This document shows positions 1 to 64,000 of a DNA stretch of 64,000 bases, piece by piece. This DNA is from Candidatus Poribacteria bacterium. Lineage in GTDB: Bacteria > Poribacteria > WGA-4E > WGA-3G. The stretch spans positions 124,001-188,000 of the forward strand of contig JAPPFM010000055.1 in assembly GCA_028821605.1 (NCBI GenBank). Direction: 5' to 3'. The position numbers and the translations under genes were made by a program. Each line of letters begins with the position of its first letter. Within the stretch, counting starts at the first letter, position 1. The notes below the pieces were generated by a model. That model was not told the origin of the DNA. It made no database searches and saw nothing but the letters and a program-made list of their open reading frames with translations.

Positions 1-1190
1 CCAACCCAATTCGCCCCTGGGTATTGGTCTTTGAGTCCAATGCGTGCGGTGCGCAGATAGCCTTGATGGCCGGCGCGGAGTTTTTCAGGCTCGTTAATCC
101 GGATATACATATCAATTAGAGGTTCGTATCCCACACGTTCGACCCAGAGTGTGCCATCTGCACTCTGCCGAACTTTTTCATCGCTCGAAGATATGCTCGG
201 TAGGAGATATGCCTGATTGTGTGCCTCCGCGAACGCGTCGTAGTCCATTAAATTCCGATCAATTTCATCAATAATCGGCCTGTGTTCCGGCCAGTCAGCA
301 ACACAGTAAAGTTTCGGGTGTCCCATCTGTTTTGCTAATGGAAAGCCGATTTGGTCCTCCAGCCGCCGTGTGCGTTCGTAGGTGCCTTCCAAGTAGTTTT
401 GATAGTTTGCGTTAAGCTCCGCATCATAGCTGTCGTCCGCATAGACAGCTATCTTGGTAGGATTAAACGCTTTAATTTGAGATATCAGTTGTGCCATTTC
501 GCTTTGGCGTTCCGGAGCGAGGACATCATCCATTCTATAGTTGAATCTATTGATTCCCGGATTTGTGAAAAATGCACTACCGAGAATCATGACTGTCGCT
601 TTCTCTCGCGGGTCTTCTCTTTTCCATTGCCCCTTTAATTTGTCTCCAAAATCGATGTCTATCGCACCGAAATTGCTTAGATTTCCGAGCAACTCCTCAA
701 TGCGCTCTGGTGCGATCTCCCCGACGATGTTGACAAAGGTGGCTTCTCCAGACCTTTTCGGGATGATGATAGCGAAGATCCCGTAAACTTTCTCTTCGTC
801 AAACAGTAGATTGATTTCCACCGTTTCACCCTTTTCCTCAATCTTGACGAGGACCTCCCACTCATCCTTTTTCAGTTTTTGCTTGAAATAGTTAACTAAT
901 TTCTTCTCATCAATAGTCGTTCTATCGTAGGTACGGACATAGATGCCGTCTAACATCTGAATCAACTCGACGACCTCTGGTTGATTGCTCACCGATTTGG
1001 TGACTAAATTGATGAGTTTTGCGGTTAAGTTAACCTCGACTTTTGCCTCAAGCGGCTCTGGGAAATCGAAGAGGATGAGTCCTTTTTTATCGGTTTTGTC
1101 CTGTTGTGCAACTGCTGAATGCGTCAGTGCCAACGATAAGACTAAAAACAGCAGTGTGAACAGTCGTATAAGGTGCTTTTGCAGTTTCAT
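1..1190 (-). CDS. DUF4252 / DUF5694-like fusion protein (3' part outside window)
   Basis: The reading frame is open from ATG at 1190 to the window edge (about 396 codons, no stop seen), so the C-terminus is missing. An AAAGGAG ribosome binding site precedes the ATG. A signal peptide (residues 1-29, ending AVA-Q) is followed by a DUF4252-like region (about 35-190) that resembles the next gene upstream: both have the pattern of a transcription-independent match 'YVRTYD', a central 'EWEVLVKI' and 'FVNIVGEI'. From about residue 205 the start 'VMILGSAFFTNPG' and 'DDVLAPERQ' match the DUF5694/TraB-like group of unknown function. Last gene of the ECF sigma operon visible here. Likely exported and envelope-stress related by context only. 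Domain names are from recall, not a search. Confidence 0.75.
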   Translation of the reverse strand, partial: MKLQKHLIRLFTLLFLVLSLALTHSAVAQQDKTDKKGLILFDFPEPLEAKVEVNLTAKLINLVTKSVSNQPEVVELIQMLDGIYVRTYDRTTIDEKKLVNYFKQKLKKDEWEVLVKIEEKGETVEINLLFDEEKVYGIFAIIIPKRSGEATFVNIVGEIAPERIEELLGNLSNFGAIDIDFGDKLKGQWKREDPREKATVMILGSAFFTNPGINRFNYRMDDVLAPERQSEMAQLISQIKAFNPTKIAVYADDSYDAELNANYQNYLEGTYERTRRLEDQIGFPLAKQMGHPKLYCVADWPEHRPIIDEIDRNLMDYDAFAEAHNQAYLLPSISSSDEKVRQSADGTLWVERVGYEPLIDMYIRINEPEKLRAGHQGYLRTARIGLKDQYPGANWV

Positions 1191-1212
1191 GGGTTTTACT
1201 CCTTTTGATGAC

Positions 1213-1231
1213 GGGCGGGGAAACCCCGCCC
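1213..1231 (-). repeat. GC palindrome between DUF4252 genes
   Basis: GGGCGGGG and CCCCGCCC form an 8-bp perfect stem around AAA. It lies in the 51-bp gap between the two DUF4252 genes, has no T-run on the operon strand, and belongs to the same short palindrome style seen at several other gene ends in the window. It could attenuate or stabilise the transcript rather than terminate it. Confidence 0.7.
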
Positions 1232-1241
1232 CTACGGGACT

Positions 1242-1928
1242 TTAATGGTCGGTTGTTGTGGCTTCTGGTTTCGGGGCACTGTCCAGCTTGTCAGAGTTAA
1301 TCCTTGCTACCCACTGTTGAGGCACGGAGGCGTTTGTCCAACTGCGAACGGCTTTAGAGATCGCCTCCTCCGAATTAGATTCCAGCAGTTGTCCAAATAG
1401 CGTACCGAGTTTCTGAAAATCAATCTCTCCATAGATATTTACGAAGTTTGAATTTCCGTCATCTGTGAACATAAGGAAGATGCCGTGTAGTATGCCCGGT
1501 TTTTCGTCGTAGAGCAGACTGAGATTAAATTTGTCCCTGATTTTGACGAGATGTTCCCACTTCTCGTTTTCAAGAATGCCACGATAATGGTCGACTATCC
1601 GGTTGAGGTCTTTCGTCTCTTTATCGTAGGTCCGGATGGAGGCACCTTTTAGCATTTCGGTATACGTCGCATATTCCGACAAATCTACCGATTTATCTCC
1701 GGCAAGTGTCGGGTTGCTTGCGACACCGAAACTGATAAAGAGGTCCAAGAGACTCTTATCCAAGTTAATTTCAACTTTGGGGACAGGGGCATCTGGCAGA
1801 TTCATTTCTATTTTACCACGGATTGTCTCTGTTACGTCGTTGTTCAGGGCATGCCCGTTGGTGAAGAAACAGCAGGCTATTAAAAAGGCTATACCTATTA
1901 AAAGGGCTGTAAGGGTGAATTTTTTCAT
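1242..1928 (-). CDS. DUF4252 domain protein
   Basis: This 228-residue protein has an N-terminal signal peptide or signal anchor (residues 1-27, hydrophobic LTALLIGIAFLIACCFF, with a possible lipobox-like Cys pair). The rest resembles DUF4252 proteins, whose function is unknown; they are often found in sigma/anti-sigma operons. Motifs shared with the next gene are 'IRTYDKET', 'EKWEHLVKI' and 'FVNIYGEIDF'. The start ATG overlaps the anti-sigma stop (ATGA) and has GAAGGAG upstream, so translation is probably coupled. Context suggests a secreted or periplasmic protein under control of the adjacent ECF sigma factor. Confidence 0.8.
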   Translation of the reverse strand: MKKFTLTALLIGIAFLIACCFFTNGHALNNDVTETIRGKIEMNLPDAPVPKVEINLDKSLLDLFISFGVASNPTLAGDKSVDLSEYATYTEMLKGASIRTYDKETKDLNRIVDHYRGILENEKWEHLVKIRDKFNLSLLYDEKPGILHGIFLMFTDDGNSNFVNIYGEIDFQKLGTLFGQLLESNSEEAISKAVRSWTNASVPQQWVARINSDKLDSAPKPEATTTDH

Positions 1929-2602
1929 GGGGTTTCTCCTTCTTGCTGTGAGCGTTGATGTTCTGGACCTAAAGTGTTCTGAGGGAACCTGTGAAGGCTA
2001 TCCAGACCTCTGTGAAATGCTGATGAAATACTGCTTTTCTGTTTCAAAGCACTGCGAGAGGCTTTCTCGATCTGCGCCAAAGGACGACCTGATGCCTCAT
2101 TAATCTGCACATCTGGGAGTTTCTCGCTAACGACATTGCCTGTTCGTTCCACGGCGTAATTCAACTTACCGAGTGCATAAGCCAAGTCACGTGAGGCTTG
2201 TTGCACTTTCAGGTGCTGTTGGTATTGATAGGTACCAAATAGGGCGATTCCAATGAGGCACGCCAACGCACCTGCCCGAGTGAGTACCGAAGTTAAATCA
2301 CCCGAGAAGGTGAACAGTTGGAATATCCGACTTAGCCACTTTGATTCCTTGTTGGGATGCGCGCGAACGTAAGCCTCAACCGCGTTGAAGATTTCCGGTG
2401 GTGGCTCTGGTTTCGGAAGTTCATGTAATGCTCCACTAATTGCTTGAGCGAAGCGAACTTCATCCTGACACATTGAACAGGATGCGATGTGTGCTTCTAC
2501 TGTCGCGTATGTGTCTGCATCCAATTCATTGTCAAGATACGCTTCTAAGGTATCCTGAACTTCCGTACAAGTTGGCTCTTGATGGGAGGTAAATTGGTTC
2601 AT
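1925..2602 (-). CDS. zinc-finger anti-sigma factor
   Basis: This 225-residue protein begins with a zf-HC2 (ZAS) anti-sigma domain: Cys12, His38, Cys42 and Cys45 fit the C...HxxxCxxC zinc site. A single membrane segment follows at about residues 112-130 (ACLIGIALFGTY). The C-terminal third is polar and outside the membrane, the usual sensor side. Its start overlaps the sigma gene by ATGA. The family binds and silences the cognate ECF sigma factor at the membrane until a signal releases it. The role is inferred from domain and position; the signal is unknown. Confidence 0.88.
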   Translation of the reverse strand: MNQFTSHQEPTCTEVQDTLEAYLDNELDADTYATVEAHIASCSMCQDEVRFAQAISGALHELPKPEPPPEIFNAVEAYVRAHPNKESKWLSRIFQLFTFSGDLTSVLTRAGALACLIGIALFGTYQYQQHLKVQQASRDLAYALGKLNYAVERTGNVVSEKLPDVQINEASGRPLAQIEKASRSALKQKSSISSAFHRGLDSLHRFPQNTLGPEHQRSQQEGETP

Positions 2603-3144
2603 TCGTCATTTCTCCAGTAAGGATGCAGTAGTTCCCGCAATTTCTTGCGAGCACGAAATGCTGTTGATTTCACAGTACCTTCAGGTTGTTCTAAGACTTC
2701 TGCAATCTCTTTGAAACTCATGCCGTTCAATTCCCGCATAATTATCACTGAGCGCATATCTGGCGGCAATTTTTTAATGGCACAATGGACGGACTCTTTG
2801 AGTTCTTGCTCAATCACAATTTCATCTGGTGTCGGATTTGACCGATCAGAATGTGCATTCATTAAAGTTTCGAGTTCTGTTTCAACGTCTGTATCGTCTC
2901 TTTCTGTTAAATGCACCTGAAATTTGTGTCGCTTTAGCAAATTGAAACAGAGATTCTGCGCACATTTTAGCATCCATGAGCGTGCGGTCTTCGGACGCAA
3001 TTTGGAACGGTTTTCCCACGCCTTGATGAATGTCTCTTGTGTTATATCCTCTGCATCTTCTCGATTTTTGAGTAGATAGAGGGTGTGTTGATAAATTTGA
3101 GACTTGTGTTTATGGACAAGTTCAAGGAATTTATCTTCTGTCAT
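2599..3144 (-). CDS. ECF RNA polymerase sigma factor
   Basis: A 181-residue sigma-70 family protein with only regions 2 and 4. Region 2 carries 'DAEDITQETFIKAW' (about 31-44); region 4 carries 'LPPDMRSVIIMRELNGMSF' and a helix-turn-helix 'FKEIAEVLEQPEGTVKS' (about 125-165). Length is normal for ECF factors. GGAG lies 6-8 bases before ATG 3144. It is the first gene of an overlapping operon with the anti-sigma and DUF4252 genes. It directs RNA polymerase to a small regulon; the likely targets include its own operon. Confidence 0.93.
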   Translation of the reverse strand: MTEDKFLELVHKHKSQIYQHTLYLLKNREDAEDITQETFIKAWENRSKLRPKTARSWMLKCAQNLCFNLLKRHKFQVHLTERDDTDVETELETLMNAHSDRSNPTPDEIVIEQELKESVHCAIKKLPPDMRSVIIMRELNGMSFKEIAEVLEQPEGTVKSTAFRARKKLRELLHPYWRNDE

Positions 3145-3187
3145 GTTTCAACTCCGCGCATTTTGAGGTTGTCGTTACTACAAACGA

Positions 3188-3204
3188 GTTGCAAAAAAGT
3201 TGCA
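3188..3204 (-). promoter_or_regulatory. TGCAAC direct repeat upstream of ECF sigma operon
   Basis: On the minus strand TGCAAC occurs twice, separated by TTTTT, 44-60 bases upstream of the sigma start. The element followed about 15-17 bases later by GTAGTAACGAC could serve as the -35 region of an autoregulated ECF promoter or as an operator. There is no experimental support; the assignment rests on position and repeat structure. Confidence 0.35.
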
Positions 3205-3337
3205 CTTTTTTTCATTTAAAAATTTTCAGAGGGGTTTAAGTAGGGCTGTTTGTAGATAATTTCGGGTGATTGGACACCTAAAAATTGGCAGGGTTATATG
3301 AAGATTAAGAATTTAATAATGTTTAATTGTCTGAATC

Positions 3338-3370
3338 GCGGATTACGCGGATGGCGCGGATTACGCGGAT
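3338..3370. repeat. 15-bp tandem direct repeat
   Basis: GCGGATTACGCGGAT occurs at 3338-3352 and again at 3356-3370, separated by GGC. Each copy itself contains GCGGAT twice. It sits in the 575-bp gene-free spacer between the sigma operon and the MDR gene. Confidence 0.85.
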
Positions 3371-3413
3371 TTTAAACGTCTTTTCAATAGGCTTCCTTTC
3401 GTCCGGCAGTCCC

Positions 3414-3656
3414 GTAGGTTGGGTTGAGCGGAACCGAAAAGCGGAATATGGTGGTCCAAATACGCCTGAAATCCGACCTTGCCTTATCTCCACTCAACAA
3501 TCTAGCGAAACCCAACTTTATACCTTTACATCTCAAGAAAGCACACAGAAAAACGTTGGGTTTCACTCGGCATCTCTGCGATGGAGGATGTTCTGTCCAA
3601 ACATCGGTTTTCTTTGAGGTGTTAGCGTTTGGTCCTGCCCGTTCAACCCAACCTAC
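3414..3656. repeat. 243-bp inverted-repeat element (MITE-like)
   Basis: GTAGGTTGGGTTGA at 3414-3427 is perfectly inverted at 3643-3656, and a nested pair (GAAACCCAAC at 3507-3516, GTTGGGTTTC at 3555-3564) lies inside. No convincing gene is encoded: the overlapping ORFs on both strands are low-complexity reads of the repeat. The structure resembles a miniature inverted-repeat element or a composite of a dispersed palindrome. No target-site duplication was identified. Confidence 0.5.
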
Positions 3657-3718
3657 ACCGTTACAACGCAGGTTTTCTAAAATTGACAGTTATGGTACAC
3701 CGCAAAACCACACCGTTT

Positions 3719-4669
3719 TTATTCCCATTGGAATACGGTGCCTAACAGACGCATCGGTTCATCGCGAAGCCAATTATATATCTGTGGTGCTTCATCGACG
3801 CTCACCCGATGTCGAATCAACGGCGCAATCTTGACAGAACCTTGACGGAGCAGCCGACAGAGGTTTTCCAAATCATCACACGTAAAATGGCTGCACTGGA
3901 GGATACTGATCTCTTTACCTTGCCCGACATTAAAGGTGTAATTGACATCGAACCGTCCGGCGACTAAGAGGAGTCTGCCACGAGTTTTACACGCGTAGAT
4001 CATCGGTGTAACCATGTCTGGAACACCAGCGAAATCCATCACGGCATCAAATTCTCCGTCTTGAATCTGTTTCTCCCAACCGTCGTTACTTGTGTTAAGT
4101 ACATGTTCGGCTACGCCCAATTGGTGAATCTGTTCGAGTCGCGATTCTTCGATGTCACAGACGGTGACACGGGCACCCATCGCGTAGATGATCTGTGCCG
4201 CGAACATGCCGATGCAGCCCTGTCCGACAATAAGCACTTTTTCTCCGATGCGCGGATCGACGCGGCGACAACAGTGCATTGCGACACCGGAGATCCCGAA
4301 GAGGGCAGCCTCACCTGGGTCAACGTCCTCTGGCAATTTTAGTAGGAGGCCGTCTTCTGGGATAGTGAACCGCTCCACATGATTCACACTGGCATAGATG
4401 AGATCGCCAATCTGAAGTTGTGTTACATCCGGTCCTGTCTCAATAACTCTGCCCACGTTCTGGTATCCATCGGTAGTTGGCAGCCGATCATCGGAGGTTG
4501 AATAGTTACCACCGATCAATTGATTTCGCTCCGTACCGTTGGTAAGTCCCGTAAATACGGTTTGACATAGGACCTCGTTCCGGTTAGGCGATGCTGGCTC
4601 TTTCCAATCGTTGACAACAGCCTTTTCGCGCCGTTTATCTGGTAGTGATTTGACGACAAGTGCTCTCAC
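3719..4669 (-). CDS. MDR-superfamily dehydrogenase, apparently without zinc ligands
   Basis: This 316-residue protein is a medium-chain dehydrogenase/reductase. The GroES-like N-terminal domain spans about 1-120 and a Rossmann domain follows with 'VLIVGQGCIGMFAAQ' (about 144-158) and an acidic 'CDIEESR' end of beta-2, favouring NAD(H). The catalytic-zinc Cys is replaced ('VFTGLTNGTERN') and the four-Cys structural zinc loop is absent, as in the BchC/threonine-dehydrogenase-like offshoot of the family. Substrate unknown. The start is GTG at 4669 with AAGGAG 12 bases upstream; an alternative downstream start is not evident. It is transcribed away from the HpcH/RraA genes. Confidence 0.8.
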   Translation of the reverse strand: MRALVVKSLPDKRREKAVVNDWKEPASPNRNEVLCQTVFTGLTNGTERNQLIGGNYSTSDDRLPTTDGYQNVGRVIETGPDVTQLQIGDLIYASVNHVERFTIPEDGLLLKLPEDVDPGEAALFGISGVAMHCCRRVDPRIGEKVLIVGQGCIGMFAAQIIYAMGARVTVCDIEESRLEQIHQLGVAEHVLNTSNDGWEKQIQDGEFDAVMDFAGVPDMVTPMIYACKTRGRLLLVAGRFDVNYTFNVGQGKEISILQCSHFTCDDLENLCRLLRQGSVKIAPLIRHRVSVDEAPQIYNWLRDEPMRLLGTVFQWE

Positions 4670-4799
4670 AATACTGACAACTCCTTAAAGAAATTTTTTA
4701 ATGTATAATTCGTTTTTTAACCTATCTAATACTCTCGGATTTGTCAAGGAATTTCAAGATTTTTGATTTCTATCGCGGGCGGTTTCTTAAAAAATTAGG

Positions 4800-4828
4800 T
4801 TGACAGATTGTTGCATTTTCTATACAAT
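4800..4828 (+). promoter_or_regulatory. sigma-70 promoter for HpcH/RraA genes
   Basis: TTGACA (4800-4805), a 17-base spacer and TACAAT (4823-4828) form a near-consensus promoter, placing transcription start near 4835, about 78 bases before the HpcH ATG. Confidence 0.65.
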
Positions 4829-4912
4829 TTTTAAAGGACAAAATCGAAAATACTCGAAACCGTTTTTCATGTATTGCACGTTATATATTGTACGTTAGAA
4901 GGAGAAACCGTA

Positions 4913-5791
4913 ATGCCGAAACGCGTTAATAAAGCGATTGAATTGTTAGCAGATGACCTGCCTGTTTTCTATACCGGCAGTCACACAGGCGCGGAACTGA
5001 ATTATGACGCGGGCCGCGCGATGGCAAAAACTTGGGCAGACTATATCAATGTCGGCATGGAGCACGGGAGTTTCGATCTCTCCGGATTGGATAGTTTCAT
5101 GCGTGGTCTTGCTGATGGTGGTCCCACCAATAGCGGACATAAGACTCCGGCTGTCATTGTTGAATTACCGGTGGATGGCATCAGCGCGGATGTAATTCGT
5201 GCCAACGGTTGGCAGATGCGGCAACTCCTCGCGCGCGGTGTGCACGGCTTACTGCTTTGTCATGCCGAATCTCCAGAGGCGGTTAAAGCATTTGTCGAGG
5301 CGTGTCGTTATCCGTTCCAGACAATCGGTGTTGGTACGCAGTTGGATGTGGGGAGGCGCGGCTCTGCGGGGCAAGGCTCCGCTGCACCTATATGGGGCAT
5401 TTCCGCTAACGAATACCTTGATGTTGCCGATCCGTGGCCGTTGAATCCAGATGGCGAACTCCTGTTGGGTCTCAAATTTGAAAATAAGCGTGCATTGGCG
5501 AACGTTGAAATCACCGCGCAGGTTCCCGGAATTGGTTTTGCGGAGTGGGGACCGGGTGATATGAGTTTTTCGTTCGGCTATAAAAATCCGCCAAGCCCAC
5601 GTCCACAGGAATTAGAAGATGCTCGAAATCGCGTCTTTGCAGCATGCAAAGCGACTGGTATTAAATTTTTGGAGAGCGCGTCCCCTGATACAATTGAGGC
5701 GAGCATTGACGCTGGTGTGCGGATCACCGGTGGCGGCGAAGAAGCTGCACGCATCGGACGGGCATACGCCGGTAGAACAATGCCTGTCTAA
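4913..5791 (+). CDS. HpcH/HpaI aldolase/citrate lyase family protein
   Basis: A 292-residue TIM-barrel protein of the HpcH/HpaI family, which are metal-dependent class II aldolases cleaving or forming bonds next to pyruvate or acetyl-CoA. Family landmarks are 'VIVELPVDGISADVIR', the barrel strand 'GLLLCHAESPEAVKAFVEACRYP', a central 'VEITAQVPGIGFAEWGPGDM' that supplies the metal/pyruvate site, and the closing 'DAGVRITGGGEEAARIGR'. ATG 4913 is chosen because AGAAGGAG lies 9 bases upstream; an upstream in-frame ATG at 4874 has no such site. The next gene, also an aldolase-type protein, is 141 bases downstream. Substrate cannot be told from sequence. Confidence 0.85.
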   Translation: MPKRVNKAIELLADDLPVFYTGSHTGAELNYDAGRAMAKTWADYINVGMEHGSFDLSGLDSFMRGLADGGPTNSGHKTPAVIVELPVDGISADVIRANGWQMRQLLARGVHGLLLCHAESPEAVKAFVEACRYPFQTIGVGTQLDVGRRGSAGQGSAAPIWGISANEYLDVADPWPLNPDGELLLGLKFENKRALANVEITAQVPGIGFAEWGPGDMSFSFGYKNPPSPRPQELEDARNRVFAACKATGIKFLESASPDTIEASIDAGVRITGGGEEAARIGRAYAGRTMPV

Positions 5792-5793
5792 GT

Positions 5794-5824
5794 GGTTATC
5801 AGTTTTCAGTTTTCAGTTAAGAGG
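5794..5824. repeat. heptamer repeat, half element (R1)
   Basis: Four tandem heptamers (GGTTATC, AGTTTTC, AGTTTTC, AGTTAAG) followed by AGG match the left arms of the fuller elements at 59318 and 61417. The right arm is missing or degraded here. Confidence 0.7.
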
Positions 5825-5908
5825 TGTTCCTTAGTCCCAAACCTGTAGCTCGTAATGTAATGGAGAGCGGATATAAGGAACGCACCTAAAAGTCCAAACG
5901 CACGTCGT

Positions 5909-5932
5909 TTAACCGCAAGGAAAATTAGAAAA
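5909..5932 (+). promoter_or_regulatory. repeated start-proximal leader (copy 1)
   Basis: 24 bases ending directly at the rraA-like ATG, containing the ribosome binding core AACCGCAAGGAAAA, are identical to the bases directly before the murF start at 21828. A third copy with one mismatch over 22 bases precedes the ATG at 45680 on the minus strand. Confidence 0.8.
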
Positions 5933-6667
5933 ATGGCATTAACAGAACAGGAAATGTTGGCGGAACTGCGTAAATATGATACGCCTTCGATTACGAATGT
6001 GGTTGCTACCTATCCGGGAAACCCTCTCTGCCTTGGACTTTACAATCCGTGGACAGAAAATTGGTACACAGATACAACGATCCGTTGTATGTACCCTGAA
6101 CTCGGTGCTGTCGCTGGATACGCAGTGACGTGCGTTTACGGTGTACCCGATCCGAACTATTCTGAGCTTTCGTTTATGGATGTTATTGATGCGTTAGGTG
6201 CCTCCGAGCAACCGACAATCTTTGCATTTGAGCAGAAGTTTCCACCCGAATTAAAAAATAAAGTCGGCTTAGCGGGTGGCAACATGACAGCAGCAATGAA
6301 GTCAATAGGCTGCCTCGGAGCGATCTCGAATGGTCCGTCACGCGATATCGACGAGATCCGACCGATGGAGTTCCAGTATCTGTTAAGCGGCATCACACCT
6401 GGACACGGTGCGATGGCGGTTCAATCTGTCAATGTACCGGTCTCAATAGCGGGGATGGATGTCGCGCCGGGTGAGATTATCCACATGGATGAAAATGGTG
6501 CATGCAAGTTTCCCGCGGACAAACTGGAGGCGGTGCTCACGAATGTCAAGGCGTTACTTGAAGAGGAAGGCGATCGGATTGGGAAGCTGCTCTCAGGTCC
6601 GAAGACGGCGAAACAGGTCCGTGCAATCTTCGGTGGGCATTCTTATGCGGAAGATGAAGATGAGTAA
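5933..6667 (+). CDS. RraA family protein (aldolase/decarboxylase-like)
   Basis: This 244-residue protein belongs to the RraA / dimethylmenaquinone methyltransferase-like family. Many members are 4-hydroxy-4-methyl-2-oxoglutarate or related pyruvate aldolases rather than RNase E regulators. The signature 'GNMTAAMKSIGCLGAISNGPSRDIDEI' region (about 113-140) contains the glycine turn and the Arg-Asp pair that bind metal and pyruvate. A later 'GMDVAPGEIIHMDENGACKFP' is the typical closing strand. The start is fixed by the AAGGAAAA leader. Next to the HpcH gene, this suggests two pyruvate-type lyases in one catabolic unit; no substrate is claimed. Confidence 0.85.
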   Translation: MALTEQEMLAELRKYDTPSITNVVATYPGNPLCLGLYNPWTENWYTDTTIRCMYPELGAVAGYAVTCVYGVPDPNYSELSFMDVIDALGASEQPTIFAFEQKFPPELKNKVGLAGGNMTAAMKSIGCLGAISNGPSRDIDEIRPMEFQYLLSGITPGHGAMAVQSVNVPVSIAGMDVAPGEIIHMDENGACKFPADKLEAVLTNVKALLEEEGDRIGKLLSGPKTAKQVRAIFGGHSYAEDEDE

Positions 6668-7123
6668 TTCATTTTTTATGCATCTTGCAATACCGGTCTT
6701 GATGTAGCGATAAATTGTGACCGGGACAATCCGGAAAATAGCGAAAATCGTTTTGATATCTGAAACGAAATTTATGAGCGGATTTATAGTATCTTAGGCA
6801 TCACAAACCTATGTGTTGTCTGGTTTGAGTGAATTCAAAACATTTTCTGGGTAAGGGAATGTGCAGGGTAAATTCACTGCAAAAAAATATAAAATTGCTA
6901 TATAGATAGAAGTTGATATATAATAATATATAAGGAAATTTTTAAACGTAATTTTCCAATTTCTGTCTTAGATTGCAAGCATAAATTTTCTATCAAATTT
7001 CCCATCGTATTTCTTATATGTTTCGGTGTGGAAGCTGCTCGTAGGTCCGGATTGAGATGCGAACCACGCCGACCGAATTCCTTTAATAAAACCGAAAAAA
7101 ATCTAAATTCAACAGGACAAAAA
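6668..7123. other. 456-bp gene-free AT-rich spacer before tyrS
   Basis: No ORF with coding character was found. The segment 6890-6950 is very AT-rich (repeats of ATATA) and could hold a promoter for tyrS. I saw no T-box or other riboswitch architecture that I could defend. Confidence 0.5.
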
Positions 7124-8401
7124 ATGGACAACGTTTTTGAAGCCCTGAACGAACGAGGCTTTATCAAACAGGTCACACATGCTGAACAGGTTGCGCGCTT
7201 GTTAGCAGGAAAGCAGGTTACCTACTACGTCGGTTTTGATCCGACAGCATCGAGTTTGCATGTTGGGAGTCTTGTCCCGATAATGGCAATGGCACACCTA
7301 CAACGCGCGGGGCATAAGCCGATTGCAATCATCGGTGGCGGCACAACAATGATAGGTGATCCGACTGATAAGACCGAAATGCGCCCAATGTTGTCGCAAG
7401 AACAAATTTCGGCAAACGGCAAGGATATTCTTGCCCAGCTGCAACGCTACTTAAATCTTGATAATACACTCACAAATGCCGAAAACTCACAGCCTCCGTC
7501 GAGAGTGGGTGGTTTCTTCAACAACGCTGACTGGCTACTTTCTATAAATTACATCGAATTTCTACGTGACATTGGTAAACACTTCCGAGTCAATGAGATG
7601 ATGCGCGCTGAGGGGTACAAGCAACGGCTTGAGCGCGAACTCGGTCTCTCATTTCTTGAATTTAACTATCAACTGCTTCAGGCTTACGACTATTTACATC
7701 TTTTTCGCGAATATGGGTGCCAACTTCAACTCGGCGGGGACGATCAGTGGGGCAATATTCTTGCTGGTGTCGATCTTGTTCGCCGGGTTGAAGGCGAACG
7801 GGTTTACGCGGTCACTTTTCCGCTGCTGACAACGGCGAGCGGGGCGAAAATGGGAAAAACTGCAGGTGGTGCAGTCTGGCTTGATGCTGAGCGGACATCG
7901 CCGTATGAATTTTATCAGTACTGGATCAACGTAGACGATCGAGATGTTTCCCGATTTTTAGCGTATTTCACCTTTCTTCCGATGGATGATATCCGACGAC
8001 TCGGCAACTTGGAAGATGAAGCGATTCGGGAAGCAAAAGAGGTCCTCGCGTATGAGGCTACACAACTTGCACACGGAAAGGCAGAGGCAGATAAAGCACA
8101 AGCAGCATCGCGTGCTGCATTTGGTGGGGGTAACCTTGATGAGGCTGAGATGCCGACATCGGTTATCGCAGCGGAACGACTTAATGGCGGTATTCCAATC
8201 ATGACACTGTTTCATGAAATCGGATTGGCGAATTCACGAAGCGAAGCGCGACGGCTTATTCAACAAGGCGGTGCCTACATCAACGAAAAACAGTACCGTT
8301 CGATAGATATAGTTGTTGATGCTGACTTACTTGAGGATAATGCGCTGCTACTTCGTGCTGGCAAGAAACGTTATCATCGGATTGTTCTCAAAGAAAATTA
8401 A
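7124..8401 (+). CDS. tyrS: tyrosyl-tRNA synthetase
   Basis: A 425-residue class I aminoacyl-tRNA synthetase of the bacterial TyrS type. The Rossmann fold has the HIGH-equivalent 'HVGS' in 'FDPTASSLHVGSLVP' (about 40-54), the tyrosine pocket sequence 'YQLLQAYDYLHL', and 'GGDDQWGNILAG'. The KMSKS loop is 'KMGKT' (about 245). The C-terminus has an S4-type RNA-binding domain ('SRSEARRLIQQGGAYIN'). It charges tRNA-Tyr with tyrosine. ATG 7124 is chosen: an upstream in-frame start at 7028 would add an unconserved 32-residue extension, and AGGAC lies just upstream of 7124. Confidence 0.96.
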   Translation: MDNVFEALNERGFIKQVTHAEQVARLLAGKQVTYYVGFDPTASSLHVGSLVPIMAMAHLQRAGHKPIAIIGGGTTMIGDPTDKTEMRPMLSQEQISANGKDILAQLQRYLNLDNTLTNAENSQPPSRVGGFFNNADWLLSINYIEFLRDIGKHFRVNEMMRAEGYKQRLERELGLSFLEFNYQLLQAYDYLHLFREYGCQLQLGGDDQWGNILAGVDLVRRVEGERVYAVTFPLLTTASGAKMGKTAGGAVWLDAERTSPYEFYQYWINVDDRDVSRFLAYFTFLPMDDIRRLGNLEDEAIREAKEVLAYEATQLAHGKAEADKAQAASRAAFGGGNLDEAEMPTSVIAAERLNGGIPIMTLFHEIGLANSRSEARRLIQQGGAYINEKQYRSIDIVVDADLLEDNALLLRAGKKRYHRIVLKEN

Positions 8402-8430
8402 TCATAATTAAGAGTATCTTTAAATAATAG

Positions 8431-8451
8431 GCGCGATGCGAAGCGCGCATC
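8431..8451. repeat. short GC palindrome between tyrS and nrdJ
   Basis: GATGCG (8435-8440) pairs with CGCATC (8446-8451), and an alternative GCGCG/CGCGC pairing overlaps it. It follows the tyrS stop by about 30 bases and has no T-run, so it is a weak terminator candidate. Confidence 0.5.
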
Positions 8452-8511
8452 ATCATAACAGGTTTCATGGGTGCACTTTCTGCGGTGCGCCGCTAACCAG
8501 AGAGGTATGAT

Positions 8512-11500
8512 ATGACGGTTGATAATCCGAAAGGGGTTGATGAAGGGACAACCTCCGGAGGTGATCGGATGGGACTCACTTTCACACCCTATTTTACCAC
8601 GCCCGGCGTTCATCCTTATGATTTGTTGGAGTGGGAACGCCGCGACGCGGTCATTTACAATGAGAAGGGTGATGTCATCTTTAAACAGGACCAGGTTGAA
8701 GTGCCAGTGGACTGGACGCAACTCGCAACGGATATTGCGGCATCAAAATATTTCCGTAAGGCTGGGGTCCCCGGTGTAGAATCAGAGGATAGCGTTCGTC
8801 AGTTGGTTACCCGTGTTGCGCGTACGCTGCGTCGCGCGGGAGAAGAAATTGGTGGCTATTTCGCAAGCTCCGAAGACGCGCAGGCGTTTGAGATGGAATT
8901 GACGCATATCCTCGTCACGCAGCGCGGTGCCTTCAACTCGCCTGTCTGGTTTAACTGCGGCTTGTGGCACGAATATAATATTGAGGGAGGCGGTGGTAAC
9001 TACTATTGGGACCGGGACGTAGAAAAAGTCGAGGTCACTACCAATGCGTATCAACATCCGCAAAATTCCGCCTGCTTCATTCAAAGCGTTGACGATTCCT
9101 TGGACTCTATGCTTGAGCTTCAGAAGGCTGAAGTGCGACTCTTTAAATACGGGAGTGGCACCGGTTCTAACTTCAGTAAAGTTCGTGCAAAGGGAGAACT
9201 CCTCTCTGGCGGCGGTGAGAGTTCAGGGGTACTTTCCTTCCTTGAAGGTTTTGATCGGTGGGCAGGCAGTATCAAATCCGGTGGCACCACGAGGCGAGCA
9301 GCCAAAATGGTTATCCTTGATATGGATCACCCAGAGATCGCCGACTACATTGATTGGAAGTTGAAGGAAGAGGATAAAGCGAAGGCACTTATTGCCGCGG
9401 GATATCCTGCGGACTTCAACGGTGAGGCGTACAGCACAATCAGTGGGCAGAATAGTAATAACTCTGTCCGGATTCCTGATGACTTCATGAATGCCTACCT
9501 ACAGGGAGACTCTTGGAAGACCACGTATCGAACGAGTGGCGAAGTCGCCGATGAGTATGATGCCAGAACACTGATGGAGAAAATCGCCTATGCCGCATGG
9601 GCATGCGCGGATCCCGGTGTTCAATTTGATAGCACGATTCAGAAGTGGCATACGTGTAAAAACACGGGTCCGATTAATGCGAGTAACCCGTGTAGTGAAT
9701 ACCTCTTCTTAGACGATTCTGCCTGCAACCTCGCAAGCATTAACCTCGCCAAATTCTTGAAAGATGATAACAACTTTGATATTGATGCCTTTCGCGCCAC
9801 TGTTCGGATATTTGCCACTGCGATGGAAATCATAGTGGATCTCTCTTCTTATCCAACAGGCAATATAGCGAGACGTTCTCACGACTATCGTCCGCTTGGA
9901 CTCGGTTATGCTAATTTGGGTGCACTCTTGATGCGTTTAGGTATCCCTTACGACAGCGAACAGGCGTTTGCTTATGCGGGTGCTATTACTGCTATTCTGA
10001 GCGGGCACGGATATCACACAAGTGCGGAGATCGCTGAGAGCATCGGGGCTTTTAATGGCTACGCGAAAAATGAGGGCTCGATGTTGGACGTTATGCGGCT
10101 GCACCGCGATGCTGCCTACAGCATTGATCCAGCGGCGTGTCCGTCCGACCTGTTAGACGCGGCAAAGGCGGATTGGGATCGTTGTCTTGAGAAAGGTGAA
10201 CAGACGGGGTATCGAAATTCCCAAATTAGTGTCATCGCACCAACGGGAACGATTTCCTTCTTGATGGATTGTGATACAACGGGAATCGAACCAGAGTTTG
10301 CCCTTGTCAAATTCAAGAAGTTGGCTGGCGGCGGATACATGAAGATTGTCAACCAGAGTGTTCGCGATGCCCTGCAAAACTTGGATTACACGCTTCAGCA
10401 GACTGAGGCAATTATTACGTACATTGTTGGGACGGGTACTTTTGAAGGAACACCACATATTAACCTGGACACGTTGAAGAGGAAAGGTTTCACACAGGAA
10501 GATATCGCTCGTGTTGCGGAGATACTACCGAGTGCATTTGACTTAAATCTCGCCTTTGCCCCCGGTTTCCTCGGTGAAGAGTGTCTTGAGCGGTTAGGCA
10601 TAACTGAAGAGGAAGCAGCGGATCCGAGTTTTGACCTTCTTTCTACACTCGGATTTGACGAAGATGAGATTAGTATGGCTGAAGAGGTTATCTGTGGAAC
10701 AGGCACCGTTGAGGGCGCCCCCCATCTTTCACCGATGCACTATCCTGTTTTCGATTGCGCTGTCCAGTGTGGTAAGCACGGAACTCGTTATATAAACCAC
10801 ATGGGACCATTGAAAATGATGGCAGCTGTGCAACCCTTTATCTCTGGTGCTATCTCCAAGACCGTTAACGTCCCGCACGACGCAAAGGTAGAGGACATCA
10901 AGACTTTATACGTGGAAGCGTGGCGGCGTGGGGTCAAATGCCTCGCCGTTTATCGGGACGGCAGCAAAGGCAGCCAACCGCTTTCAACTCGAAGCCAACA
11001 GGATGCGGAAAGTGAAACCGATGAGGCTATTGCTGATACTGCTGTTGAACGTCCGATCAGGAAGCGTCTCTCAGACACGCGTCCTTCTCTTACACATAAA
11101 TTTAGCGTTGGTGGTCATGAGGGTTATATTCATGTTGGCTTTTATGAGGACGGTAGTCCCGGAGAAGTCTTCCTCCGTATGAGCAAAGAAGGCACAGCTG
11201 TTTCTGGGCTGATGGATTCTGTTGCGGTCCTCACCTCTATTGCATTGCAGTACGGTGTCCCGTTAGAATCGCTCGTCAATAAGTTCAGTCATGTCCGCTT
11301 TGAACCGTCAGGCTTTACGGCTAACCCTGATATTCCGATGGCGAAGTCGATTATAGATTACGTTTTCCGGTGGCTCGGCATACGGTTTCTCTCCCAAGAA
11401 CCACAGGAAAGCTCCGACATACAGGCTTTTGATGAAGAGATGGTGCCACCAGAGGAACTCCATCCGTATGGACATGGAAGTAACGGAGAAACCGATTCTT

Positions 11501-11634
11501 GGGTGGCTCATGAGAAGCAGGTTGTGCTACAGCATGCGGATGCACCACCGTGTCTTGAGTGTGGTGCACTTATGATGAGAAGCGGAGTCTGCTATCGCTG
11601 CACGAACTGTGGCGCGACGAGTGGATGTTCCTAA
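8512..11634 (+). CDS. nrdJ: adenosylcobalamin-dependent ribonucleotide reductase (class II)
   Basis: A 1040-residue B12-dependent ribonucleoside-diphosphate reductase, which makes deoxyribonucleotides without oxygen. It contains the substrate-site blocks 'QNSACFIQSV', 'NPCSEYLFLDDSACNLASINL' (the Asn, Cys and Glu of the radical site) and 'APTGTISFLMDCDTTGIEP'. A TSCPB domain lies near 855-955 ('GHEGYIHVGFYEDGSPGEVF'), and a Cys4 tail closes the protein ('CLECGALMMRSGVCYRCTNCG'). AGAGGT precedes ATG 8512; ATG at residue 20 is an alternative. No cobalamin riboswitch was recognised in the 110-base leader. A strong terminator follows. Confidence 0.95.
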   Translation: MTVDNPKGVDEGTTSGGDRMGLTFTPYFTTPGVHPYDLLEWERRDAVIYNEKGDVIFKQDQVEVPVDWTQLATDIAASKYFRKAGVPGVESEDSVRQLVTRVARTLRRAGEEIGGYFASSEDAQAFEMELTHILVTQRGAFNSPVWFNCGLWHEYNIEGGGGNYYWDRDVEKVEVTTNAYQHPQNSACFIQSVDDSLDSMLELQKAEVRLFKYGSGTGSNFSKVRAKGELLSGGGESSGVLSFLEGFDRWAGSIKSGGTTRRAAKMVILDMDHPEIADYIDWKLKEEDKAKALIAAGYPADFNGEAYSTISGQNSNNSVRIPDDFMNAYLQGDSWKTTYRTSGEVADEYDARTLMEKIAYAAWACADPGVQFDSTIQKWHTCKNTGPINASNPCSEYLFLDDSACNLASINLAKFLKDDNNFDIDAFRATVRIFATAMEIIVDLSSYPTGNIARRSHDYRPLGLGYANLGALLMRLGIPYDSEQAFAYAGAITAILSGHGYHTSAEIAESIGAFNGYAKNEGSMLDVMRLHRDAAYSIDPAACPSDLLDAAKADWDRCLEKGEQTGYRNSQISVIAPTGTISFLMDCDTTGIEPEFALVKFKKLAGGGYMKIVNQSVRDALQNLDYTLQQTEAIITYIVGTGTFEGTPHINLDTLKRKGFTQEDIARVAEILPSAFDLNLAFAPGFLGEECLERLGITEEEAADPSFDLLSTLGFDEDEISMAEEVICGTGTVEGAPHLSPMHYPVFDCAVQCGKHGTRYINHMGPLKMMAAVQPFISGAISKTVNVPHDAKVEDIKTLYVEAWRRGVKCLAVYRDGSKGSQPLSTRSQQDAESETDEAIADTAVERPIRKRLSDTRPSLTHKFSVGGHEGYIHVGFYEDGSPGEVFLRMSKEGTAVSGLMDSVAVLTSIALQYGVPLESLVNKFSHVRFEPSGFTANPDIPMAKSIIDYVFRWLGIRFLSQEPQESSDIQAFDEEMVPPEELHPYGHGSNGETDSWVAHEKQVVLQHADAPPCLECGALMMRSGVCYRCTNCGATSGCS

Positions 11635-11660
11635 TTTCTCGTTTCAATAGATAAATTGTA

Positions 11661-11688
11661 GGCGCGCTTTCAAAGCGCGCCTTTTTTT
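11661..11688 (+). terminator. Rho-independent terminator of nrdJ
   Basis: GGCGCGCTTT and AAAGCGCGCC form a 10-bp perfect inverted repeat followed by TTTTTTT, 27 bases after the nrdJ stop. This is the cleanest terminator in the window. Confidence 0.93.
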
Positions 11689-11726
11689 CTTGATAAACTG
11701 AACCCCTGAAACATTTTCCGATTTCA

Positions 11727-11756
11727 TTGCCTTTAAGTTGCCAAATGGGTTATAAT
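11727..11756 (+). promoter_or_regulatory. rnpB promoter
   Basis: TTGCCT (11727-11732), an 18-base spacer and TATAAT (11751-11756) place transcription start about 7-8 bases later, at the base of RNase P helix P1. Confidence 0.75.
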
Positions 11757-11763
11757 AGGAGGG

Positions 11764-12118
11764 CTTGAGTTGAGTAGATGGTCGCGTCTCGAACATAATT
11801 TTATGATCGGGATGAGGAAAGTCCGGACTCCGCAGGGCAGGATGCTGGGTAACCCCCAGGAGCGGCGACGCTATGGAAAGTGCAACAGAAAGTAGACTAC
11901 AATACCCGAGGGTGTTGTACAGGTGAAACGGTGCGGTAAAAGCGCACCAGTCCATAAGGTGACTTATGGAGCTTGGTAAACCCCATCTGGAGCAAGGTAA
12001 ATGCGGGATACGTAAAGATTGCCCGTCTCGTCCCCAGGTAACCGCTTGAGGTGGATGGTAACATCCATCCCAGATGAATGATCATCACATACAGAATCCG
12101 GCTTATTCTCAACTCAAG
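11764..12118 (+). ncRNA. rnpB: RNase P RNA, bacterial class A
   Basis: The catalytic RNA of RNase P, which matures tRNA 5' ends. The conserved 'GAGGAAAGTCCGGACTCC' core (P3-P4, J3/4) is at about 11813-11830, and a partner 'ACAGAATCCGGCTTA' near the 3' end (about 12091-12105) completes P4. Helix P1 is an 11-bp perfect pairing of CTTGAGTTGAG (11764-11774) with CTCAACTCAAG (12108-12118), which sets both ends. 'GGTAAACCCCATC' and 'AGATTGCCCGTC' lie in the expected specificity/P8-P15 areas. Length about 355 nt is normal. Confidence 0.96.
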
Positions 12119-12139
12119 TTTACATTACTATTCAACTAT

Positions 12140-13053
12140 TTACTCAATGCGCCCAAAATCTTTCAATGTTTTCAAAGTATCGACCGTGAACCTGGATTGC
12201 CATTCCCGTTTGGCAGTTCGCCACGCCTCTGGATATTGATCGCCCCATGAGAAATTCGGGGACCAAGAGCCGTCCTCTCCCTGCTGTTCAATCTCAAAGT
12301 CCAAGTTCATCTCTACTTCATCCTTGAGTCCAGCAGCTAAGGGTGATTCTGGAGAGGGCACCAACCACAGAGGTTTAAGAACATAGCCGGTCAACTGCTC
12401 CGGGTTCCGGGCAACACCAGGCACCGCCGCTCGAGCGAGTTTCGCCCAGACCTTGTCTCTATTCGGTAGAGCCTCTGTCTCCGCGAGCCTTACGAAACAA
12501 AGGGAATCATGCATCTCCATTTCGTCGGGTAGGGTATCGAGATGCTCCAAAACGGCCGTTGTTAATGTCGTCAGCAATTTCGTCGGCACGCCATCGCTAA
12601 ATTCATGTAAATATCCGACAATCTCAGCGCGGGGGTTGACCAAAAACTGGCCGAAAGCTTCGGGACTATTCTCATAATTCCACCAAGGCGCGTGAGGGCA
12701 TCATCCACTTCAGGTGGAACGATGTGCCATACCTGCTGCGACTCCTCGTATGTGGTGATAAAATACTGGATTCCTTTCCGTACCAATATGTGACTTGCGG
12801 GTGCTTGAATTTCTCTGAGAATCTGGAAACCTACTGTGGTCACAATCGCAGATGAAAACGGTGTCCTGATGTCAGGTTCCAGACTGTGGGCGAAACCACC
12901 GTCGTCGTTCTGATAAGGTGTTAGCGCGGCAAGAACGGCATCAGAGGGTCCATCTTCAAAATGGAATTCAAAACGCCTTTGGTCCAACACTCTCCCGTGA
13001 TCCATTATAAAGTTCTTTGCTCTCTGAAATGCCGATTGCGTCAGTTTTTTCAT
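12140..13053 (-). pseudogene. alpha/alpha-toroid (prenyltransferase/terpene cyclase-like) protein, frameshifted
   Basis: One gene is split by a -1 frameshift at about 12696-12699. The upstream frame (ATG 13053, GGAG upstream) reads to '...VPPEVDDA'. The downstream frame continues with 'PHAPWWNYENSPEAFGQ' and reaches the stop at 12140. Restoring one C in a GCCC run joins the two. Motifs such as 'YQNDDGGFAHSLEPD' and 'DGSWSPNFSW' are like the QW-type repeats of squalene/terpene cyclase and prenyltransferase toroids, but no catalytic residues are recognised, so function is unknown. It may be a true pseudogene or an assembly error. Confidence 0.75.
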
Positions 13054-13270
13054 TGTCGCTCTCCGTAATTTTTCTCTATTTGATGCTGGAGATCGCGATT
13101 CCACCAGGTCGCTCCAGCATCAACACCTTCTCATATATATGATTTATATTATTCAGGTTATATATGATAACATATTTGATTTAAAAATGCAAATTATTTT
13201 TTATTTGATGCGCGCAGCATTTCTATACAGATGTCATTGTTATGGAGAGATTAAAGTGGATAATTAATTG

Positions 13271-14848
13271 CTAAGACGAAAATCCGCCACCACCGGGTGT
13301 CTCTATGCGAATAACGTCGCCTTCGCTCGTAGAAACGGAGACCTTGCCTGCTAACGGATGTTCTTCTTCGCCAGAAATTAAGACGTTACGCCCTGGCTGT
13401 CCCGATTCCCCGCCTTGCAAGCCGTAGGGACCTCGCGTTCTCCGTTCTGAAAGGATCGTAACCTCCGCATCTGTCAGGAGCCTCAGACCTCGAATAACAC
13501 CTGCACCCCCTTGAAATTTCCCCGTGCCGCCTGTCCCACGTCTGATTGAGTATGTCGTTACTTGCATGGGGTAGTTCGTTTCAATCGCCTCTATAGGGGT
13601 GTTCATTGTGTTGGTCATGTGGGTGTGGATGGCATCAATACCATCTCGGTTTGGACGTGCGCCCATCCCACCCGCGATAGTTTCGTAGTAGGTGAAGTCC
13701 TTGCCACGTGAGGCATCATAGCCGCCGATTGTGAGGTTATTCATCGTACCGGAACTGGCAGCGGGGATCTGATCTGGACAGGCTTGTGCCAATGCGCCGA
13801 GCAGTACGTCAACAATACGCTGTGATGTCTCGACGTTGCCTCCCGCAACTGCTGCTGGAAACTTCGCGTTCACAACCGTCCCTTTTGGCGCAATAACCTG
13901 AATTGGTTCCAGACATCCGGCATTGGCAGGAACGTCTGCCCCTGCGATACATCGGAAGGTATAAAAGACCGCGGAGAGGGTGATCGCGTAAATCGCGTTA
14001 ACTGAGCCTCGTGCTTGTTCTGCCGTTCCAGTAAAATCAACTAATGCCGTGTCATTTTCAATCTCAATCGCGACATGTATTTCAATAGGTTCGTTGGTGA
14101 TACCGTCGTTATCAAGCACATCGGTGTATGTGTAGCGTCCATCTGGGATTTCTCGGAGGCGTGCCCGGACCATCCGACTTGCGTACGCGCACAGTTCCTG
14201 CATATATGCTGTAATTTCTGTCGAGCCGTATTTGGCTACCATCTCCTGTAATCGACGTTCGCCGACGCGGTTCGCGGCGAGTTGTGCTTCCATATCGCCG
14301 CGGCGCTCTTCCGGTGTGCGTACATTCGCAAGAATTAGTTCCCAGAGATCGGTGTCGAGTTCTCCACCTCGGATGAGTTTGACAGGTGGAATCCGAATGC
14401 CTTCCTGAATTACGCTTGTTGCAATCGGCATTGACCCGGGTGTCATCCCGCCTACGTCTGCGTGGTGTGCACGGTTTGCGACGAAAAAGACGGGTTTATT
14501 TTTCGATTCGTTCCCATTTCGATTTGAGAAGACAGGCGCGACGAGTGTGATGTCGGGCAGGTGGGTGCCGCCGCGATAGGGGTCATTAAGCGCGATCATA
14601 TCACCGGGTGCCATTTCGGTATGAGCAATAGCTGCAAGTACCGAAAGCGGCATGGAGCCGAGATGAACGGGAATGTGTGCGGCTTGTGCAACCATTTTGC
14701 CGGTGCCATCGAACACGGCACACGAGAAATCGAGTCGTTCTTTGATGTTCGGTGAGAATGCTGTGCGTTGTAACGTTACGCCCATCTCCTCGGCAACCGA
14801 GGTCAGCATATTTTTGTATAGTTCTAATTTGATAGGATCTGTGTTCAT
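13271..14848 (-). CDS. hydantoinase B/oxoprolinase family protein
   Basis: About 525 residues of the HyuB/oxoprolinase beta-like family, ATP-dependent ring-opening amidohydrolases or acetone carboxylase-type subunits. Features are the N-terminal 'SVAEEMGVTLQRTAFSPNIKERLDFSC', 'PGDMIALNDPYRGGTHLPDITLVAPVF' and 'ANRAHHADVGGMTPGSMP', the usual metal/substrate blocks, and C-terminal 'RRGTGGTGKFQGGAGV' and 'GGGGF' glycines. ATG 14848 is preferred over an in-frame TTG at 14878; neither has a good ribosome binding site. No HyuA partner is next to it here, so it may act alone or the partner is elsewhere. Substrate unknown. Confidence 0.86.
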   Translation of the reverse strand: MNTDPIKLELYKNMLTSVAEEMGVTLQRTAFSPNIKERLDFSCAVFDGTGKMVAQAAHIPVHLGSMPLSVLAAIAHTEMAPGDMIALNDPYRGGTHLPDITLVAPVFSNRNGNESKNKPVFFVANRAHHADVGGMTPGSMPIATSVIQEGIRIPPVKLIRGGELDTDLWELILANVRTPEERRGDMEAQLAANRVGERRLQEMVAKYGSTEITAYMQELCAYASRMVRARLREIPDGRYTYTDVLDNDGITNEPIEIHVAIEIENDTALVDFTGTAEQARGSVNAIYAITLSAVFYTFRCIAGADVPANAGCLEPIQVIAPKGTVVNAKFPAAVAGGNVETSQRIVDVLLGALAQACPDQIPAASSGTMNNLTIGGYDASRGKDFTYYETIAGGMGARPNRDGIDAIHTHMTNTMNTPIEAIETNYPMQVTTYSIRRGTGGTGKFQGGAGVIRGLRLLTDAEVTILSERRTRGPYGLQGGESGQPGRNVLISGEEEHPLAGKVSVSTSEGDVIRIETPGGGGFSS

Positions 14849-14912
14849 TTTAATGTTAATATTTGCGTTTATTGGCAAGTAGCATCAATGTTCAGAAGTT
14901 GATTGCAATTTT

Positions 14913-14940
14913 AACACCTTCTCCTATAATATGCAAGGAA
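14913..14940 (+). promoter_or_regulatory. promoter for Gfo/Idh gene
   Basis: TTGCAA (14913-14918), a 16-base spacer and TATAAT (14935-14940) lie 23 bases before the Gfo/Idh ATG, in the divergent gap with the hydantoinase B gene. Confidence 0.55.
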
Positions 14941-14962
14941 AGATTGGTTAGGAGGATCTCAG

Positions 14963-15928
14963 ATGAAAAAAGTCAATATTGCTCTAATTGGCGCGGGTGG
15001 GATGGCAAACGGTGTCCATTATCCATCGCTCAGAGAGTGTGAAGATGTAAATCTTGTTGGACTGTGTGATCTGGTTCCATCAAAACTGCAGGCAACAGCC
15101 GAACGGTTTGAGATTGAACGGACTTTTACCAACTACCAAGAAATGCTTGAGAAGACGAGTCCGGATGCTGTATATATTTTGATGCCGCCGCAACACCTGT
15201 TTCCACTTGCTATTCACTGCCTTTCGCAGGGGCATCATGTTTTTATTGAGAAACCACCGGGTGTTACGCTCCATCAGACAAAAGAGATGGCACTCGCTGG
15301 AGAAAAGAACGATTGTAAGACAATGGTGGGTTTCAATCGTCGGTTTATTCCACTCTTGCAAAAAGTTAAGGCAATCGTTGAGGAACGCGGACCAATTATC
15401 CAATGCATGTCAACTTTCCATAAGAACACGCCAAACGCTCTCTACTACGACGGTGTGATAGACGTTTTAACTTGCGACGCAATTCACGCTGTAGATGCGC
15501 TTAGGTGGCTTGGCGGAGGCGAGGTGAAAGCCGTTGCAAGCGACATCAATAGTTTCTATTCCGAGCGTGAGAACAGTTTCAACGCCCTCGTCAAGTTTAC
15601 GAGTGGTGCTTCTGGGTATCTTTGCACGAATTGGGCTGTCGGTGGACGTATCCATACGTTTGAGATGCACGCGCGTGAGATTTCCGCCTATATCAATCCC
15701 GACGCTGGGGGGCGTGCCGTACTCCACACGCCCGAAGGTACGACTGAGATTACGCCTGAGGATGCCGCGGAGTCTGATGCCTCACACAAGGCTTACGGGT
15801 TTTATGGTGAGAGTCGGCATTTCGTTGATTGTATCCAGCAGGATCAGCAGCCGTTAACCTGTTTTGCAGATGCGGTCAAGACAATGGAGCTTGTATCGGC
15901 TATCTATCGGAGTCGAATAGATACCTAA
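14963..15928 (+). CDS. Gfo/Idh/MocA family oxidoreductase
   Basis: A 321-residue NAD(P)-dependent sugar/polyol oxidoreductase. The N-terminal Rossmann fold begins 'VNIALIGAGGMANGVH' and 'ILMPPQHLFPLAIHCLSQGHHVFIEKPPG' includes the EKP motif that positions the cofactor and catalytic lysine. The C-terminal alpha/beta domain has 'TCDAIHAVDALRWLGG', the conserved His-Asp region. AGGAGG lies 5 bases before ATG. Typical members oxidise sugar or inositol-like alcohols; the exact substrate is not predictable. A second, diverged paralogue is at 45788. Confidence 0.9.
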   Translation: MKKVNIALIGAGGMANGVHYPSLRECEDVNLVGLCDLVPSKLQATAERFEIERTFTNYQEMLEKTSPDAVYILMPPQHLFPLAIHCLSQGHHVFIEKPPGVTLHQTKEMALAGEKNDCKTMVGFNRRFIPLLQKVKAIVEERGPIIQCMSTFHKNTPNALYYDGVIDVLTCDAIHAVDALRWLGGGEVKAVASDINSFYSERENSFNALVKFTSGASGYLCTNWAVGGRIHTFEMHAREISAYINPDAGGRAVLHTPEGTTEITPEDAAESDASHKAYGFYGESRHFVDCIQQDQQPLTCFADAVKTMELVSAIYRSRIDT

Positions 15929-16004
15929 TGCCTTTTCGTTGATGGGCAAAATAAATTGGCACGTTTCTTGCTAAGGTTCAATCAAGGATAGACTCGAAAA
16001 CGCT

Positions 16005-16958
16005 ATGAACACGCAACACATACCAGTCTTATGTGATAAAGTGATTGAGTTTCTCAAACCAAAACCGGATGGTGTTTATATAGATGGGACTGTCGGTTTA
16101 GGGGGGCATAGTGCTACTATCCTTGAAACCTCCGCACCGGATGGGCGTGTGATCGGAATTGATTTAGACCTTGAGGCTCTCGCTATAGCGGAAGATAAGT
16201 TACGCGCCTTCGGGGGGCGATGCTCCCTTGTTAGTGGCAATTTTGCTGAGATGGATGTCTTACTGAAGAGACATTCGGTTCATGCTGTAGACGGTATTCT
16301 GCTTGACTTGGGGGTGTCGTCTTTACAACTGGATACACCCCATCGAGGGTTTAGTTTTAGCCATACCGGCCCTTTGGATATGCGTATGAATCCGAGGGAA
16401 GTGTCGGGTCGCGAACCGGAAGCCTCTCTGACAGCGATGGAGGTCGTCAACCATAGTCCGATGAATGTTCTCGTTGATATCTTTAAGCGATATGGTGAGG
16501 AACGATTTGCGAAACGGATTGCTGGTCAGGTTGTTCGCGCGAGACAACAGCGACCGATAACGACGACAACACAGTTCGCAGAAATTGTCAAGCAAGCCGT
16601 CCCGCGAAAGACATCCAAAATCCATCCGGCGACTCGTGTTTTTCAAGCACTGCGGGTTCATGTCAACGCTGAGTTGGAGAACCTTGAGGTAGGTTTAGAT
16701 GCCGCAGTATCGCTTTTGAAATCGGGGGGTTGTTTGTGTGTGATCACGTTTCATTCGCTTGAGGATAGGATCGTCAAACATCGCTTTCGGACATGGGCGA
16801 AGACGTGTATTTGTCCACCCAAAACCCCTGTCTGTATTTGTGAACATAATCTGTCGGTGGAGATTCTCACAAAGCGTCCGGTGCTACCAAATGAGACCGA
16901 AATTCAACAAAACCCGCGGGCGCGAAGTGCTAAATTGCGCGCGGTTCGCAAATTATAG
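16005..16958 (+). CDS. rsmH: 16S rRNA m4C1402 methyltransferase
   Basis: A 317-residue RsmH (MraW), which N4-methylates 16S rRNA C1402 using S-adenosylmethionine. Landmarks: 'HIPVLCDKVIEFL', SAM motif 'YIDGTVGLGGHS' (about 26-37), 'DGILLDLGVSSLQLD', 'GPLDMRMNP', and the RsmH-specific 'SLEDRIVKHRFR'. It opens the dcw cluster, as usual, but there is no mraZ upstream; instead a Gfo/Idh gene ends 76 bases before it. Confidence 0.96.
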   Translation: MNTQHIPVLCDKVIEFLKPKPDGVYIDGTVGLGGHSATILETSAPDGRVIGIDLDLEALAIAEDKLRAFGGRCSLVSGNFAEMDVLLKRHSVHAVDGILLDLGVSSLQLDTPHRGFSFSHTGPLDMRMNPREVSGREPEASLTAMEVVNHSPMNVLVDIFKRYGEERFAKRIAGQVVRARQQRPITTTTQFAEIVKQAVPRKTSKIHPATRVFQALRVHVNAELENLEVGLDAAVSLLKSGGCLCVITFHSLEDRIVKHRFRTWAKTCICPPKTPVCICEHNLSVEILTKRPVLPNETEIQQNPRARSAKLRAVRKL

Positions 16959-17136
16959 CGTGAAGTGTCTTATTGCCTATTCTCGGCATGAAAAAAATTG
17001 TACCTTAAATATGGTATTAGGCGTTACAGAAAAGAGAGCCTTCGCCTAAGCGAATGCACACAAAAAACTGTGAAGTGACACGGTATTGAAGTACTGAAAC
17101 ATAAAAATTTTGTCCTCTTAACATTTATTAAATAAA

Positions 17137-17460
17137 ATGCAGACACCACGTCACTATTCAACACGTATCACGGAAACAGAAGATGCCAAACCGAAAAAGA
17201 AATTCCCGTTAGTTTATATCGTTTTGGTATTGTCTTTCTGTACCTTCGCTGGTAGCATCTGGTTTTCATCTTACGCTAAGAAAGTTGCTTTACAACGGCA
17301 GCCTGTCTATGAAAGACAGAAGCATCAAGTTCAGGACGAAATTCACCGACTTGAATTGGAAGAATCGACGTTAACCAGCATTCAAAGGGTTCGGCAAATC
17401 GCGACTGAACTTGGAATGGTTGAACCGACTGAAACCTCGCAGGTTCTCTGGGACAAATAG
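17137..17460 (+). CDS. ftsL: cell division protein FtsL-like
   Basis: A 107-residue bitopic protein. A basic cytoplasmic N-terminus precedes one membrane segment (about 25-44, 'LVYIVLVLSFCTFAGSIWF'), then a coiled-coil-prone stretch with leucine/acidic spacing (about 57-85). It fits the FtsL/DivIC class that links FtsQ, FtsB and FtsW/FtsI at the septum. The family has weak sequence conservation, so the call rests on size, topology and position between rsmH and ftsI. No strong ribosome binding site is seen; TTAACATTTATT precedes the ATG. Confidence 0.8.
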   Translation: MQTPRHYSTRITETEDAKPKKKFPLVYIVLVLSFCTFAGSIWFSSYAKKVALQRQPVYERQKHQVQDEIHRLELEESTLTSIQRVRQIATELGMVEPTETSQVLWDK

Positions 17461-17537
17461 TTTTCGATATTTGTAGGGTCGGCTCTTTTTATTCTTCTGG
17501 AAAGCATTCAAATTTATCTTCATTTGATAGGGAAAAC

Positions 17538-19334
17538 ATGAAAAACAATTCGCACTTATCTATTCGCCGCCTTGTTTTTATACTTATTATGCTACAGGTG
17601 GGATTCTTATTGCTGGTTGGTAAACTCTTCAAAGTGCAGATTTCTGACAATGCAGCGCGTGAGGAAACAGCTGGTCGCACTTGGCTTTCTCCGCGCACGT
17701 CCGCGATAAAGCGGGGCAAGATTTTAGATCGACACGGAAACGTTTTAGCCTTAAGTCGCCACAGTCTCTCTGTCTACGCTGATCCTACATATATGAAAGT
17801 GGATCCGAGTGAGGCTGCCCGCAGACTCGCACCAGTTTTGGAGGTCTCCGAATCTGAGTTGCTTACCCAACTCCGCCGTAAGGATAAGCGGTTTGTGTGG
17901 CTTAAGAAAGATATGAGTTATGAACGGATTGATGAACTTCGCGCAATTGAGAAGGACATTCAAGGCATAAAGCACGAGGTTGAACAAAAACGCACCTACC
18001 CGAAAGGGAAACTCGCTTCCCAGGTCATTGGGCATATCAATGACCAGAATATGGGTGAGGGAGTTGAGTATCAGTACAACAATTACCTCTTGAGTGCGAG
18101 GGAGCGACAAGCCGCGCGACGGGCGGAAGCTGCGCGCAACGAACCGGTAAATTTACTGACTGACGGGAACTCCACCGATGATTACGGATACAGCGTCGTT
18201 CTAACACTTGATGAATACATTCAGTACACCGCCGAGAAAGAGTTAGCAGCAGCTTGCCAAGAGTGGAACTCACCACGGGGCACAGTCATCGTCTTAGCAT
18301 CAAAGACGGCGGAGATATTAGCACTCGCAAGTTATCCCACGTACGATTTGAATAATTACGCGCACGAAAATGAGGAGGCGAAAAGAAATCTCGGTGTTTG
18401 GTTTGCGTATGAACCTGGTTCAATTTTTAAAATTGTTGCATCTTCGGCTGTACTGAACGAAGGGATTATGACCTCTGAGTCAACGGTTTTTTGTGAAAAT
18501 GGCAGGTATCGCCTCTCAAACGGTAGGATCATTCGCGACGTTTCAGGGAAAGGGTGGCTTACGCTGGAACAGGTACTTCACAAGTCCAGCAATATCGGTA
18601 TGATTAAGGTCGTGAAGCAGTTGGGACATGAAGATTTCAGTACTTATATTGAAAGGTACGGCTTTGGAAAAATGACGGGTGTGGATCTGCCTTATGAGCA
18701 CAGTGGAAGTCTTGATGCGGTGAAGCGTTGGGATACCCATTCTCTCGGTGCCGTGCCTTTTGGACAAGGCGTTATGGTAACACCGCTTCAGATGGTAAGT
18801 GCGTTAAACGTCATTGCAAATGGTGGTACGCTCCTTCGTCCATATATTACACGAGAAATCCGGGACAATAGTGGGAAGCTCGTTGAAAGGAAATATCCCA
18901 TTGAAGTCCGACAGGTGATTCGCCCGATGGTAGCGAAACAGATGACAGACATACTTGTTGGTGTCGTTGAAGGCGGTAGTGGTCGACGTGCCCGTGTTGA
19001 AGGCTATCACGTAGCTGGAAAGACAGGGACCGCCCAAAAGGCTGAAAAAAATGGTAAGGGCTACCTTGGAAAAGAGATTATGTCCTTTATGGGATTCCTA
19101 CCAGCAGAAAATCCTATGGTGTCAATAATTGTCATGCTTGATGAGCCAACAGGGGCTCGCTTCAGTGGGCAAATCGCCGGACCACTTTTTCAGAAGGTTG
19201 CTGCTCAAACGATGCAATACTTAAAACAGACCGAGTTTTTCGGACCCGAACTTCAAAAAACACCCAAATACACACCTGCTATAACAAAACAGACACCGAC
19301 ACAACGCTTTACTGTGAAAGGAGAGGGGCTGTGA
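17538..19334 (+). CDS. ftsI: septal penicillin-binding protein (transpeptidase)
   Basis: A 598-residue class B penicillin-binding protein that cross-links septal peptidoglycan. An N-terminal membrane anchor (about 10-30) is followed by a pedestal domain and the transpeptidase fold. Active-site motifs are SIFK with nucleophile Ser295 and Lys298, SSN at 350-352, and KTG at 495-497. It has no PASTA repeats. The gene lies between ftsL and murE, and its stop overlaps the murE GTG. Its order and length are normal for dcw ftsI. Confidence 0.95.
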   Translation: MKNNSHLSIRRLVFILIMLQVGFLLLVGKLFKVQISDNAAREETAGRTWLSPRTSAIKRGKILDRHGNVLALSRHSLSVYADPTYMKVDPSEAARRLAPVLEVSESELLTQLRRKDKRFVWLKKDMSYERIDELRAIEKDIQGIKHEVEQKRTYPKGKLASQVIGHINDQNMGEGVEYQYNNYLLSARERQAARRAEAARNEPVNLLTDGNSTDDYGYSVVLTLDEYIQYTAEKELAAACQEWNSPRGTVIVLASKTAEILALASYPTYDLNNYAHENEEAKRNLGVWFAYEPGSIFKIVASSAVLNEGIMTSESTVFCENGRYRLSNGRIIRDVSGKGWLTLEQVLHKSSNIGMIKVVKQLGHEDFSTYIERYGFGKMTGVDLPYEHSGSLDAVKRWDTHSLGAVPFGQGVMVTPLQMVSALNVIANGGTLLRPYITREIRDNSGKLVERKYPIEVRQVIRPMVAKQMTDILVGVVEGGSGRRARVEGYHVAGKTGTAQKAEKNGKGYLGKEIMSFMGFLPAENPMVSIIVMLDEPTGARFSGQIAGPLFQKVAAQTMQYLKQTEFFGPELQKTPKYTPAITKQTPTQRFTVKGEGL

Positions 19335-20809
19335 GGCTTCATGCGCTGCTCCACGGACTGAACATTACTGCCAGTACTGGATCATTGGATGTTGATATCA
19401 CCGGTATTGCCAGTGACAATCGGGAAGTCAAGCCTGGTAATATTTTTGTCTGTTACCAAGGCATCAGTGTGGACAGTCATGGTTTCATTCCAGATGCCCT
19501 TCAAAAGGGAGCAGCAGCTGTCATCGGTGAAAAGCCGGTGGCGGCTTTAGGGGTGCCAGCAAAGTCGATTATTTACGTCCAGGTCCCCAACGGACGACGT
19601 GCAATGTCTTTGTTCGCTGCCAATTGGCACGGCAACCCTGCCCAACACCTTAAACTCATGGGTATTACAGGTACCAACGGTAAAACCTCTACAGCACATC
19701 TCATACATGCCATACTCAAGGCGAGTGGACAGAAAACGGCACTCATTGGCACCGTTGGACACCGATACACGAACAACCAAGGCGAAGAAGAAACACTCCC
19801 AGCCGCCCTCACAACCCCTGATGCATTCGCCCTTCATGCTCTCTTCAAGCAGTTTAAAGAAAACGGCGTGAAATATGTCACAATGGAAACCTCGTCGCAG
19901 GGACTGGCGTTGCAACGACTGGCGGGACTTACCTTCGATACCGCTGTCTTTACCAATTTTACCCAAGATCACCTTGATTATCATCAGACGATGGAAGTGT
20001 ACTTAAAAGCGAAGCTAATGCTGTTTGAACAGCTTGGTGAAGCGAGTTTTGCAATTTTAAACGGCGATTCGCCTGTCGCGGAACGTATTGCCCAGGTCTG
20101 CTTGGACTCAGAATTTTTGATGTATGGATTCGGCGAAAACGCTGATCTACATGCTGAAGATATTCGGTATTCTCATAATCGGTTGACATTTACGGCGGTT
20201 ACGCCAAGCGGTAGGATTCCTGCGAAGTTGCAATTGCTCGGAGACTATAACCTTTACAATGCCCTTGCTGCCATTGCCGTTGGACTCCGTTACGATTGTC
20301 CTATTTCAGCAATTCAGGAAGGTCTCGCCGCCACTGTAGTCCCTGGGCGGTTTGAACTCATTGACCGAGGACAGGATTTTGCCGTTATTGTTGATTATGC
20401 GCATACGCCGGACGGCTTAGAAAATGTACTGACTGCCGCGAAGCGCGTCGCTAAACGAGATCTGATTTGTGTTTTTGGGTGCGGAGGGGACCGCGACAAC
20501 GGGAAACGCCCCAAAATGGGAAATATTTCTGCCCAAATTGCAGATTACAGTGTGATTACTTCCGATAATCCGCGTACTGAAGACCCAGATGAAATCATCG
20601 CGCAAATTGTGTCAAATTTACCACATGATACCAAATATGTGTGTATTTCAGAGAGACGCGAGGCAATCCACCACGCAATCACCACAGCGCAATCTGGAGA
20701 TGTCGTTGTCATTGCAGGCAAAGGGCATGAAGATTATCAAGAGATCCACGGTGAAAGATTTCCGTTTGACGATAGAGTTGTCGCTTCAGAGATTCTGGAG
20801 TCCTTTTAA
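19331..20809 (+). CDS. murE: UDP-MurNAc-tripeptide synthetase (MurE)
   Basis: A 492-residue Mur ligase with the ATP loop 'GITGTNGKTST' (Lys118). 'DNPR' (412-415) is the motif that selects meso-diaminopimelate, so the enzyme probably makes UDP-MurNAc-L-Ala-D-Glu-meso-DAP; this indicates DAP-type peptidoglycan. The start is GTG, overlapping the ftsI TGA, with GGAGAGGGG just upstream. A conserved 'TNFTQDHLDYH' and 'VIVDYAHTPDGLENVL' follow. The DAP preference is inferred from the motif only. Confidence 0.96.
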   Translation: MRLHALLHGLNITASTGSLDVDITGIASDNREVKPGNIFVCYQGISVDSHGFIPDALQKGAAAVIGEKPVAALGVPAKSIIYVQVPNGRRAMSLFAANWHGNPAQHLKLMGITGTNGKTSTAHLIHAILKASGQKTALIGTVGHRYTNNQGEEETLPAALTTPDAFALHALFKQFKENGVKYVTMETSSQGLALQRLAGLTFDTAVFTNFTQDHLDYHQTMEVYLKAKLMLFEQLGEASFAILNGDSPVAERIAQVCLDSEFLMYGFGENADLHAEDIRYSHNRLTFTAVTPSGRIPAKLQLLGDYNLYNALAAIAVGLRYDCPISAIQEGLAATVVPGRFELIDRGQDFAVIVDYAHTPDGLENVLTAAKRVAKRDLICVFGCGGDRDNGKRPKMGNISAQIADYSVITSDNPRTEDPDEIIAQIVSNLPHDTKYVCISERREAIHHAITTAQSGDVVVIAGKGHEDYQEIHGERFPFDDRVVASEILESF

Positions 20810-20838
20810 TTAGTTGTGTAAGCGCGAAATGTTTGTAG

Positions 20839-21612
20839 ATGCCAAGTACGGAAATTAACAATCTTAACATTTCATATCAGGTTGCTGGAGAAGGCGACGT
20901 AGTTCTCCTGTTACATGGCTGGGGCGGTGAGGCTGCGAGTTTTCAACCTGTTTTTGAATGGTTAGCACAATCCCACAAAGTTTACGCACTTGATTTGCCG
21001 GGGTTCGGCAAGAGTCAGATTCCACCTACAGCATGGGATACATCTGATTACGCTCAGTTTGTTACAGCGTTTTTGGAGAAGTTTGGCATCCCGAAAGTCC
21101 ACCTCATCGGCCACTCCTTTGGCGGTAGAATTTCGATTATTATCTCAGCGGAACATCCTGAAAAAGTCGATAAACTCATCTTGATTGACAGTGCCGGAAT
21201 CAAGCCGCGCCGAACTGCAAAATACTATCTCCGTGTAGGTGTCGCAAAAATCGGTAAATTGATTCGCCGATGTGGGAAATATGGTGTACTCGTTGCGAAC
21301 GCGATGTCTGCACGTATTGGTTCCAAAGACTATCGGAATGCTGGAGATATGCGTGCCACGCTTGTCAAAGTCGTGAATCAAGACCTGCGTGCACTCCTGC
21401 CTCGGATAACTGCATCAACGTTGTTAATCTGGGGTGAAGACGATAAGGATACACCTGTATCATTCGGACAGATTATGGAGAAGGAGATACCTGATGCAGG
21501 ACTGGTTGTTCTAAAGGAGGCGGGACACTTTTCGTACCTCGACAAGTTTCCACAGTTTTGCCGAATCGTCGCGAGTTTCTTGAAGATCGCCAACGCTAAG
21601 CGTTGGCGATAA
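20839..21612 (+). CDS. alpha/beta hydrolase
   Basis: A 257-residue alpha/beta-hydrolase fold protein with oxyanion 'LLHGWGGEAASF', nucleophile elbow 'GHSFGG' (Ser93), an acidic residue in 'GEDDKDTP' (near 200) and catalytic His in 'EAGHFSYLDKF'. A cap region lies between about 125 and 185. It is inserted between murE and murF, an unusual position. Possible roles are ester or amide hydrolysis in envelope metabolism, but no substrate is implied by sequence. The last codons fall in a palindrome, see the next entry. ATG 20839 has only a weak binding site. Confidence 0.85.
   Translation: MPSTEINNLNISYQVAGEGDVVLLLHGWGGEAASFQPVFEWLAQSHKVYALDLPGFGKSQIPPTAWDTSDYAQFVTAFLEKFGIPKVHLIGHSFGGRISIIISAEHPEKVDKLILIDSAGIKPRRTAKYYLRVGVAKIGKLIRRCGKYGVLVANAMSARIGSKDYRNAGDMRATLVKVVNQDLRALLPRITASTLLIWGEDDKDTPVSFGQIMEKEIPDAGLVVLKEAGHFSYLDKFPQFCRIVASFLKIANAKRWR
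21586..21610 (+). repeat. palindrome overlapping the hydrolase 3' end
   Basis: ATCGCCAACGC (21586-21596) and GCGTTGGCGAT (21600-21610) form an 11-bp perfect stem with loop TAA. The loop TAA is out of the hydrolase frame. The palindrome encodes the last residues 'IANAKRW' and the stop comes at its end, so the hairpin has replaced or extended the original C-terminus. There is no T-run, so it may be a structural repeat rather than a terminator. Confidence 0.75.
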
Positions 21613-21803
21613 ATACAATGCCGATAGATCGAGATCCAAAAAACTAAGTCTGAAACGTAGTGGATGGGTTCTTGCAAAGTAATACAAGGAACGGATTTAG
21701 TCTCTTCCCAGACTGAATCCGGTGTGTTTCCTCAACTCTACACAGAGGCACGTAATGCCTGCGGAAATACGCAGAAATACCCAAGCAAAAACACCTACGT
21801 TCC

Positions 21804-21827
21804 TTAACCGCAAGGAAAATTAGAAAA
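21804..21827 (+). promoter_or_regulatory. repeated start-proximal leader (copy 2)
   Basis: 24 bases identical to the leader at 5909-5932, again ending directly at the start codon, here TTG of murF. It includes AAGGAAAA as the ribosome binding site. It supports TTG 21828 as the start. Confidence 0.8.
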
Positions 21828-23489
21828 TTGGAAACAATAAGTACTGTTTTTTTTTACTTCGCAGCGTTGACCTGTTTGGTGAGGGCTGTCGTCAGAACGG
21901 TAGGTGGACTTCATATACTCCAGCTTGATGGTTATAAGACAGGTCGGTACCTGAGGTGGATGGGGCAGCATCTGAGGAACTGTTTTGAAGTTAAAGAGAT
22001 TCTTGTCATCGGTGCTGTCCTGATTCTCACTGTCTTCTATCCACAATATCATAACACGTGGCTCTTTCCTGTACTGTGCGCAACTTGGGGTGGATTCCAA
22101 ATTTATACGAGTACAAGACGGAAAAAGGTTGAGGCGAAAAAACCGCTCGTTTACACCGCACGTGCGAAACGGGTCTTTGGACTTTCTATCTGTTTGCTCG
22201 TTTGTACAGCTGCGGCACTTGTGTTGGTAACACAGGCGAGTCCGTGGCGGATCGCTATTTTCCTTTTTGGTGAGGTTGCTGTTATTAATTTAACCGTTGC
22301 CAACCTTCTCATTTATCCTTTAGAGCGGACAATAAATGGGGCGTATCTCCTTTCGGCGAGAAAGCGAATCAAGACCCTCCACCCTAAAGTCATCGGTATT
22401 ACAGGGAGTTATGGCAAAACGAGTACGAAATATATTTTACATCAGATTTTATCGCAGAAATTTAATACTTTGATGACACCTGATAGTTACAACACGCCGA
22501 TGGGTATTTGCAAGGTCATTCGTGGTGAACTGACCCCTGAGCACGAGATATTTATCGTTGAGATGGGTGCCTATAAACGCGGTGATATCCGAGAATTGTG
22601 TAATTTGGCATCGCCCGAAATCGGCATCCTGACAGCAGTCGGTCCGCAGCACTTAGAGCGATTCAAGAGCATAGAGAATATAGCGAAAACGAAGTATGAG
22701 TTGATTGAGTCGTTACCATCGGGTGGGCTGGCAATCTTTAATTGCGACAACGAAATTTGTGCAGAACTTTCTAATAAACGGGAGCAAAGCGGTAATCCTG
22801 TGCGTCGTTATGCTACAGAACCGTTTTCTGCGCCTTCGGTTTCTGACAGTGCTGAGTTAACTGCCGCGAATGTTCGACATACCGATGAGGGACTCGCTTT
22901 CACGGCGCGTGTATCTATCGGTTCTGCGGAGGTTTCCGAGGTAGAAATTCGGACGCAACTTTTGGGGAAGCATAACGTATCCAATATACTTGCTGCAATA
23001 GCAGTTGCGGTAGAATGTGGGATGACGCTTGAGGAAATTCGAGTCGCGATTGCTAATGTTGAACCTGTTCCACATCGCTTGCAGTTGACCTCTAATGGAG
23101 GTGATGTAACTATTATTGATGACAGTTTCAACTCGAACCCTGTTGGTGCGGAAGCTGCACTTGAGGTTCTCACTGAGATTCAAGGTCGCAAGAAAGTGTT
23201 AGTGACACCTGGCATGGTGGAACTTGGCGAAAGGGAATATGAAGAAAATAAACGCCTCGGTGAACGTGCCGCTGGTGTCTGCGATTTAGTGATTTTAGTC
23301 GGTCCTACGCGAACTATCCCGATTTTAGACGGATTAAAAGCCGCGCAATACCCAAGCCAACAAATTATTGTTGCCCTTAATTTAGAAGAAGTCAAACAAC
23401 ATTTAGCAACACGCGTTCAAGCCGGTGATGTTGTCCTTTTTGAGAACGATCTCCCCGACAACTATAATGAGGACAAAATTGCCTCATAA
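21828..23489 (+). CDS. murF: MurF-type ligase with an N-terminal membrane domain
   Basis: A 553-residue protein in two parts. Residues 1-about 170 contain roughly four membrane segments (near 6-28, 57-75, 118-138 and 142-165). From about 185 a Mur ligase follows with 'GITGSYGKTSTK' (P-loop), 'IVEMGAYKRGDI', the C-terminal 'IIDDSFNSNPVGA' and 'VTPGMVELGEREYEEN'. This is the enzyme adding D-Ala-D-Ala to the UDP-MurNAc-tripeptide. Usual MurF proteins start with a soluble uridine-binding domain of about 80-100 residues; here it appears replaced by membrane helices. Start TTG 21828 uses the repeated leader. Confidence 0.87.
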   Translation: METISTVFFYFAALTCLVRAVVRTVGGLHILQLDGYKTGRYLRWMGQHLRNCFEVKEILVIGAVLILTVFYPQYHNTWLFPVLCATWGGFQIYTSTRRKKVEAKKPLVYTARAKRVFGLSICLLVCTAAALVLVTQASPWRIAIFLFGEVAVINLTVANLLIYPLERTINGAYLLSARKRIKTLHPKVIGITGSYGKTSTKYILHQILSQKFNTLMTPDSYNTPMGICKVIRGELTPEHEIFIVEMGAYKRGDIRELCNLASPEIGILTAVGPQHLERFKSIENIAKTKYELIESLPSGGLAIFNCDNEICAELSNKREQSGNPVRRYATEPFSAPSVSDSAELTAANVRHTDEGLAFTARVSIGSAEVSEVEIRTQLLGKHNVSNILAAIAVAVECGMTLEEIRVAIANVEPVPHRLQLTSNGGDVTIIDDSFNSNPVGAEAALEVLTEIQGRKKVLVTPGMVELGEREYEENKRLGERAAGVCDLVILVGPTRTIPILDGLKAAQYPSQQIIVALNLEEVKQHLATRVQAGDVVLFENDLPDNYNEDKIAS

Positions 23490-23578
23490 TATCGGTTCCA
23501 AACTTTACCCCGCAAGCGTATAACCACAGTCTTCCTGACGAACCTATTGGACAGTCGGCGCGGAGGAAAAAATAGAAA

Positions 23579-24784
23579 ATGTCAAAATACAATGTCGCTC
23601 TTATATTTGGTGGATGCACGCCTGAACATGAGGTCTCAATCGTAACAGCGCATCAGGTTTACCTCGCTTTACAAGAAAACTATCAGGTCATTCCTATTTA
23701 CGTTACGAAAAATGGCGAGTGGTTAACCGGTGATGCACTTCATGATTTGTCTACCTTCACCGATGGAACGCTGCCACACCCACCCGATTTTGATAAAGTT
23801 ACCATTGAATTTCATCCAAACCCGCAATTTGTTATTACCTCCAAACATTGGCTCGGTCAGAAAGTTCGCAAAAGGGAACCGCTTCCGGTAGATGTTGTCT
23901 TTCCAGCGATACACGGTATGCATGGTGAAGATGGAACGCTTCAAGGATTGCTTGAACTCATGAATCTGCCTTACGTAGGTGCGCGGGTCGTTGGTTCTGC
24001 TGTCGGTATGGATAAGATCATGATGAAGGCGATTCTCAGCGAAAATGAGCTGCCGATACTTCCCTACTTGTCTTGGACGCATCATGATTGGGAGGTGCAG
24101 CGTGACGAGATCCTTGAAAAGGTGGAAGCAGTGCTTTCTTATCCGTTGTTTGTGAAACCCGCAATGAGTGGCTCAAGTATTGGTGTCAGTCGTGTTGAGA
24201 ATCTGTCTGAACTTTGTACTGCTGCCGAGGTAGCAGGGAGTTATTCGCGTAGGGTTCTCGTTGAGAAAGCGGTTGAAAATCCCCTTGAAATCAACTGTGC
24301 TGTAATGGGGATAGATGAGCCGATCCCTTCTGTCTGTGAGCAACCTGTGACACAAGCGAATTTTCTTAGTTTCGATGATAAATATATCCATCAAGATGGC
24401 GAATCTTCGGGAATGGCTGGCGCAGATCGAAAAATTCCTGCACCCATTTCAGAAGAATTGACGTTACATATACAAGATCTAGCAACACATACTTTTCGGG
24501 TTTTAGATTGCGCTGGTGTCGCTCGTATTGATTTCCTCGTAGAGGCAAATGAAAGCATTTACGTGAATGAAATTAACACTATTCCCGGCTCATACAGTTA
24601 CTACTTGTGGGCGCATCAGGGTATTGAATTCCCTCAGCTTGTATCAGATCTTATCGAATTAGCATTTGCAGCGCATGGGCAGAAGAATGCCTTGACCTAT
24701 ACATATACGACGAATCTCCTAAGCCAAGCGGGCGCGAGTCTTGCCAAGTTGAAAGGGGATGGAAAACTTGGGAGCACGGGGTAA
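23579..24784 (+). CDS. ddl: D-alanine--D-alanine ligase
   Basis: A 401-residue ATP-grasp enzyme joining two D-alanines for the pentapeptide stem. It starts 'IFGGCTPEHEVSIVTAH', carries the ATP-grasp segment 'FVKPAMSGSSIGVSRV' with the 'KYI' of the omega loop, and ends with 'NEINTIPGSYSYY', the Mg/ATP and substrate residues. The position directly behind murF fits pathway order. GGAGG lies upstream of ATG 23579, in an AT-rich tail similar to the repeated leader. Confidence 0.95.
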   Translation: MSKYNVALIFGGCTPEHEVSIVTAHQVYLALQENYQVIPIYVTKNGEWLTGDALHDLSTFTDGTLPHPPDFDKVTIEFHPNPQFVITSKHWLGQKVRKREPLPVDVVFPAIHGMHGEDGTLQGLLELMNLPYVGARVVGSAVGMDKIMMKAILSENELPILPYLSWTHHDWEVQRDEILEKVEAVLSYPLFVKPAMSGSSIGVSRVENLSELCTAAEVAGSYSRRVLVEKAVENPLEINCAVMGIDEPIPSVCEQPVTQANFLSFDDKYIHQDGESSGMAGADRKIPAPISEELTLHIQDLATHTFRVLDCAGVARIDFLVEANESIYVNEINTIPGSYSYYLWAHQGIEFPQLVSDLIELAFAAHGQKNALTYTYTTNLLSQAGASLAKLKGDGKLGSTG

Positions 24785-24893
24785 GACTAAAGTGTTCCTG
24801 GATGAGGTCCCAAAATGTCTCCGATCCAAGCCCGTCGAACGCAGCGAAGCAACCTTATAGTAAATCTTGTAATTATTTATACACCGACACAAA

Positions 24894-24914
24894 GGCGAGG
24901 ATATAATCCTCGCC
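24894..24914. repeat. 9-bp perfect palindrome in ddl-mraY spacer
   Basis: GGCGAGGAT ATA ATCCTCGCC, a stem of 9 bp with a 3-base loop, in a 238-bp gap holding no gene. It matches the palindrome family at other gene ends. No T-run follows. Confidence 0.75.
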
Positions 24915-25022
24915 AGCAGTAGTGGGGGTTTGTTCCCTGATGAACTGTAAACATATTTTCGGATTCTACTATAAATCGGATGTTAGTCAACCAAATCTAT
25001 TTGCACGAAAGCTACACAAGAA

Positions 25023-26141
25023 ATGTTTTATCATCTCTTTTTTGAGAATTTGATTGAGTTCTTTTCACCGTTCAATATTTTTCGCTATATTAGTTTTCGC
25101 GCAATTTATGCGACAGCTACTGCTCTCCTTATTTCCCTTGTTTTGGGACCTTTTATGATAGAAAAGTTAAAACAGCTGCGCATTGGAGAACATATTCAAG
25201 AGGAGGTCGCAAAAGCCCAACAAGATACCGAAAATCAGAACAAAGCGGGTGTTCCAACAATGGGCGGAGTTCTCATTATTGTGTCTGTTCTGATATCTGT
25301 AGTATTCTGGTCGCGTTTAGACCAACCCTATATCTACCTGATGATTTTGACGACACTATGGTTTGGTGGACTTGGATTTCTGGATGATTACAGCAAACTG
25401 GTAAAACAACAATCCTTAGGACTTCAAGGGTGGCATAAGATTGGACTCCAAACAATAGGGGCATTGGTGATTGCTTGGTATCTTTACCGATGGGGTCCTA
25501 TGGAAGCTGGGGATGTAACAACACGGACAGCACTGGTTCTTCCATTTTTCAAAGATATCCACCCCAGTTTGGGTATCCTGTTTATCCCTTTCGCAACCTT
25601 CGTTATCGTTGGTGCTTCTAATGCAGTCAATCTCACAGATGGAATGGATGGATTGGCAATCGGATGTACGCTGTTTGTTGCTGGGACTTTAGGCATAGTT
25701 GGGTATATGACAAGCCACAGTGAGATTGCCGAGTACCTGAACATCTTTCACCTGCCTGTGGGTGGGGAAGTTACAGCGATCTTCTGCGCAGCGTTAGTCG
25801 GTGCCGGTCTGGGGTTTTTATGGTATAACGGTCATCCAGCACAAGTGATTATGGGAGATACCGGATCGCTGGCACTTGGGGCAACGCTTGGAACGGTGGC
25901 GGTACTTATAAAACAGGAATTTTTGCTCGTAATAGTTGGTGCTATTTTCGTCGCTGAAGTGTTATCCGTAATCATCCAAGTGTGGTCGTTTCGGACGTTT
26001 GGTAGACGTGTGTTCAAGATGTCTCCTATCCATTATCATTTCCTGCTTTCAGGGTGGAAGGAATCCAAGGTTGTCATTCGGTTCTGGATTGTTGGACTTA
26101 TTTTGGTTTTAATAGCCTTGAGTACATTGAAACTTCGGTAG
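25023..26141 (+). CDS. mraY: phospho-MurNAc-pentapeptide transferase
   Basis: A 372-residue polytopic membrane enzyme that transfers phospho-MurNAc-pentapeptide to undecaprenyl phosphate, forming lipid I. It has about ten membrane segments and the family signatures 'AGVPTMGGVLI', 'GFLDDYSKL' (Asp-Asp metal site), 'NAVNLTDGMDGLA' and 'PIHYHFLLSGWKESKVVIRFWIV'. Order within the dcw cluster is normal. Confidence 0.97.
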   Translation: MFYHLFFENLIEFFSPFNIFRYISFRAIYATATALLISLVLGPFMIEKLKQLRIGEHIQEEVAKAQQDTENQNKAGVPTMGGVLIIVSVLISVVFWSRLDQPYIYLMILTTLWFGGLGFLDDYSKLVKQQSLGLQGWHKIGLQTIGALVIAWYLYRWGPMEAGDVTTRTALVLPFFKDIHPSLGILFIPFATFVIVGASNAVNLTDGMDGLAIGCTLFVAGTLGIVGYMTSHSEIAEYLNIFHLPVGGEVTAIFCAALVGAGLGFLWYNGHPAQVIMGDTGSLALGATLGTVAVLIKQEFLLVIVGAIFVAEVLSVIIQVWSFRTFGRRVFKMSPIHYHFLLSGWKESKVVIRFWIVGLILVLIALSTLKLR

Positions 26142-26178
26142 TTGTAATTTCGAGTTGCGTATGTTGGGGAGATCCGGG

Positions 26179-27606
26179 GTGCAATTAAAAGGGAAACGGG
26201 GCACGGTATTTGGTTTGAATCGGAGCGGAATCGCTGCTGCAAAACTGCTGCGTTTGTATGGTGCCGTTGTTTCTGTTACAGATACGCGTTCCCACGAAGC
26301 CTTGTCAGCGGAAATCGCTACGCTCGACGAGTCCTTGATGGCTAACAGGATGTCTGTGAACACTTACGATCCGTACCGAACATATTTCGGTGGGCATCCG
26401 TTGGAATGTATTGCGGATGCAGATTTTATTGTCGTTTCTCCCGGTGTACCGCTGGATATTCCGATCCTGTCTGAGGCGCGAACCAAAGGCCTTCCGATCC
26501 TCGCTGAATTGGAAATTTCTGCAAGTTTGTGTCCAGCACCAATTGTCGCTATCACTGGCACGAAGGGAAAATCGACAACCACACTGCTTACGGCTGCCAT
26601 ACTAAAAGCGGATGGTAGATTTCCGAACGTTTGTGTTGCAGGTAACATCGGTGTGCCTCTGGCTGCGGAGGTTCAGAACCTGACTGATCAGGATATTGTT
26701 GTTGTTGAGGCGAGCAGCTTCCAGTTGGAAAGCACGGTTACTTTCCATCCGAAGGTTAGTGTCGTGCTGAATTTATCACGCGATCACTTAGACAGGCATG
26801 GGACGATGTCCGCTTATCGCGAGGCGAAACAGAAAATCTCTGATAATCAGACGGTTTCGGACTGGATAGTTCTCAATGATTCGGACGCGTCTGTCAAAGA
26901 TTTTGCAGCATCAACAGCGGCACAAGCAGTTTATTTTACAGACAAAGGTGTTCCTAAAAGTTTGTCGTTTTTAGGAACGTTTAGAGATAGTTCTGGGATT
27001 TTCGCTCAGCAGAATGGGACACGCGAGAGAATATGTGATCTTGCGGATATTCCACTTCCCGGAGCACACAATGTACAAAATGTGCTCGCCGCTATTGCTG
27101 TGGGACAGATTTTTGGTGTCGCAGGGGCGAAAATTCGGAAAGCACTTCGGTGCTTCGACCGGTCGCATCCTGCCTTATCCCACGCTTTTGAGTTAGTCCG
27201 GACTTTGGACGGGATCCGTTTCATAAACGATTCAAAGGCGACAAACGTGGCGGCAGTCAAAGCAGCACTTCAATCGTTAGTAGATTCTCAGGTGCTGTTG
27301 ATAATGGGCGGCTATGACAAGGGCAACGACTACACACCGCTGCGCGAAATTGTTCGGAATAGGGTCAAAGGTGCGGTCATGCTCGGTGAACATACCCAAC
27401 AGATTGAAAAGACGCTTGCTGGTGCAACCGATATAATGAAAGTCGGAACGATGGCAGAGGCGGTGCAGGTTGCCTACAAACATGCGGTACCCGGTGATGT
27501 TGTTCTATTGTCGCCTGCAAATGCGAGTTTTGATATGTACACCGATTATAAGGAGCGAGGTGCCGACTTTAAGGCGGCAGTTGATGCACTTCAATCGCTT
27601 CGTTAG
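26179..27606 (+). CDS. murD: UDP-MurNAc-L-Ala--D-Glu ligase
   Basis: A Mur ligase of about 475 residues adding D-glutamate. It begins with the Rossmann-like 'GTVFGLNRSGIAAAKLL', has the ATP loop 'AITGTKGKSTTT', 'NLSRDHLDRHGTM' and 'INDSKATNVAAVKAAL'. GTG 26179 is chosen because GGGGAG ends 7 bases before it and the resulting N-terminus matches the family; upstream in-frame TTG 26155 and ATG 26161 lack this. The gene follows mraY directly. Confidence 0.94.
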   Translation: MQLKGKRGTVFGLNRSGIAAAKLLRLYGAVVSVTDTRSHEALSAEIATLDESLMANRMSVNTYDPYRTYFGGHPLECIADADFIVVSPGVPLDIPILSEARTKGLPILAELEISASLCPAPIVAITGTKGKSTTTLLTAAILKADGRFPNVCVAGNIGVPLAAEVQNLTDQDIVVVEASSFQLESTVTFHPKVSVVLNLSRDHLDRHGTMSAYREAKQKISDNQTVSDWIVLNDSDASVKDFAASTAAQAVYFTDKGVPKSLSFLGTFRDSSGIFAQQNGTRERICDLADIPLPGAHNVQNVLAAIAVGQIFGVAGAKIRKALRCFDRSHPALSHAFELVRTLDGIRFINDSKATNVAAVKAALQSLVDSQVLLIMGGYDKGNDYTPLREIVRNRVKGAVMLGEHTQQIEKTLAGATDIMKVGTMAEAVQVAYKHAVPGDVVLLSPANASFDMYTDYKERGADFKAAVDALQSLR

Positions 27607-27669
27607 AGATTTTCAGAAACCTGAATTTTTAGGAACCAGACAACGCGGAAAAGGATTAAAGACACCACG

Positions 27670-28941
27670 ATGGTACGCAACTACCTAAAAAACTCTTCCG
27701 GTAGCAATCAGGATCGCACATCTAAACCAAAATCCAGGTTTAAATGGACAAAAAACACGCGTACCTATTCTGCTGTGGAAGAACAGCAGGAACAAGTCGT
27801 AGAAGCACCTCCCGTACAAAACGGGCGAATGGATAGAGGGTTGATCGCGATTACCCTTTGTCTCATTGCAATAGGCATTTTAATGGTATACAGTGCAAGC
27901 CATCTTCTTTCTTCAAGACACTATGATGGCTACAGTTACCGTTATTTGCAGATACACGTCATTGCATGTAGCATCGGCTTAATGGGTCTATTTTTAGCTT
28001 CCTACCTGCCCTATAGATTTTATGCGATGTATGCAAACCTTTTTTTGATACTTGCCTTTGTGTTGTTATTATTCGTTTTCGTGCCAGGCTTGGGCTCAAG
28101 CGTTCAGGGGGCAGAAGGTGGGAGATTTAGGCGCTGGATCCGGATCGGGAATTTATCTGTCAATTTTCAGCCTGTTGAATTTGCGAAGATAGCGTTGGTT
28201 ATCCATGTGGCGAATTTTATAAGCCGCAATCCAGAACGGGTCAAGAGTTTCTTTAACGGTGTAGTTCCAAATATGCTGATTGTGGGGACCGCTTTCGGTC
28301 TCGTGTACATCCAACCGGATTTCGGTTCCGCGTTCTTATTAGTGGTGACTGTCTGTATCCTGTTATTTATCGGGGGTATGCGTATCTGGCATGTGCTGAC
28401 GCTTGGTGGTGTAGGTGGTGGGCTGCTCAGTTTACTTATAATTCGGGATCCATATAAGTTGAAGCGGGTCATGGATTATTTTGCAATGTTGCAGTCTCCG
28501 GACGGAGCCAACTATCAATTAACGCGCTCTTTGGACGCACTTGAAGGTGGCGGACTCCTTGGGGTCGGGATTGATAGTAGTCTGCAGAAAATATCACGTC
28601 TCCCTTATCCACACACAGATTTTATTTTCGCTGTTTTGGGAGAGGAATTTGGATTTATCGGTGCTGTGGCTGTGACGTTTATTTTCATGTTATTTATATG
28701 GCGAGGACTTCACATCGCCAGATATGCGAGTAGTTTGTTTGGATCTTTGCTCGCCACTGGACTCACAATTATGATCGGTTTACAAGCGTTTATTAACATT
28801 GGCGTTGTAACAGGCTTGTTACCAACGAAAGGGATTACATTACCTTTTATCAGTTACGGGGGTTCTTCAATTGTTCTCAGTCTTGTGAGCGTTGGCATCC
28901 TTCTGAATATATCGCGGGGTAGTGTTAAGAACACAGACTGA
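27670..28941 (+). CDS. ftsW: lipid II polymerase FtsW
   Basis: A 423-residue SEDS glycosyltransferase that polymerises septal glycan with FtsI. A cytoplasmic extension of about 55 residues precedes ten membrane segments. Family motifs are 'YSASHLLS', 'GRFRRWIRIGNLSVNFQPVEFAKIA', 'PHTDFIFAVLGEEFGFIG' and 'INIGVVTGLLPTKGITLPFISYGGSS'. The dcw position between murD and murG argues for FtsW rather than RodA. Confidence 0.96.
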   Translation: MVRNYLKNSSGSNQDRTSKPKSRFKWTKNTRTYSAVEEQQEQVVEAPPVQNGRMDRGLIAITLCLIAIGILMVYSASHLLSSRHYDGYSYRYLQIHVIACSIGLMGLFLASYLPYRFYAMYANLFLILAFVLLLFVFVPGLGSSVQGAEGGRFRRWIRIGNLSVNFQPVEFAKIALVIHVANFISRNPERVKSFFNGVVPNMLIVGTAFGLVYIQPDFGSAFLLVVTVCILLFIGGMRIWHVLTLGGVGGGLLSLLIIRDPYKLKRVMDYFAMLQSPDGANYQLTRSLDALEGGGLLGVGIDSSLQKISRLPYPHTDFIFAVLGEEFGFIGAVAVTFIFMLFIWRGLHIARYASSLFGSLLATGLTIMIGLQAFINIGVVTGLLPTKGITLPFISYGGSSIVLSLVSVGILLNISRGSVKNTD

Positions 28942-29000
28942 ATTAATCCGGTTTTGTAAGGTGAAGTTTTCCAAATAGTACCGTTTAATAGGATCAAACT

Positions 29001-30200
29001 ATGATAACTTCTGAGCGTTGCAATACAGATTTATCAAAAACCGACAATCCCAATTTACCATCACCCCAAGAGGAGCCAACACACAAGAAAGTTGTTATTG
29101 CTGGCGGTGGTACAGGTGGACACATCTACCCTGCGATTGGGATTGCCCAGGCACTGCATCGCTTGGATACTACAGTAGATATTGTGTTCATTGGTGGGGA
29201 GGGTAAGTTGGAATCAACGCTCGTTCCGCAACACGGATTCCGTTTCTTACCTATTTCGGTTGCGGGTTTTCCGCGCCGCTTCACCTTACAGTGGTTACGG
29301 GTTATTTGGAAGGTCTTTCGTGGAGTTATCCAATCATTGCGGTATATGAAGGAACTACAGCCAGATGTTGTTATAGGAACGGGAGGATATGTTTCAGGTC
29401 CAGCGCTTTTCGCCGGTCTCTTATGCAAAATTCCGATTGCTATCCAGGAACAGAATGCTTCTGTTGGTTTGACGAACGGTATCTTGGCACGATGGGCGGA
29501 CGTTGCCTATCTCGCGATGGAGTCGGTGAGCGAGAACGGTTCGTTCCGATCTACCATGCGTGTAGAGGTAACAGGAAACCCTATTCGTCCGTCAATCACT
29601 GCATTCCCGAAACAGGACGGAACTTATAGAAGATTCGGATTGTGTCCGGATAGGAAAACAATCTTTGTCATGGGTGGAAGTCAAGGTGCTCATGCCATTA
29701 ATGAAGCGATTGTAGCTGCGCTGCGGCACTTAGTCGGATTTGCCGATCGTATCCAGATAGTTCATCAAACTGGCGCAGCTGAGGTCGAAATGGTACAAGC
29801 CGCGTATGAACGGGAACTTGCATCGCACGATGGATTTCTATATTGCGTGCGACCTTTCTTTGATGCTGTTGAGGAAATCTATAGCATCGCGGACGTTATG
29901 GTGTGCAGAGCAGGCGGAATGACAGTTGCCGAAGTTACCGCATGTGGTATTCCTGCAATTTTCATCCCTTTACCGTCACAAACGGGAAACGATCAGGTGT
30001 TAAACGCTCGCACTGTTGCCCAACAAGGTGCCGCTGTTGTGCTTGAACAAGGTGCCTTCAGAGTTGAGACCTTGGTTGAAAATCTTACAAACATGGCGTT
30101 AGACAGAAACACGCGCCAGCGGATGGTAACCGCGAGTCGCGCTCTGGGCAAACCACACGCGAGCGATGATATCGCCAAGTCCATTCTTTCTTACGCATAG
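29001..30200 (+). CDS. murG: lipid I GlcNAc transferase
   Basis: A 399-residue GT-B glycosyltransferase that adds GlcNAc to lipid I at the inner face of the membrane. Landmarks are 'VVIAGGGTGGHIYPAIGIAQAL', 'VIGTGGYVSGPAL', 'QEQNASVGLTNGILA', 'GGSQGAHAIN', 'CRAGGMTVAEVTACG' and 'PLPSQTGNDQVLNA'. A 28-residue polar stretch precedes the conserved core, so an internal start is possible, but ATG 29001 is the only well-placed one. Confidence 0.96.
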   Translation: MITSERCNTDLSKTDNPNLPSPQEEPTHKKVVIAGGGTGGHIYPAIGIAQALHRLDTTVDIVFIGGEGKLESTLVPQHGFRFLPISVAGFPRRFTLQWLRVIWKVFRGVIQSLRYMKELQPDVVIGTGGYVSGPALFAGLLCKIPIAIQEQNASVGLTNGILARWADVAYLAMESVSENGSFRSTMRVEVTGNPIRPSITAFPKQDGTYRRFGLCPDRKTIFVMGGSQGAHAINEAIVAALRHLVGFADRIQIVHQTGAAEVEMVQAAYERELASHDGFLYCVRPFFDAVEEIYSIADVMVCRAGGMTVAEVTACGIPAIFIPLPSQTGNDQVLNARTVAQQGAAVVLEQGAFRVETLVENLTNMALDRNTRQRMVTASRALGKPHASDDIAKSILSYA

Positions 30201-30256
30201 TCAGTAGTGTTTCAGGGTATCGTTTACAAGCCTTAAATTGGAAAGAAAAGAACAAG

Positions 30257-31624
30257 ATGTTTGGAAAAACAAGACATATCCATATCATTGGTATTGGTGG
30301 TGCTGGCTTAAGTGGTATCACTGAGATTCTGCTGGATCTCGGATTTCGCGTGACCGGATCAGATATCCAAAAATCGTATACTACGGAGCACTTACGCAAT
30401 CGGGGGGCAACTATCTATTATGGGCATGCTGCATCGCAGATGTGTGGTGCCGACGTTGTTGTTATGTCTCCTGCGATTCCTCCTGACAACCCCGAACTCC
30501 TTGCCGCAGAAGCACAGAAAATTCCGATTGTTAGGGGGGCGGAGATGTTAAATGAGATCACCCGAATGCGCTACAGTGTTGCCGTTAGTGGAACACATGG
30601 AAAAACAACCACAACCGCTATGACAGCGACAGTTCTTGCTGATCTCGATCCGACGGTTGTTGTCGGTGGAAAACTCGTCGATGGTAGTCACGCCCGAAGT
30701 GGTGACGGCGATGTTATGGTAGTCGAAGCAGACGAGGCGTACGGCTCTATTGAGATGTTCTATCCCACCGTTGCTGTTGTAACGTCCGTTGATGCAGACC
30801 ATTTGGATTATTATAGTAGCGTTGACGAGATTGGTGAAACCTTTCTTAAATTCATCAATAAGGTTCCATTTTATGGCGCAGCTGTCCTCTGCTTAGATTC
30901 AGAGAATGTTCAAAGATTCATCCCACGGGTTAACAAGCGTTATGTTACCTATGGACTTGAGACAGGGGCAGATCTGGTTGCTGAAGGAATTACAGTGGAA
31001 GGTCCTACATCCCGGTATCGAGTCCGCAAAAATGGACACCTGTACGGCGAAATTCATCTTAAAATGCCGGGTCGCCATAATATCTCCAACTCTTTAGCAG
31101 CGGTAGCCGTTGGACTTGAACTTGATATTTCGTTTGATCAAATTCGGAAGAGTCTGGAGTCATTTCGCGGTGTGCATCGCCGTTTTGAAGTGCTAGGTGA
31201 GGTTAATGACATTGTTGTTGTTGACGATTACGCTCATAATCCTGCCAAATTGAAGGCAGCGTTGAGCGGTGCGCGCGATGGTTACAAACGCCGTATTGTC
31301 GCTGTTTTCCAACCCCATCGATACCAGCGTGTCAGGGATTTAGCGGACGAGTTCTCCCGCTCTTTTTATCAGGCAGATGTGCTTATTGTCACCTCAATCT
31401 ATAGTGCTGGCGAGGTGCCTATTAAAAACGTCACGGCTGAAAAACTGGCGGAAGCGATACAGGCGCATGGACATCGTAATGTTCACTATGTACCAAACAC
31501 AGATGAAATTACGGACGTTCTGATGGAGATAACACAGCCCAAAGATATCGTCATTACGCTCGGGGCAGGAGACATCAGTAAAGTAGGACACGAGTTCTTA
31601 AGCAGACTTCAGGCAGAAAATTAA
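30257..31624 (+). CDS. murC: UDP-MurNAc--L-alanine ligase
   Basis: A 455-residue Mur ligase catalysing the first peptide step on UDP-MurNAc. Features are the N-terminal 'IHIIGIGGAGLSGI', the ATP loop 'VSGTHGKTTTTAM', 'VEADEAYGS', 'DADHLDYYSS' and the C-terminal 'VVDDYAHNPAKL' and 'FQPHRYQRV'. No murB gene follows it; ftsQ comes next. Confidence 0.97.
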   Translation: MFGKTRHIHIIGIGGAGLSGITEILLDLGFRVTGSDIQKSYTTEHLRNRGATIYYGHAASQMCGADVVVMSPAIPPDNPELLAAEAQKIPIVRGAEMLNEITRMRYSVAVSGTHGKTTTTAMTATVLADLDPTVVVGGKLVDGSHARSGDGDVMVVEADEAYGSIEMFYPTVAVVTSVDADHLDYYSSVDEIGETFLKFINKVPFYGAAVLCLDSENVQRFIPRVNKRYVTYGLETGADLVAEGITVEGPTSRYRVRKNGHLYGEIHLKMPGRHNISNSLAAVAVGLELDISFDQIRKSLESFRGVHRRFEVLGEVNDIVVVDDYAHNPAKLKAALSGARDGYKRRIVAVFQPHRYQRVRDLADEFSRSFYQADVLIVTSIYSAGEVPIKNVTAEKLAEAIQAHGHRNVHYVPNTDEITDVLMEITQPKDIVITLGAGDISKVGHEFLSRLQAEN

Positions 31625-31679
31625 TCAAACATACTTCTTTTGCCGTGGACGCGTTTTTCTCGGCGAGGTTTACCCGACC

Positions 31680-32672
31680 ATGCACTCCATAAGTGAAAAT
31701 AATCAGATGCAGATTCAATTGACTTCAAATCGACAGCTCGCTATCACAAAAGAAACGAGAAAAAAGTCAGCGTTCTTCGGTAAAAAGCGTAGTGAATACA
31801 TACGACAGAGTTCTATGCCTGCCCGACGACTTGGCAAACATCCTAACGCAAAGGTATTTATGTGGAGGCGTGTGATCTTCGTCATAGCGATTTTAGTCAC
31901 TTTATCATTTATCGGAAAGATAGCACTCAGTTTTTTTGCTGCTGAATACGTTTCTCTTGAACTTTCCGGAAATATCCACTATACTGATGTACAAATCTAT
32001 GATGTGTTAGGCGAGAAGTTAGAAAATATCGTCACAGATTCTGAAGAGCAAACAGCCGCCTATCTTCGGGAGAATTTGAGTTATATTAAAGATGTACATG
32101 TTGTCAAACATGTGATGAAACGGATCCTCACTATAACTGTCACCGAGCGTGAGCCTTTTGCTCTCGTGAGGTTTGATGGTACTTCGCAAACTTCTGCATC
32201 TGCTGATAGTTCATTTTTTCTGGTAGATATCGAAGGACATGTGTTAAAAAATATAGAGGTTGGAAAAGCAGGTTTACAGAAATCTGGGGAACTCAAAGGA
32301 AAGGTGATAATTCTGGCAGTAGACGATCAACTCCCTGAAGTTAGTACTGCCGTTCAGCTCCCCGAGGTTACATTGGGATTGACGGTTTTAAAAACTGCCC
32401 TGCTTCAGGAACCGAATCTTGCGACGCAGATAGAGACTATTGATGCAAGTGATTCGCGGAAAATTGAGCTGCGGATTGATGCGCTACCTGTGCCAGTATG
32501 GCTTGCCGCGGATACGATTGAATCCGGACTTCATCATACGGCTCTGCTTCTAAAACAGCATAGAAATCGGGTCCTTGGACTTATTAGTGAAGGTCCAAGC
32601 GCAGCACAGTCGTACCTTGATGTGAGGTTCCAAGATGCACTCTACTTAGGGGGTTATACTGGAGACGATTAG
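31680..32672 (+). CDS. ftsQ: cell division protein FtsQ/DivIB
   Basis: A 330-residue bitopic protein. A basic cytoplasmic tail (1-about 60), one membrane segment ('RVIFVIAILVTLSFIGKIAL', about 63-82), then a POTRA-like domain ('YVSLELSGNIHYTDVQIYDVLG...LRENLSYIKDVHVVKHVMKRILTITV'). The C-terminal beta domain is weakly conserved. It sits between murC and ftsA as in standard dcw clusters. It bridges FtsL/FtsB and the Z-ring. ATG 31680 is used; ATG 31707 is an alternative. Confidence 0.86.
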   Translation: MHSISENNQMQIQLTSNRQLAITKETRKKSAFFGKKRSEYIRQSSMPARRLGKHPNAKVFMWRRVIFVIAILVTLSFIGKIALSFFAAEYVSLELSGNIHYTDVQIYDVLGEKLENIVTDSEEQTAAYLRENLSYIKDVHVVKHVMKRILTITVTEREPFALVRFDGTSQTSASADSSFFLVDIEGHVLKNIEVGKAGLQKSGELKGKVIILAVDDQLPEVSTAVQLPEVTLGLTVLKTALLQEPNLATQIETIDASDSRKIELRIDALPVPVWLAADTIESGLHHTALLLKQHRNRVLGLISEGPSAAQSYLDVRFQDALYLGGYTGDD

Positions 32673-32688
32673 CCCTATCTCATAAATA

Positions 32689-32706
32689 CCGATAGGGATC
32701 TATCGG
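32689..32706 (+). repeat. short hairpin upstream of ftsA
   Basis: CCGATAG and CTATCGG pair over 7 bp around GGAT, in the 97-bp gap before ftsA. No role is claimed. Confidence 0.5.
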
Positions 32707-32769
32707 ACGATGTCTCTATTCCTGCCTACTGTCCTTGATACAAAAGGCGGAGGAGGTGAAAACATCTAA

Positions 32770-33996
32770 ATGCCAAAACAAAATATTATTGCGGGACTTG
32801 ATATCGGTTCAAGCAAAATTTCAGTAGTTGTTGGGAATACTCTGCACGGGAATTCCCAGAAAATAGGAATTATCGGCGTTGGACACGCTACTTCCGAAGG
32901 ACTTCGCCGCGGTGTTGTTGTTGACATTAATCAAACGGCTGAAGCAATCCGCAAAGCCATTTCCAGTGCTGAATTGATGGCGGGAGTAAAAATAGACGCG
33001 GTCTGTGTCGGTGTTTCCGGTGAACATGTAATTGGACAAACATCACACGGTGTTGTCTCTGTGGCAAATACTGAGATTTCGCAAGATGATGTTGACCGAG
33101 CGATGTTAGCGGCGAGGGCAATATCTATTCCCGCTGACCGAGAAATTCTGCATGTGATCGAACAAAATTTTGTCGTTGATGCACAGAATCGTATTAGGGA
33201 ACCTATTGGTATGTCCGGTGCGCGTCTTGAGGCTTACGCCTATATTATTACAGGTGGCACAACGGCTATTCAAAATCTGCTCAATAGTATCGAAAAGGCA
33301 GGGGTACCTATAGTTGAGACACTTGTAGCCGCGCCCCTTGCTGCAACGCAAGCAACTATCTCAAGAGATGAACGTGAAGTCGGCATCGCACTTGTTGATA
33401 TCGGTGATGGAACAACTGAGATTATCGTCTATAAAGAAGATTCTATCCAGCATACAGCAGTAATTCCTGTCGGGGGGCAGCACGTCACCAACGATATTGC
33501 GCAATACTTAAAAGTCACGCTTCCGGAAGCGGAAGAACTAAAACTTAACCGCGGATGCGCTTGGACAGAATTAGTGGATCCCGATGAGACGAGGTCTATT
33601 CCAGTTACGAGCGATTCAACGCCACCGCGTTTCATTGACCGCGTTGAACTTGCCCAGATTATCGAGTACCGCATGGCTGAAATCTTAGAAGTAGTTGGTG
33701 AGGAATTGGGGGATATGCCGCTTCCAGGTGGACTTGTCCTTACTGGGGGAACTGCGCTCATGGACGGTTTGCAAGAACTTGCCGAAGTTATGCTCCAATT
33801 ACGCGTCCAGATCGGCTACCCGCGTGGATTGCAAGGCTTGACTGATCGGGTCAACCATCCGATGTACGCTGGAGGGATAGGACTCGCCCTTTATGGTGAG
33901 ACTTTGCGGCAGCAAGAGCGTGAGCATAACGCGCGTCAGGGAGGCAATGCCTTTGGGTCAGTCTTGCAACGTATCAAAGAATGGTTCGGATATTAG
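32770..33996 (+). CDS. ftsA: cell division ATPase FtsA
   Basis: A 408-residue actin-like protein that tethers FtsZ to the membrane. It has 'IIAGLDIGSSKISVVVG' (phosphate 1), the SHS2 insertion region near 85-165, 'VGIALVDIGDGTTEIIVYK' (phosphate 2) and 'GGLVLTGGTALMDGLQELAE' (adenosine). The C-terminal tail 'FGSVLQRIKEWFGY' is amphipathic, as required for membrane binding. A GGCGGAGGAGG stretch lies about 15 bases before ATG. Confidence 0.96.
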   Translation: MPKQNIIAGLDIGSSKISVVVGNTLHGNSQKIGIIGVGHATSEGLRRGVVVDINQTAEAIRKAISSAELMAGVKIDAVCVGVSGEHVIGQTSHGVVSVANTEISQDDVDRAMLAARAISIPADREILHVIEQNFVVDAQNRIREPIGMSGARLEAYAYIITGGTTAIQNLLNSIEKAGVPIVETLVAAPLAATQATISRDEREVGIALVDIGDGTTEIIVYKEDSIQHTAVIPVGGQHVTNDIAQYLKVTLPEAEELKLNRGCAWTELVDPDETRSIPVTSDSTPPRFIDRVELAQIIEYRMAEILEVVGEELGDMPLPGGLVLTGGTALMDGLQELAEVMLQLRVQIGYPRGLQGLTDRVNHPMYAGGIGLALYGETLRQQEREHNARQGGNAFGSVLQRIKEWFGY

Positions 33997-34050
33997 GTAT
34001 CCTTCGTTGATGGGATGGCCCCTATTCAATCTGAACTTACGGGAACATTT

Positions 34051-34079
34051 GACTTAACCTCTCTAATAGCGTATAATTT
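34051..34079 (+). promoter_or_regulatory. dedicated ftsZ promoter
   Basis: TTGACT (34051-34056), a 17-base spacer and TATAAT (34074-34079) give a strong promoter in the 199-bp gap between ftsA and ftsZ, with transcription start near 34086. Confidence 0.75.
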
Positions 34080-34099
34080 AATGTGAAAAAGTGAATCTG

Positions 34100-34174
34100 A
34101 TGAAAGTTACGAAGAACCTCGGTCTGGAGATTGAGGCAACAACGATAGGAGGAATTAGGTTGCTGTGTTTTTAG
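34100..34174 (+). other. possible 24-codon leader ORF before ftsZ
   Basis: ATG 34100 opens a 24-codon frame ending TAG at 34174, 21 bases before the ftsZ ATG. Inside it AGGAGG (34147-34152) stands 7 bases before TTG 34160, giving a possible 4-codon minigene. ftsZ itself has no close binding site, so coupling through this leader is conceivable. Unconfirmed. Confidence 0.25.
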
Positions 34175-34195
34175 TTATAGTAACTGAAATCCAAG

Positions 34196-35491
34196 ATGAT
34201 AGAATTTGAACAGGAAGAATTTGAAAACTTGCGCGCCAAAATTAAAGTCATTGGGGTTGGTGGAGCGGGTGGAAACGCCGTGAAACGTATGATTGAAGCA
34301 GCACTCACCGGCATAGAATTTTATGCTGTCAACACTGACCAACAAGCACTCCTGACCTGCTTAGGGGCTACCCAAATTCAGATCGGCTATAACACTACTG
34401 AAGGTTTAGGTTCCGGGGCAGACCCCGAGATAGGCAGAAAAGCTGCTGACGAAGACAGAGAACGACTCGAAACTATTGTAGAAAATGCAAACATGGTTTT
34501 CATCACTGCTGGTATGGGTGGTGGAACCGGTACAGGTGCAGCACCGCTGATTGCTTCGCTAGCGAAAGAACGCAACGCACTCACCATTGGTGTCGTAACA
34601 CGTCCCTTTAACTTTGAGGGACAACGTCGCGCCGCCGCCGCCGAAGCAGGACTGGAAGAACTCCGCGCAGCTGCTGATTCCGTAATTGTTGTACCAAATC
34701 AGCGTCTCATTGACACTATGGACAGGAAACTTCCAATCCGAGAAGCATTTCGTAAGGGAGATGAGATTCTTTTGCATGGGGTTCAAAGCATATCCGACAT
34801 TGTCACGGAATCGGGCGAAATTAACGTTGACTTTGCCGATGTTGAATCTATTATGCGGAATGCGGGCAGCGCGTTGATGGGCATGGGGAGTGCTACAGGT
34901 GATAATCGCGCACCAATTGCTGCAGAACAGGCGATCAGTTCACCGCTCCTTGAACAGACCGATATCGCTGGAGCTGTCGGCATGATTGTCAATATCACTG
35001 CCCCGCCTGATTTCATGATGCACGAACTCGATGAGGCAATGGGCGTTATTCAGGATACTGCACCCAATGCACAAATTATCTTTGGTCTTGTTTACAAGGA
35101 GGCGGTGGACCTCGGAGATGAAGTCCTTGTAACTGTCATCGCGACTGGTTTCGATTCTGATGAAGGTGAAATGCTTGAAGTTGATGACGGAAGCGCAACT
35201 GCGCGATACGACGACGCAGATACTTATCAAAGGCTACCGTCATCTGAACGGCGTGTGCCGCGTTCTGGCAGGGCACTGCCCAATGTTGGTGGACCATCAT
35301 CTGGTAGATCCACAATTCCGGGGCGTGGACGCAGGTCGAACGCTACACCCTCTGCGGAACAGGATCAACCAGCTCCAGAAAGACAACGAAAACCTGCTCG
35401 TGGAAGGAGCCGAGGCACACCGCAGCGTGAGACGGATTGGGAGATTCCCGCTTTTCTGCGTGTTCAAAAAAGAGGTGAAAACGACAAATAA
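34196..35491 (+). CDS. ftsZ: cell division GTPase FtsZ
   Basis: A 431-residue tubulin-like GTPase forming the division ring. Signatures are 'VIGVGGAGGNAVKRM', the GTP loop 'AGMGGGTGTGAAP' and the T7 loop 'NVDFADVESIM'. The C-terminal linker (about 330-415) is Arg/Ser/Pro/Gly-rich, and the final 'WEIPAFLRVQKR' is the conserved peptide that binds FtsA. Transcribed from its own promoter at 34051-34079. Confidence 0.98.
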   Translation: MIEFEQEEFENLRAKIKVIGVGGAGGNAVKRMIEAALTGIEFYAVNTDQQALLTCLGATQIQIGYNTTEGLGSGADPEIGRKAADEDRERLETIVENANMVFITAGMGGGTGTGAAPLIASLAKERNALTIGVVTRPFNFEGQRRAAAAEAGLEELRAAADSVIVVPNQRLIDTMDRKLPIREAFRKGDEILLHGVQSISDIVTESGEINVDFADVESIMRNAGSALMGMGSATGDNRAPIAAEQAISSPLLEQTDIAGAVGMIVNITAPPDFMMHELDEAMGVIQDTAPNAQIIFGLVYKEAVDLGDEVLVTVIATGFDSDEGEMLEVDDGSATARYDDADTYQRLPSSERRVPRSGRALPNVGGPSSGRSTIPGRGRRSNATPSAEQDQPAPERQRKPARGRSRGTPQRETDWEIPAFLRVQKRGENDK

Positions 35492-35667
35492 GAGTTGTCT
35501 CTATATTAACTCCTATCGCTTGAATCAGATTCCTAAGCAAACTAACGCCGTACTGTGTTTTGATAATCTGGTGTAGCGTACCTTGCTTGTAGACATATTT
35601 TTCTTGCGCGTACCCTTTACTTTAAGGTATGCTTTTCAAACACATTTAATTGTGTCAGAGGCAGACA

Positions 35668-37392
35668 TTGGACTTACGTCAACACTATCAACATCTGCGC
35701 AGTGAGGAACACGGCGCACATAATAACTTTAGAAAACCTAACAGATTCGCGCTTGTCTATCCGAGCACGTATGCCCTCGGTATGTCAAGTCTTGGTGTTC
35801 AGGTGATGTACGCGACCCTCAACAGTCGGGAGGACACCGGTTGCGAGCGCGTTTTTGTGCCTGAGCTTGATTATCTTCGGAAACTTGCTGTCCAGAAAAA
35901 GCCGCTTTTCTCGTTTGAGACCCAGACTGCCTTGAACCAGTTTGACATCATCGGGTTTTCTGTTTCCTTTGAATCGGATTACGTGAACATTCCCCACACG
36001 TTAGAGTTGGCGAACATTCCGCCGCTTGCTGAAGCACGAACGGAATGGGATCCACTTGTCATTGCTGGTGGCATTAATATTTCTTACAACCCAGAACCGA
36101 TTGCTGACTTCGTCGATGTTTTTGTCGTCGGGGAAGCCGAGCTTGTCATCCATCAACTCATGGCGCACTTTGACGAATGGAAGCGGTCTGGCGCGCCGAA
36201 GAGTGAATTGCTTGAAGTGCTTGCGACTGTTCCAGGGCTTTATGTACCCCGTTTTTACGATGTAACCTATCGCGATGATGGGACTATTGATGCTGTTTCT
36301 CCAAAGCCCGGTATGCCCCCTCAGATTCGTGCTGGTGCTGTTCCCAAACTTGATGATGTTGAGACCTGCACGCACATCCACACACCGAATACTGAATTTT
36401 CAAACGCACATCTGATTGAAATTGTGCGAGGCTGCGGTAGGCAGTGCCGTTTCTGTGTTGCTGATTATGCACGCCGATGGCCGAGGCATCGATCTGTAGA
36501 AAGCACGCTCGCACTTGCGGAACGCGCACGCGGCATTACAGATAGAATCGGACTCGTAGGTGCTTCTATCTCTGACCATCCACATATTGATGAGATTGCC
36601 ACAGGTCTTGTTGAACGCGGGTTCCGAATCTCTTGTGCCTCGCTCCGTGCGGAAACTGTCCGTGCCCCTTTATTGGACGCGCTTGCAGACAGCGAGCAAG
36701 GGACGATTACCATTGCCCCGGAAGTTGCGACTGAAGAACTCCAAAAGGTCGTCAATAAGGCGATCCCACGCGAACGTCTCTATCACGTTTTCGAGGAAGC
36801 GTTGAAACGGGACATTCTCAACCTTCGCCTATATTTCCTTATCGGTGTCCCGCATGAGACACCCGAAGATGTAGAGGCTATTGTCGATATGGCAAAAGAG
36901 ATGCGAACTATTCTTCTCCCTCATGCCAAGCGAACGGGGAGGATAGCGCGTATCAGTTTCACCATCTCACCCATGGTGCCTAAACCACATACACCTTTCC
37001 AGTGGGTAGCGATGGAACCCCCGAAAACCATCTCCCGAAAACTCGATTTTCTGAAACGCGAGATTAACCAACTTGGTAGCATAAAGGTTGGCTCAGCAAG
37101 TGCCAGACTTGCGCACCAAGAGGCAGTCTTCGCGCGTGGTGACCGACGGCTTGGAAAAGTTATCCTTGAACTTGCACACGGGGTGCCTTGGAATCAAGCC
37201 TTCCGTAAGCACGACTTAGCTCCACACTTTTACGCGACACGCCAACGCCCACTGCATGAAGTCAACCCGTGGGACCATCTTGATCTCAATGTCAAACCCC
37301 AATTCCTACAACTTGAGTTCCACAAGCACGAAAAAGGTTTTACGACCAGTGAATGTGATACGACCGTTTGTAAGAAATGTGGTGCCTGTTAG
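35668..37392 (+). CDS. B12-binding-like radical SAM protein (TIGR03960-like)
   Basis: About 574 residues. The first 200 resemble the cobalamin-binding-like N-terminus of a radical SAM family ('RFALVYPSTYALGMSSLGVQVMY', 'IGFSVSFESDYVN'). The [4Fe-4S] cluster motif is 'CGRQCRFC' in 'LIEIVRGCGRQCRFCVADY'. A TIM-barrel continues with 'ISCASLRAETVRAPLLDAL' and 'TIAPEVATEELQKVVNK'. The C-terminus has CxxCxxC-like 'CKKCGAC'. The reaction is not known for this family. TTG 35668 is preferred because AGAGG lies 6 bases before it; the open frame extends to TTG 35650. It follows ftsZ with a 158-bp gap. Confidence 0.82.
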   Translation: MDLRQHYQHLRSEEHGAHNNFRKPNRFALVYPSTYALGMSSLGVQVMYATLNSREDTGCERVFVPELDYLRKLAVQKKPLFSFETQTALNQFDIIGFSVSFESDYVNIPHTLELANIPPLAEARTEWDPLVIAGGINISYNPEPIADFVDVFVVGEAELVIHQLMAHFDEWKRSGAPKSELLEVLATVPGLYVPRFYDVTYRDDGTIDAVSPKPGMPPQIRAGAVPKLDDVETCTHIHTPNTEFSNAHLIEIVRGCGRQCRFCVADYARRWPRHRSVESTLALAERARGITDRIGLVGASISDHPHIDEIATGLVERGFRISCASLRAETVRAPLLDALADSEQGTITIAPEVATEELQKVVNKAIPRERLYHVFEEALKRDILNLRLYFLIGVPHETPEDVEAIVDMAKEMRTILLPHAKRTGRIARISFTISPMVPKPHTPFQWVAMEPPKTISRKLDFLKREINQLGSIKVGSASARLAHQEAVFARGDRRLGKVILELAHGVPWNQAFRKHDLAPHFYATRQRPLHEVNPWDHLDLNVKPQFLQLEFHKHEKGFTTSECDTTVCKKCGAC

Positions 37393-37484
37393 CGTTTTTG
37401 CTGCTTAGCATCCATTGAATAAATTTACACGGTCGTCTAAGTTTAAATTAGGTTTCTCTTAATATCCGATTTATCGTTTCGACA

Positions 37485-37508
37485 AATCATACAGCGTTTT
37501 GTATGATT
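37485..37508 (+). promoter_or_regulatory. hairpin directly before the LamG gene binding site
   Basis: AATCATACA and TGTATGATT form a 9-bp stem with a 6-base loop, ending two bases before AGGAGG. It could be an operator or a 5' structure affecting translation. Confidence 0.4.
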
Positions 37509-37524
37509 AAAGGAGGAATTCACT

Positions 37525-38289
37525 GTGTACCAATTCGGAAAATTTATGGGGGTGTTTGTCGCGATATTCGTATTGTTCACCCTTACAGCACCTGTATATG
37601 CAGGGTTAGATGACAAATCCCTTGTTTTATATCTCTCTTTTGATGAAGGTGATGCCGAAGATGGTTCCGAGCATGGTCATGATGGCGAACTTATCAAGGA
37701 TCCAAAATCGGTGGACGGGCAATTCGGCAAAGCGTTAGAGTTCGACGGAACGAAGGGACAGCATGTAAAAGTGCCTATCAACGACACTTTACAGTTAACA
37801 GAACAGTTCTCTATCGCTTTCTGGGTTAAACGTGACGATGATCAAATTCGAGAGTGGAACTACATGGTGACAGCCGGTACCTTGAAATGGGCATCAATTT
37901 TTAGAAATAGCGACAAGAAAACCTATTTCTGGTCGAGTGCCCCCGGTTGGGCACAAAAAGCGGTTAGCGATGACGTTCAACCCGATGACTGGGTGCACCT
38001 CGCAGTGACCCACGACACCAAATCCGAAGTTGTCATCTACAACGATGGGAAAAAGGCTGGTGGTGGAGCTAAACCGCCAACTGTTGCTGAGATTGATGGC
38101 TCCATGATGGTTGGGGCACGCCACCCCGGCGAAGAGTTTTTCACCGGTATCATTGACGAGGTGTTTGTCTTCAACAGGATCCTCACTGCGGCGGAAATCG
38201 AAGAAATTATGACTGGCGATTTCCTACCCGTGGAACCCGCAGAGAAACTCGCGACAACCTGGGGTAGTATTAAATCCGATCGCGATTAG
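37525..38289 (+). CDS. secreted LamG-domain protein with shared C-terminal tail
   Basis: A 254-residue exported protein. A signal peptide (1-27, 'VAIFVLFTLTAPVYA') leads into a concanavalin A-like LamG/jelly-roll domain (about 35-228: 'LSFDEGDAEDGSEHGHDGEL', 'GKALEFDGTKGQHVKVP', 'AFWVKRDD', 'GIIDEVFVFNRILTAAEI'), which usually binds polysaccharide or matrix ligands. The C-terminus 'PVEPAEKLATTWGSIKSDRD' carries the short tail shared with four other secreted proteins in this window. Start GTG 37525 has AGGAGG 8 bases upstream. Followed by a palindrome then a TPR gene. Confidence 0.88.
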   Translation: MYQFGKFMGVFVAIFVLFTLTAPVYAGLDDKSLVLYLSFDEGDAEDGSEHGHDGELIKDPKSVDGQFGKALEFDGTKGQHVKVPINDTLQLTEQFSIAFWVKRDDDQIREWNYMVTAGTLKWASIFRNSDKKTYFWSSAPGWAQKAVSDDVQPDDWVHLAVTHDTKSEVVIYNDGKKAGGGAKPPTVAEIDGSMMVGARHPGEEFFTGIIDEVFVFNRILTAAEIEEIMTGDFLPVEPAEKLATTWGSIKSDRD

Positions 38290-38301
38290 AGATACGCTTG
38301 A

Positions 38302-38327
38302 TAAGGGCGGCACAAAAGCCGCCCTTA
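38302..38327 (+). repeat. 10-bp palindrome after the LamG gene
   Basis: TAAGGGCGGC and GCCGCCCTTA form a 10-bp perfect stem around ACAAAA. It follows the LamG stop by 12 bases and precedes the TPR gene. A weak terminator or palindromic repeat; the T-run is poor. Confidence 0.7.
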
Positions 38328-38349
38328 CCTTACACCAGAGGCAGAGCGT

Positions 38350-39495
38350 ATGCTAAAATATCTTACCGTCCTTATCCTTTTTAGTGTTGCTGTAAGCATC
38401 GCTTTATCCAATTCTTCACGCGCTGAAAAGCACTATAAAAATGCTACTGCCTTTCACACCATCGGAGAGTTTGAACAAGCCATCTCCGAATACAAAAAAG
38501 CCATCGCGCTTGATCCAAATTTCCCTATCATCTATAACAAACTCGGGATCGCATATTCCGAACTGAAGGAATATGATGCTGCGCTTGATGCGTATCAAAA
38601 GGCACTTGCGTTGTCTCCCATGACGGCTGAACTGCACTATAATATCGGCTTGGTTTATCTCAAAAAAGGTGAACACCCACGAGCTGCTGAAGCGTTTAAA
38701 CAGGCTATTGCTATCGATGCAGAGTGGGGAGATGCTTATACCGGACTCGGTGAAGTTCACTTGAAACAGGGCGATTTAGAGCAGGCTGCGCGTGCCTATA
38801 AGCAAGCCAAACATCTCAATCCAAAAAACACCAGCGCAATCCTCGGATTGGGTAAAGTCTATACGAGACAGGGACGCTTGGATGACGCAGTCGCCGCGAT
38901 TGAAAGGGTGATCGAAATTCAGGTGGATAACACAGAGGCACATTACCAACTTGCTCAGATTTATGTCAAACGCGGTGAAAAGGAGAAAGCCGCCGCATCG
39001 ATAGCGTTCTTCAAAGTCCTCCGCCAAACGGACCCGCTCCTTAAGGAAGCCGAGATGTGGGTAAAGAAACACCCCGATGATGCAAGAGGTTATAACAATT
39101 TGGGGATTGTTTACCTCGCACGCCATCGCTTTAAAGATGCAATTGAGAGTTACAAACGTGCCATCTCTCTTACCCCTGATTTGGCGACCGCACATTATAA
39201 CTTAGGGCATGCTTACCATAAACAGGGAGCAATCTCTTTCGCTATTGAGGCTTATCGGAAGGCACTCGCGATTGATACGGAACTCGCGATTGCCCATAAT
39301 AATATCGCTGTCTGTTATGCAGAATTGAAGGTAGACTTAGATAAAGCACTCTCCCACGCTCAAACTGCTGTCCGTCTTGCCCCGACTGAGGCAAATTATT
39401 GGGATACACTCTCTGAAATTTGTACTGCTCTTGGGTTGGAAAATGAAGCACAACAGGCTCGTGAAAAACAGGAAAGGTATTCTCAAGAGAAATGA
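38350..39495 (+). CDS. tetratricopeptide repeat protein
   Basis: A 381-residue protein with a signal peptide or anchor (1-21, 'LTVLILFSVAVSIALSNSS') followed by about nine TPR units, for example 'NKLGIAYSELKEYDAALDAY', 'YNIGLVYLKKGEHPRAAEAF' and 'NNLGIVYLARHRFKDAIESY'. TPR arrays are protein-binding scaffolds. The gene overlaps the following FG-GAP/UnbV gene by ATGA, so the two are probably made together and may interact in the periplasm or on the cell surface. Confidence 0.9.
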   Translation: MLKYLTVLILFSVAVSIALSNSSRAEKHYKNATAFHTIGEFEQAISEYKKAIALDPNFPIIYNKLGIAYSELKEYDAALDAYQKALALSPMTAELHYNIGLVYLKKGEHPRAAEAFKQAIAIDAEWGDAYTGLGEVHLKQGDLEQAARAYKQAKHLNPKNTSAILGLGKVYTRQGRLDDAVAAIERVIEIQVDNTEAHYQLAQIYVKRGEKEKAAASIAFFKVLRQTDPLLKEAEMWVKKHPDDARGYNNLGIVYLARHRFKDAIESYKRAISLTPDLATAHYNLGHAYHKQGAISFAIEAYRKALAIDTELAIAHNNIAVCYAELKVDLDKALSHAQTAVRLAPTEANYWDTLSEICTALGLENEAQQAREKQERYSQEK

Positions 39496-41189
39496 GATAC
39501 TTTTGCTGGACTGTTCTCTTCTTCACCCTGCCTACGTTTGCTTTTGCTGAAGTTCAATTCATTGACGTTACTGCCGATGCAGGCATCACATTTCAGCATG
39601 TTGATGGCAGAACCGGTGAAAAATTTCTCATTGAGACGCTCGGTTCTGGTGCTCTATTTTTTGATTTTGATATTGACGGACACCTCGACCTTTATATAGT
39701 CAACGCTACGCATATCCCACCGCCGGTTAGCGAAAAAAACGTCCAGACCCATCTCCCACGAAACAGACTCTATCGGAACAACGGCAACGACACTTTTAGC
39801 GATATTACGGATAGTGCAGGGGTTGGTGATATAGGCTATGGGGTTGGGTGTGCATCTGCCGATGTCAACAATGATGGGTACCCCGAAATTTACGTAACTA
39901 ACTATGGAACTAACCGACTTTATTCTAACAACGGCGATGGTACTTTTACTGATGTGACGCAAAAGGCAGAAGTTGGCGATGAACGTTGGGGAACGAGCTG
40001 TGCTTTCCTTGATTACGATTTAGATGGGGATGTTGATCTATACGTCGTCAACTATATGAAATTTTCTCTCGCAGAGAACCAGCGGTGGGAGACCAAGGGC
40101 ATCAGAACATATTGCAGCCCGACGGATCAGATTGCTGGCAGCCACTTTGTAAGTGAACCTGACATCCTCTATCGTAATAATGGAGATGGAACTTTCACGG
40201 ATGTTACAGAAGCTGCCGGAATTTTGCATCGCGCCCTCGGTCTTGCTGTTGCAGTCGGAGACTACAATAACGATGGGGCACCGGACCTACACATCGCCAA
40301 CGATATGGAGGCAGACCTCTTTTACTATAACAACGGGGATGGCACCTTTACCGAGACCGCCGATTTCAACGGGACAGGCTACGATGAGAACGGTTTTCCG
40401 GGAAGCGGGATGGGAAACGCATTCGGTGATTACAATAACGATGGTTTTCTTGATCTCGTTGTCAGTAATGCTTCTTCGCTGCCCGTGCTGCTCTATCAAA
40501 ATGAAAGTGCTGCATTTTTTACCGATGTCTCTTTCGTTTCAGGAATTGGAGCAATAACACTTCCGTATTTTAAGTGGGCAGTCGAATTCTTTGATTACAA
40601 TAACGATGGTCTCCTTGACCTCTTTGTTGCGAATGGGCATCTTCAGGAGAACATTTCGCTTTTTTCGGAGAGCACCTATCCACAGGCGGATTTGGTATTT
40701 CGCAACGTGCGTAGGCAAGAGGGCACATATTACTTTACCGATGCGTCTACTGAGGTGGGACTGACACGACTCCCGAAGAAAGTTAGTCGAGGTGCAGCGT
40801 TTGGGGATTACGACAATGACGGGGATATTGATATTTTCCTCAATAACTCCAATCAGTCCGCAACGCTTCTCCGAAACGAGGGCGGTAATAACAATCACTG
40901 GTTGACAGTCCAACCTATTGGTACTCGAAGCAACGCGTCCGGTATCGGTACAAAGATAGTTGTGAAGGCTGGAGATTTGTCTCTTTCCAAGGAAGTAAGG
41001 AGTGGGGCGAGTTACCTTTCACAAAGCGATCTCCGCGTTCACTTTGGGCTTGGGGAAAATGCCGGAGTTGACACTCTTGAAATTCACTGGCAAAACGGGC
41101 TTATAGAACGATTTGCCAACCTGAAGTCGAACCAAATCCTTCGCATTAAAGAGGGACAGGGGATTGTAGACGGTCAAAAAACAAAATAA
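39492..41189 (+). CDS. CRTAC1-like FG-GAP/VCBS repeat protein with UnbV/ASPIC domain
   Basis: A 565-residue exported protein (signal peptide 1-18). At least seven Ca-binding beta-propeller loops follow the pattern D-[FYV]-[DN]-x-D-G-x-x-D, such as 'DFDIDGHLDLY', 'DVNNDGYPEIY', 'DYDLDGDVDLY', 'DYNNDGFLDLV' and 'DYDNDGDIDIF'. The C-terminal 85 residues form an ASPIC/UnbV domain ('GIGTKIVVKAGDLSLSKEVRSGASYLSQ', 'LEIHWQNGLIERF'). Function in bacteria is unknown; homologues are surface or extracellular. Unlike its neighbours it lacks the TTWG tail. Overlaps the TPR gene. Confidence 0.92.
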   Translation: MRYFCWTVLFFTLPTFAFAEVQFIDVTADAGITFQHVDGRTGEKFLIETLGSGALFFDFDIDGHLDLYIVNATHIPPPVSEKNVQTHLPRNRLYRNNGNDTFSDITDSAGVGDIGYGVGCASADVNNDGYPEIYVTNYGTNRLYSNNGDGTFTDVTQKAEVGDERWGTSCAFLDYDLDGDVDLYVVNYMKFSLAENQRWETKGIRTYCSPTDQIAGSHFVSEPDILYRNNGDGTFTDVTEAAGILHRALGLAVAVGDYNNDGAPDLHIANDMEADLFYYNNGDGTFTETADFNGTGYDENGFPGSGMGNAFGDYNNDGFLDLVVSNASSLPVLLYQNESAAFFTDVSFVSGIGAITLPYFKWAVEFFDYNNDGLLDLFVANGHLQENISLFSESTYPQADLVFRNVRRQEGTYYFTDASTEVGLTRLPKKVSRGAAFGDYDNDGDIDIFLNNSNQSATLLRNEGGNNNHWLTVQPIGTRSNASGIGTKIVVKAGDLSLSKEVRSGASYLSQSDLRVHFGLGENAGVDTLEIHWQNGLIERFANLKSNQILRIKEGQGIVDGQKTK

Positions 41190-41370
41190 ACGGAGAAAAT
41201 GAACTCTGGTTTTTCCTTGCAGGGGCAAGTAACTACACAAAGTTTTCTATGATAATCTAATTCTTTGCGTTGTTTTCTATATTTTTCAAAAATGATATTG
41301 AATTTTCTATAATAATATGGAATAATATATCATTGTGGAACACAGATTCGTAAAGATTAATATGGTAAAA

Positions 41371-41417
41371 TACGTGCAGTTTATTCAAACTCACGTACTT
41401 AACGCGAAACTCACGTA
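41371..41417 (+). promoter_or_regulatory. CACGTA repeats upstream of secreted-protein gene
   Basis: AAACTCACGTA occurs at 41387-41397 and 41407-41417 (20-bp period), with an inverted TACGTG at 41371-41376. The spacing of two helical turns suggests a dimeric regulator site. The rest of the 41190-41452 gap is AT-rich and gene-free. Confidence 0.35.
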
Positions 41418-41452
41418 AAAGTGGGATTCATTTCTTTAGAGGATTGAACGAC

Positions 41453-42148
41453 ATGAAAATTATGATGGTATTAGCAGGATTTGTGCTGATGATAGCCTAT
41501 TGTGTTATCGGCACGAGCGACATGGCACAGGCGGAGGAAGTCTTAGGAACAGGAACGAGTTCACTGTTAGGAGGAGACCTAACCGACCCAGAAGACGATG
41601 GTGAACCTGAATCAGATAACGGTTACAACGCCATTTTCTCAGCCAACGATGAACCTGGATTCGCGGGCGGTGAATTTGCGTTTAACGTCTTCGATAACCG
41701 TCTTGGTCCCAGCAATGACAAATGGTGCTGCGGACGTGGAGGCGGCATTCCAGAGGAAGGTCTACACGTGACAGCTGAGTTTGAGGAAGCGTACGCATTA
41801 ACACACTTCACCGTATCTTCAGCGAATGATGTTCCTGCGAGGGACCCTACAGTGTGGGAGGTTCAGGGGTCGAATGACGGCGAAGATTTTACGACCATCT
41901 TTGCTCACGACGGGGATAGTTTTTGGAATCAGCGACTGCAAGTCGTCCTTTTTGAGGCAGGGGAAGATTACGACATTCAAACCACCGGGTACCGGTTTTT
42001 TCGGCATGTTACTTTTGACACTGCATCGAACCCGGCTGGGGCGTACTTTCAAATTGGCGAAATTGAGTACTTTGGCGATACTCTGACCGCCGTAGACCCT
42101 AAAGCCAAACTCACAACTACATGGGGACACCTCAAAAACGTCCGATAA
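41453..42148 (+). CDS. secreted discoidin-like protein with shared C-terminal tail
   Basis: About 231 residues with a signal peptide (about 1-28, 'VLAGFVLMIAYCVIGTSDMAQA'). The body resembles an F5/8 type C-like sandwich ('ENRLGPSNDKWCCGRG'-type region, 'ARDPTVWEVQGSNDGEDFTTI' and 'YRFFRHVTF' as strands). It probably binds a carbohydrate or surface ligand. The C-terminus 'VDPKAKLTTTWGHLKNVR' carries the shared tail. ATG 41453 follows AGAGGA by 9 bases; upstream TTG 41444 is less likely. A terminator follows. Confidence 0.82.
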   Translation: MKIMMVLAGFVLMIAYCVIGTSDMAQAEEVLGTGTSSLLGGDLTDPEDDGEPESDNGYNAIFSANDEPGFAGGEFAFNVFDNRLGPSNDKWCCGRGGGIPEEGLHVTAEFEEAYALTHFTVSSANDVPARDPTVWEVQGSNDGEDFTTIFAHDGDSFWNQRLQVVLFEAGEDYDIQTTGYRFFRHVTFDTASNPAGAYFQIGEIEYFGDTLTAVDPKAKLTTTWGHLKNVR

Positions 42149-42174
42149 GCGCAAATATCGAACATTTTCTAAAT

Positions 42175-42219
42175 CGGAAACCTGAATCCAGTAATAACTT
42201 GGTTTGGGTTTCCGTTTTT
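42175..42219 (+). terminator. Rho-independent terminator after secreted-protein gene
   Basis: CGGAAACC (42175-42182) and GGTTTCCG (42207-42214) form an 8-bp stem followed by TTTTT. The loop is long (24 bases) but may hold extra pairing. It ends the transcript 27 bases after the stop. Confidence 0.65.
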
Positions 42220-42258
42220 CATATCCGCTTGAAACCGTATGGACTATACAGGGCGGAC

Positions 42259-42420
42259 TGTACTGCCATCGGAAATTAGGGCCACCCCCTGCACCAAGAT
42301 TGTGGTATAATATCCATCTATCTGAAAGGAGTCTCCGATGGTCAAACGAAGAAACTTCACCCCCGAGTTTAAAGCGGAGGTCGTTCTTGAGGCACTCAGC
42401 GGTGAAAGTTCACAAACAGA
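42259..42420 (+). mobile_element. IS3-family remnant (5' end only)
   Basis: A 5'-terminal fragment of an IS3-type element. A possible left end begins TGTACTGCC at 42259, then a promoter-like TATAAT and AAAGGAG lead to an OrfA start at 42338. Coding similarity ends near 42420, where it meets the restriction endonuclease gene. No transposase orfB and no right end are present, so it is immobile. Confidence 0.7.
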
Positions 42421-42460
42421 AAAATGTCTCTTTACTATAAACAAACGAGAAGTCAGGTAA
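42338..42460 (+). pseudogene. truncated IS3-family transposase OrfA
   Basis: The 40-residue ORF starts 'MVKRRNFTPEFKAEVVLEAL' and continues 'SGESSQTE', which is the helix-turn-helix N-terminus of IS3/IS911-type OrfA (HTH_Tnp_1). After 'SSQTE' the sequence no longer matches and runs to a stop in endonuclease-side DNA. AAAGGAG precedes the ATG. Confidence 0.82.
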
Positions 42461-42469
42461 CTGCCATGA

Positions 42470-43114
42470 CTATAGGTCAACGGGCCAATTAGCTAACGAT
42501 GCGACTTGATCTGGGTTTGTCAAGTGCGCTGCATTTTTCAGCGTCCCTTCCTCAAGTTGACTCCAAATTTCCTGTGCCATGCTGTCAGCAATAATAGCTC
42601 CGATAAAAAAGAGGTCTGGCGATAGGTCTTCATTGGCAAAAGCAGTAAGCCATTGATAAGTCGTCTCGGTTAAGGTTAGGGCAGAAATGAGTGCCCGCGT
42701 GAATTTTCTTTCTCCTAATTTACCAGCTACATTACGCATTGAACCGCCCAACGAGTCCCCGCGTGTCAACAGAAATCTATATACCAGTTCCTCAATAAAG
42801 TTCGTGCCTGCAGGCTCCAAAAATTTCTCTATGAAACCTTGAATTGCTGATGTTTTATCGGTTTCATTCGTGTGATTAGTTGCTTTCTCTGAAAATCCTG
42901 CTGCAGTTAGTAAGGCTGTTTGTATTCCTTCGATTTCGAGCAGATCATTAGGGTATTTGGCGCGCATTGCCGAAACTTTCAATGCGCGTGCTTGTTCAAC
43001 AAAGGGGGTAGCCTGACGACTTTTTTCCAAAGCCAATGCCACAAAACCTGCTCTAATTTCCTCGGGTGGGGTTATGAGATCAACACTTGTGGACAGATGT
43101 CGGAGGTATGGCAT
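42470..43114 (-). pseudogene. type II restriction endonuclease, AvaI/BsoBI-like, truncated
   Basis: 214 residues from ATG 43114, which overlaps the methyltransferase stop as TAATG with GAAGGAG in front. 'GTNFIEELVYRFLLTRGDSLGGSMRN' in two adjoining parts is like the AvaI/BsoBI restriction enzyme group, usually near 315 residues, so about 100 C-terminal residues, where the catalytic D-E-K set lies, are missing. Past the TAG stop the frame still reads 'SWQLPDFSFVYSKETFF' before meeting the IS3 remnant at about 42420, suggesting decay after the insertion. Probably inactive. Family identity is moderate. Confidence 0.55.
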
Positions 43115-44544
43115 TATCTCCTTCTCCAGACGTACACACATTTCCGAAGCGGCACGCGTCCATACGCTCCCATTTGTTGACTGCTATTTCCTTTTTTCCC
43201 AGGTACCACAAGAATTTTTTCTACCTCAAAACCGAGGGATTGCGCTATGTTTGATAAAATCATGTCTACTGAAATGCTCACACCCGCATAACGCACATTA
43301 TCGTTTACCATAAAGAAGCGTGCATTTGGCTTTAGAACACGAGCACACTCGCCGATGACACACGCTATCTCGGAAAAATATCCGCGAACCATCCTCGGGA
43401 TACCGCTATTGTTTAGGGTACCAGATACCTTTTCATGCTCAAGGTAGGTGTATATGGTTTGTAGTAATTTTTGCTGGTTGGCTGCTTCTATAAAGGGCTT
43501 CCATTGCGGACAAATTTTCAGCAAATCCTTTTCTCGGTTTTCTACGGTGCAGCTCAACATCTCCTGCCGCAAATTGGAAACTTCTGCTTGTGTCAGTTCC
43601 AACATGGCGAGTTCAAGGGCATAAGTCCGAGTGTAATCGTAACGGTTGCAATAGGGGGGTGAAGTCATAATCGCCCCGTAGGCAGCTGTTTCAAGTGTCG
43701 GTAGCACTTCAAGACATGAACCTCCAAATAACCGAATATCCTTCGTGATGTGCTTAACAGGGAAAAGTGTTGTGGGTACTTCAGCGTTGCGGACATCCGA
43801 TAAAATTTCTTTAAGTTTGGCAGTTATGGCAGCGTCAAAACCAAGAATTTCGCCTTTGTTGAATGCCTTTGTTCCAGGGCGTTGCTTGCCTGAGCGCGCA
43901 TCCCAGCGCAGATATTGTCCATCTTTTCGAGTGTAGCTGATGCTCTCTAAGATGCACAGCAGTGCAAGTCTTAAGATTGCCTGAATTTCCTCGTTTTCCT
44001 GTTGGAGAGCACCTCTGGACCGTTCAATCGCTGTTACTGTTTCTGGTGGATAGGCGTTTTCTGTGATCCTGAGTGTACTGAAGGGCACCCTTTCTGAGCA
44101 TTCCTTCCACGGGAGAGAGGTTATCCAGCGTTCAAGTGTCACAAGGTCATTTGATGTCAGTTCTCTTTCTGAAAGGAGACGGGCACGGATAATCTCCTGA
44201 CCGACGGGTAATAATTCTATACCGTCAGCGGGGATTCCTTGGGAACTTGCCGCAAACAACGTTGTGCCTATTCCAGCAAACGGATCAAGTACCTTTCCTG
44301 AAATTCGACCTGTGTAATTAACAAGAAAGTATTCGACAAGTCCTGCTGAAAAGGCTTCCTTATATTTGTACCAGCTGTAGGCGGGTTTGTCTTTATTTCC
44401 CTGAAAACTGACAATTTTCCGGGATAGAAATGGGGCTATCGAGAATTGTGCTTTGAAATCCTCAGCGAGTTCAGTGTCAAGCGCGGCGATTTCAGCACGC
44501 AATTCGGCAGTTTTGGGCTGGATTTTATTTTTTTCGGATGTCAT
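43114..44544 (-). CDS. type II DNA methyltransferase (TSPPY type)
   Basis: A 476-residue amino-methyltransferase. The SAM-binding motif I 'VLDPFAGIGTTLFAA' lies near 85-99 and the catalytic 'TSPPYCNRYDY' near 300, typical of N4-cytosine or N6-adenine methylases; motif order I then IV with a 200-residue insert. It protects DNA from the adjacent endonuclease and is followed by it, overlapping by one base (TAATG). Its ATG is 8 bases after the SDR stop, in the same transcript. If the endonuclease is dead this methylase is an orphan. Recognition site unknown. Confidence 0.85.
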   Translation of the reverse strand: MTSEKNKIQPKTAELRAEIAALDTELAEDFKAQFSIAPFLSRKIVSFQGNKDKPAYSWYKYKEAFSAGLVEYFLVNYTGRISGKVLDPFAGIGTTLFAASSQGIPADGIELLPVGQEIIRARLLSERELTSNDLVTLERWITSLPWKECSERVPFSTLRITENAYPPETVTAIERSRGALQQENEEIQAILRLALLCILESISYTRKDGQYLRWDARSGKQRPGTKAFNKGEILGFDAAITAKLKEILSDVRNAEVPTTLFPVKHITKDIRLFGGSCLEVLPTLETAAYGAIMTSPPYCNRYDYTRTYALELAMLELTQAEVSNLRQEMLSCTVENREKDLLKICPQWKPFIEAANQQKLLQTIYTYLEHEKVSGTLNNSGIPRMVRGYFSEIACVIGECARVLKPNARFFMVNDNVRYAGVSISVDMILSNIAQSLGFEVEKILVVPGKKGNSSQQMGAYGRVPLRKCVYVWRRR

Positions 44545-44552
44545 GAGCTACT

Positions 44553-45317
44553 TTACGCATCGCCGCCGGGGATCTCTGGCCAATTGTGCTCAGGTGAATA
44601 TCCTAAATCATCTGCTGCCTCTTTCCATGAAAAACGAGAATCTGCACGTCCGGCGACAGCGTTGTACGACCCGTATTTTACCGTCTGTGTCTCAACTGCA
44701 CGAGCAACACACTGTGCAACGTCCCTCGGATCTACGTAAACGAACCAAGGATCCGTTACAACGTCAGGGGCTGATGGACCTGGGTTCTGTCCGTCTCCGG
44801 CAATGACTCCCGGGCGAACGTGGATCACATCCAATCCGTGTGCCTGGTGATACGCTGCACCGATCTGCTCACCGAGGTACTTTGCGAGCGCATAGTAGAG
44901 ATCACCCGGTCCGAACTGGAAATCGTCACCCACCTCGTATGGCAGTTTTGCACTCGGAGCGGGAGGACACGTCGAGATACTCGAAATATTCACCAGTTTC
45001 TGCACGCCTTGTTTCACGCACGCTTCTGCTACGTTCCAAGTGCCTTTTACCATAACATCTGCAAATAACGAAGCGGGTTTATCGGAACGTCCGCGGACTA
45101 AGGCAACGAGATGCACAACAGCGTCTTGCCCTGCACACACGGCTTCAATTTCGGCGGGATTTGTCACGTCTGCCTTGATAAAAGTCGTATCTGCAAGCAC
45201 GCTGTCGGGTTCAACAAGATCGGTGAGCGTGAGTTGATATTCACCGTGCAGCCGGTCAATGATAAATTGCGCCAGATATCCGCTGGCACCCGTAATCAGA
45301 ATCTTTTCAATAGGCAT
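44553..45317 (-). CDS. NAD(P)-dependent SDR/epimerase family protein
   Basis: A 254-residue short-chain dehydrogenase of the extended, NAD-dependent epimerase type. The Rossmann turn is 'ILITGASGYLAQFIIDRL' (GxxGxxA), with 'ADVTNPAEIEAVCAGQDAVVHLVAL', and the catalytic Tyr/Lys is 'YYALAKYLGEQ'. It probably acts on a nucleotide sugar or similar substrate. The gene lies between the ArsC-like gene (22 bases upstream) and the methyltransferase (8 bases downstream). Confidence 0.87.
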   Translation of the reverse strand: MPIEKILITGASGYLAQFIIDRLHGEYQLTLTDLVEPDSVLADTTFIKADVTNPAEIEAVCAGQDAVVHLVALVRGRSDKPASLFADVMVKGTWNVAEACVKQGVQKLVNISSISTCPPAPSAKLPYEVGDDFQFGPGDLYYALAKYLGEQIGAAYHQAHGLDVIHVRPGVIAGDGQNPGPSAPDVVTDPWFVYVDPRDVAQCVARAVETQTVKYGSYNAVAGRADSRFSWKEAADDLGYSPEHNWPEIPGGDA

Positions 45318-45338
45318 CAGTTTTTGTCCTTGGACGGT

Positions 45339-45680
45339 TTAAATGAAGGGTGCTTCCGGGCTGTAGAGCGTTTCGTTGAAGCCGACGAGGAAAACATCTC
45401 CGCTTTGCACCGTCGGCGCACGCAGGCTGCCACTTCGTCCTATCACGGCTTTTAAAATTGATTCCCGTGCGTCTTCAGTTGGCACGAAGGTTTCTATCCG
45501 TCTTCCTTTCGCGACGACAATTCGCTCTGCACTGCCCATTAAATCCCATACGGCTGCTACATCCATTGCCTCTTTTCGCGCATCAGTCCGGTTTTCTGCT
45601 TGTAGATTATGTGTGTCAAGAAACTCTTGCACTTTTTTACATGAGTTTCAGCTGTTCCTAAAGTAAATCCAATCTATCAT
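45339..45680 (-). CDS. ArsC/Spx-like thioredoxin-fold protein with in-frame TGA (selenoprotein candidate)
   Basis: From ATG 45680 the frame reads 'MIDWIYFRNS', then TGA at 45650-45648, then 'NSCKKVQEFLDTHNLQ' and on to the stop at 45339, 113 codons with TGA read as an amino acid. Read through, the beta-1 strand 'DWIYF' and a UxxC (CxxC-like) redox pair fall exactly where ArsC/Spx family proteins need them. Later 'DARKEAMDVAAVWDLM' and cis-Pro-like 'LRAPTVQSGDVFLVGF' complete the fold. The ATG is preceded by the repeated AAGGAAAA leader. A GTG at 45632 gives a protein lacking beta-1 and has no binding site. Selenocysteine is plausible; a nonsense mutation is the alternative. Confidence 0.65.
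45620..45650 (-). promoter_or_regulatory. SECIS-like hairpin at the in-frame TGA
   Basis: Starting at the G of the TGA, GAAACTC (45649-45643) pairs perfectly with GAGTTTC (45626-45620), a 7-bp stem. The 16-base loop can close further (TGT with GCA) leaving AAAAAAGT with a GU in the apex. A bacterial SECIS lies directly 3' of the UGA and carries a G/U in its loop. Spacing to the loop is short compared with the classic fdhF element, so this remains a candidate. Confidence 0.4.
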
Positions 45681-45702
45681 TTTTTTAATTTTCCTTGCGG
45701 TT
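45681..45702 (-). promoter_or_regulatory. repeated start-proximal leader (copy 3)
   Basis: The 22 bases before ATG 45680 on the minus strand equal those before the rraA-like (5933) and murF (21828) starts with one mismatch, including AACCGCAAGGAAAA. It supports translation beginning at ATG 45680 rather than at GTG 45632. Confidence 0.75.
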
Positions 45703-45787
45703 CGGTGAAGTGGATTGGAGACTTCAAGTGCTTTCCCGTATATCCACTTTCCACTTGGTTCCAAGTTTCGCGTTTTTCTAATTTACC

Positions 45788-46795
45788 TTACAGGTCCTTC
45801 ACATGGATAAATCTGCCAGTGTCTCGGCTCTGGACGGCTGCATCAATTAGGGCGAGTGTTTCAATCCCATCGGCGAATGGCGAGCGAATCAGCGTTCTGT
45901 CCCCTGTTTCAATGGCACGAAGCCAGGCACCGGTTTTATCTAAGCCTAAACTGTTTTCGGAGACTGCCGGTTCATTGATAGTTTCGCCGTTGAGGTATCC
46001 ACGAATGGCATTTTCTGTCATATTCGCGTGGAGTCGCAAATGCGGTCCGACGACTTCAACCTCAAAACTAAAATTTTCGGTGCCGCAATGATTCATGTGT
46101 GTTCCGAAAACTCCGTTATCCAATTGATAGGTCATCTGAATAGCATTTTCTGCATCGAATTCGGTCCGTTCCAGTGCCATATTTTTAATGGCTAAAGCAT
46201 GTGCCTGCAGCGGTTTCGGATTGCCCATAACAAATCGAGCACAATCCAAGACATGCACTGCTTGTTCAGGCAAGGGACCACCACTTATCTCATACTGCAG
46301 GAACCATGGCGACATTCTGAAACTGAGGTAATAATTGACGGTGCAGACCGTCCGAACGAGGTGCACCGTCTCCGAAGCGATTAATGCCTTTAACCGTTCA
46401 TAGAGCGGATGATAGCGAAGTTGAAATCCGACAGCAGCGATGATGTCTGCTTTCTCAATGGCGGCAAGGCACTTTCTACCTTCAGCCATATTTAGGGCAG
46501 GAGGTTTCTCGACCATGACGGCGATGCCACGATCGCATGCCATCTGGATGGGCACAAGGCGGACAGGGGGTGGTGTTGTGATCACTACCCCGTCCATATC
46601 TACATCGAAAAAAGCATCTAAATCAGTAGTGGCAAGTGCGCCATCAGTATGCGTTGCGAGTTCGCGTGCTGCTTCAAGTTGTACGTCATGGACCGCAACG
46701 ATGCTCGCGCCGTACTCGGTTATCACTCTGAGATGATGTCTGCCCATATTGCCAGAACCGATAATGCCAATTGTCAATGGTTTTTGAGAGTTCAT
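45788..46795 (-). CDS. Gfo/Idh/MocA family oxidoreductase
   Basis: About 335 residues. The Rossmann domain opens with 'IGIIGSGNMGRHHLRVI' and 'AVMVEKPPALNMAEGRKCLAA' contains the EKP cofactor loop. 'PLPEQAVHVLDCARFVMGNP' is the C-terminal domain's conserved segment. NAD(P)-dependent oxidation of a sugar or polyol is the family activity. ATG 46795 overlaps the TGA of the upstream secreted protein (ATGA), so they are translationally coupled; an upstream in-frame start at 46816 lies inside that gene. Confidence 0.88.
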   Translation of the reverse strand: MNSQKPLTIGIIGSGNMGRHHLRVITEYGASIVAVHDVQLEAARELATHTDGALATTDLDAFFDVDMDGVVITTPPPVRLVPIQMACDRGIAVMVEKPPALNMAEGRKCLAAIEKADIIAAVGFQLRYHPLYERLKALIASETVHLVRTVCTVNYYLSFRMSPWFLQYEISGGPLPEQAVHVLDCARFVMGNPKPLQAHALAIKNMALERTEFDAENAIQMTYQLDNGVFGTHMNHCGTENFSFEVEVVGPHLRLHANMTENAIRGYLNGETINEPAVSENSLGLDKTGAWLRAIETGDRTLIRSPFADGIETLALIDAAVQSRDTGRFIHVKDL

Positions 46796-47574
46796 TTTAT
46801 TTTCAGGTCTCCCCACGTTACGGCGAGTTTGTCTTTGGGTTCAACAGGGAAGATGTTAAATTCTGGGGTGGTAACGAAAATGTTATCGAATTGCGCGTGG
46901 TGGGCGGCAGCACCGCGATTACCGCCTCGCGTGTAGAAACCGATCCTACCCTTTTCAAATCTTTTCTCATTATCGCTCCATTCACCCACAAAAACGAGAC
47001 TATTCCATTTCACACCAACCTTACCGAGGTATGCCTTAAATTTGTAGTTCTTGCGCACCTCAAACTTAACGCGGTACCAGACATTCTGCCTACGTTTTCT
47101 TTCGTCTGCGAACGGTGTTATTTTGACTGACCAGTTGTTCTCAAGGTTTACATGCCATCCGATGTGTTGTGGTGCGTACTTGGAGCCAGCGGTTGAGATC
47201 TCGTGCATGTAGAAATGCTTGTCGTTCTTCGCGTGGAAAACGAATCCCAATGAACCGCCATTTTTAGCGTTGAAATCGGCGTAGTAATCAAATTCCTCAG
47301 GGAAATTGATAAGATTCAATCCCGCGCCACCGCCCCAAATGTCGAGTACTTTTCTGCCCAGCACATCATGTCGGGTATCGTTATCTTTAGTGCTCCAACT
47401 CACGCGCGGTGTCCAGTTAGTGAGATCGATTTCTTGACGTTCAAAGTCGTCGTAGAATAAAATCTCGGCAGAACCTGTGCTAACACACAGCACAAGGATC
47501 AGGAAAATGGCATATTGTATGCCTAATCCTTTGATGAGGGCGGATAGTGAGGGAAATCCGTTGGAGATCATCAT
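46792..47574 (-). CDS. secreted jelly-roll protein with shared C-terminal tail
   Basis: A 260-residue protein with a signal peptide (about 1-36, 'YAIFLILVLCVSTGSAE'). The body is a LamG/DUF1080-like jelly roll: 'ILFYDDFERQEIDLTNW', 'GRKVLDIWGGGAGLN', 'EEFDYYADFNAKNGGSLGFVFHAKNDKH', 'VWYRVKFEVRKNYKFKAYLG' and 'GRIGFYTRGGNRGAAAHHAQFDNIFV'. It is a paralogue of the next gene upstream. It ends 'FPVEPKDKLAVTWGDLKIK', the shared tail. ATGA overlaps at both ends couple it to the upstream paralogue and the downstream Gfo/Idh enzyme. A glycan-binding or glycan-modifying role is an inference. Confidence 0.85.
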   Translation of the reverse strand: MMISNGFPSLSALIKGLGIQYAIFLILVLCVSTGSAEILFYDDFERQEIDLTNWTPRVSWSTKDNDTRHDVLGRKVLDIWGGGAGLNLINFPEEFDYYADFNAKNGGSLGFVFHAKNDKHFYMHEISTAGSKYAPQHIGWHVNLENNWSVKITPFADERKRRQNVWYRVKFEVRKNYKFKAYLGKVGVKWNSLVFVGEWSDNEKRFEKGRIGFYTRGGNRGAAAHHAQFDNIFVTTPEFNIFPVEPKDKLAVTWGDLKIK

Positions 47575-48398
47575 TCCTGCTTTAGTTCACCCCATGTCAG
47601 AGGTAGTTTCCCTTTCGCAGCAACAGAGAGAGATCCGGGTGTCGTCACCAATATATTATCGAATTGGGCGCGTTCGCCCCAACCCCAATTAATATTTCCT
47701 CCCAGGAAGAAGCCGATCTTTCCGCGCGCGAACCGCTTTTGATGATCGGTCCATGTCCCCACGAAAATGAGTTCATTAGGGGCCGCGCCGACTTCACCCA
47801 AGTATGCATGAAATTGATGATTCGCCCGGACCTCGAACTTCACTCGGTACCAAACGTCTCGTTTCCGATTCTGTTTGTCTGCAAATGGAACATTCCAAAC
47901 TCGCCAAACTCTTTCACGCGCGAAGTGGCGCCCCCAACGGATATGTTGGGGTGAATATTTGGCACCTTCCGTCGCGATTGATGCGGAGTAAAAGTTATAA
48001 ATGCCGTTTGCCTGAATAAGATGGAGTGGGTCCAACTCGCCTTCTTGTGCGTGAAAGACAAAACGTGCTACACTCCCGGAAACAGTTCCTTCCATCGCCT
48101 TGAAATCGGCGTAGAAATCAAATTCTTCTGGGAACTCAGCGACACTTAATCCAGCACTATGCCCCCAGATATCAAGGACCTTTCTGCCTAAAACCTGGTG
48201 CCTATCCTCGTTGTCACTGAGTTTCCAACTCGGTATGACCATCCATTTGCTTTCATCAATGACTCGCCGAAGACGTGCGTTCTTCCTCTCAAAGTCATCC
48301 TGAAACAGAATGTCAGCATAACCGATGCTGGCACACAGCGTCAGTATAACAATGGGTGTTATCTGCCGTATGAGGATTTTCATACCTGCATATTGCAT
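47571..48398 (-). CDS. secreted jelly-roll protein (paralogue) with shared C-terminal tail
   Basis: A 275-residue paralogue of the following gene, with a signal peptide (about 1-28, 'PIVILTLCASIGYAD'). Conserved blocks are 'ILFQDDFERKNARL', 'GRKVLDIWGHSAGLSVAEFPEEFDFYADF', 'VWYRVKFEVRANHQFHAYLGEVG' and 'GKIGFFLGG...AQFDNILV'. It ends 'SLSVAAKGKLPLTWGELKQE'. Start ATG 48398 is used; ATG 48383 is equally possible. A palindrome at 48431 precedes it. First gene of an overlapping set with 46792 and 45788. Confidence 0.85.
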   Translation of the reverse strand: MQYAGMKILIRQITPIVILTLCASIGYADILFQDDFERKNARLRRVIDESKWMVIPSWKLSDNEDRHQVLGRKVLDIWGHSAGLSVAEFPEEFDFYADFKAMEGTVSGSVARFVFHAQEGELDPLHLIQANGIYNFYSASIATEGAKYSPQHIRWGRHFARERVWRVWNVPFADKQNRKRDVWYRVKFEVRANHQFHAYLGEVGAAPNELIFVGTWTDHQKRFARGKIGFFLGGNINWGWGERAQFDNILVTTPGSLSVAAKGKLPLTWGELKQE

Positions 48399-48430
48399 TT
48401 TTTTCGTTATTAAGGTCTACCTTGTTTATT

Positions 48431-48457
48431 GTAGGCGAGGTTTTAAACTTCGCCTAC
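48431..48457. repeat. 13-bp palindrome between secreted-protein genes
   Basis: GTAGGCGAGGTTT and AAACTTCGCCTAC pair along 13 positions with one G-T wobble around a single T. It lies in the gap between the discoidin-like gene and the jelly-roll gene and resembles the palindrome at 1213 in outline. Confidence 0.75.
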
Positions 48458-48468
48458 AAACAGCAATA

Positions 48469-49182
48469 TTACTCTGTTTTTAGCCTTGCCCATGTCGTCG
48501 TAAATTTCTCTTGCGGTTCGACATCCATTGGATCTCTGCCACCGTAAATTTCGATTTCATCGACACGTGCACCACCATTCGTGCGAATATGGAGTCTCAA
48601 CCACCGTGCTTCTACATCCTTAAAGGTAAACTCAGTGGTTTTACTAACTGGGTCGCCCTTATGCGTATAGACCTTTGTCCATGTATTCGCATCGGAGTTT
48701 GCATCCGCTTTGGTCGTCGCGACAAGAATATCGAAATCAGCGGTCGTTCGGTCAAGAAAACCTTGTGAATGATCGCTCGCGAAATAGATACGGTTCACAT
48801 TCGCGACATCGCCGATGTCAATCTGTGCCCAGCCGGGTATTGTACCAATAATCCAGCTTCGGCAGTTGTTGTAAAAACCGTCGTTGAGATATTCAATACA
48901 GTGCCTGCGGGGGCACCAGCCTTCCAGCTGCGAGGAAGCTTCCGGTTTCGCATCTTTGAGAAGTGCCAAGTTGGGTTCTTTATCCCGAACTGTTGGCACA
49001 AATTCAGGACCCGGTTTGCCTCCAGCATCACATTCATCCGTTGCTGCTTTGATGTCCTGCTCTTTAAATTCGTAGCGCCCGAATTTATCGGGTCCCTTAT
49101 CTTCATCGTGGACTGCGAAGACGAGAGGCATACTTATTAGCATCGCCAAGATTACAAACCACCAATACTTTGTCGGTCTCAT
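48469..49182 (-). CDS. secreted discoidin-like protein with shared C-terminal tail
   Basis: About 237 residues with a signal peptide (about 1-24, 'WWFVILAMLISMPLVFAV'). The middle is an F5/8 type C (discoidin) domain: 'LALLKDAKPEASSQLEGW', 'LNDGFYNNCRSWIIGT', 'GWAQIDIGDVANVNRIYFASDH', 'DVEARWLRLHI' and 'RVDEIEIYGG', which typically binds glycans. It ends 'MDVEPQEKFTTTWARLKTE', the shared tail. ATG 49182 is chosen because GGAGGA lies 8 bases upstream; ATG 49197 would place that site inside the gene. Confidence 0.87.
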   Translation of the reverse strand: MRPTKYWWFVILAMLISMPLVFAVHDEDKGPDKFGRYEFKEQDIKAATDECDAGGKPGPEFVPTVRDKEPNLALLKDAKPEASSQLEGWCPRRHCIEYLNDGFYNNCRSWIIGTIPGWAQIDIGDVANVNRIYFASDHSQGFLDRTTADFDILVATTKADANSDANTWTKVYTHKGDPVSKTTEFTFKDVEARWLRLHIRTNGGARVDEIEIYGGRDPMDVEPQEKFTTTWARLKTE

Positions 49183-49282
49183 TGTAGATTCCTCCATTTT
49201 GGGTAGTACTTGGTGTATATATTAACACGCGTAGAAAATTGTTGCAAGGAAGACGGAGTGCCTTTGAAATAGGTACGTGTTT

Positions 49283-49759
49283 TCAGTCTGCTGTGGACGT
49301 ACCGGTTTCAGCGATTTTCATCAACGCCTCATCGTCCAGGTCAAGGTCTACGTCCTCTGAGAATGGTTGCGGAATCTTGTACGGGGTCTTGGCGTAAACC
49401 TCAACGACATTCTCATCTGGATCGTAGAAGTAGATCGCCAGAGAGATACCGTGGTTCACTACACTCCGAATCCGCACGCCTTCTTCCTTGAGGCGCGCGT
49501 GGAATTGTTTTAAATCCGTGAGATCGTTGACGATAAAAGAGACCTGTTGCACAACCTTTGCACCCGGTGGGGCATCCCTGCCGGGGCACAACGCCAGTTC
49601 GTGGTGTTCTGATTCCGGCTGCGCACTCAGGAAAATAATATGCCCTTCCGGATGGGCATCGGTGACAGTGAGACCGAGAATGCGTGTATAGAAATCTTGG
49701 GATTTTTGTACATCTGTGCAGTAGAGTCCAACGTGGCCAAGTTCTTTAACAGCTAACAT
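49283..49759 (-). CDS. VOC family protein (glyoxalase/dioxygenase-like)
   Basis: A 158-residue vicinal oxygen chelate protein: 'ELGHVGLYCTDVQKSQDFYTRILGL' opens the first beta-alpha-beta-beta-beta module, with metal-ligand candidates His9 and the later 'EHHELALCPG' and 'VVEVYAKTP' (Glu). Members include dioxygenases and glyoxalases; a dioxygenase-like role is suggested by length and strand 'YFYDPDENVVEVY'. GGAGAG lies 8 bases before ATG. Own promoter. Confidence 0.87.
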   Translation of the reverse strand: MLAVKELGHVGLYCTDVQKSQDFYTRILGLTVTDAHPEGHIIFLSAQPESEHHELALCPGRDAPPGAKVVQQVSFIVNDLTDLKQFHARLKEEGVRIRSVVNHGISLAIYFYDPDENVVEVYAKTPYKIPQPFSEDVDLDLDDEALMKIAETGTSTAD

Positions 49760-49865
49760 CTTTTTCTCTCCTGAATAAAAAGATATAGGTGGGGTTAGAA
49801 ACCTTGCTGGCGGAGCGAGGATCGAAACCCTCTTTGGAATGTCAACGTATTTTCTGTAATGACAG

Positions 49866-49894
49866 ATGTTATCCTATATCCTTGTTTATGTCAA
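49866..49894 (-). promoter_or_regulatory. promoter for VOC gene
   Basis: On the minus strand TTGACA (49894-49889), 17 bases, TAACAT (49871-49866), ahead of the VOC gene. Confidence 0.6.
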
Positions 49895-49980
49895 GTTTTT
49901 CTGATTTACAGCAAAAAAAATTGGTAAATCTTACCATCGCGATCGGTGAAAATTCTACAGAATTATTTGATGAAATCTGC

Positions 49981-50009
49981 TTGCATTCTTAACATATCTG
50001 TGGTATAAT
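49981..50009 (+). promoter_or_regulatory. promoter for MNT-HEPN gene
   Basis: TTGCAT (49981-49986), 17 bases, TATAAT (50004-50009), in the 318-bp gap between the divergent VOC and MNT-HEPN genes. No gene lies in that gap. Confidence 0.7.
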
Positions 50010-50077
50010 TAACTTATGTTGCTACTTAACAAGTTCTAAACATTTGAACGTTGAAATCACTGTCTATGGGAGTAAGC

Positions 50078-50836
50078 ATGGTTACCCGACAAGCTATTCA
50101 AGCGACATGTGATGATATCGTGCGCAAATTCGCACCCCTGCAAGTGATCCTGTTTGGTTCCTACGCCTATGGCACCCCGACAGAAAACTCGGATGTCGAT
50201 TTGTTGGTAGTAATGCCCGTAACGAAATCGGAAACCAGCAAACAAGCGATAGAAATCTCGCAGCGTATCCGTCCCCACTTCAACGTAGATTTATTAGTAC
50301 GTTCACCTGAAGATATTGCGTATCGCCTCTCGCATAACGACTGGTTTCTCCGTGAGATTACTGAAAAAGGTGAGATCCTTTATGAGTCCGCTAATTTTTT
50401 CATGGCACCACCGAAAAAAGAGAGAGGTACTATGAATTCGTTGACTCTGGAATGGATAGAAAAGGCTGAAGAAGATTATGCTATAGTTCTGTTGATTCAG
50501 CGAGAACAGAAGCCAATGTATAACAGTATCTGCTTTCATGCCCAACAGTGTATCGAAAAGTATCTCAAGGCATGGCTGCAAGAAGCGGATATCCCCGTTC
50601 CAAGGACTCACGATCTAAAAGAATTGCTACAGTTAATTGTTCCAACTTTTTCTATATGGAACACTTGGGAGTCTGACTTTTCGACACTTGCCAAACATGT
50701 AGTGGCGATTCGCTATCCCGGGGATTCAGCGACGATAGACAATGCGTCGCATGCGATGCATATCTGTGCTGAGGTGCGTCAAGCCGTTCGCCAGCAGTTA
50801 AAACTTCCACTTGATATTTCAGATGATAGAGGTTGA
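50078..50836 (+). CDS. fused nucleotidyltransferase (MNT) and HEPN protein
   Basis: About 252 residues in one ORF. Residues 1-105 hold a minimal nucleotidyltransferase ('VILFGSYAYGTPTENSDVDLLVVM': GS motif and DxD). Residues about 125-250 hold a HEPN domain ('EWIEKAEEDYAIVLLIQREQ', 'FHAQQCIEKYLKAWLQEADIPVPRTHDL', 'VVAIRYPGD'). In many genomes these are two genes forming a toxin-antitoxin or abortive-infection pair where MNT neutralises the HEPN partner; here they are fused. The HEPN RNase R-x4-6-H motif is not clear. ATG 50078 has GGGAG 5 bases upstream; TTG 50051 is an alternative. Confidence 0.85.
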   Translation: MVTRQAIQATCDDIVRKFAPLQVILFGSYAYGTPTENSDVDLLVVMPVTKSETSKQAIEISQRIRPHFNVDLLVRSPEDIAYRLSHNDWFLREITEKGEILYESANFFMAPPKKERGTMNSLTLEWIEKAEEDYAIVLLIQREQKPMYNSICFHAQQCIEKYLKAWLQEADIPVPRTHDLKELLQLIVPTFSIWNTWESDFSTLAKHVVAIRYPGDSATIDNASHAMHICAEVRQAVRQQLKLPLDISDDRG

Positions 50837-50921
50837 ACGAAAGCCTATCGAAAGTTTCTGTAGACGCTTTCACCCTTAATTGCCAAGCCAGTATATAGGC
50901 ATGCCCATAAGGAAATCATTT

Positions 50922-52847
50922 ATGCAATCTCAAGACGCTATTGAACAGCAGTACCACGAAGCCGTGGATGCACTCGTCGAAAAGGTTCAGAAGGATCCCT
51001 ATATCCTTGCCGCCATTGTCGCGGGTAGTTTCTCTTATGCACAGGTCTGGGAAAAATCGGATTTGGATATGGAGTTCATCGGTAGAGATGCGGTTCGTCC
51101 GACGCAATCTTTCTTCTCGCTCGTCGAAAACGGTGTGAACATCCACGCCAGTATAACGCCGCGTAATGCTTTTAAGCGGGCAATAGAAGGCGCGCAACAA
51201 GGTTCCTTCATGCACTCCTATTTCTCGCATAGTACCCTCCTCTTTTCACGCGATGCTTCCATTCAGGAGTGGTATGATAAGAATGCGAATCGCAACAACA
51301 TCGGCGAACGCGATAAACAGTTCCAGCTCCTCGATGTCGTTGCCAGTACGCTACCAAGTCTCATCTATGCTGAGAAACAATTTTACGTCAATAAAGATTC
51401 CCTGATCTCTTTTCTATCGCTTTTAGAGGTCGTGCAGGGATTAGCAAGGATTGAGGTGCTTTTGAACGATGAAGTTCCAGTGCGAGAGGTAATTCAACCG
51501 GCACTCCGTTACAATCCCGATTTCTTTAACCGTGTCTATACGGACCTGATGAACTGTGAAAAGAGTGAGGCAGCCATTCAGGATACGCTGGATGCAATTA
51601 ACGCCTATCTTGATGAGCGACAGTTTATCTTCCAACCAATTCTTGATTACCTTATTGAGCAGAAAGCACCACGCGCGAATACTGAATTGAGCGCCGACTT
51701 AGGACGCAGTGCACATGGCAAGCGTGGTGACTCCGAATTTGATGAAGAATCGCTGGATCTGGTGTGCCAATGGTTAGCATGGAAAGGCGTTATCAGGCAG
51801 GTCGCACTGTCCATGAAGCTCACCGCAAAAAGCCAAGTTTCTGTGGAGGAACCGGCTTACTATTACGATGGTACCGAATTGAAACAGGGGCAGATGCGGC
51901 TGAAAGACGATATCCACACGCAGATTCACAGCGCACTTGACAGTTTAACGGAAAGGCTCGAAGGGGACCGATACATTCTTGCTGCGATTCTCAACAACAA
52001 TCTCGCTGAAGACAATGTCTGGGAGAAAACCATTCCTGAGATCACACTGATTCTCCGAGACGGCACAAAATTCAAGCGGAGAGGGTATCAGTTAATTGAA
52101 GAGGGTATACCGATTCGGGTTGAACTCCATACCCGTAGCGACTATAGAAAATTGTTAGATAGGGCACCACAGGGCAGCGCAATCCACTCAATTCTCTCGG
52201 AGAGTCGCGTTCTGTTCTCAAAAGACAGCCTTTTCTCTGTAGATGGTGAGGCTAATTTTCGCGTGGGGGACAGCGTCGATCTACATGTGGGTGAACGGGA
52301 TAAACACTCTCAACTTTTCAACACTGCAGCCATCGCTACAGCCATAATCGTAAAAGCCGAAAAATGGTTCCACATCAAACAAGACATTGATTACACATTT
52401 CTCTACTTGACGTATCTCGTCAGAGAATTAGCGCGTATTGAAGTCCTCATGCACGGCGAAACGCCGAAGCGAAAGGTTATCTATCAAGCACTTAAACACA
52501 ACCCATCCTTTTTCAAAGCTGTCTTCACAGATCTGATAGACCAACCGAAGGATGAGGCGATGCTGCGCGATGCCCTTGAACAGGTTGATGGATATTTAGA
52601 GGATAATCTACAGACGTTGTTCAAGCCGCTTCTTGATTTCTTAGAGGAATCAGGCGAGGAACGGACGATAACTGACATCCATACACATTTCGGTAAGCGT
52701 CGACTCGACTTCGACTTAGGGTGTGAATGGCTTACGCAAAAGGGGGTTATTGAACAATTCTCTGCCCCTATCCGCCTGACGAAGGATAGCAAGGTCTCTG
52801 TTGAAGAACCAGCGTATTATTACGACGTAAATAATCCGTTTCTATAA
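50922..52847 (+). CDS. tandem nucleotidyltransferase-like protein, second copy degenerate
   Basis: About 641 residues made of two homologous halves (about 1-310 and 325-640). Each half has an NTase core, a helical region ('GLARIEVLLNDEVPVREVIQPAL' and 'ELARIEVLMHGETPKRKVIYQAL'), and a winged-helix-like end ('SVEEPAYYYD' in both). The first core has G35-S36 and D47-x-D49 intact. In the second, the same positions read Asn-Asn and Ile-x-Glu, so catalysis is lost. Fold similarity to aminoglycoside or MNT-type nucleotidyltransferases is an inference. ATG 50922 follows AAGGAAA; upstream TTG and ATG starts exist. Confidence 0.75.
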   Translation: MQSQDAIEQQYHEAVDALVEKVQKDPYILAAIVAGSFSYAQVWEKSDLDMEFIGRDAVRPTQSFFSLVENGVNIHASITPRNAFKRAIEGAQQGSFMHSYFSHSTLLFSRDASIQEWYDKNANRNNIGERDKQFQLLDVVASTLPSLIYAEKQFYVNKDSLISFLSLLEVVQGLARIEVLLNDEVPVREVIQPALRYNPDFFNRVYTDLMNCEKSEAAIQDTLDAINAYLDERQFIFQPILDYLIEQKAPRANTELSADLGRSAHGKRGDSEFDEESLDLVCQWLAWKGVIRQVALSMKLTAKSQVSVEEPAYYYDGTELKQGQMRLKDDIHTQIHSALDSLTERLEGDRYILAAILNNNLAEDNVWEKTIPEITLILRDGTKFKRRGYQLIEEGIPIRVELHTRSDYRKLLDRAPQGSAIHSILSESRVLFSKDSLFSVDGEANFRVGDSVDLHVGERDKHSQLFNTAAIATAIIVKAEKWFHIKQDIDYTFLYLTYLVRELARIEVLMHGETPKRKVIYQALKHNPSFFKAVFTDLIDQPKDEAMLRDALEQVDGYLEDNLQTLFKPLLDFLEESGEERTITDIHTHFGKRRLDFDLGCEWLTQKGVIEQFSAPIRLTKDSKVSVEEPAYYYDVNNPFL

Positions 52848-52885
52848 GATCGGATTTCCAGAGTTTTTTAGAAAGGAATACACGA

Positions 52886-53128
52886 ATGACCGAGATAGGT
52901 GTTCATGAAGCAAAAACGAATTTGACAAAACTTCTTGTGCGTGTTGAGAAAGGGGAGAGTTTTTCAATAATCAATAAGGGTAAAGTGGTGGCAGTAATGG
53001 GTCCACCTCGTGATGTTGCGGAAATTAAGGCTAATGATGCCTACGGTCAATTAATTGCACTGCGTACGAAGTCCCCTATTGGGACAGTTCGTGAGGTGAT
53101 GGATTGGAAGAACGAAGCCCGCATTTGA
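52886..53128 (+). CDS. Phd/YefM-family antitoxin, no toxin adjacent
   Basis: An 80-residue protein with the N-terminal dimer and DNA-binding module of Phd/YefM ('MTEIGVHEAKTNLTKLLVRV', 'GESFSIINKGKVVAVMGPP'). Such antitoxins repress their own promoter and block a toxin, often PIN or Doc. No toxin gene follows; uvrA begins 65 bases later. AAAGGA precedes ATG. It may be an orphan or a regulator. Confidence 0.85.
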   Translation: MTEIGVHEAKTNLTKLLVRVEKGESFSIINKGKVVAVMGPPRDVAEIKANDAYGQLIALRTKSPIGTVREVMDWKNEARI

Positions 53129-53193
53129 AATGCATGTTGCCTATCAATCCATATTATTCCATCAACTTTTAAACTTCATTGTGGGAGGTTTGT

Positions 53194-56064
53194 ATGAGAC
53201 AGTCTGTCGCCGTTAAAGGCGCGAGAGAAAATAACCTACAAAACATTGAACTTGAGATTCCACGAGACCAACTCGTTGTTGTTACCGGTATCAGTGGTTC
53301 TGGGAAATCGTCGTTGGCGTTTGATACTGTCTATGCTGAAGGACAACGCCGATTCTTAGAATCGATGTCTACCTACGCCAAACGCTTTATCACCCAACTT
53401 AAAAAACCTGATGTTGATTTCATTGATGGATTGTCCCCTGTTGTTTCTATTGAACAAAAAACGATTACCATGAACCCGCGTTCCACCGTCGGCACGATGA
53501 CCGATTTGCAGGACTACCTGCGTATGCTTTTCGCAACTATCGGTATCGCGCACTGTCCTTACTGTGAGGGTGAAATCCCTATCCGTTCGCACCATCAGAT
53601 TTTGGAACGGCTGCTCTCACTGCCGGAGGGCACCGAAGTCGAAATTCACGCACCAGTCTTCAAAATCTACGGCGAGGATTATGACTATCTTTTCGATGAC
53701 ATCCGTACAAAGGGGTGTAGACACGTCAGAATTGACGGTATTGAACACGACATAAGCGAGGAAATTGAACTTGATCCGGAGCAGGAATATGACCTTCAGG
53801 TTATCGTTGACAAATTCTTTGTCAAGAAGGAAATTGACAGACAAGTACTTGCCTCCCTTGAGCATGCAATGCTCGTAGGCGAGGGCTTCATGCGTTTTGA
53901 TGTGGAGTTCCCAGAAGATGCCGAGGCTAACGCAATAGAGCGATTAGAGGGTTTTGGATGTCCCAAACACGGTGTGCTCATGGCTGAACTCGGACCGCAT
54001 CACTTTACCTTTAATGAACCAACCGGTGCCTGCGTGACCTGTTCTGGTCTCGGTACCTACTTGCAGGTACATCCGAACCTGCTTGTCCCTGACAAGACGC
54101 GGAGTATCGCCGAAGGCGCGTTCGTCCATCAAGCGTTTAACTACGATCCGGATAGGTGGGATGGTAGAACAATGTACAGTCTCGCTGCGCATTACAAGTT
54201 CGATCTAAACACGCCTTTTGCTGACCTTCCAGAAGAAGTTATTGATATCCTCTATCACGGGACACACGGCGAAGAATTCCCTATTAAACAGCCGGAAGGG
54301 GCACAACCGATTGAGAGACGCCATCTCGGTCGGAAAATCCGTTTTGACGGGATCATCACCCGCATTGACAGGCACTATCGTCGCTATCGAAAGCAGGGCG
54401 AGGCGCATTCTGGAATGGAAGAATATCTCCGAAAGGTAATGGTAGAGCGTACCTGTCCTGATTGCAAGGGTGCCAAACTGAAACGTCAGCGGCTTCTCGT
54501 TACTGTTGAGGGTCAAACGATTCACGAAGTCGGCGAACTGCACTTTGAAGAGTTACGGGATTTCTTGCTAACGATCACGGATATGTCAGAAAAGCAACGT
54601 GAGGCAGGCAGCCGTGTCATCAAAGAACTCGTCACTCGGATTAACCTACTCCTCGGTATCGGACTGGACTATCTTAACCTCAACCGTCGTTCCGCAACGC
54701 TCTCCGGTGGCGAATCACAGCGTATTCGCCTGTCCACACAGATTGGCTCAGGGTTAATGGGCATGCTCTATGTCCTTGATGAACCGAGTATCGGCTTGCA
54801 TCCGAAGGATAACGTCAAGATGATAGAGACCCTGCGAAAGTTGCGGGATATCGGCAACACCGTTATCGTTGTTGAGCACGATGAAAGCACAATTCGATGC
54901 GCAGACCATGTTATTGAACTCGGACCTGGACCGGGTATCCACGGTGGGCACGTCGTCGTCCAAGGTGAACTTGAGACGGTTCTTGACTGTCCCGAATCTT
55001 TGACCGGACTTTATATGAGTGGGAGACGGGAGATTCCGCTGCCGAAACAGCGTCGCGACTTGAATGGGACGTTCCTGAGCATTACGGGTGCCAGAGAAAA
55101 TAATCTGAGAAGTATTGATGTTGATATCCCGCTCGGTGTACTTATTTGCATTACCGGGGCATCTGGTTCTGGTAAGAGTACGCTCGTCAATGAAATTCTC
55201 TACAAGCGGCTTTACGCTCTCTATCACGACAGCAGGACACTCTACGGTGCACACGACGAACTGGAAGGGCATGAGCACATAAACGATGTTATCAGTATCG
55301 ATCAGTCGCCTATAGGACGTTCGCCGCGTTCAAACCCTGCGACCTACATCAAGTTTTACGATAATATCCGCAAGCTTTTCGCCAGCACCCCACTCGCGCT
55401 TGCGAGGGGTTATACCGCTTCCCGATTCAGTTTCAACGTCAAAGGTGGGCGGTGTGAAGAGTGCCACGGTGAAGGCACCATTACCACGCAGCTCCACTTT
55501 ATGCCGGATGTTGAAGTCGTCTGTCCGACCTGCAAGGGTGCGCGCTATAATGAAGATACGCTTGACGTTACCTACAACGGGAGGAATATCTCCGAAATTC
55601 TTAATATGTCAATTGAGGAAGGCGTTGAATTCTTCGCCGACCAACGGTTGATTCATCATAAGTTGAATGTTCTGCACCAACTCGGTATGGGGTATCTCCA
55701 AATTGGGCACCCCGCCACGATCCTCTCCGGTGGTGAAGCACAGCGGATAAAGTTGGCAAGCGAACTCGGCAAACTCAAACGCGGGAAGCGTAACCTATAT
55801 ATTTTAGATGAACCGACCACAGGACTTCACCTCGCGGACGTGCAGAAGCTTTTGGACAGTCTCAACCGCCTTGTTGATAATGGACATACTGTGCTTGTGA
55901 TTGAGCATCACCTTGATGTAATTAAAACTGCTGATTACGTTATTGATCTCGGTCCCGAGGGTGGACATAAGGGTGGAGAGGTTTTAGCGCACGGCACGCC
56001 TGAAGAGGTCGCAGCAGTTGAAGCCTCCTTCACAGGGCAATTTTTGAAGGAATATCTTATCTGA
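53194..56064 (+). CDS. uvrA: excinuclease ABC subunit A
   Basis: About 956 residues. Two ABC ATPase halves: Walker A '[13 protein letters not shown]' and '[13 protein letters not shown]', signature '[13 protein letters not shown]' and '[13 protein letters not shown]'. Zinc-binding Cys pairs lie in 'CPYCEGEIP', '[10 protein letters not shown]', 'CPDCKGAKL', 'CEECHGEG' and 'CPTCKGARY'. It recognises DNA damage and loads UvrB in nucleotide excision repair. ATG 53194 has GGGAGG 5 bases upstream. Located between two lone antitoxin genes. Confidence 0.97.
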
Positions 56065-56085
56065 TTTATGATAAGGTGATGCAAA

Positions 56086-56436
56086 ATGAGTAAAGATGTG
56101 TTTGATGGATTTAAGGTGAACGTGTTTCTTGACGAAGACGGTGATTACTTGGCACATTTTGTTGAGATGCCCAATGTATCAGCGTTTTCAGATACGCCGG
56201 AAGGGGCATTGAGAGAACTTGCAATCGCTTGGGAAGGGGTTAAAAAAAGTTACCAGAAACATCATGAATCCATTCCGAAAGCACCTGCTCGGGGAGAGGA
56301 TGAGGCACCGTTCAAAGTCGCCATTGATGCACAACTTTATCATGCCTTGACGCACGAAGCCTCGAAATCAGGAATGAGTCTCTACGCGTTCGTGGCACAA
56401 AAGTTGAAGTCGATGGTTTCTGTTGTTCAGGATTAA
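56086..56436 (+). CDS. HicB-family antitoxin-like, no HicA adjacent
   Basis: A 116-residue protein. The N-terminal 60 residues match the HicB partial RNase H-like fold ('GFKVNVFLDEDGDYLAHFVEMPNVSAF', 'GALRELAIAWEGVKKSYQK'). The C-terminus 'KVAIDAQLYHALTHEASKSGMSLYAFVAQKL' is a ribbon-helix-helix DNA-binding motif. HicB neutralises the HicA mRNA endonuclease; no HicA is encoded within the following 310 bases. It starts 21 bases after uvrA and may be co-transcribed. Confidence 0.85.
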   Translation: MSKDVFDGFKVNVFLDEDGDYLAHFVEMPNVSAFSDTPEGALRELAIAWEGVKKSYQKHHESIPKAPARGEDEAPFKVAIDAQLYHALTHEASKSGMSLYAFVAQKLKSMVSVVQD

Positions 56437-56620
56437 GTAAAAAAATAAGCAGGTTCGCATCAAAGTAGAGAAACTCGCCTAAGATAGGAGTTAACGCCTC
56501 GTTATGTTGCCTCGCAGGTAAGATATAGCCATTTTGAGATTCTGTATAGTGCCACAAGTTGAGGTGTTACTGGCAAACCACCCTGCATAACTGGAAACAA
56601 GAGACCTTTGAAATTTCCCC

Positions 56621-56650
56621 TTGCCAAATTAATTTCAGATCGTGTATACT
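56621..56650 (+). promoter_or_regulatory. promoter for pcrA/uvrD
   Basis: TTGCCA (56621-56626), 18 bases, TATACT (56645-56650), about 100 bases before the helicase start. The 312-bp gap 56437-56748 holds no gene. Confidence 0.6.
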
Positions 56651-56748
56651 TTATAGCATGAAGTTAGGGCACTGTACCGGCTGCTTGTAAATCTGTGACA
56701 GCGCACTGGTTTGTGCCTCTTTAAATACTGCAAGACAAGAGGCAAACT

Positions 56749-58953
56749 TTGGCCGATAATTTATTAAGATCTTTAAATGATGTTCAGCGCGAAGCTGTCC
56801 AACACACCGATGGACCGCTTCTCATTTTATCTGGTGCAGGGAGTGGCAAAACGCGCGTCATCACACACCGTATCGCCTATCTGATTAAACATCACAATGT
56901 TTCTCCCTTCCGTATCCTTGCCGTTACTTTTACGAATAAGGCTGCAAACGAGATGAAAGATCGGTTGGATGCACTCGTGGAGGGCGGTGTCAGTCGAGAT
57001 CTCTGGGTGGCGACCTTTCATGCAACTTGTGCGCGTATCCTTCGTCGAGATATTGAGAAATTAGGCGAGGATGCAGTGTCTAAAAGGGAATCTCAATCCA
57101 AAAAGCGCGCCTACACCCGTGATTTTACTATATTTGACACAAGTGAACAAGCCACATTGGTCAAAGATGTGCTCCGGCAGCTTAACTATAGTGATAAGCA
57201 GTACAACCCGCGCGCTGTCCTCAGTCTCATTAGCCGTGCCAAAAATGAATCCATTTCGCCGCGAAAGTACGCGGAAATCGCTGATGGCTATTTTGAGAGA
57301 ATCGTTGCGGAAGTCTACCCGCTTTATCAAGATGCCTTGCGTCTGAACAACTCCCTTGATTTTGATGATCTGCTGCTTTTCACGGTGGAACTCCTGAATA
57401 AGAATTCCGAGGTATGCCAATTTTATCAGAACAAATTTGAATATATCCTCGTTGATGAGTATCAGGATACCAATCGCTGCCAATACGAATTGGTGCGTTT
57501 GCTAACTGGCGCGAAACAGAATATCTGTGTCGTTGGGGACGACGACCAATCCATTTACGCCTTTCGCGGCGCGGACATCAGGAATATCCTTGATTTTGAG
57601 CAGGATTATCCGAACACCCGTGTCCTCCGTTTGGAGCAGAATTACCGTTCCACGCAAAACATATTGGACGCGGCGTGGAACGTTGTGCAAAACAATAAAG
57701 CACGAAAACCGAAAAAACTCTGGACGGAACAGGAAGATGGCGAACAGGTTACCTGCTATGAGGCGATGGACGAAAATGACGAGGCGGGTTACGTCGGGAC
57801 GCAAATTGAGGATTGGAATACCGAAGGTGTAGATTATAAAGACTTTGCTGTCTTTTATCGGACCAACGCGCAATCCCGTATTTTTGAGGAGGCGTTCCGA
57901 GCGGCAAACATCCCGTATCAGATTGTTGGGGGTGTCGGTTTCTATGATCGGATGGAGATCAAGGATCTTCTTGCCTATCTCCGTGTGATGTGTAATCCGA
58001 ACGATTCTATGAGTCTCCGGCGTATCATCAATGTGCCGAGTCGCGGCATCGGTGCGACAACACTTGAGCGACTCATTGATTTTGCTGCCGCAGAAGATAT
58101 TACGCTCTTTGAGGCTGCCCAACGCGTTGATGAAATCACTACGATTAACCGCGGCCTTCAGGCAAAGGTGAAACGTTTTACCAAAATTTTTGATGAATTT
58201 GATGCATCGGTGCTACCCACCGATGCGCTGGATTATGTCTTAAAGGTAACCGGCTATCTCAAGAATTTAGAGGCACAGAGTAAAAATAATATTGAGGCGC
58301 AGAATCGCGTCGAGAATATTGAGGAGTTGATTAACGCCGTTATCGAATATGAGGATAACGAACCAGAGCCAAGCCTTTCGGATTATTTGGAGAACGTGGC
58401 ACTCATCGCTGATGTAGATGCGATGGAGACAGACAGCACTGATATGGTGACGTTGATGACCCTACACAGTGCTAAGGGCTTGGAATTCCCATTCGTTTTT
58501 ATCGTCGGTATGGAAGAGGGCTACCTACCACATCAACGTTCCATCAGTACAGAATCCGAATTAGAGGAAGAACGGCGACTCTGTTACGTAGGGATCACGC
58601 GAGCGATGGAGCAGCTGTATCTCTTACACGCCAGATCTCGGAGAACGTTCCGAGAGACAGAATATCGCGTGCAATCCCGATTTATCGCTGAAATTCCAGA
58701 ACATCTCATCAAGCATGTTGATCGGTACCGCTCTCCGTTTCACGAATCGGTAGGCTTGTATGAAGAGGGACCTGAGGATACAGATGATTACTACGTTGAC
58801 CAGATTGTTCATCATCCGCAGTTCGGGAGGGGTAAGGTAACGAAAATTAGCGGAGCAGGACGGGATGTTTATGTCACTGTTCGTTTTAATCGTTCTGGGA
58901 CGAAGCAACTCGCTGCGTCAGTTACGTCCCTGCGAACAGTATCTGATTCATAA
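56749..58953 (+). CDS. pcrA: ATP-dependent DNA helicase PcrA/UvrD
   Basis: A 734-residue SF1A helicase used in repair and replication fork rescue. Motifs: Q 'LNDVQREAV', Walker A 'SGAGSGKTRVIT' (about 27-38), 'AVTFTNKAANEM', Walker B 'DEYQDTN', 'VVGDDDQSIYAFRGADIRNI', 'LEQNYRSTQNIL', 'VMTLHSAKGLEFPFVFIVG' and 'YVGITRA'. A C-terminal Tudor-like segment binds RNA polymerase in homologues ('VHHPQFGRGKVTKI'). TTG 56749 with AGAGG 6 bases upstream is the start. Naming pcrA or uvrD cannot be settled here. Confidence 0.95.
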   Translation: MADNLLRSLNDVQREAVQHTDGPLLILSGAGSGKTRVITHRIAYLIKHHNVSPFRILAVTFTNKAANEMKDRLDALVEGGVSRDLWVATFHATCARILRRDIEKLGEDAVSKRESQSKKRAYTRDFTIFDTSEQATLVKDVLRQLNYSDKQYNPRAVLSLISRAKNESISPRKYAEIADGYFERIVAEVYPLYQDALRLNNSLDFDDLLLFTVELLNKNSEVCQFYQNKFEYILVDEYQDTNRCQYELVRLLTGAKQNICVVGDDDQSIYAFRGADIRNILDFEQDYPNTRVLRLEQNYRSTQNILDAAWNVVQNNKARKPKKLWTEQEDGEQVTCYEAMDENDEAGYVGTQIEDWNTEGVDYKDFAVFYRTNAQSRIFEEAFRAANIPYQIVGGVGFYDRMEIKDLLAYLRVMCNPNDSMSLRRIINVPSRGIGATTLERLIDFAAAEDITLFEAAQRVDEITTINRGLQAKVKRFTKIFDEFDASVLPTDALDYVLKVTGYLKNLEAQSKNNIEAQNRVENIEELINAVIEYEDNEPEPSLSDYLENVALIADVDAMETDSTDMVTLMTLHSAKGLEFPFVFIVGMEEGYLPHQRSISTESELEEERRLCYVGITRAMEQLYLLHARSRRTFRETEYRVQSRFIAEIPEHLIKHVDRYRSPFHESVGLYEEGPEDTDDYYVDQIVHHPQFGRGKVTKISGAGRDVYVTVRFNRSGTKQLAASVTSLRTVSDS

Positions 58954-58972
58954 GGAGATTAAAATAGGAAAA

Positions 58973-59305
58973 ATGGCAACAATTACCACCGAAGGCGTAC
59001 GTCACGTCGCAAACTTGGCGCGCCTCGAATTTAATGAGGAAGAGACAGAGCATTTCACCGAGCAGCTTGCCCGAATACTTGATTATATTGGGAAGTTGAA
59101 TGAACTGGAGACGGATGATGTGCCACCAACATCGCACATCCATCCGCATCAAGTTTTCATCATGGGGGCACAGACTGACGCGACGCATGTCGCCAAACCG
59201 GATGTTGTCAAACCTTCCTATCCACGCGAAGAGGTCATCGCGAACGCCCCTGAGGCTGAAGAGGGATATTTCGGCGTTCCCAGAGTGGTTGACCGCAGCC
59301 ATTAA
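58973..59305 (+). CDS. gatC: Asp/Glu-tRNA amidotransferase subunit C
   Basis: A 110-residue GatC, the small stabilising subunit of the GatCAB enzyme that converts mischarged Glu-tRNA-Gln (or Asp-tRNA-Asn) to the amide. It has 'GVRHVANLARLEFNEEETEHFTEQLARILDYIGKLNELETDDVPPTSH', reading in parts as the family helices and the Pro-rich tail. ATG 58973 matches the family start and has AGGAAAA upstream; an upstream in-frame start overlapping the helicase is unlikely. gatA follows 116 bases later; gatB is not in the window. Confidence 0.94.
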   Translation: MATITTEGVRHVANLARLEFNEEETEHFTEQLARILDYIGKLNELETDDVPPTSHIHPHQVFIMGAQTDATHVAKPDVVKPSYPREEVIANAPEAEEGYFGVPRVVDRSH

Positions 59306-59317
59306 AAAATCGTTTTC

Positions 59318-59391
59318 AGTCGTCAGTTTTCAGTTTTCGGTTAAAAGGTTTTCGTTTAGCAGAAACCTCTTGTAACTGATAACTGACAACT
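59318..59391. repeat. inverted heptamer tandem repeat (R2)
   Basis: Left arm heptamers (AGTCGTC, AGTTTTC, AGTTTTC, GGTTAAA) meet a central AGG...CCT region, then right arm heptamers in the opposite sense (TGTAACT, GATAACT, GACAACT). It lies in the gatC-gatA gap. Same family as 5794 and 61417. Confidence 0.8.
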
Positions 59392-59421
59392 ATTCTATAG
59401 TAAAAAATTAAGGAAAACTGA

Positions 59422-60903
59422 ATGTCGCTTTGTGAATTGACGGCACACGCCTTGCACGAAAAACTCAAAAATCGGGAAATTACTGCTGTAGAGTTGGCGG
59501 AATCTGTTTATGCGCGTATTGATGCTGTGGAACCTCACGTCAAGGGGTACCTGACGCTAACGAAGGAGTTGGCTTTAGAACAGGCGGATCGCGCGGATAC
59601 GGGTTTTCAAAACGGAGACGAGATGCCATCTCTGGCGGGTATCCCGATCGCGATTAAAGACGTGATATGCACCAATGGAGTGCGCACGACGTGTGCTTCT
59701 AAAATCCTTGAAACCTTTGTCCCGCCATACAATGCGACTGTCATGACCAAGCTTCATGAGCAGGGAATTGTGATGGTCGGGAAAACAAACATGGACGAGT
59801 TCGCCATGGGTTCCTCGACCGAAAATTCAGCGTATCAGATTACGCATAACCCGTGGGATTTGGACACTATACCCGGTGGTTCAAGCGGTGGTTCTGCCGC
59901 GGTTGTGTCTGCGGATATTGCGATCTGTTCGCTCGGTTCGGATACGGGTGGTTCAATTCGCCAACCCGCTGCACTCTGTGGTGTCGTCGGGATGAAGCCG
60001 ACGTACGGACGTGTTTCTCGTTATGGTTTGGTGGCGTTTGCCTCTTCGCTCGATCAGATCGGTCCCTTTACCAAAGATGTCACCGATTGTGCGCTGGTCC
60101 TGAATGCTATTTGTGGAAGGGACGAGATGGATGCAACCTCTGTTGATGTTCCGGTGCCAGATTTTACACAGAGCCTCATCAACGATGTGAAGGGCTTGAA
60201 GATCGGTGTCCCCAAAGAGTATTTCACGTCGGCGTTGGACGCAGAAATTGCTGATTGCATACACACTGCGATTGCTGTGCTTGAAGGACTCGGCGCAACC
60301 GTTGAAGAGATTTCACTGCCACACACGGAATATGCAATCGCGACCTACTACATTATTGCTCCTGCCGAAGCGAGTGCGAATCTGGCGAGATACGATGGAG
60401 TCCGCTACGGCTACCGGCACGAAAACCCAGAGGATTTAATCGGAATGTATAAAAAGACGCGAAGTGAGGGATTCGGTGAGGAGGTGAAACGCCGGATTAT
60501 GCTCGGCACTTTCGCACTGAGTGCGGGCTACCAAGATGCTTATTATAAAAAGGCACAAAAGGCACGGACGCTGATCAAATCTGATTTCGATGCGGCGTTT
60601 GAGAAAGTTGACGTTATCGCAACACCGACCTCACCGACACCGGCATTCAAAATAGGCGAGCGGACTGCCGATCCGTTGCAAATGTATCTTTCCGATGTTA
60701 TGACGACACCTGCGAGCCACGCTGGGTTACCCGGCATCTCTGTGCCGTGCGGTTTTGTAGGGAGTGGATTGCCCGTTGGGTTACAACTTCTCGGTGCACC
60801 CTTTGCAGAAGAAAAAGTCCTACAGGTTGCTTATACCTTCGAGCAGAACACTGAGCATCATCGGCAGAAACCGCAAATCGGAACTGATGGAGTTGTTTCA
60901 TGA
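59422..60903 (+). CDS. gatA: Asp/Glu-tRNA amidotransferase subunit A
   Basis: A 493-residue amidase-signature protein that hydrolyses glutamine to supply ammonia to GatB. The Ser-cis-Ser-Lys triad is Lys79 ('IAIKDVIC'), Ser154 ('[10 protein letters not shown]') and Ser178 ('[11 protein letters not shown]'), spaced as in characterised GatA. Start ATG 59422 has AAGGAAAA upstream. Its TGA overlaps the next ORF. The second R element lies between gatC and gatA, and a third follows the next gene. Confidence 0.96.
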
Positions 60904-61385
60904 TGAACAATTTAGCGGCACCGATTGGTGGTCTCATGGGTGCAGTGATAGGCGGCGTGCTTTGGGCAAAATATGTCCAGTGGACAGGACGCACTGATGG
61001 TGTCATTGCTATTGGCATCGGTGTATTGACTGGCGTAGGGATACTCTTCACGAGTAGCCGATGCCTTGAGCGTGAGGCAAGAACGATGTGGCGCGTTGTC
61101 AGTATTGCCGCTGCCTTTTTCGCGATACTCGGTATCTTTATTGGGAAATATTTTGATGTCCAGTGGAATGCAGTTGCACAGATCGCGGAGCAACTGAGCC
61201 AAGAGCATAATATATCAATGGAGCAAGCCATGCCGATTGCGACAACTGTATTTAAGGGACAATCTGTCTTGGAATTAATGCAGGCACGGATGAGTGGCAT
61301 CTACGACCTACTCTTCTTTGCAGCAGCTGCCTTTTTCGCTTTTCGTATTCCAAGTAGCCGATGGCTGCGAAATTATTTTTACTAA
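60900..61385 (+). CDS. small multi-pass membrane protein of unknown function
   Basis: A 161-residue protein with about four membrane segments (near 5-25, 32-55, 65-85 and 130-148: '[18 protein letters not shown]', '[18 protein letters not shown]', '[17 protein letters not shown]', '[16 protein letters not shown]') and a polar loop at about 90-128. ATG 60900 overlaps the gatA stop, so it may be translationally coupled. I do not recognise a family. Confidence 0.75.
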
Positions 61386-61416
61386 CTAAGATTTACGCAA
61401 ATTCCATCTCTTTGAT

Positions 61417-61514
61417 AGTTTTCAGTTACCAGTCATCAGTTAAGAGGGAGTTTGTAGCAGCCACGCCCTCTCTTGTTACTGAAAACTCGTAACTCGTAAC
61501 TGGTAACTGGTAAT
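61417..61514. repeat. inverted heptamer tandem repeat (R3), most complete
   Basis: Left arm AGTTTTC AGTTACC and AGTCATC AGTTAAG, then a 6-bp central stem (AGAGGG with CCCTCT), then right arm GAAAACT, CGTAACT twice, GGTAACT and GGTAA. The arms are heptamer arrays in opposite sense (AGTTNNC versus GNNAACT). It lies between the small membrane protein gene and the protease gene. Like R1 it carries AGTTAAGAGG at the left arm-centre junction. Confidence 0.85.
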
Positions 61515-61543
61515 AGCCAATACGCCAGCAGGAGGAAGTAGAC

Positions 61544-62992
61544 ATGAAATTTTTAACAGGAGGTTTTGGGAATCTACAAGTTTCGCCCAAAACCTATTTT
61601 CACATTTTTGTACTAATAGGTCTTATCTGCGTGCTTGGACCATTCGGTTGGAGTTCGGAAGAAACCAAAAAAACAGATGATGATATACTCCTTGAAAATC
61701 TCGCGCTTTTCTCAGAGATTCTCGCTCATGTCCAACAAGAACATCTTGAGACACCGGAGACCAAAGAGCTCATAGAAGGTGCCATCAACGGTATGCTTCG
61801 CAAATTGGATCCATACAGCCAATTCATCTGGGACTATCCCGAATTTCGGACACAGAACTACGGCAATTACGGTGGTCTTGGTATGATGATCGGTATTCGA
61901 GAAGATAAGTTGACTGTGGTTACACCCTTTAAGGATAACCCCGCTGCATTGGCGGGTGTGCAAAACGGCGATGTCATCAGCCATATTGAAGGTGAATCGA
62001 CAGCGGTGATGTCAGTGACTGATGCTGTTAACTTGCTACGTGGTGAGCCGGGGACCCCAGTTTCCATCACAATTACGCGCGAGGGTGAGAGTGCTTCGAT
62101 TGAGGTGACCATCACACGTGAAGTCATCCGAATTCCAAGCGTCGAGCCAAATATTATCGGGAATAAGATCGGCTATATCAAAATCAATCAGTTCCTTCAG
62201 ACAACGGCGAACGACGTGGATAATGCCTTGCTTGAATTCAAGACGCAAAATGTGCGTGGTGTTATTCTCGACCTCCGTTCAAATCCGGGTGGGCTACTCT
62301 CGTCAGCTGTTGATATTGCGAGTGACTTCCTTGAGCCAGATCAGCTTGTTGTTTACAGTCAGGGGCTTGAAAAGCGCGATGACTTCCGGGCGAAGGGGGA
62401 GAAGCGCAATGACTTACCGCTGATCGTGCTTGTCGATGGTGGTAGCGCGAGTGCTTCCGAGATCGTTGCGGGTGCCGTAAAGGACCACGGACGCGGATTG
62501 GTCATGGGTAGCAGAACCTTCGGTAAAGCATCGGTGCAACGCTTGTTCCCACTGAATAATTCAAAAGCTGCTGTGAAGTTAACCGTCGCTAGCTACTACA
62601 CGCCGAGCGGGGTTGACATCGATAAAGTCGGTATCATGCCCGATGTTGAATCGCCTTGGTTTAGTCGTTCTGAGCAGCGGATGCATTTGAAACTTCGGGA
62701 TCACGAGAAACTCAAAACCTTCATAGAGGAAAACGGCAACGATGTGTTAGAAAAACTTGCAACTGCGGAGGATGCCCCTCGCGATGACCGGCACGCCGCA
62801 AAACTTCTGCGGAGTTACCAACGTTTGGCGGATGCACTGACAGAGGAACAGATTGTTCTCAGCGATATTGGTATTAAATACGCGCTTGCTGAGATTACAG
62901 AAGACCCACGTGACGAGCTTGAACATGATCCACAAATCGTCGCCGCTATGGAACAGTTGAAAGTGCTTGAACTCTTCGCAAAGAAGGATTGA
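61544..62992 (+). CDS. C-terminal processing peptidase (S41 family)
   Basis: A 482-residue exported protease with one N-terminal membrane segment (about 18-37, '[19 protein letters not shown]'). A PDZ domain (about 115-195: '[17 protein letters not shown]', '[14 protein letters not shown]') precedes the protease fold. The catalytic Ser-Lys dyad is Ser303 (in '[12 protein letters not shown]') and Lys328 ('TFGKASVQ'), separated by 25 residues as in CtpA/Prc. It trims C-termini of envelope proteins. In this genome it is worth testing against the shared C-terminal tail. Confidence 0.95.
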
Positions 62993-63005
62993 AGGAGGGA
63001 ATCTG

Positions 63006-64000
63006 ATGCCTGACGTACAAACGTCACTGCCGAATTATATTGATCGTACATGGCAACAATCAGCAGCAGATGAACTGCTTGACGTTACGAATCCAGCAAC
63101 TGGTGAGGTGCTCGCCCAAGTGCCACTTTCGCCTGCTGAGGAGGTCGATCAGGCCGCGACAGCTGCCGCTGCTGCGCTCCAAGAATGGCGACGGACACCA
63201 CCCGTCCAACGCATTCAATACCTGTTTGCCTTGAAGAACTTGTTAGAAGAGAATTTGGACGATATAGCGAGAACGATTACATTGGAGTGTGGCAAGACGC
63301 TTGACGAGGCAAAAGGTGAGATGCGGCGTGCCATCGAGAATGTTGAGGTCGCCTGTGGTATTCCTACGCTCATGCAAGGCACAAACTTAGAGGATATCGC
63401 AAGCGGCATTGATGAGTTTATGATTCGTCAACCTGTTGGTGTCTGTGCTGCGATTGCCCCTTTCAACTTTCCTGGAATGATTACCTTCTGGTTTCTACCT
63501 TATGCGATTGCTTGTGGCAACACCTACATCGTCAAACCCTCCGAAAAAGTACCGCTCACGATGCAGAAGGTATTTCAACTGCTGGAACAGACGGGACTCC
63601 CCAAAGGTGTTGTGAACCTCGTTAATGGTGGCAGGGAGACTGTAGATGCGATCCTAACGCATCCGGAGATCCGAGCCATCAGTTTTGTCGGCGCGACTGC
63701 AACTGCAAAAGCCATCTATGCGAAAGCTGCTGCAAACGGTAAACGCGTCCAGTGTCAAGGTGGCGCGAAAAATCCGTTGATTGTCCTTCCAGATGCTGAC
63801 CCGCAGTTTACTGTCAATGCTACGGCTGAAAGTGCGTTCGGGTGTGCTGGACAGCGGTGCCTTGCGGCATCTCTTACGCTTACTGTTGGTGAGGCGCGTG
63901 GCTGGTTCACAGAAGCCATCGCTGATACTGCCACCGATCGGGTCGTCGGAAACGGATTGGAGGAAGGGGTCGAAATGGGTCCCGTCATCACTGCTGAGAG
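63006..64000 (+). CDS. mmsA: methylmalonate-semialdehyde dehydrogenase-like (3' end outside window)
   Basis: The first 331 residues of an aldehyde dehydrogenase. '[12 protein letters not shown]', '[29 protein letters not shown]' and the nucleophile Cys285 in 'CAGQRCLA' match CoA-acylating methylmalonate-semialdehyde dehydrogenases. The usual 'ELGGKN' Glu is replaced ('QGGAKN'), a feature of that subgroup, which needs CoA for thioester hydrolysis. It would link inositol, valine or thymine catabolism to acetyl- or propionyl-CoA. GGAGG precedes ATG 63006. The gene continues past 64000. Confidence 0.85.

What the first reader, a model, noticed from the sequence alone, without database searches (positions are those of the whole stretch)
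45339..45680. Candidate selenoprotein: ArsC/Spx-like gene with in-frame TGA in a UxxC motif
Seen: from ATG 45680 to 45339 the frame is open except for TGA 45650-45648, which falls at the first redox position before N-S-C. A GAAACTC/GAGTTTC stem begins at the TGA and its loop holds AAAAAAGU. The ATG has a repeated AAGGAAAA leader shared with two real genes. Known: selenocysteine often replaces Cys in CxxC thioredoxin-fold proteins, and bacterial SECIS elements lie just 3' of the UGA. Inference: UGA is read as selenocysteine.
Basis: partly seen in the sequence, partly recalled or inferred. Interest (0 to 1): 0.8.

Follow-up and report, generated by a model that had tools for sequence, protein, structure and literature searches.

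The report
Poribacterial selenoprotein related to ArsC/Spx
A small redox protein of a sponge-type bacterium (Candidatus Poribacteria) carries the rare amino acid selenocysteine, written as an in-frame 'stop' codon; the prediction holds up very well, but the protein family was already catalogued.

Summary
The frame 45680-45339 (-) is open except for TGA 45650-45648, at the first position of a U-x-x-C motif. The genome, a Candidatus Poribacteria by its relatives, has selA, selB, a UCA-anticodon tRNA-Sec next to selB, and a selD that itself contains an in-frame TGA. The gene occurs in 71 of 73 searched genomes of its order, always with exactly one TGA. Relatives in Desulfobacterota and Planctomycetota carry either TGA or TGC/TGT at that codon, and Cys-type genomes mostly lack selA (6 of 15 have it, against 32 of 34 TGA-type genomes).

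Its GAAACUC/GAGUUUC stem exists but is not conserved. The element that fits the bacterial SECIS model is a hairpin at 45632-45613 with a GUU loop 23 nt after the UGA. It recurs in 82 of 88 unique selenocysteine-type sequences and in none of five Cys-type ones.

The protein belongs to a named family, NCBIfam NF041106 'ArsC family (seleno)protein' (121.7 bits, cutoff 85). It most likely works as a selenol/disulfide oxidoreductase with the ArsC/Spx fold; the substrate is unknown.

The parts
45339..45680 (-). ArsC/Spx-fold selenoprotein gene (113 aa, U11-x-x-C14), NCBIfam NF041106
   Evidence: open apart from one TGA; NF041106.1 121.7 bits against cutoff 85; 71 of 73 order genomes, all with one TGA
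45648..45650 (-). UGA codon read as selenocysteine (U11)
   Evidence: TGA in all Poribacteria loci read; TGC/TGT at the same codon in the five Cys-type homologues read
45613..45632 (-). Predicted bacterial SECIS hairpin GUGCAAGA-GUU-UCUUG(A)CAC; loop 45624-45622, 23 nt after the UGA
   Evidence: folds at -7.2 kcal/mol; hairpin in 82 of 88 unique Sec-type sequences and 0 of 5 Cys-type; synonymous sites frozen at codons +7 to +12
45620..45649 (-).
45688..45703 (-). Leader with ribosome-binding site (GAACCGCAAGGAAAAT), the 3' end of a dispersed genomic repeat
44553..45317 (-). Downstream neighbour: NAD-dependent epimerase/dehydratase, 21 nt after the stop; probably co-transcribed
   Evidence: adjacent in most loci of the same family
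45788..46816 (-). Upstream neighbour: Gfo/Idh/MocA oxidoreductase

Best explanation
The gene encodes a small thioredoxin-fold protein of the ArsC/Spx group in which the UGA at codon 11 is decoded as selenocysteine by SelB and tRNA-Sec, directed by a hairpin just downstream (GUU loop, 23 nt after the UGA). The selenolate of U11 most likely attacks an oxidised substrate (a disulfide, or another electrophile) and the resulting bond is resolved by C14, as in CxxC redoxins. Shown by sequence: the coding use of UGA, the Sec/Cys exchange, the full Sec machinery, the conserved hairpin, the family and the predicted fold. Inferred: the catalytic cycle. Unknown: the substrate and the reductant.
For: Sec machinery in the same genome: selA 600 bits, selB 353 bits, selD 359 bits with its own UGA in a CAGU motif, tRNA-Sec 78 bits with anticodon UCA near selB. 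All 71 Poribacteria homologues keep exactly one TGA; all 80 homologues from a second collection also have TGA there. The five Cys-type homologues read have TGC/TGT at that codon. selA is in 32 of 34 Sec-type genomes but 6 of 15 Cys-type (Fisher p 1e-4). Hairpin in 82 of 88 and 9 of 9 Sec-type sequences and 0 of 5 Cys-type. Synonymous identity 0.96 at codons +5 to +12 against 0.64 in the rest of the gene (p 5e-5). NF041106 membership. Fold: AlphaFold pLDDT 92, best PDB matches Spx and ArsC-related proteins; profile match to Spx over the full length, E 4e-6.
Against: No protein-level evidence can be had here. The hairpin's energy alone is only moderately lower than that of synonymous random versions (z -1.4 for the window, mean -1.9 over the family). 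Six of 88 Sec-type sequences fall below 5 bp. Gene neighbours give no clue to the substrate.
Confidence: 0.95

Rival explanations
1. The TGA is a true stop; the real gene begins at GTG 45632, or the locus is a pseudogene or a sequencing error.
For: A mechanical ORF of 97 aa starts at GTG 45632.
Against: The ten codons before the TGA are under purifying selection (dN/dS 0.10) with invariant W4, R8 and nearly invariant Y6. The same TGA, and no other stop, is found in 71 species. Cys replaces it in other genomes.
Confidence: 0.01
2. UGA is read as another amino acid, by a changed genetic code or by natural suppression.
For: Poribacteria are uncultured and the code has not been tested directly here.
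Against: UGA ends other genes in the clade, including several copies of this gene (L047, L057, L058 end in TGA). The site is Cys in relatives, the SECIS hairpin follows it, and the full Sec machinery is present.
Confidence: 0.01
3. The SECIS is the reader's stem GAAACUC/GAGUUUC starting at the UGA, not the downstream GUU hairpin (the gene would still be a selenoprotein).
For: Very stable in this species (-11.4 kcal/mol, z -5.4); codon +1 is always AAC when Asn within the genus.
Against: Complete in only 37 of 88 unique sequences and 4 of 21 outside Poribacteria, against 82 of 88 and 21 of 21 for the GUU/GGU hairpin. Its loop lies too near the UGA for the published model (16-37 nt) and lacks G in the first two loop positions (model from PMC13188914).
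Confidence: 0.06
4. The protein is a true arsenate reductase (ArsC).
For: Profile and fold kinship to ArsC; family name in NCBIfam and in the review.
Against: The residue before the predicted cis-proline is Ala in all 32 members (LRAP), where the Spx alignment shows Arg (LRRP). In E. coli ArsC that Arg binds arsenate (general knowledge, not tested here). No ars genes next to it in the loci annotated.
Confidence: 0.08
5. The protein is an Spx-like regulator that binds RNA polymerase and uses U11/C14 as a redox switch.
For: The nearest solved structures and profile hits are Spx; CxxC sits in the same place.
Against: Only 18-22% identity; scores are far below the Spx cutoffs (20 bits against 152).
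Confidence: 0.1

Closest known systems
NCBIfam NF041106 ArsC_rel_Se_1, 'ArsC family (seleno)protein'
   Same: Full-length match above the curated cutoff; UxxC at the N-terminal end; listed as 'Arsenate reductase-like protein, UxxC' in a 2026 review (PMC13188914)
   Different: Nothing essential; this is the poribacterial branch, Sec-only in the 71 matching genomes
'Arsenate reductase 2' (UxxC, cd03032) of the Global Ocean Sampling selenoproteome (PMC2398784)
   Same: Same motif and fold group; the review cites this study (its reference 61) for NF041106
   Different: Identity with the exact GOS sequences was not tested here
Selenoprotein arsenate reductase of the Sargasso Sea (UxxS, PMC1088965)
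   Same: Arsenate-reductase-type protein (COG1393) with Sec at the first active-site position
   Different: UxxS, not UxxC
Spx (Bacillus subtilis and others)
   Same: Fold, CxxC position, full-length profile alignment
   Different: Cys in place of Sec, Arg before the cis-Pro, about 20% identity, known transcription role

Membership tests
Bacterial selenoprotein | In-frame UGA kept across species, with Cys homologues at the same codon | tested here: met
Bacterial selenoprotein | SelA, SelB, SelD and tRNA-Sec in the genome | tested here: met
[quoted passage not shown]
   loop GUU at 23 nt, 8 bp with one bulge
Bacterial selenoprotein | SECIS folding energy at or below -7.5 kcal/mol (published model) | tested here: inconclusive
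   the hairpin region folds at -7.0 to -7.2 kcal/mol, just short of the limit; longer relatives pass
Bacterial selenoprotein | Selenium in the protein | not testable with these tools
   needs mass spectrometry or 75Se labelling
NCBIfam NF041106 | Score above the curated cutoff over the full model | tested here: met
   121.7 bits against 85, model positions 1-107
Pfam PF03960 ArsC | Score above the gathering cutoff | tested here: not met
   13.3 bits against 24 for this protein; 17 of 32 family members match at E up to 0.1, best 2e-10
Arsenate reductase (function) | Arg directly before the cis-Pro | tested here: not met
   Ala88 in all 32 members; alignment with Spx; which residue ArsC has there is from general knowledge
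Spx regulator | Score above the Spx model cutoff | tested here: not met
   20.1 bits against 152

The most novel reading that the evidence does not exclude
In this poribacterial genus the UGA region carries two mutually exclusive hairpins (the stable stem at the UGA and the GUU SECIS), so decoding of the UGA might be switched between termination and selenocysteine insertion.
Probability: 0.06. Interest if true: 0.5.

Novelty: new member of a known kind. Interest (0 to 1): 0.25.

Why it matters
It shows that a single-genome guess of a selenoprotein can be settled by comparison alone. It adds an order-wide, Sec-only branch of an uncharacterised redoxin family in Poribacteria. Ordinary ORF callers would miss the active site here: the mechanical 97-aa ORF starts after the UGA. 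The Sec-type and Cys-type pairs in Desulfobacterota and Planctomycetota give ready material for testing what selenium adds.

Tried and rejected
Rfam gave no hit on the gene region. A shuffle of synonymous codons among sequences had little power because the codons hardly vary. Gene neighbourhoods were compared across 80 loci: synteny holds only within the family in Poribacteria, and the neighbours annotated elsewhere are housekeeping, transport or other genes with no arsenic or redox partner. Other in-frame TGA frames in the window were scanned; the only long one, TGA 62958, merely precedes the start of an apparent aldehyde dehydrogenase gene (named from its sequence, no family search run) and is not a selenoprotein.

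Full report
The observation. The minus-strand frame from ATG 45680 to TAA 45339 has one interruption, TGA 45650-45648, and reads MIDWIYFRNS-U-NSCKKVQEFL.... A mechanical ORF list shows only a 97-aa ORF from GTG 45632, without the redox motif.

The organism. The closest named relatives of the gene, up to 88% identical, are all Candidatus Poribacteria genomes. The window lies in a 6.0-Mb assembly, 98% complete.

Selenocysteine machinery. The same genome holds selA (600 bits), selB (353 bits), selD (359 bits) and a tRNA-Sec over the Rfam cutoff with anticodon UCA, about 290 bases from selB. SelD itself contains an in-frame UGA in a CAGU motif, followed by a hairpin with a G-bearing loop.

Conservation of the UGA. 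In 85 Poribacteria genomes the family is found in 71, all within one order (71 of 73), and every match has exactly one stop inside, a TGA. All 80 loci from a second collection, which partly overlaps the first in species, have TGA at that codon; they include Desulfobacterota, Planctomycetota, SAR324 and a Denitrovibrio-like genome. dN/dS is about 0.10 before the TGA and 0.12 after it.

Cys forms. In the class around a Desulfobacterota genome and in Planctomycetota most matches have a TGA, but some are open. Five open ones were read, and all have TGC or TGT at exactly the TGA codon. selA is present in 32 of 34 genomes with the TGA form and in 6 of 15 with the open form (Fisher p 1e-4). The genomes are not independent, so the p-value is indicative only, and only five of the open forms were read base by base.

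The SECIS. Within the genus (36 genomes) synonymous codon identity is 0.96 at codons +5 to +12 and 0.64 in the rest of the gene (p 5e-5). Codons +7 to +12 are frozen, including Leu CTT 36 of 36 where other Leu codons are mostly TTA. This stretch forms GUGCAAGA-GUU-UCUUG(A)CAC at 45632-45613, with the loop 23 nt after the UGA. Across phyla the stem changes on both sides while the loop stays GUU or GGU: GUG/CAC becomes GCG/CGC or GCU/AGC, and L036 has CAAGC-GGU-GCUUG. A simple model (at least 5 bp, G in the first two loop positions, 16-37 nt from UGA) is met by 82 of 88 unique Sec-type sequences, by 9 of 9 further divergent ones and by none of five Cys forms. The published bacterial SECIS model is quoted from PMC13188914. 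It is nevertheless the more stable fold in this one species, and the two structures exclude each other; whether that matters is open.

The protein. NCBIfam NF041106 'ArsC family (seleno)protein' matches at 121.7 bits (cutoff 85) and matches all 32 diverse members tested. The 2026 review lists this family as 'Arsenate reductase-like protein, UxxC' (PMC13188914), and the Global Ocean Sampling study lists an 'Arsenate reductase 2' with UxxC (PMC2398784). AlphaFold gives a confident model (pLDDT 92); the best PDB matches are Spx and ArsC-related proteins, and a family profile aligns with Spx end to end (E 4e-6). Invariant residues are W4, R8, U11, S13, C14, K16, Q18, E19, L21, G59, G81, G84, L86, R87, A88, P89 and G100. 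The position before the presumed cis-proline is Ala, where Spx has Arg, which speaks against arsenate reduction of the ArsC type; the role of that Arg in ArsC is general knowledge, not tested here.

Function. The best reading is a selenol/disulfide oxidoreductase with U11 as attacking residue and C14 as resolving residue. Substrate and reductant cannot be told: neighbours are syntenic only among close Poribacteria (a Gfo/Idh/MocA oxidoreductase upstream, an NAD-dependent epimerase downstream), and the neighbours annotated elsewhere are unrelated. I put the selenoprotein identity at about 0.97 and the generic redox function at about 0.75.

Verdict. The family is already catalogued, so the novelty is low: a well-supported new member in Poribacteria.

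Noticed in passing
window 45688-45703 (-), 5910-5925 (+), 21805-21820 (+); loci L213-L242: A dispersed repeat, about 100 nt long, whose 3' end is CGAACCGCAAGGAAAAT-TAAAAA: 94 copies with at most one mismatch in the 6-Mb genome against none for the reversed pattern. In about two thirds of the 30 copies read it ends within a few bases of an ATG that opens an ORF of more than 200 aa, so it seems to supply a ribosome-binding leader to many genes. No Rfam match in five loci tested.
   Followed up: partly
window 45620-45649 (-): A very stable stem at the UGA (z -5.4) competes with the SECIS hairpin in this species and some relatives; its role, if any, is unknown.
   Followed up: partly
L076:1407-2442 (-): selD of this genome is itself a selenoprotein gene (CAGU, one in-frame TGA).
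   Followed up: yes
L125-L136: In other families of the order the selenoprotein gene has quite different neighbours.
   Followed up: no
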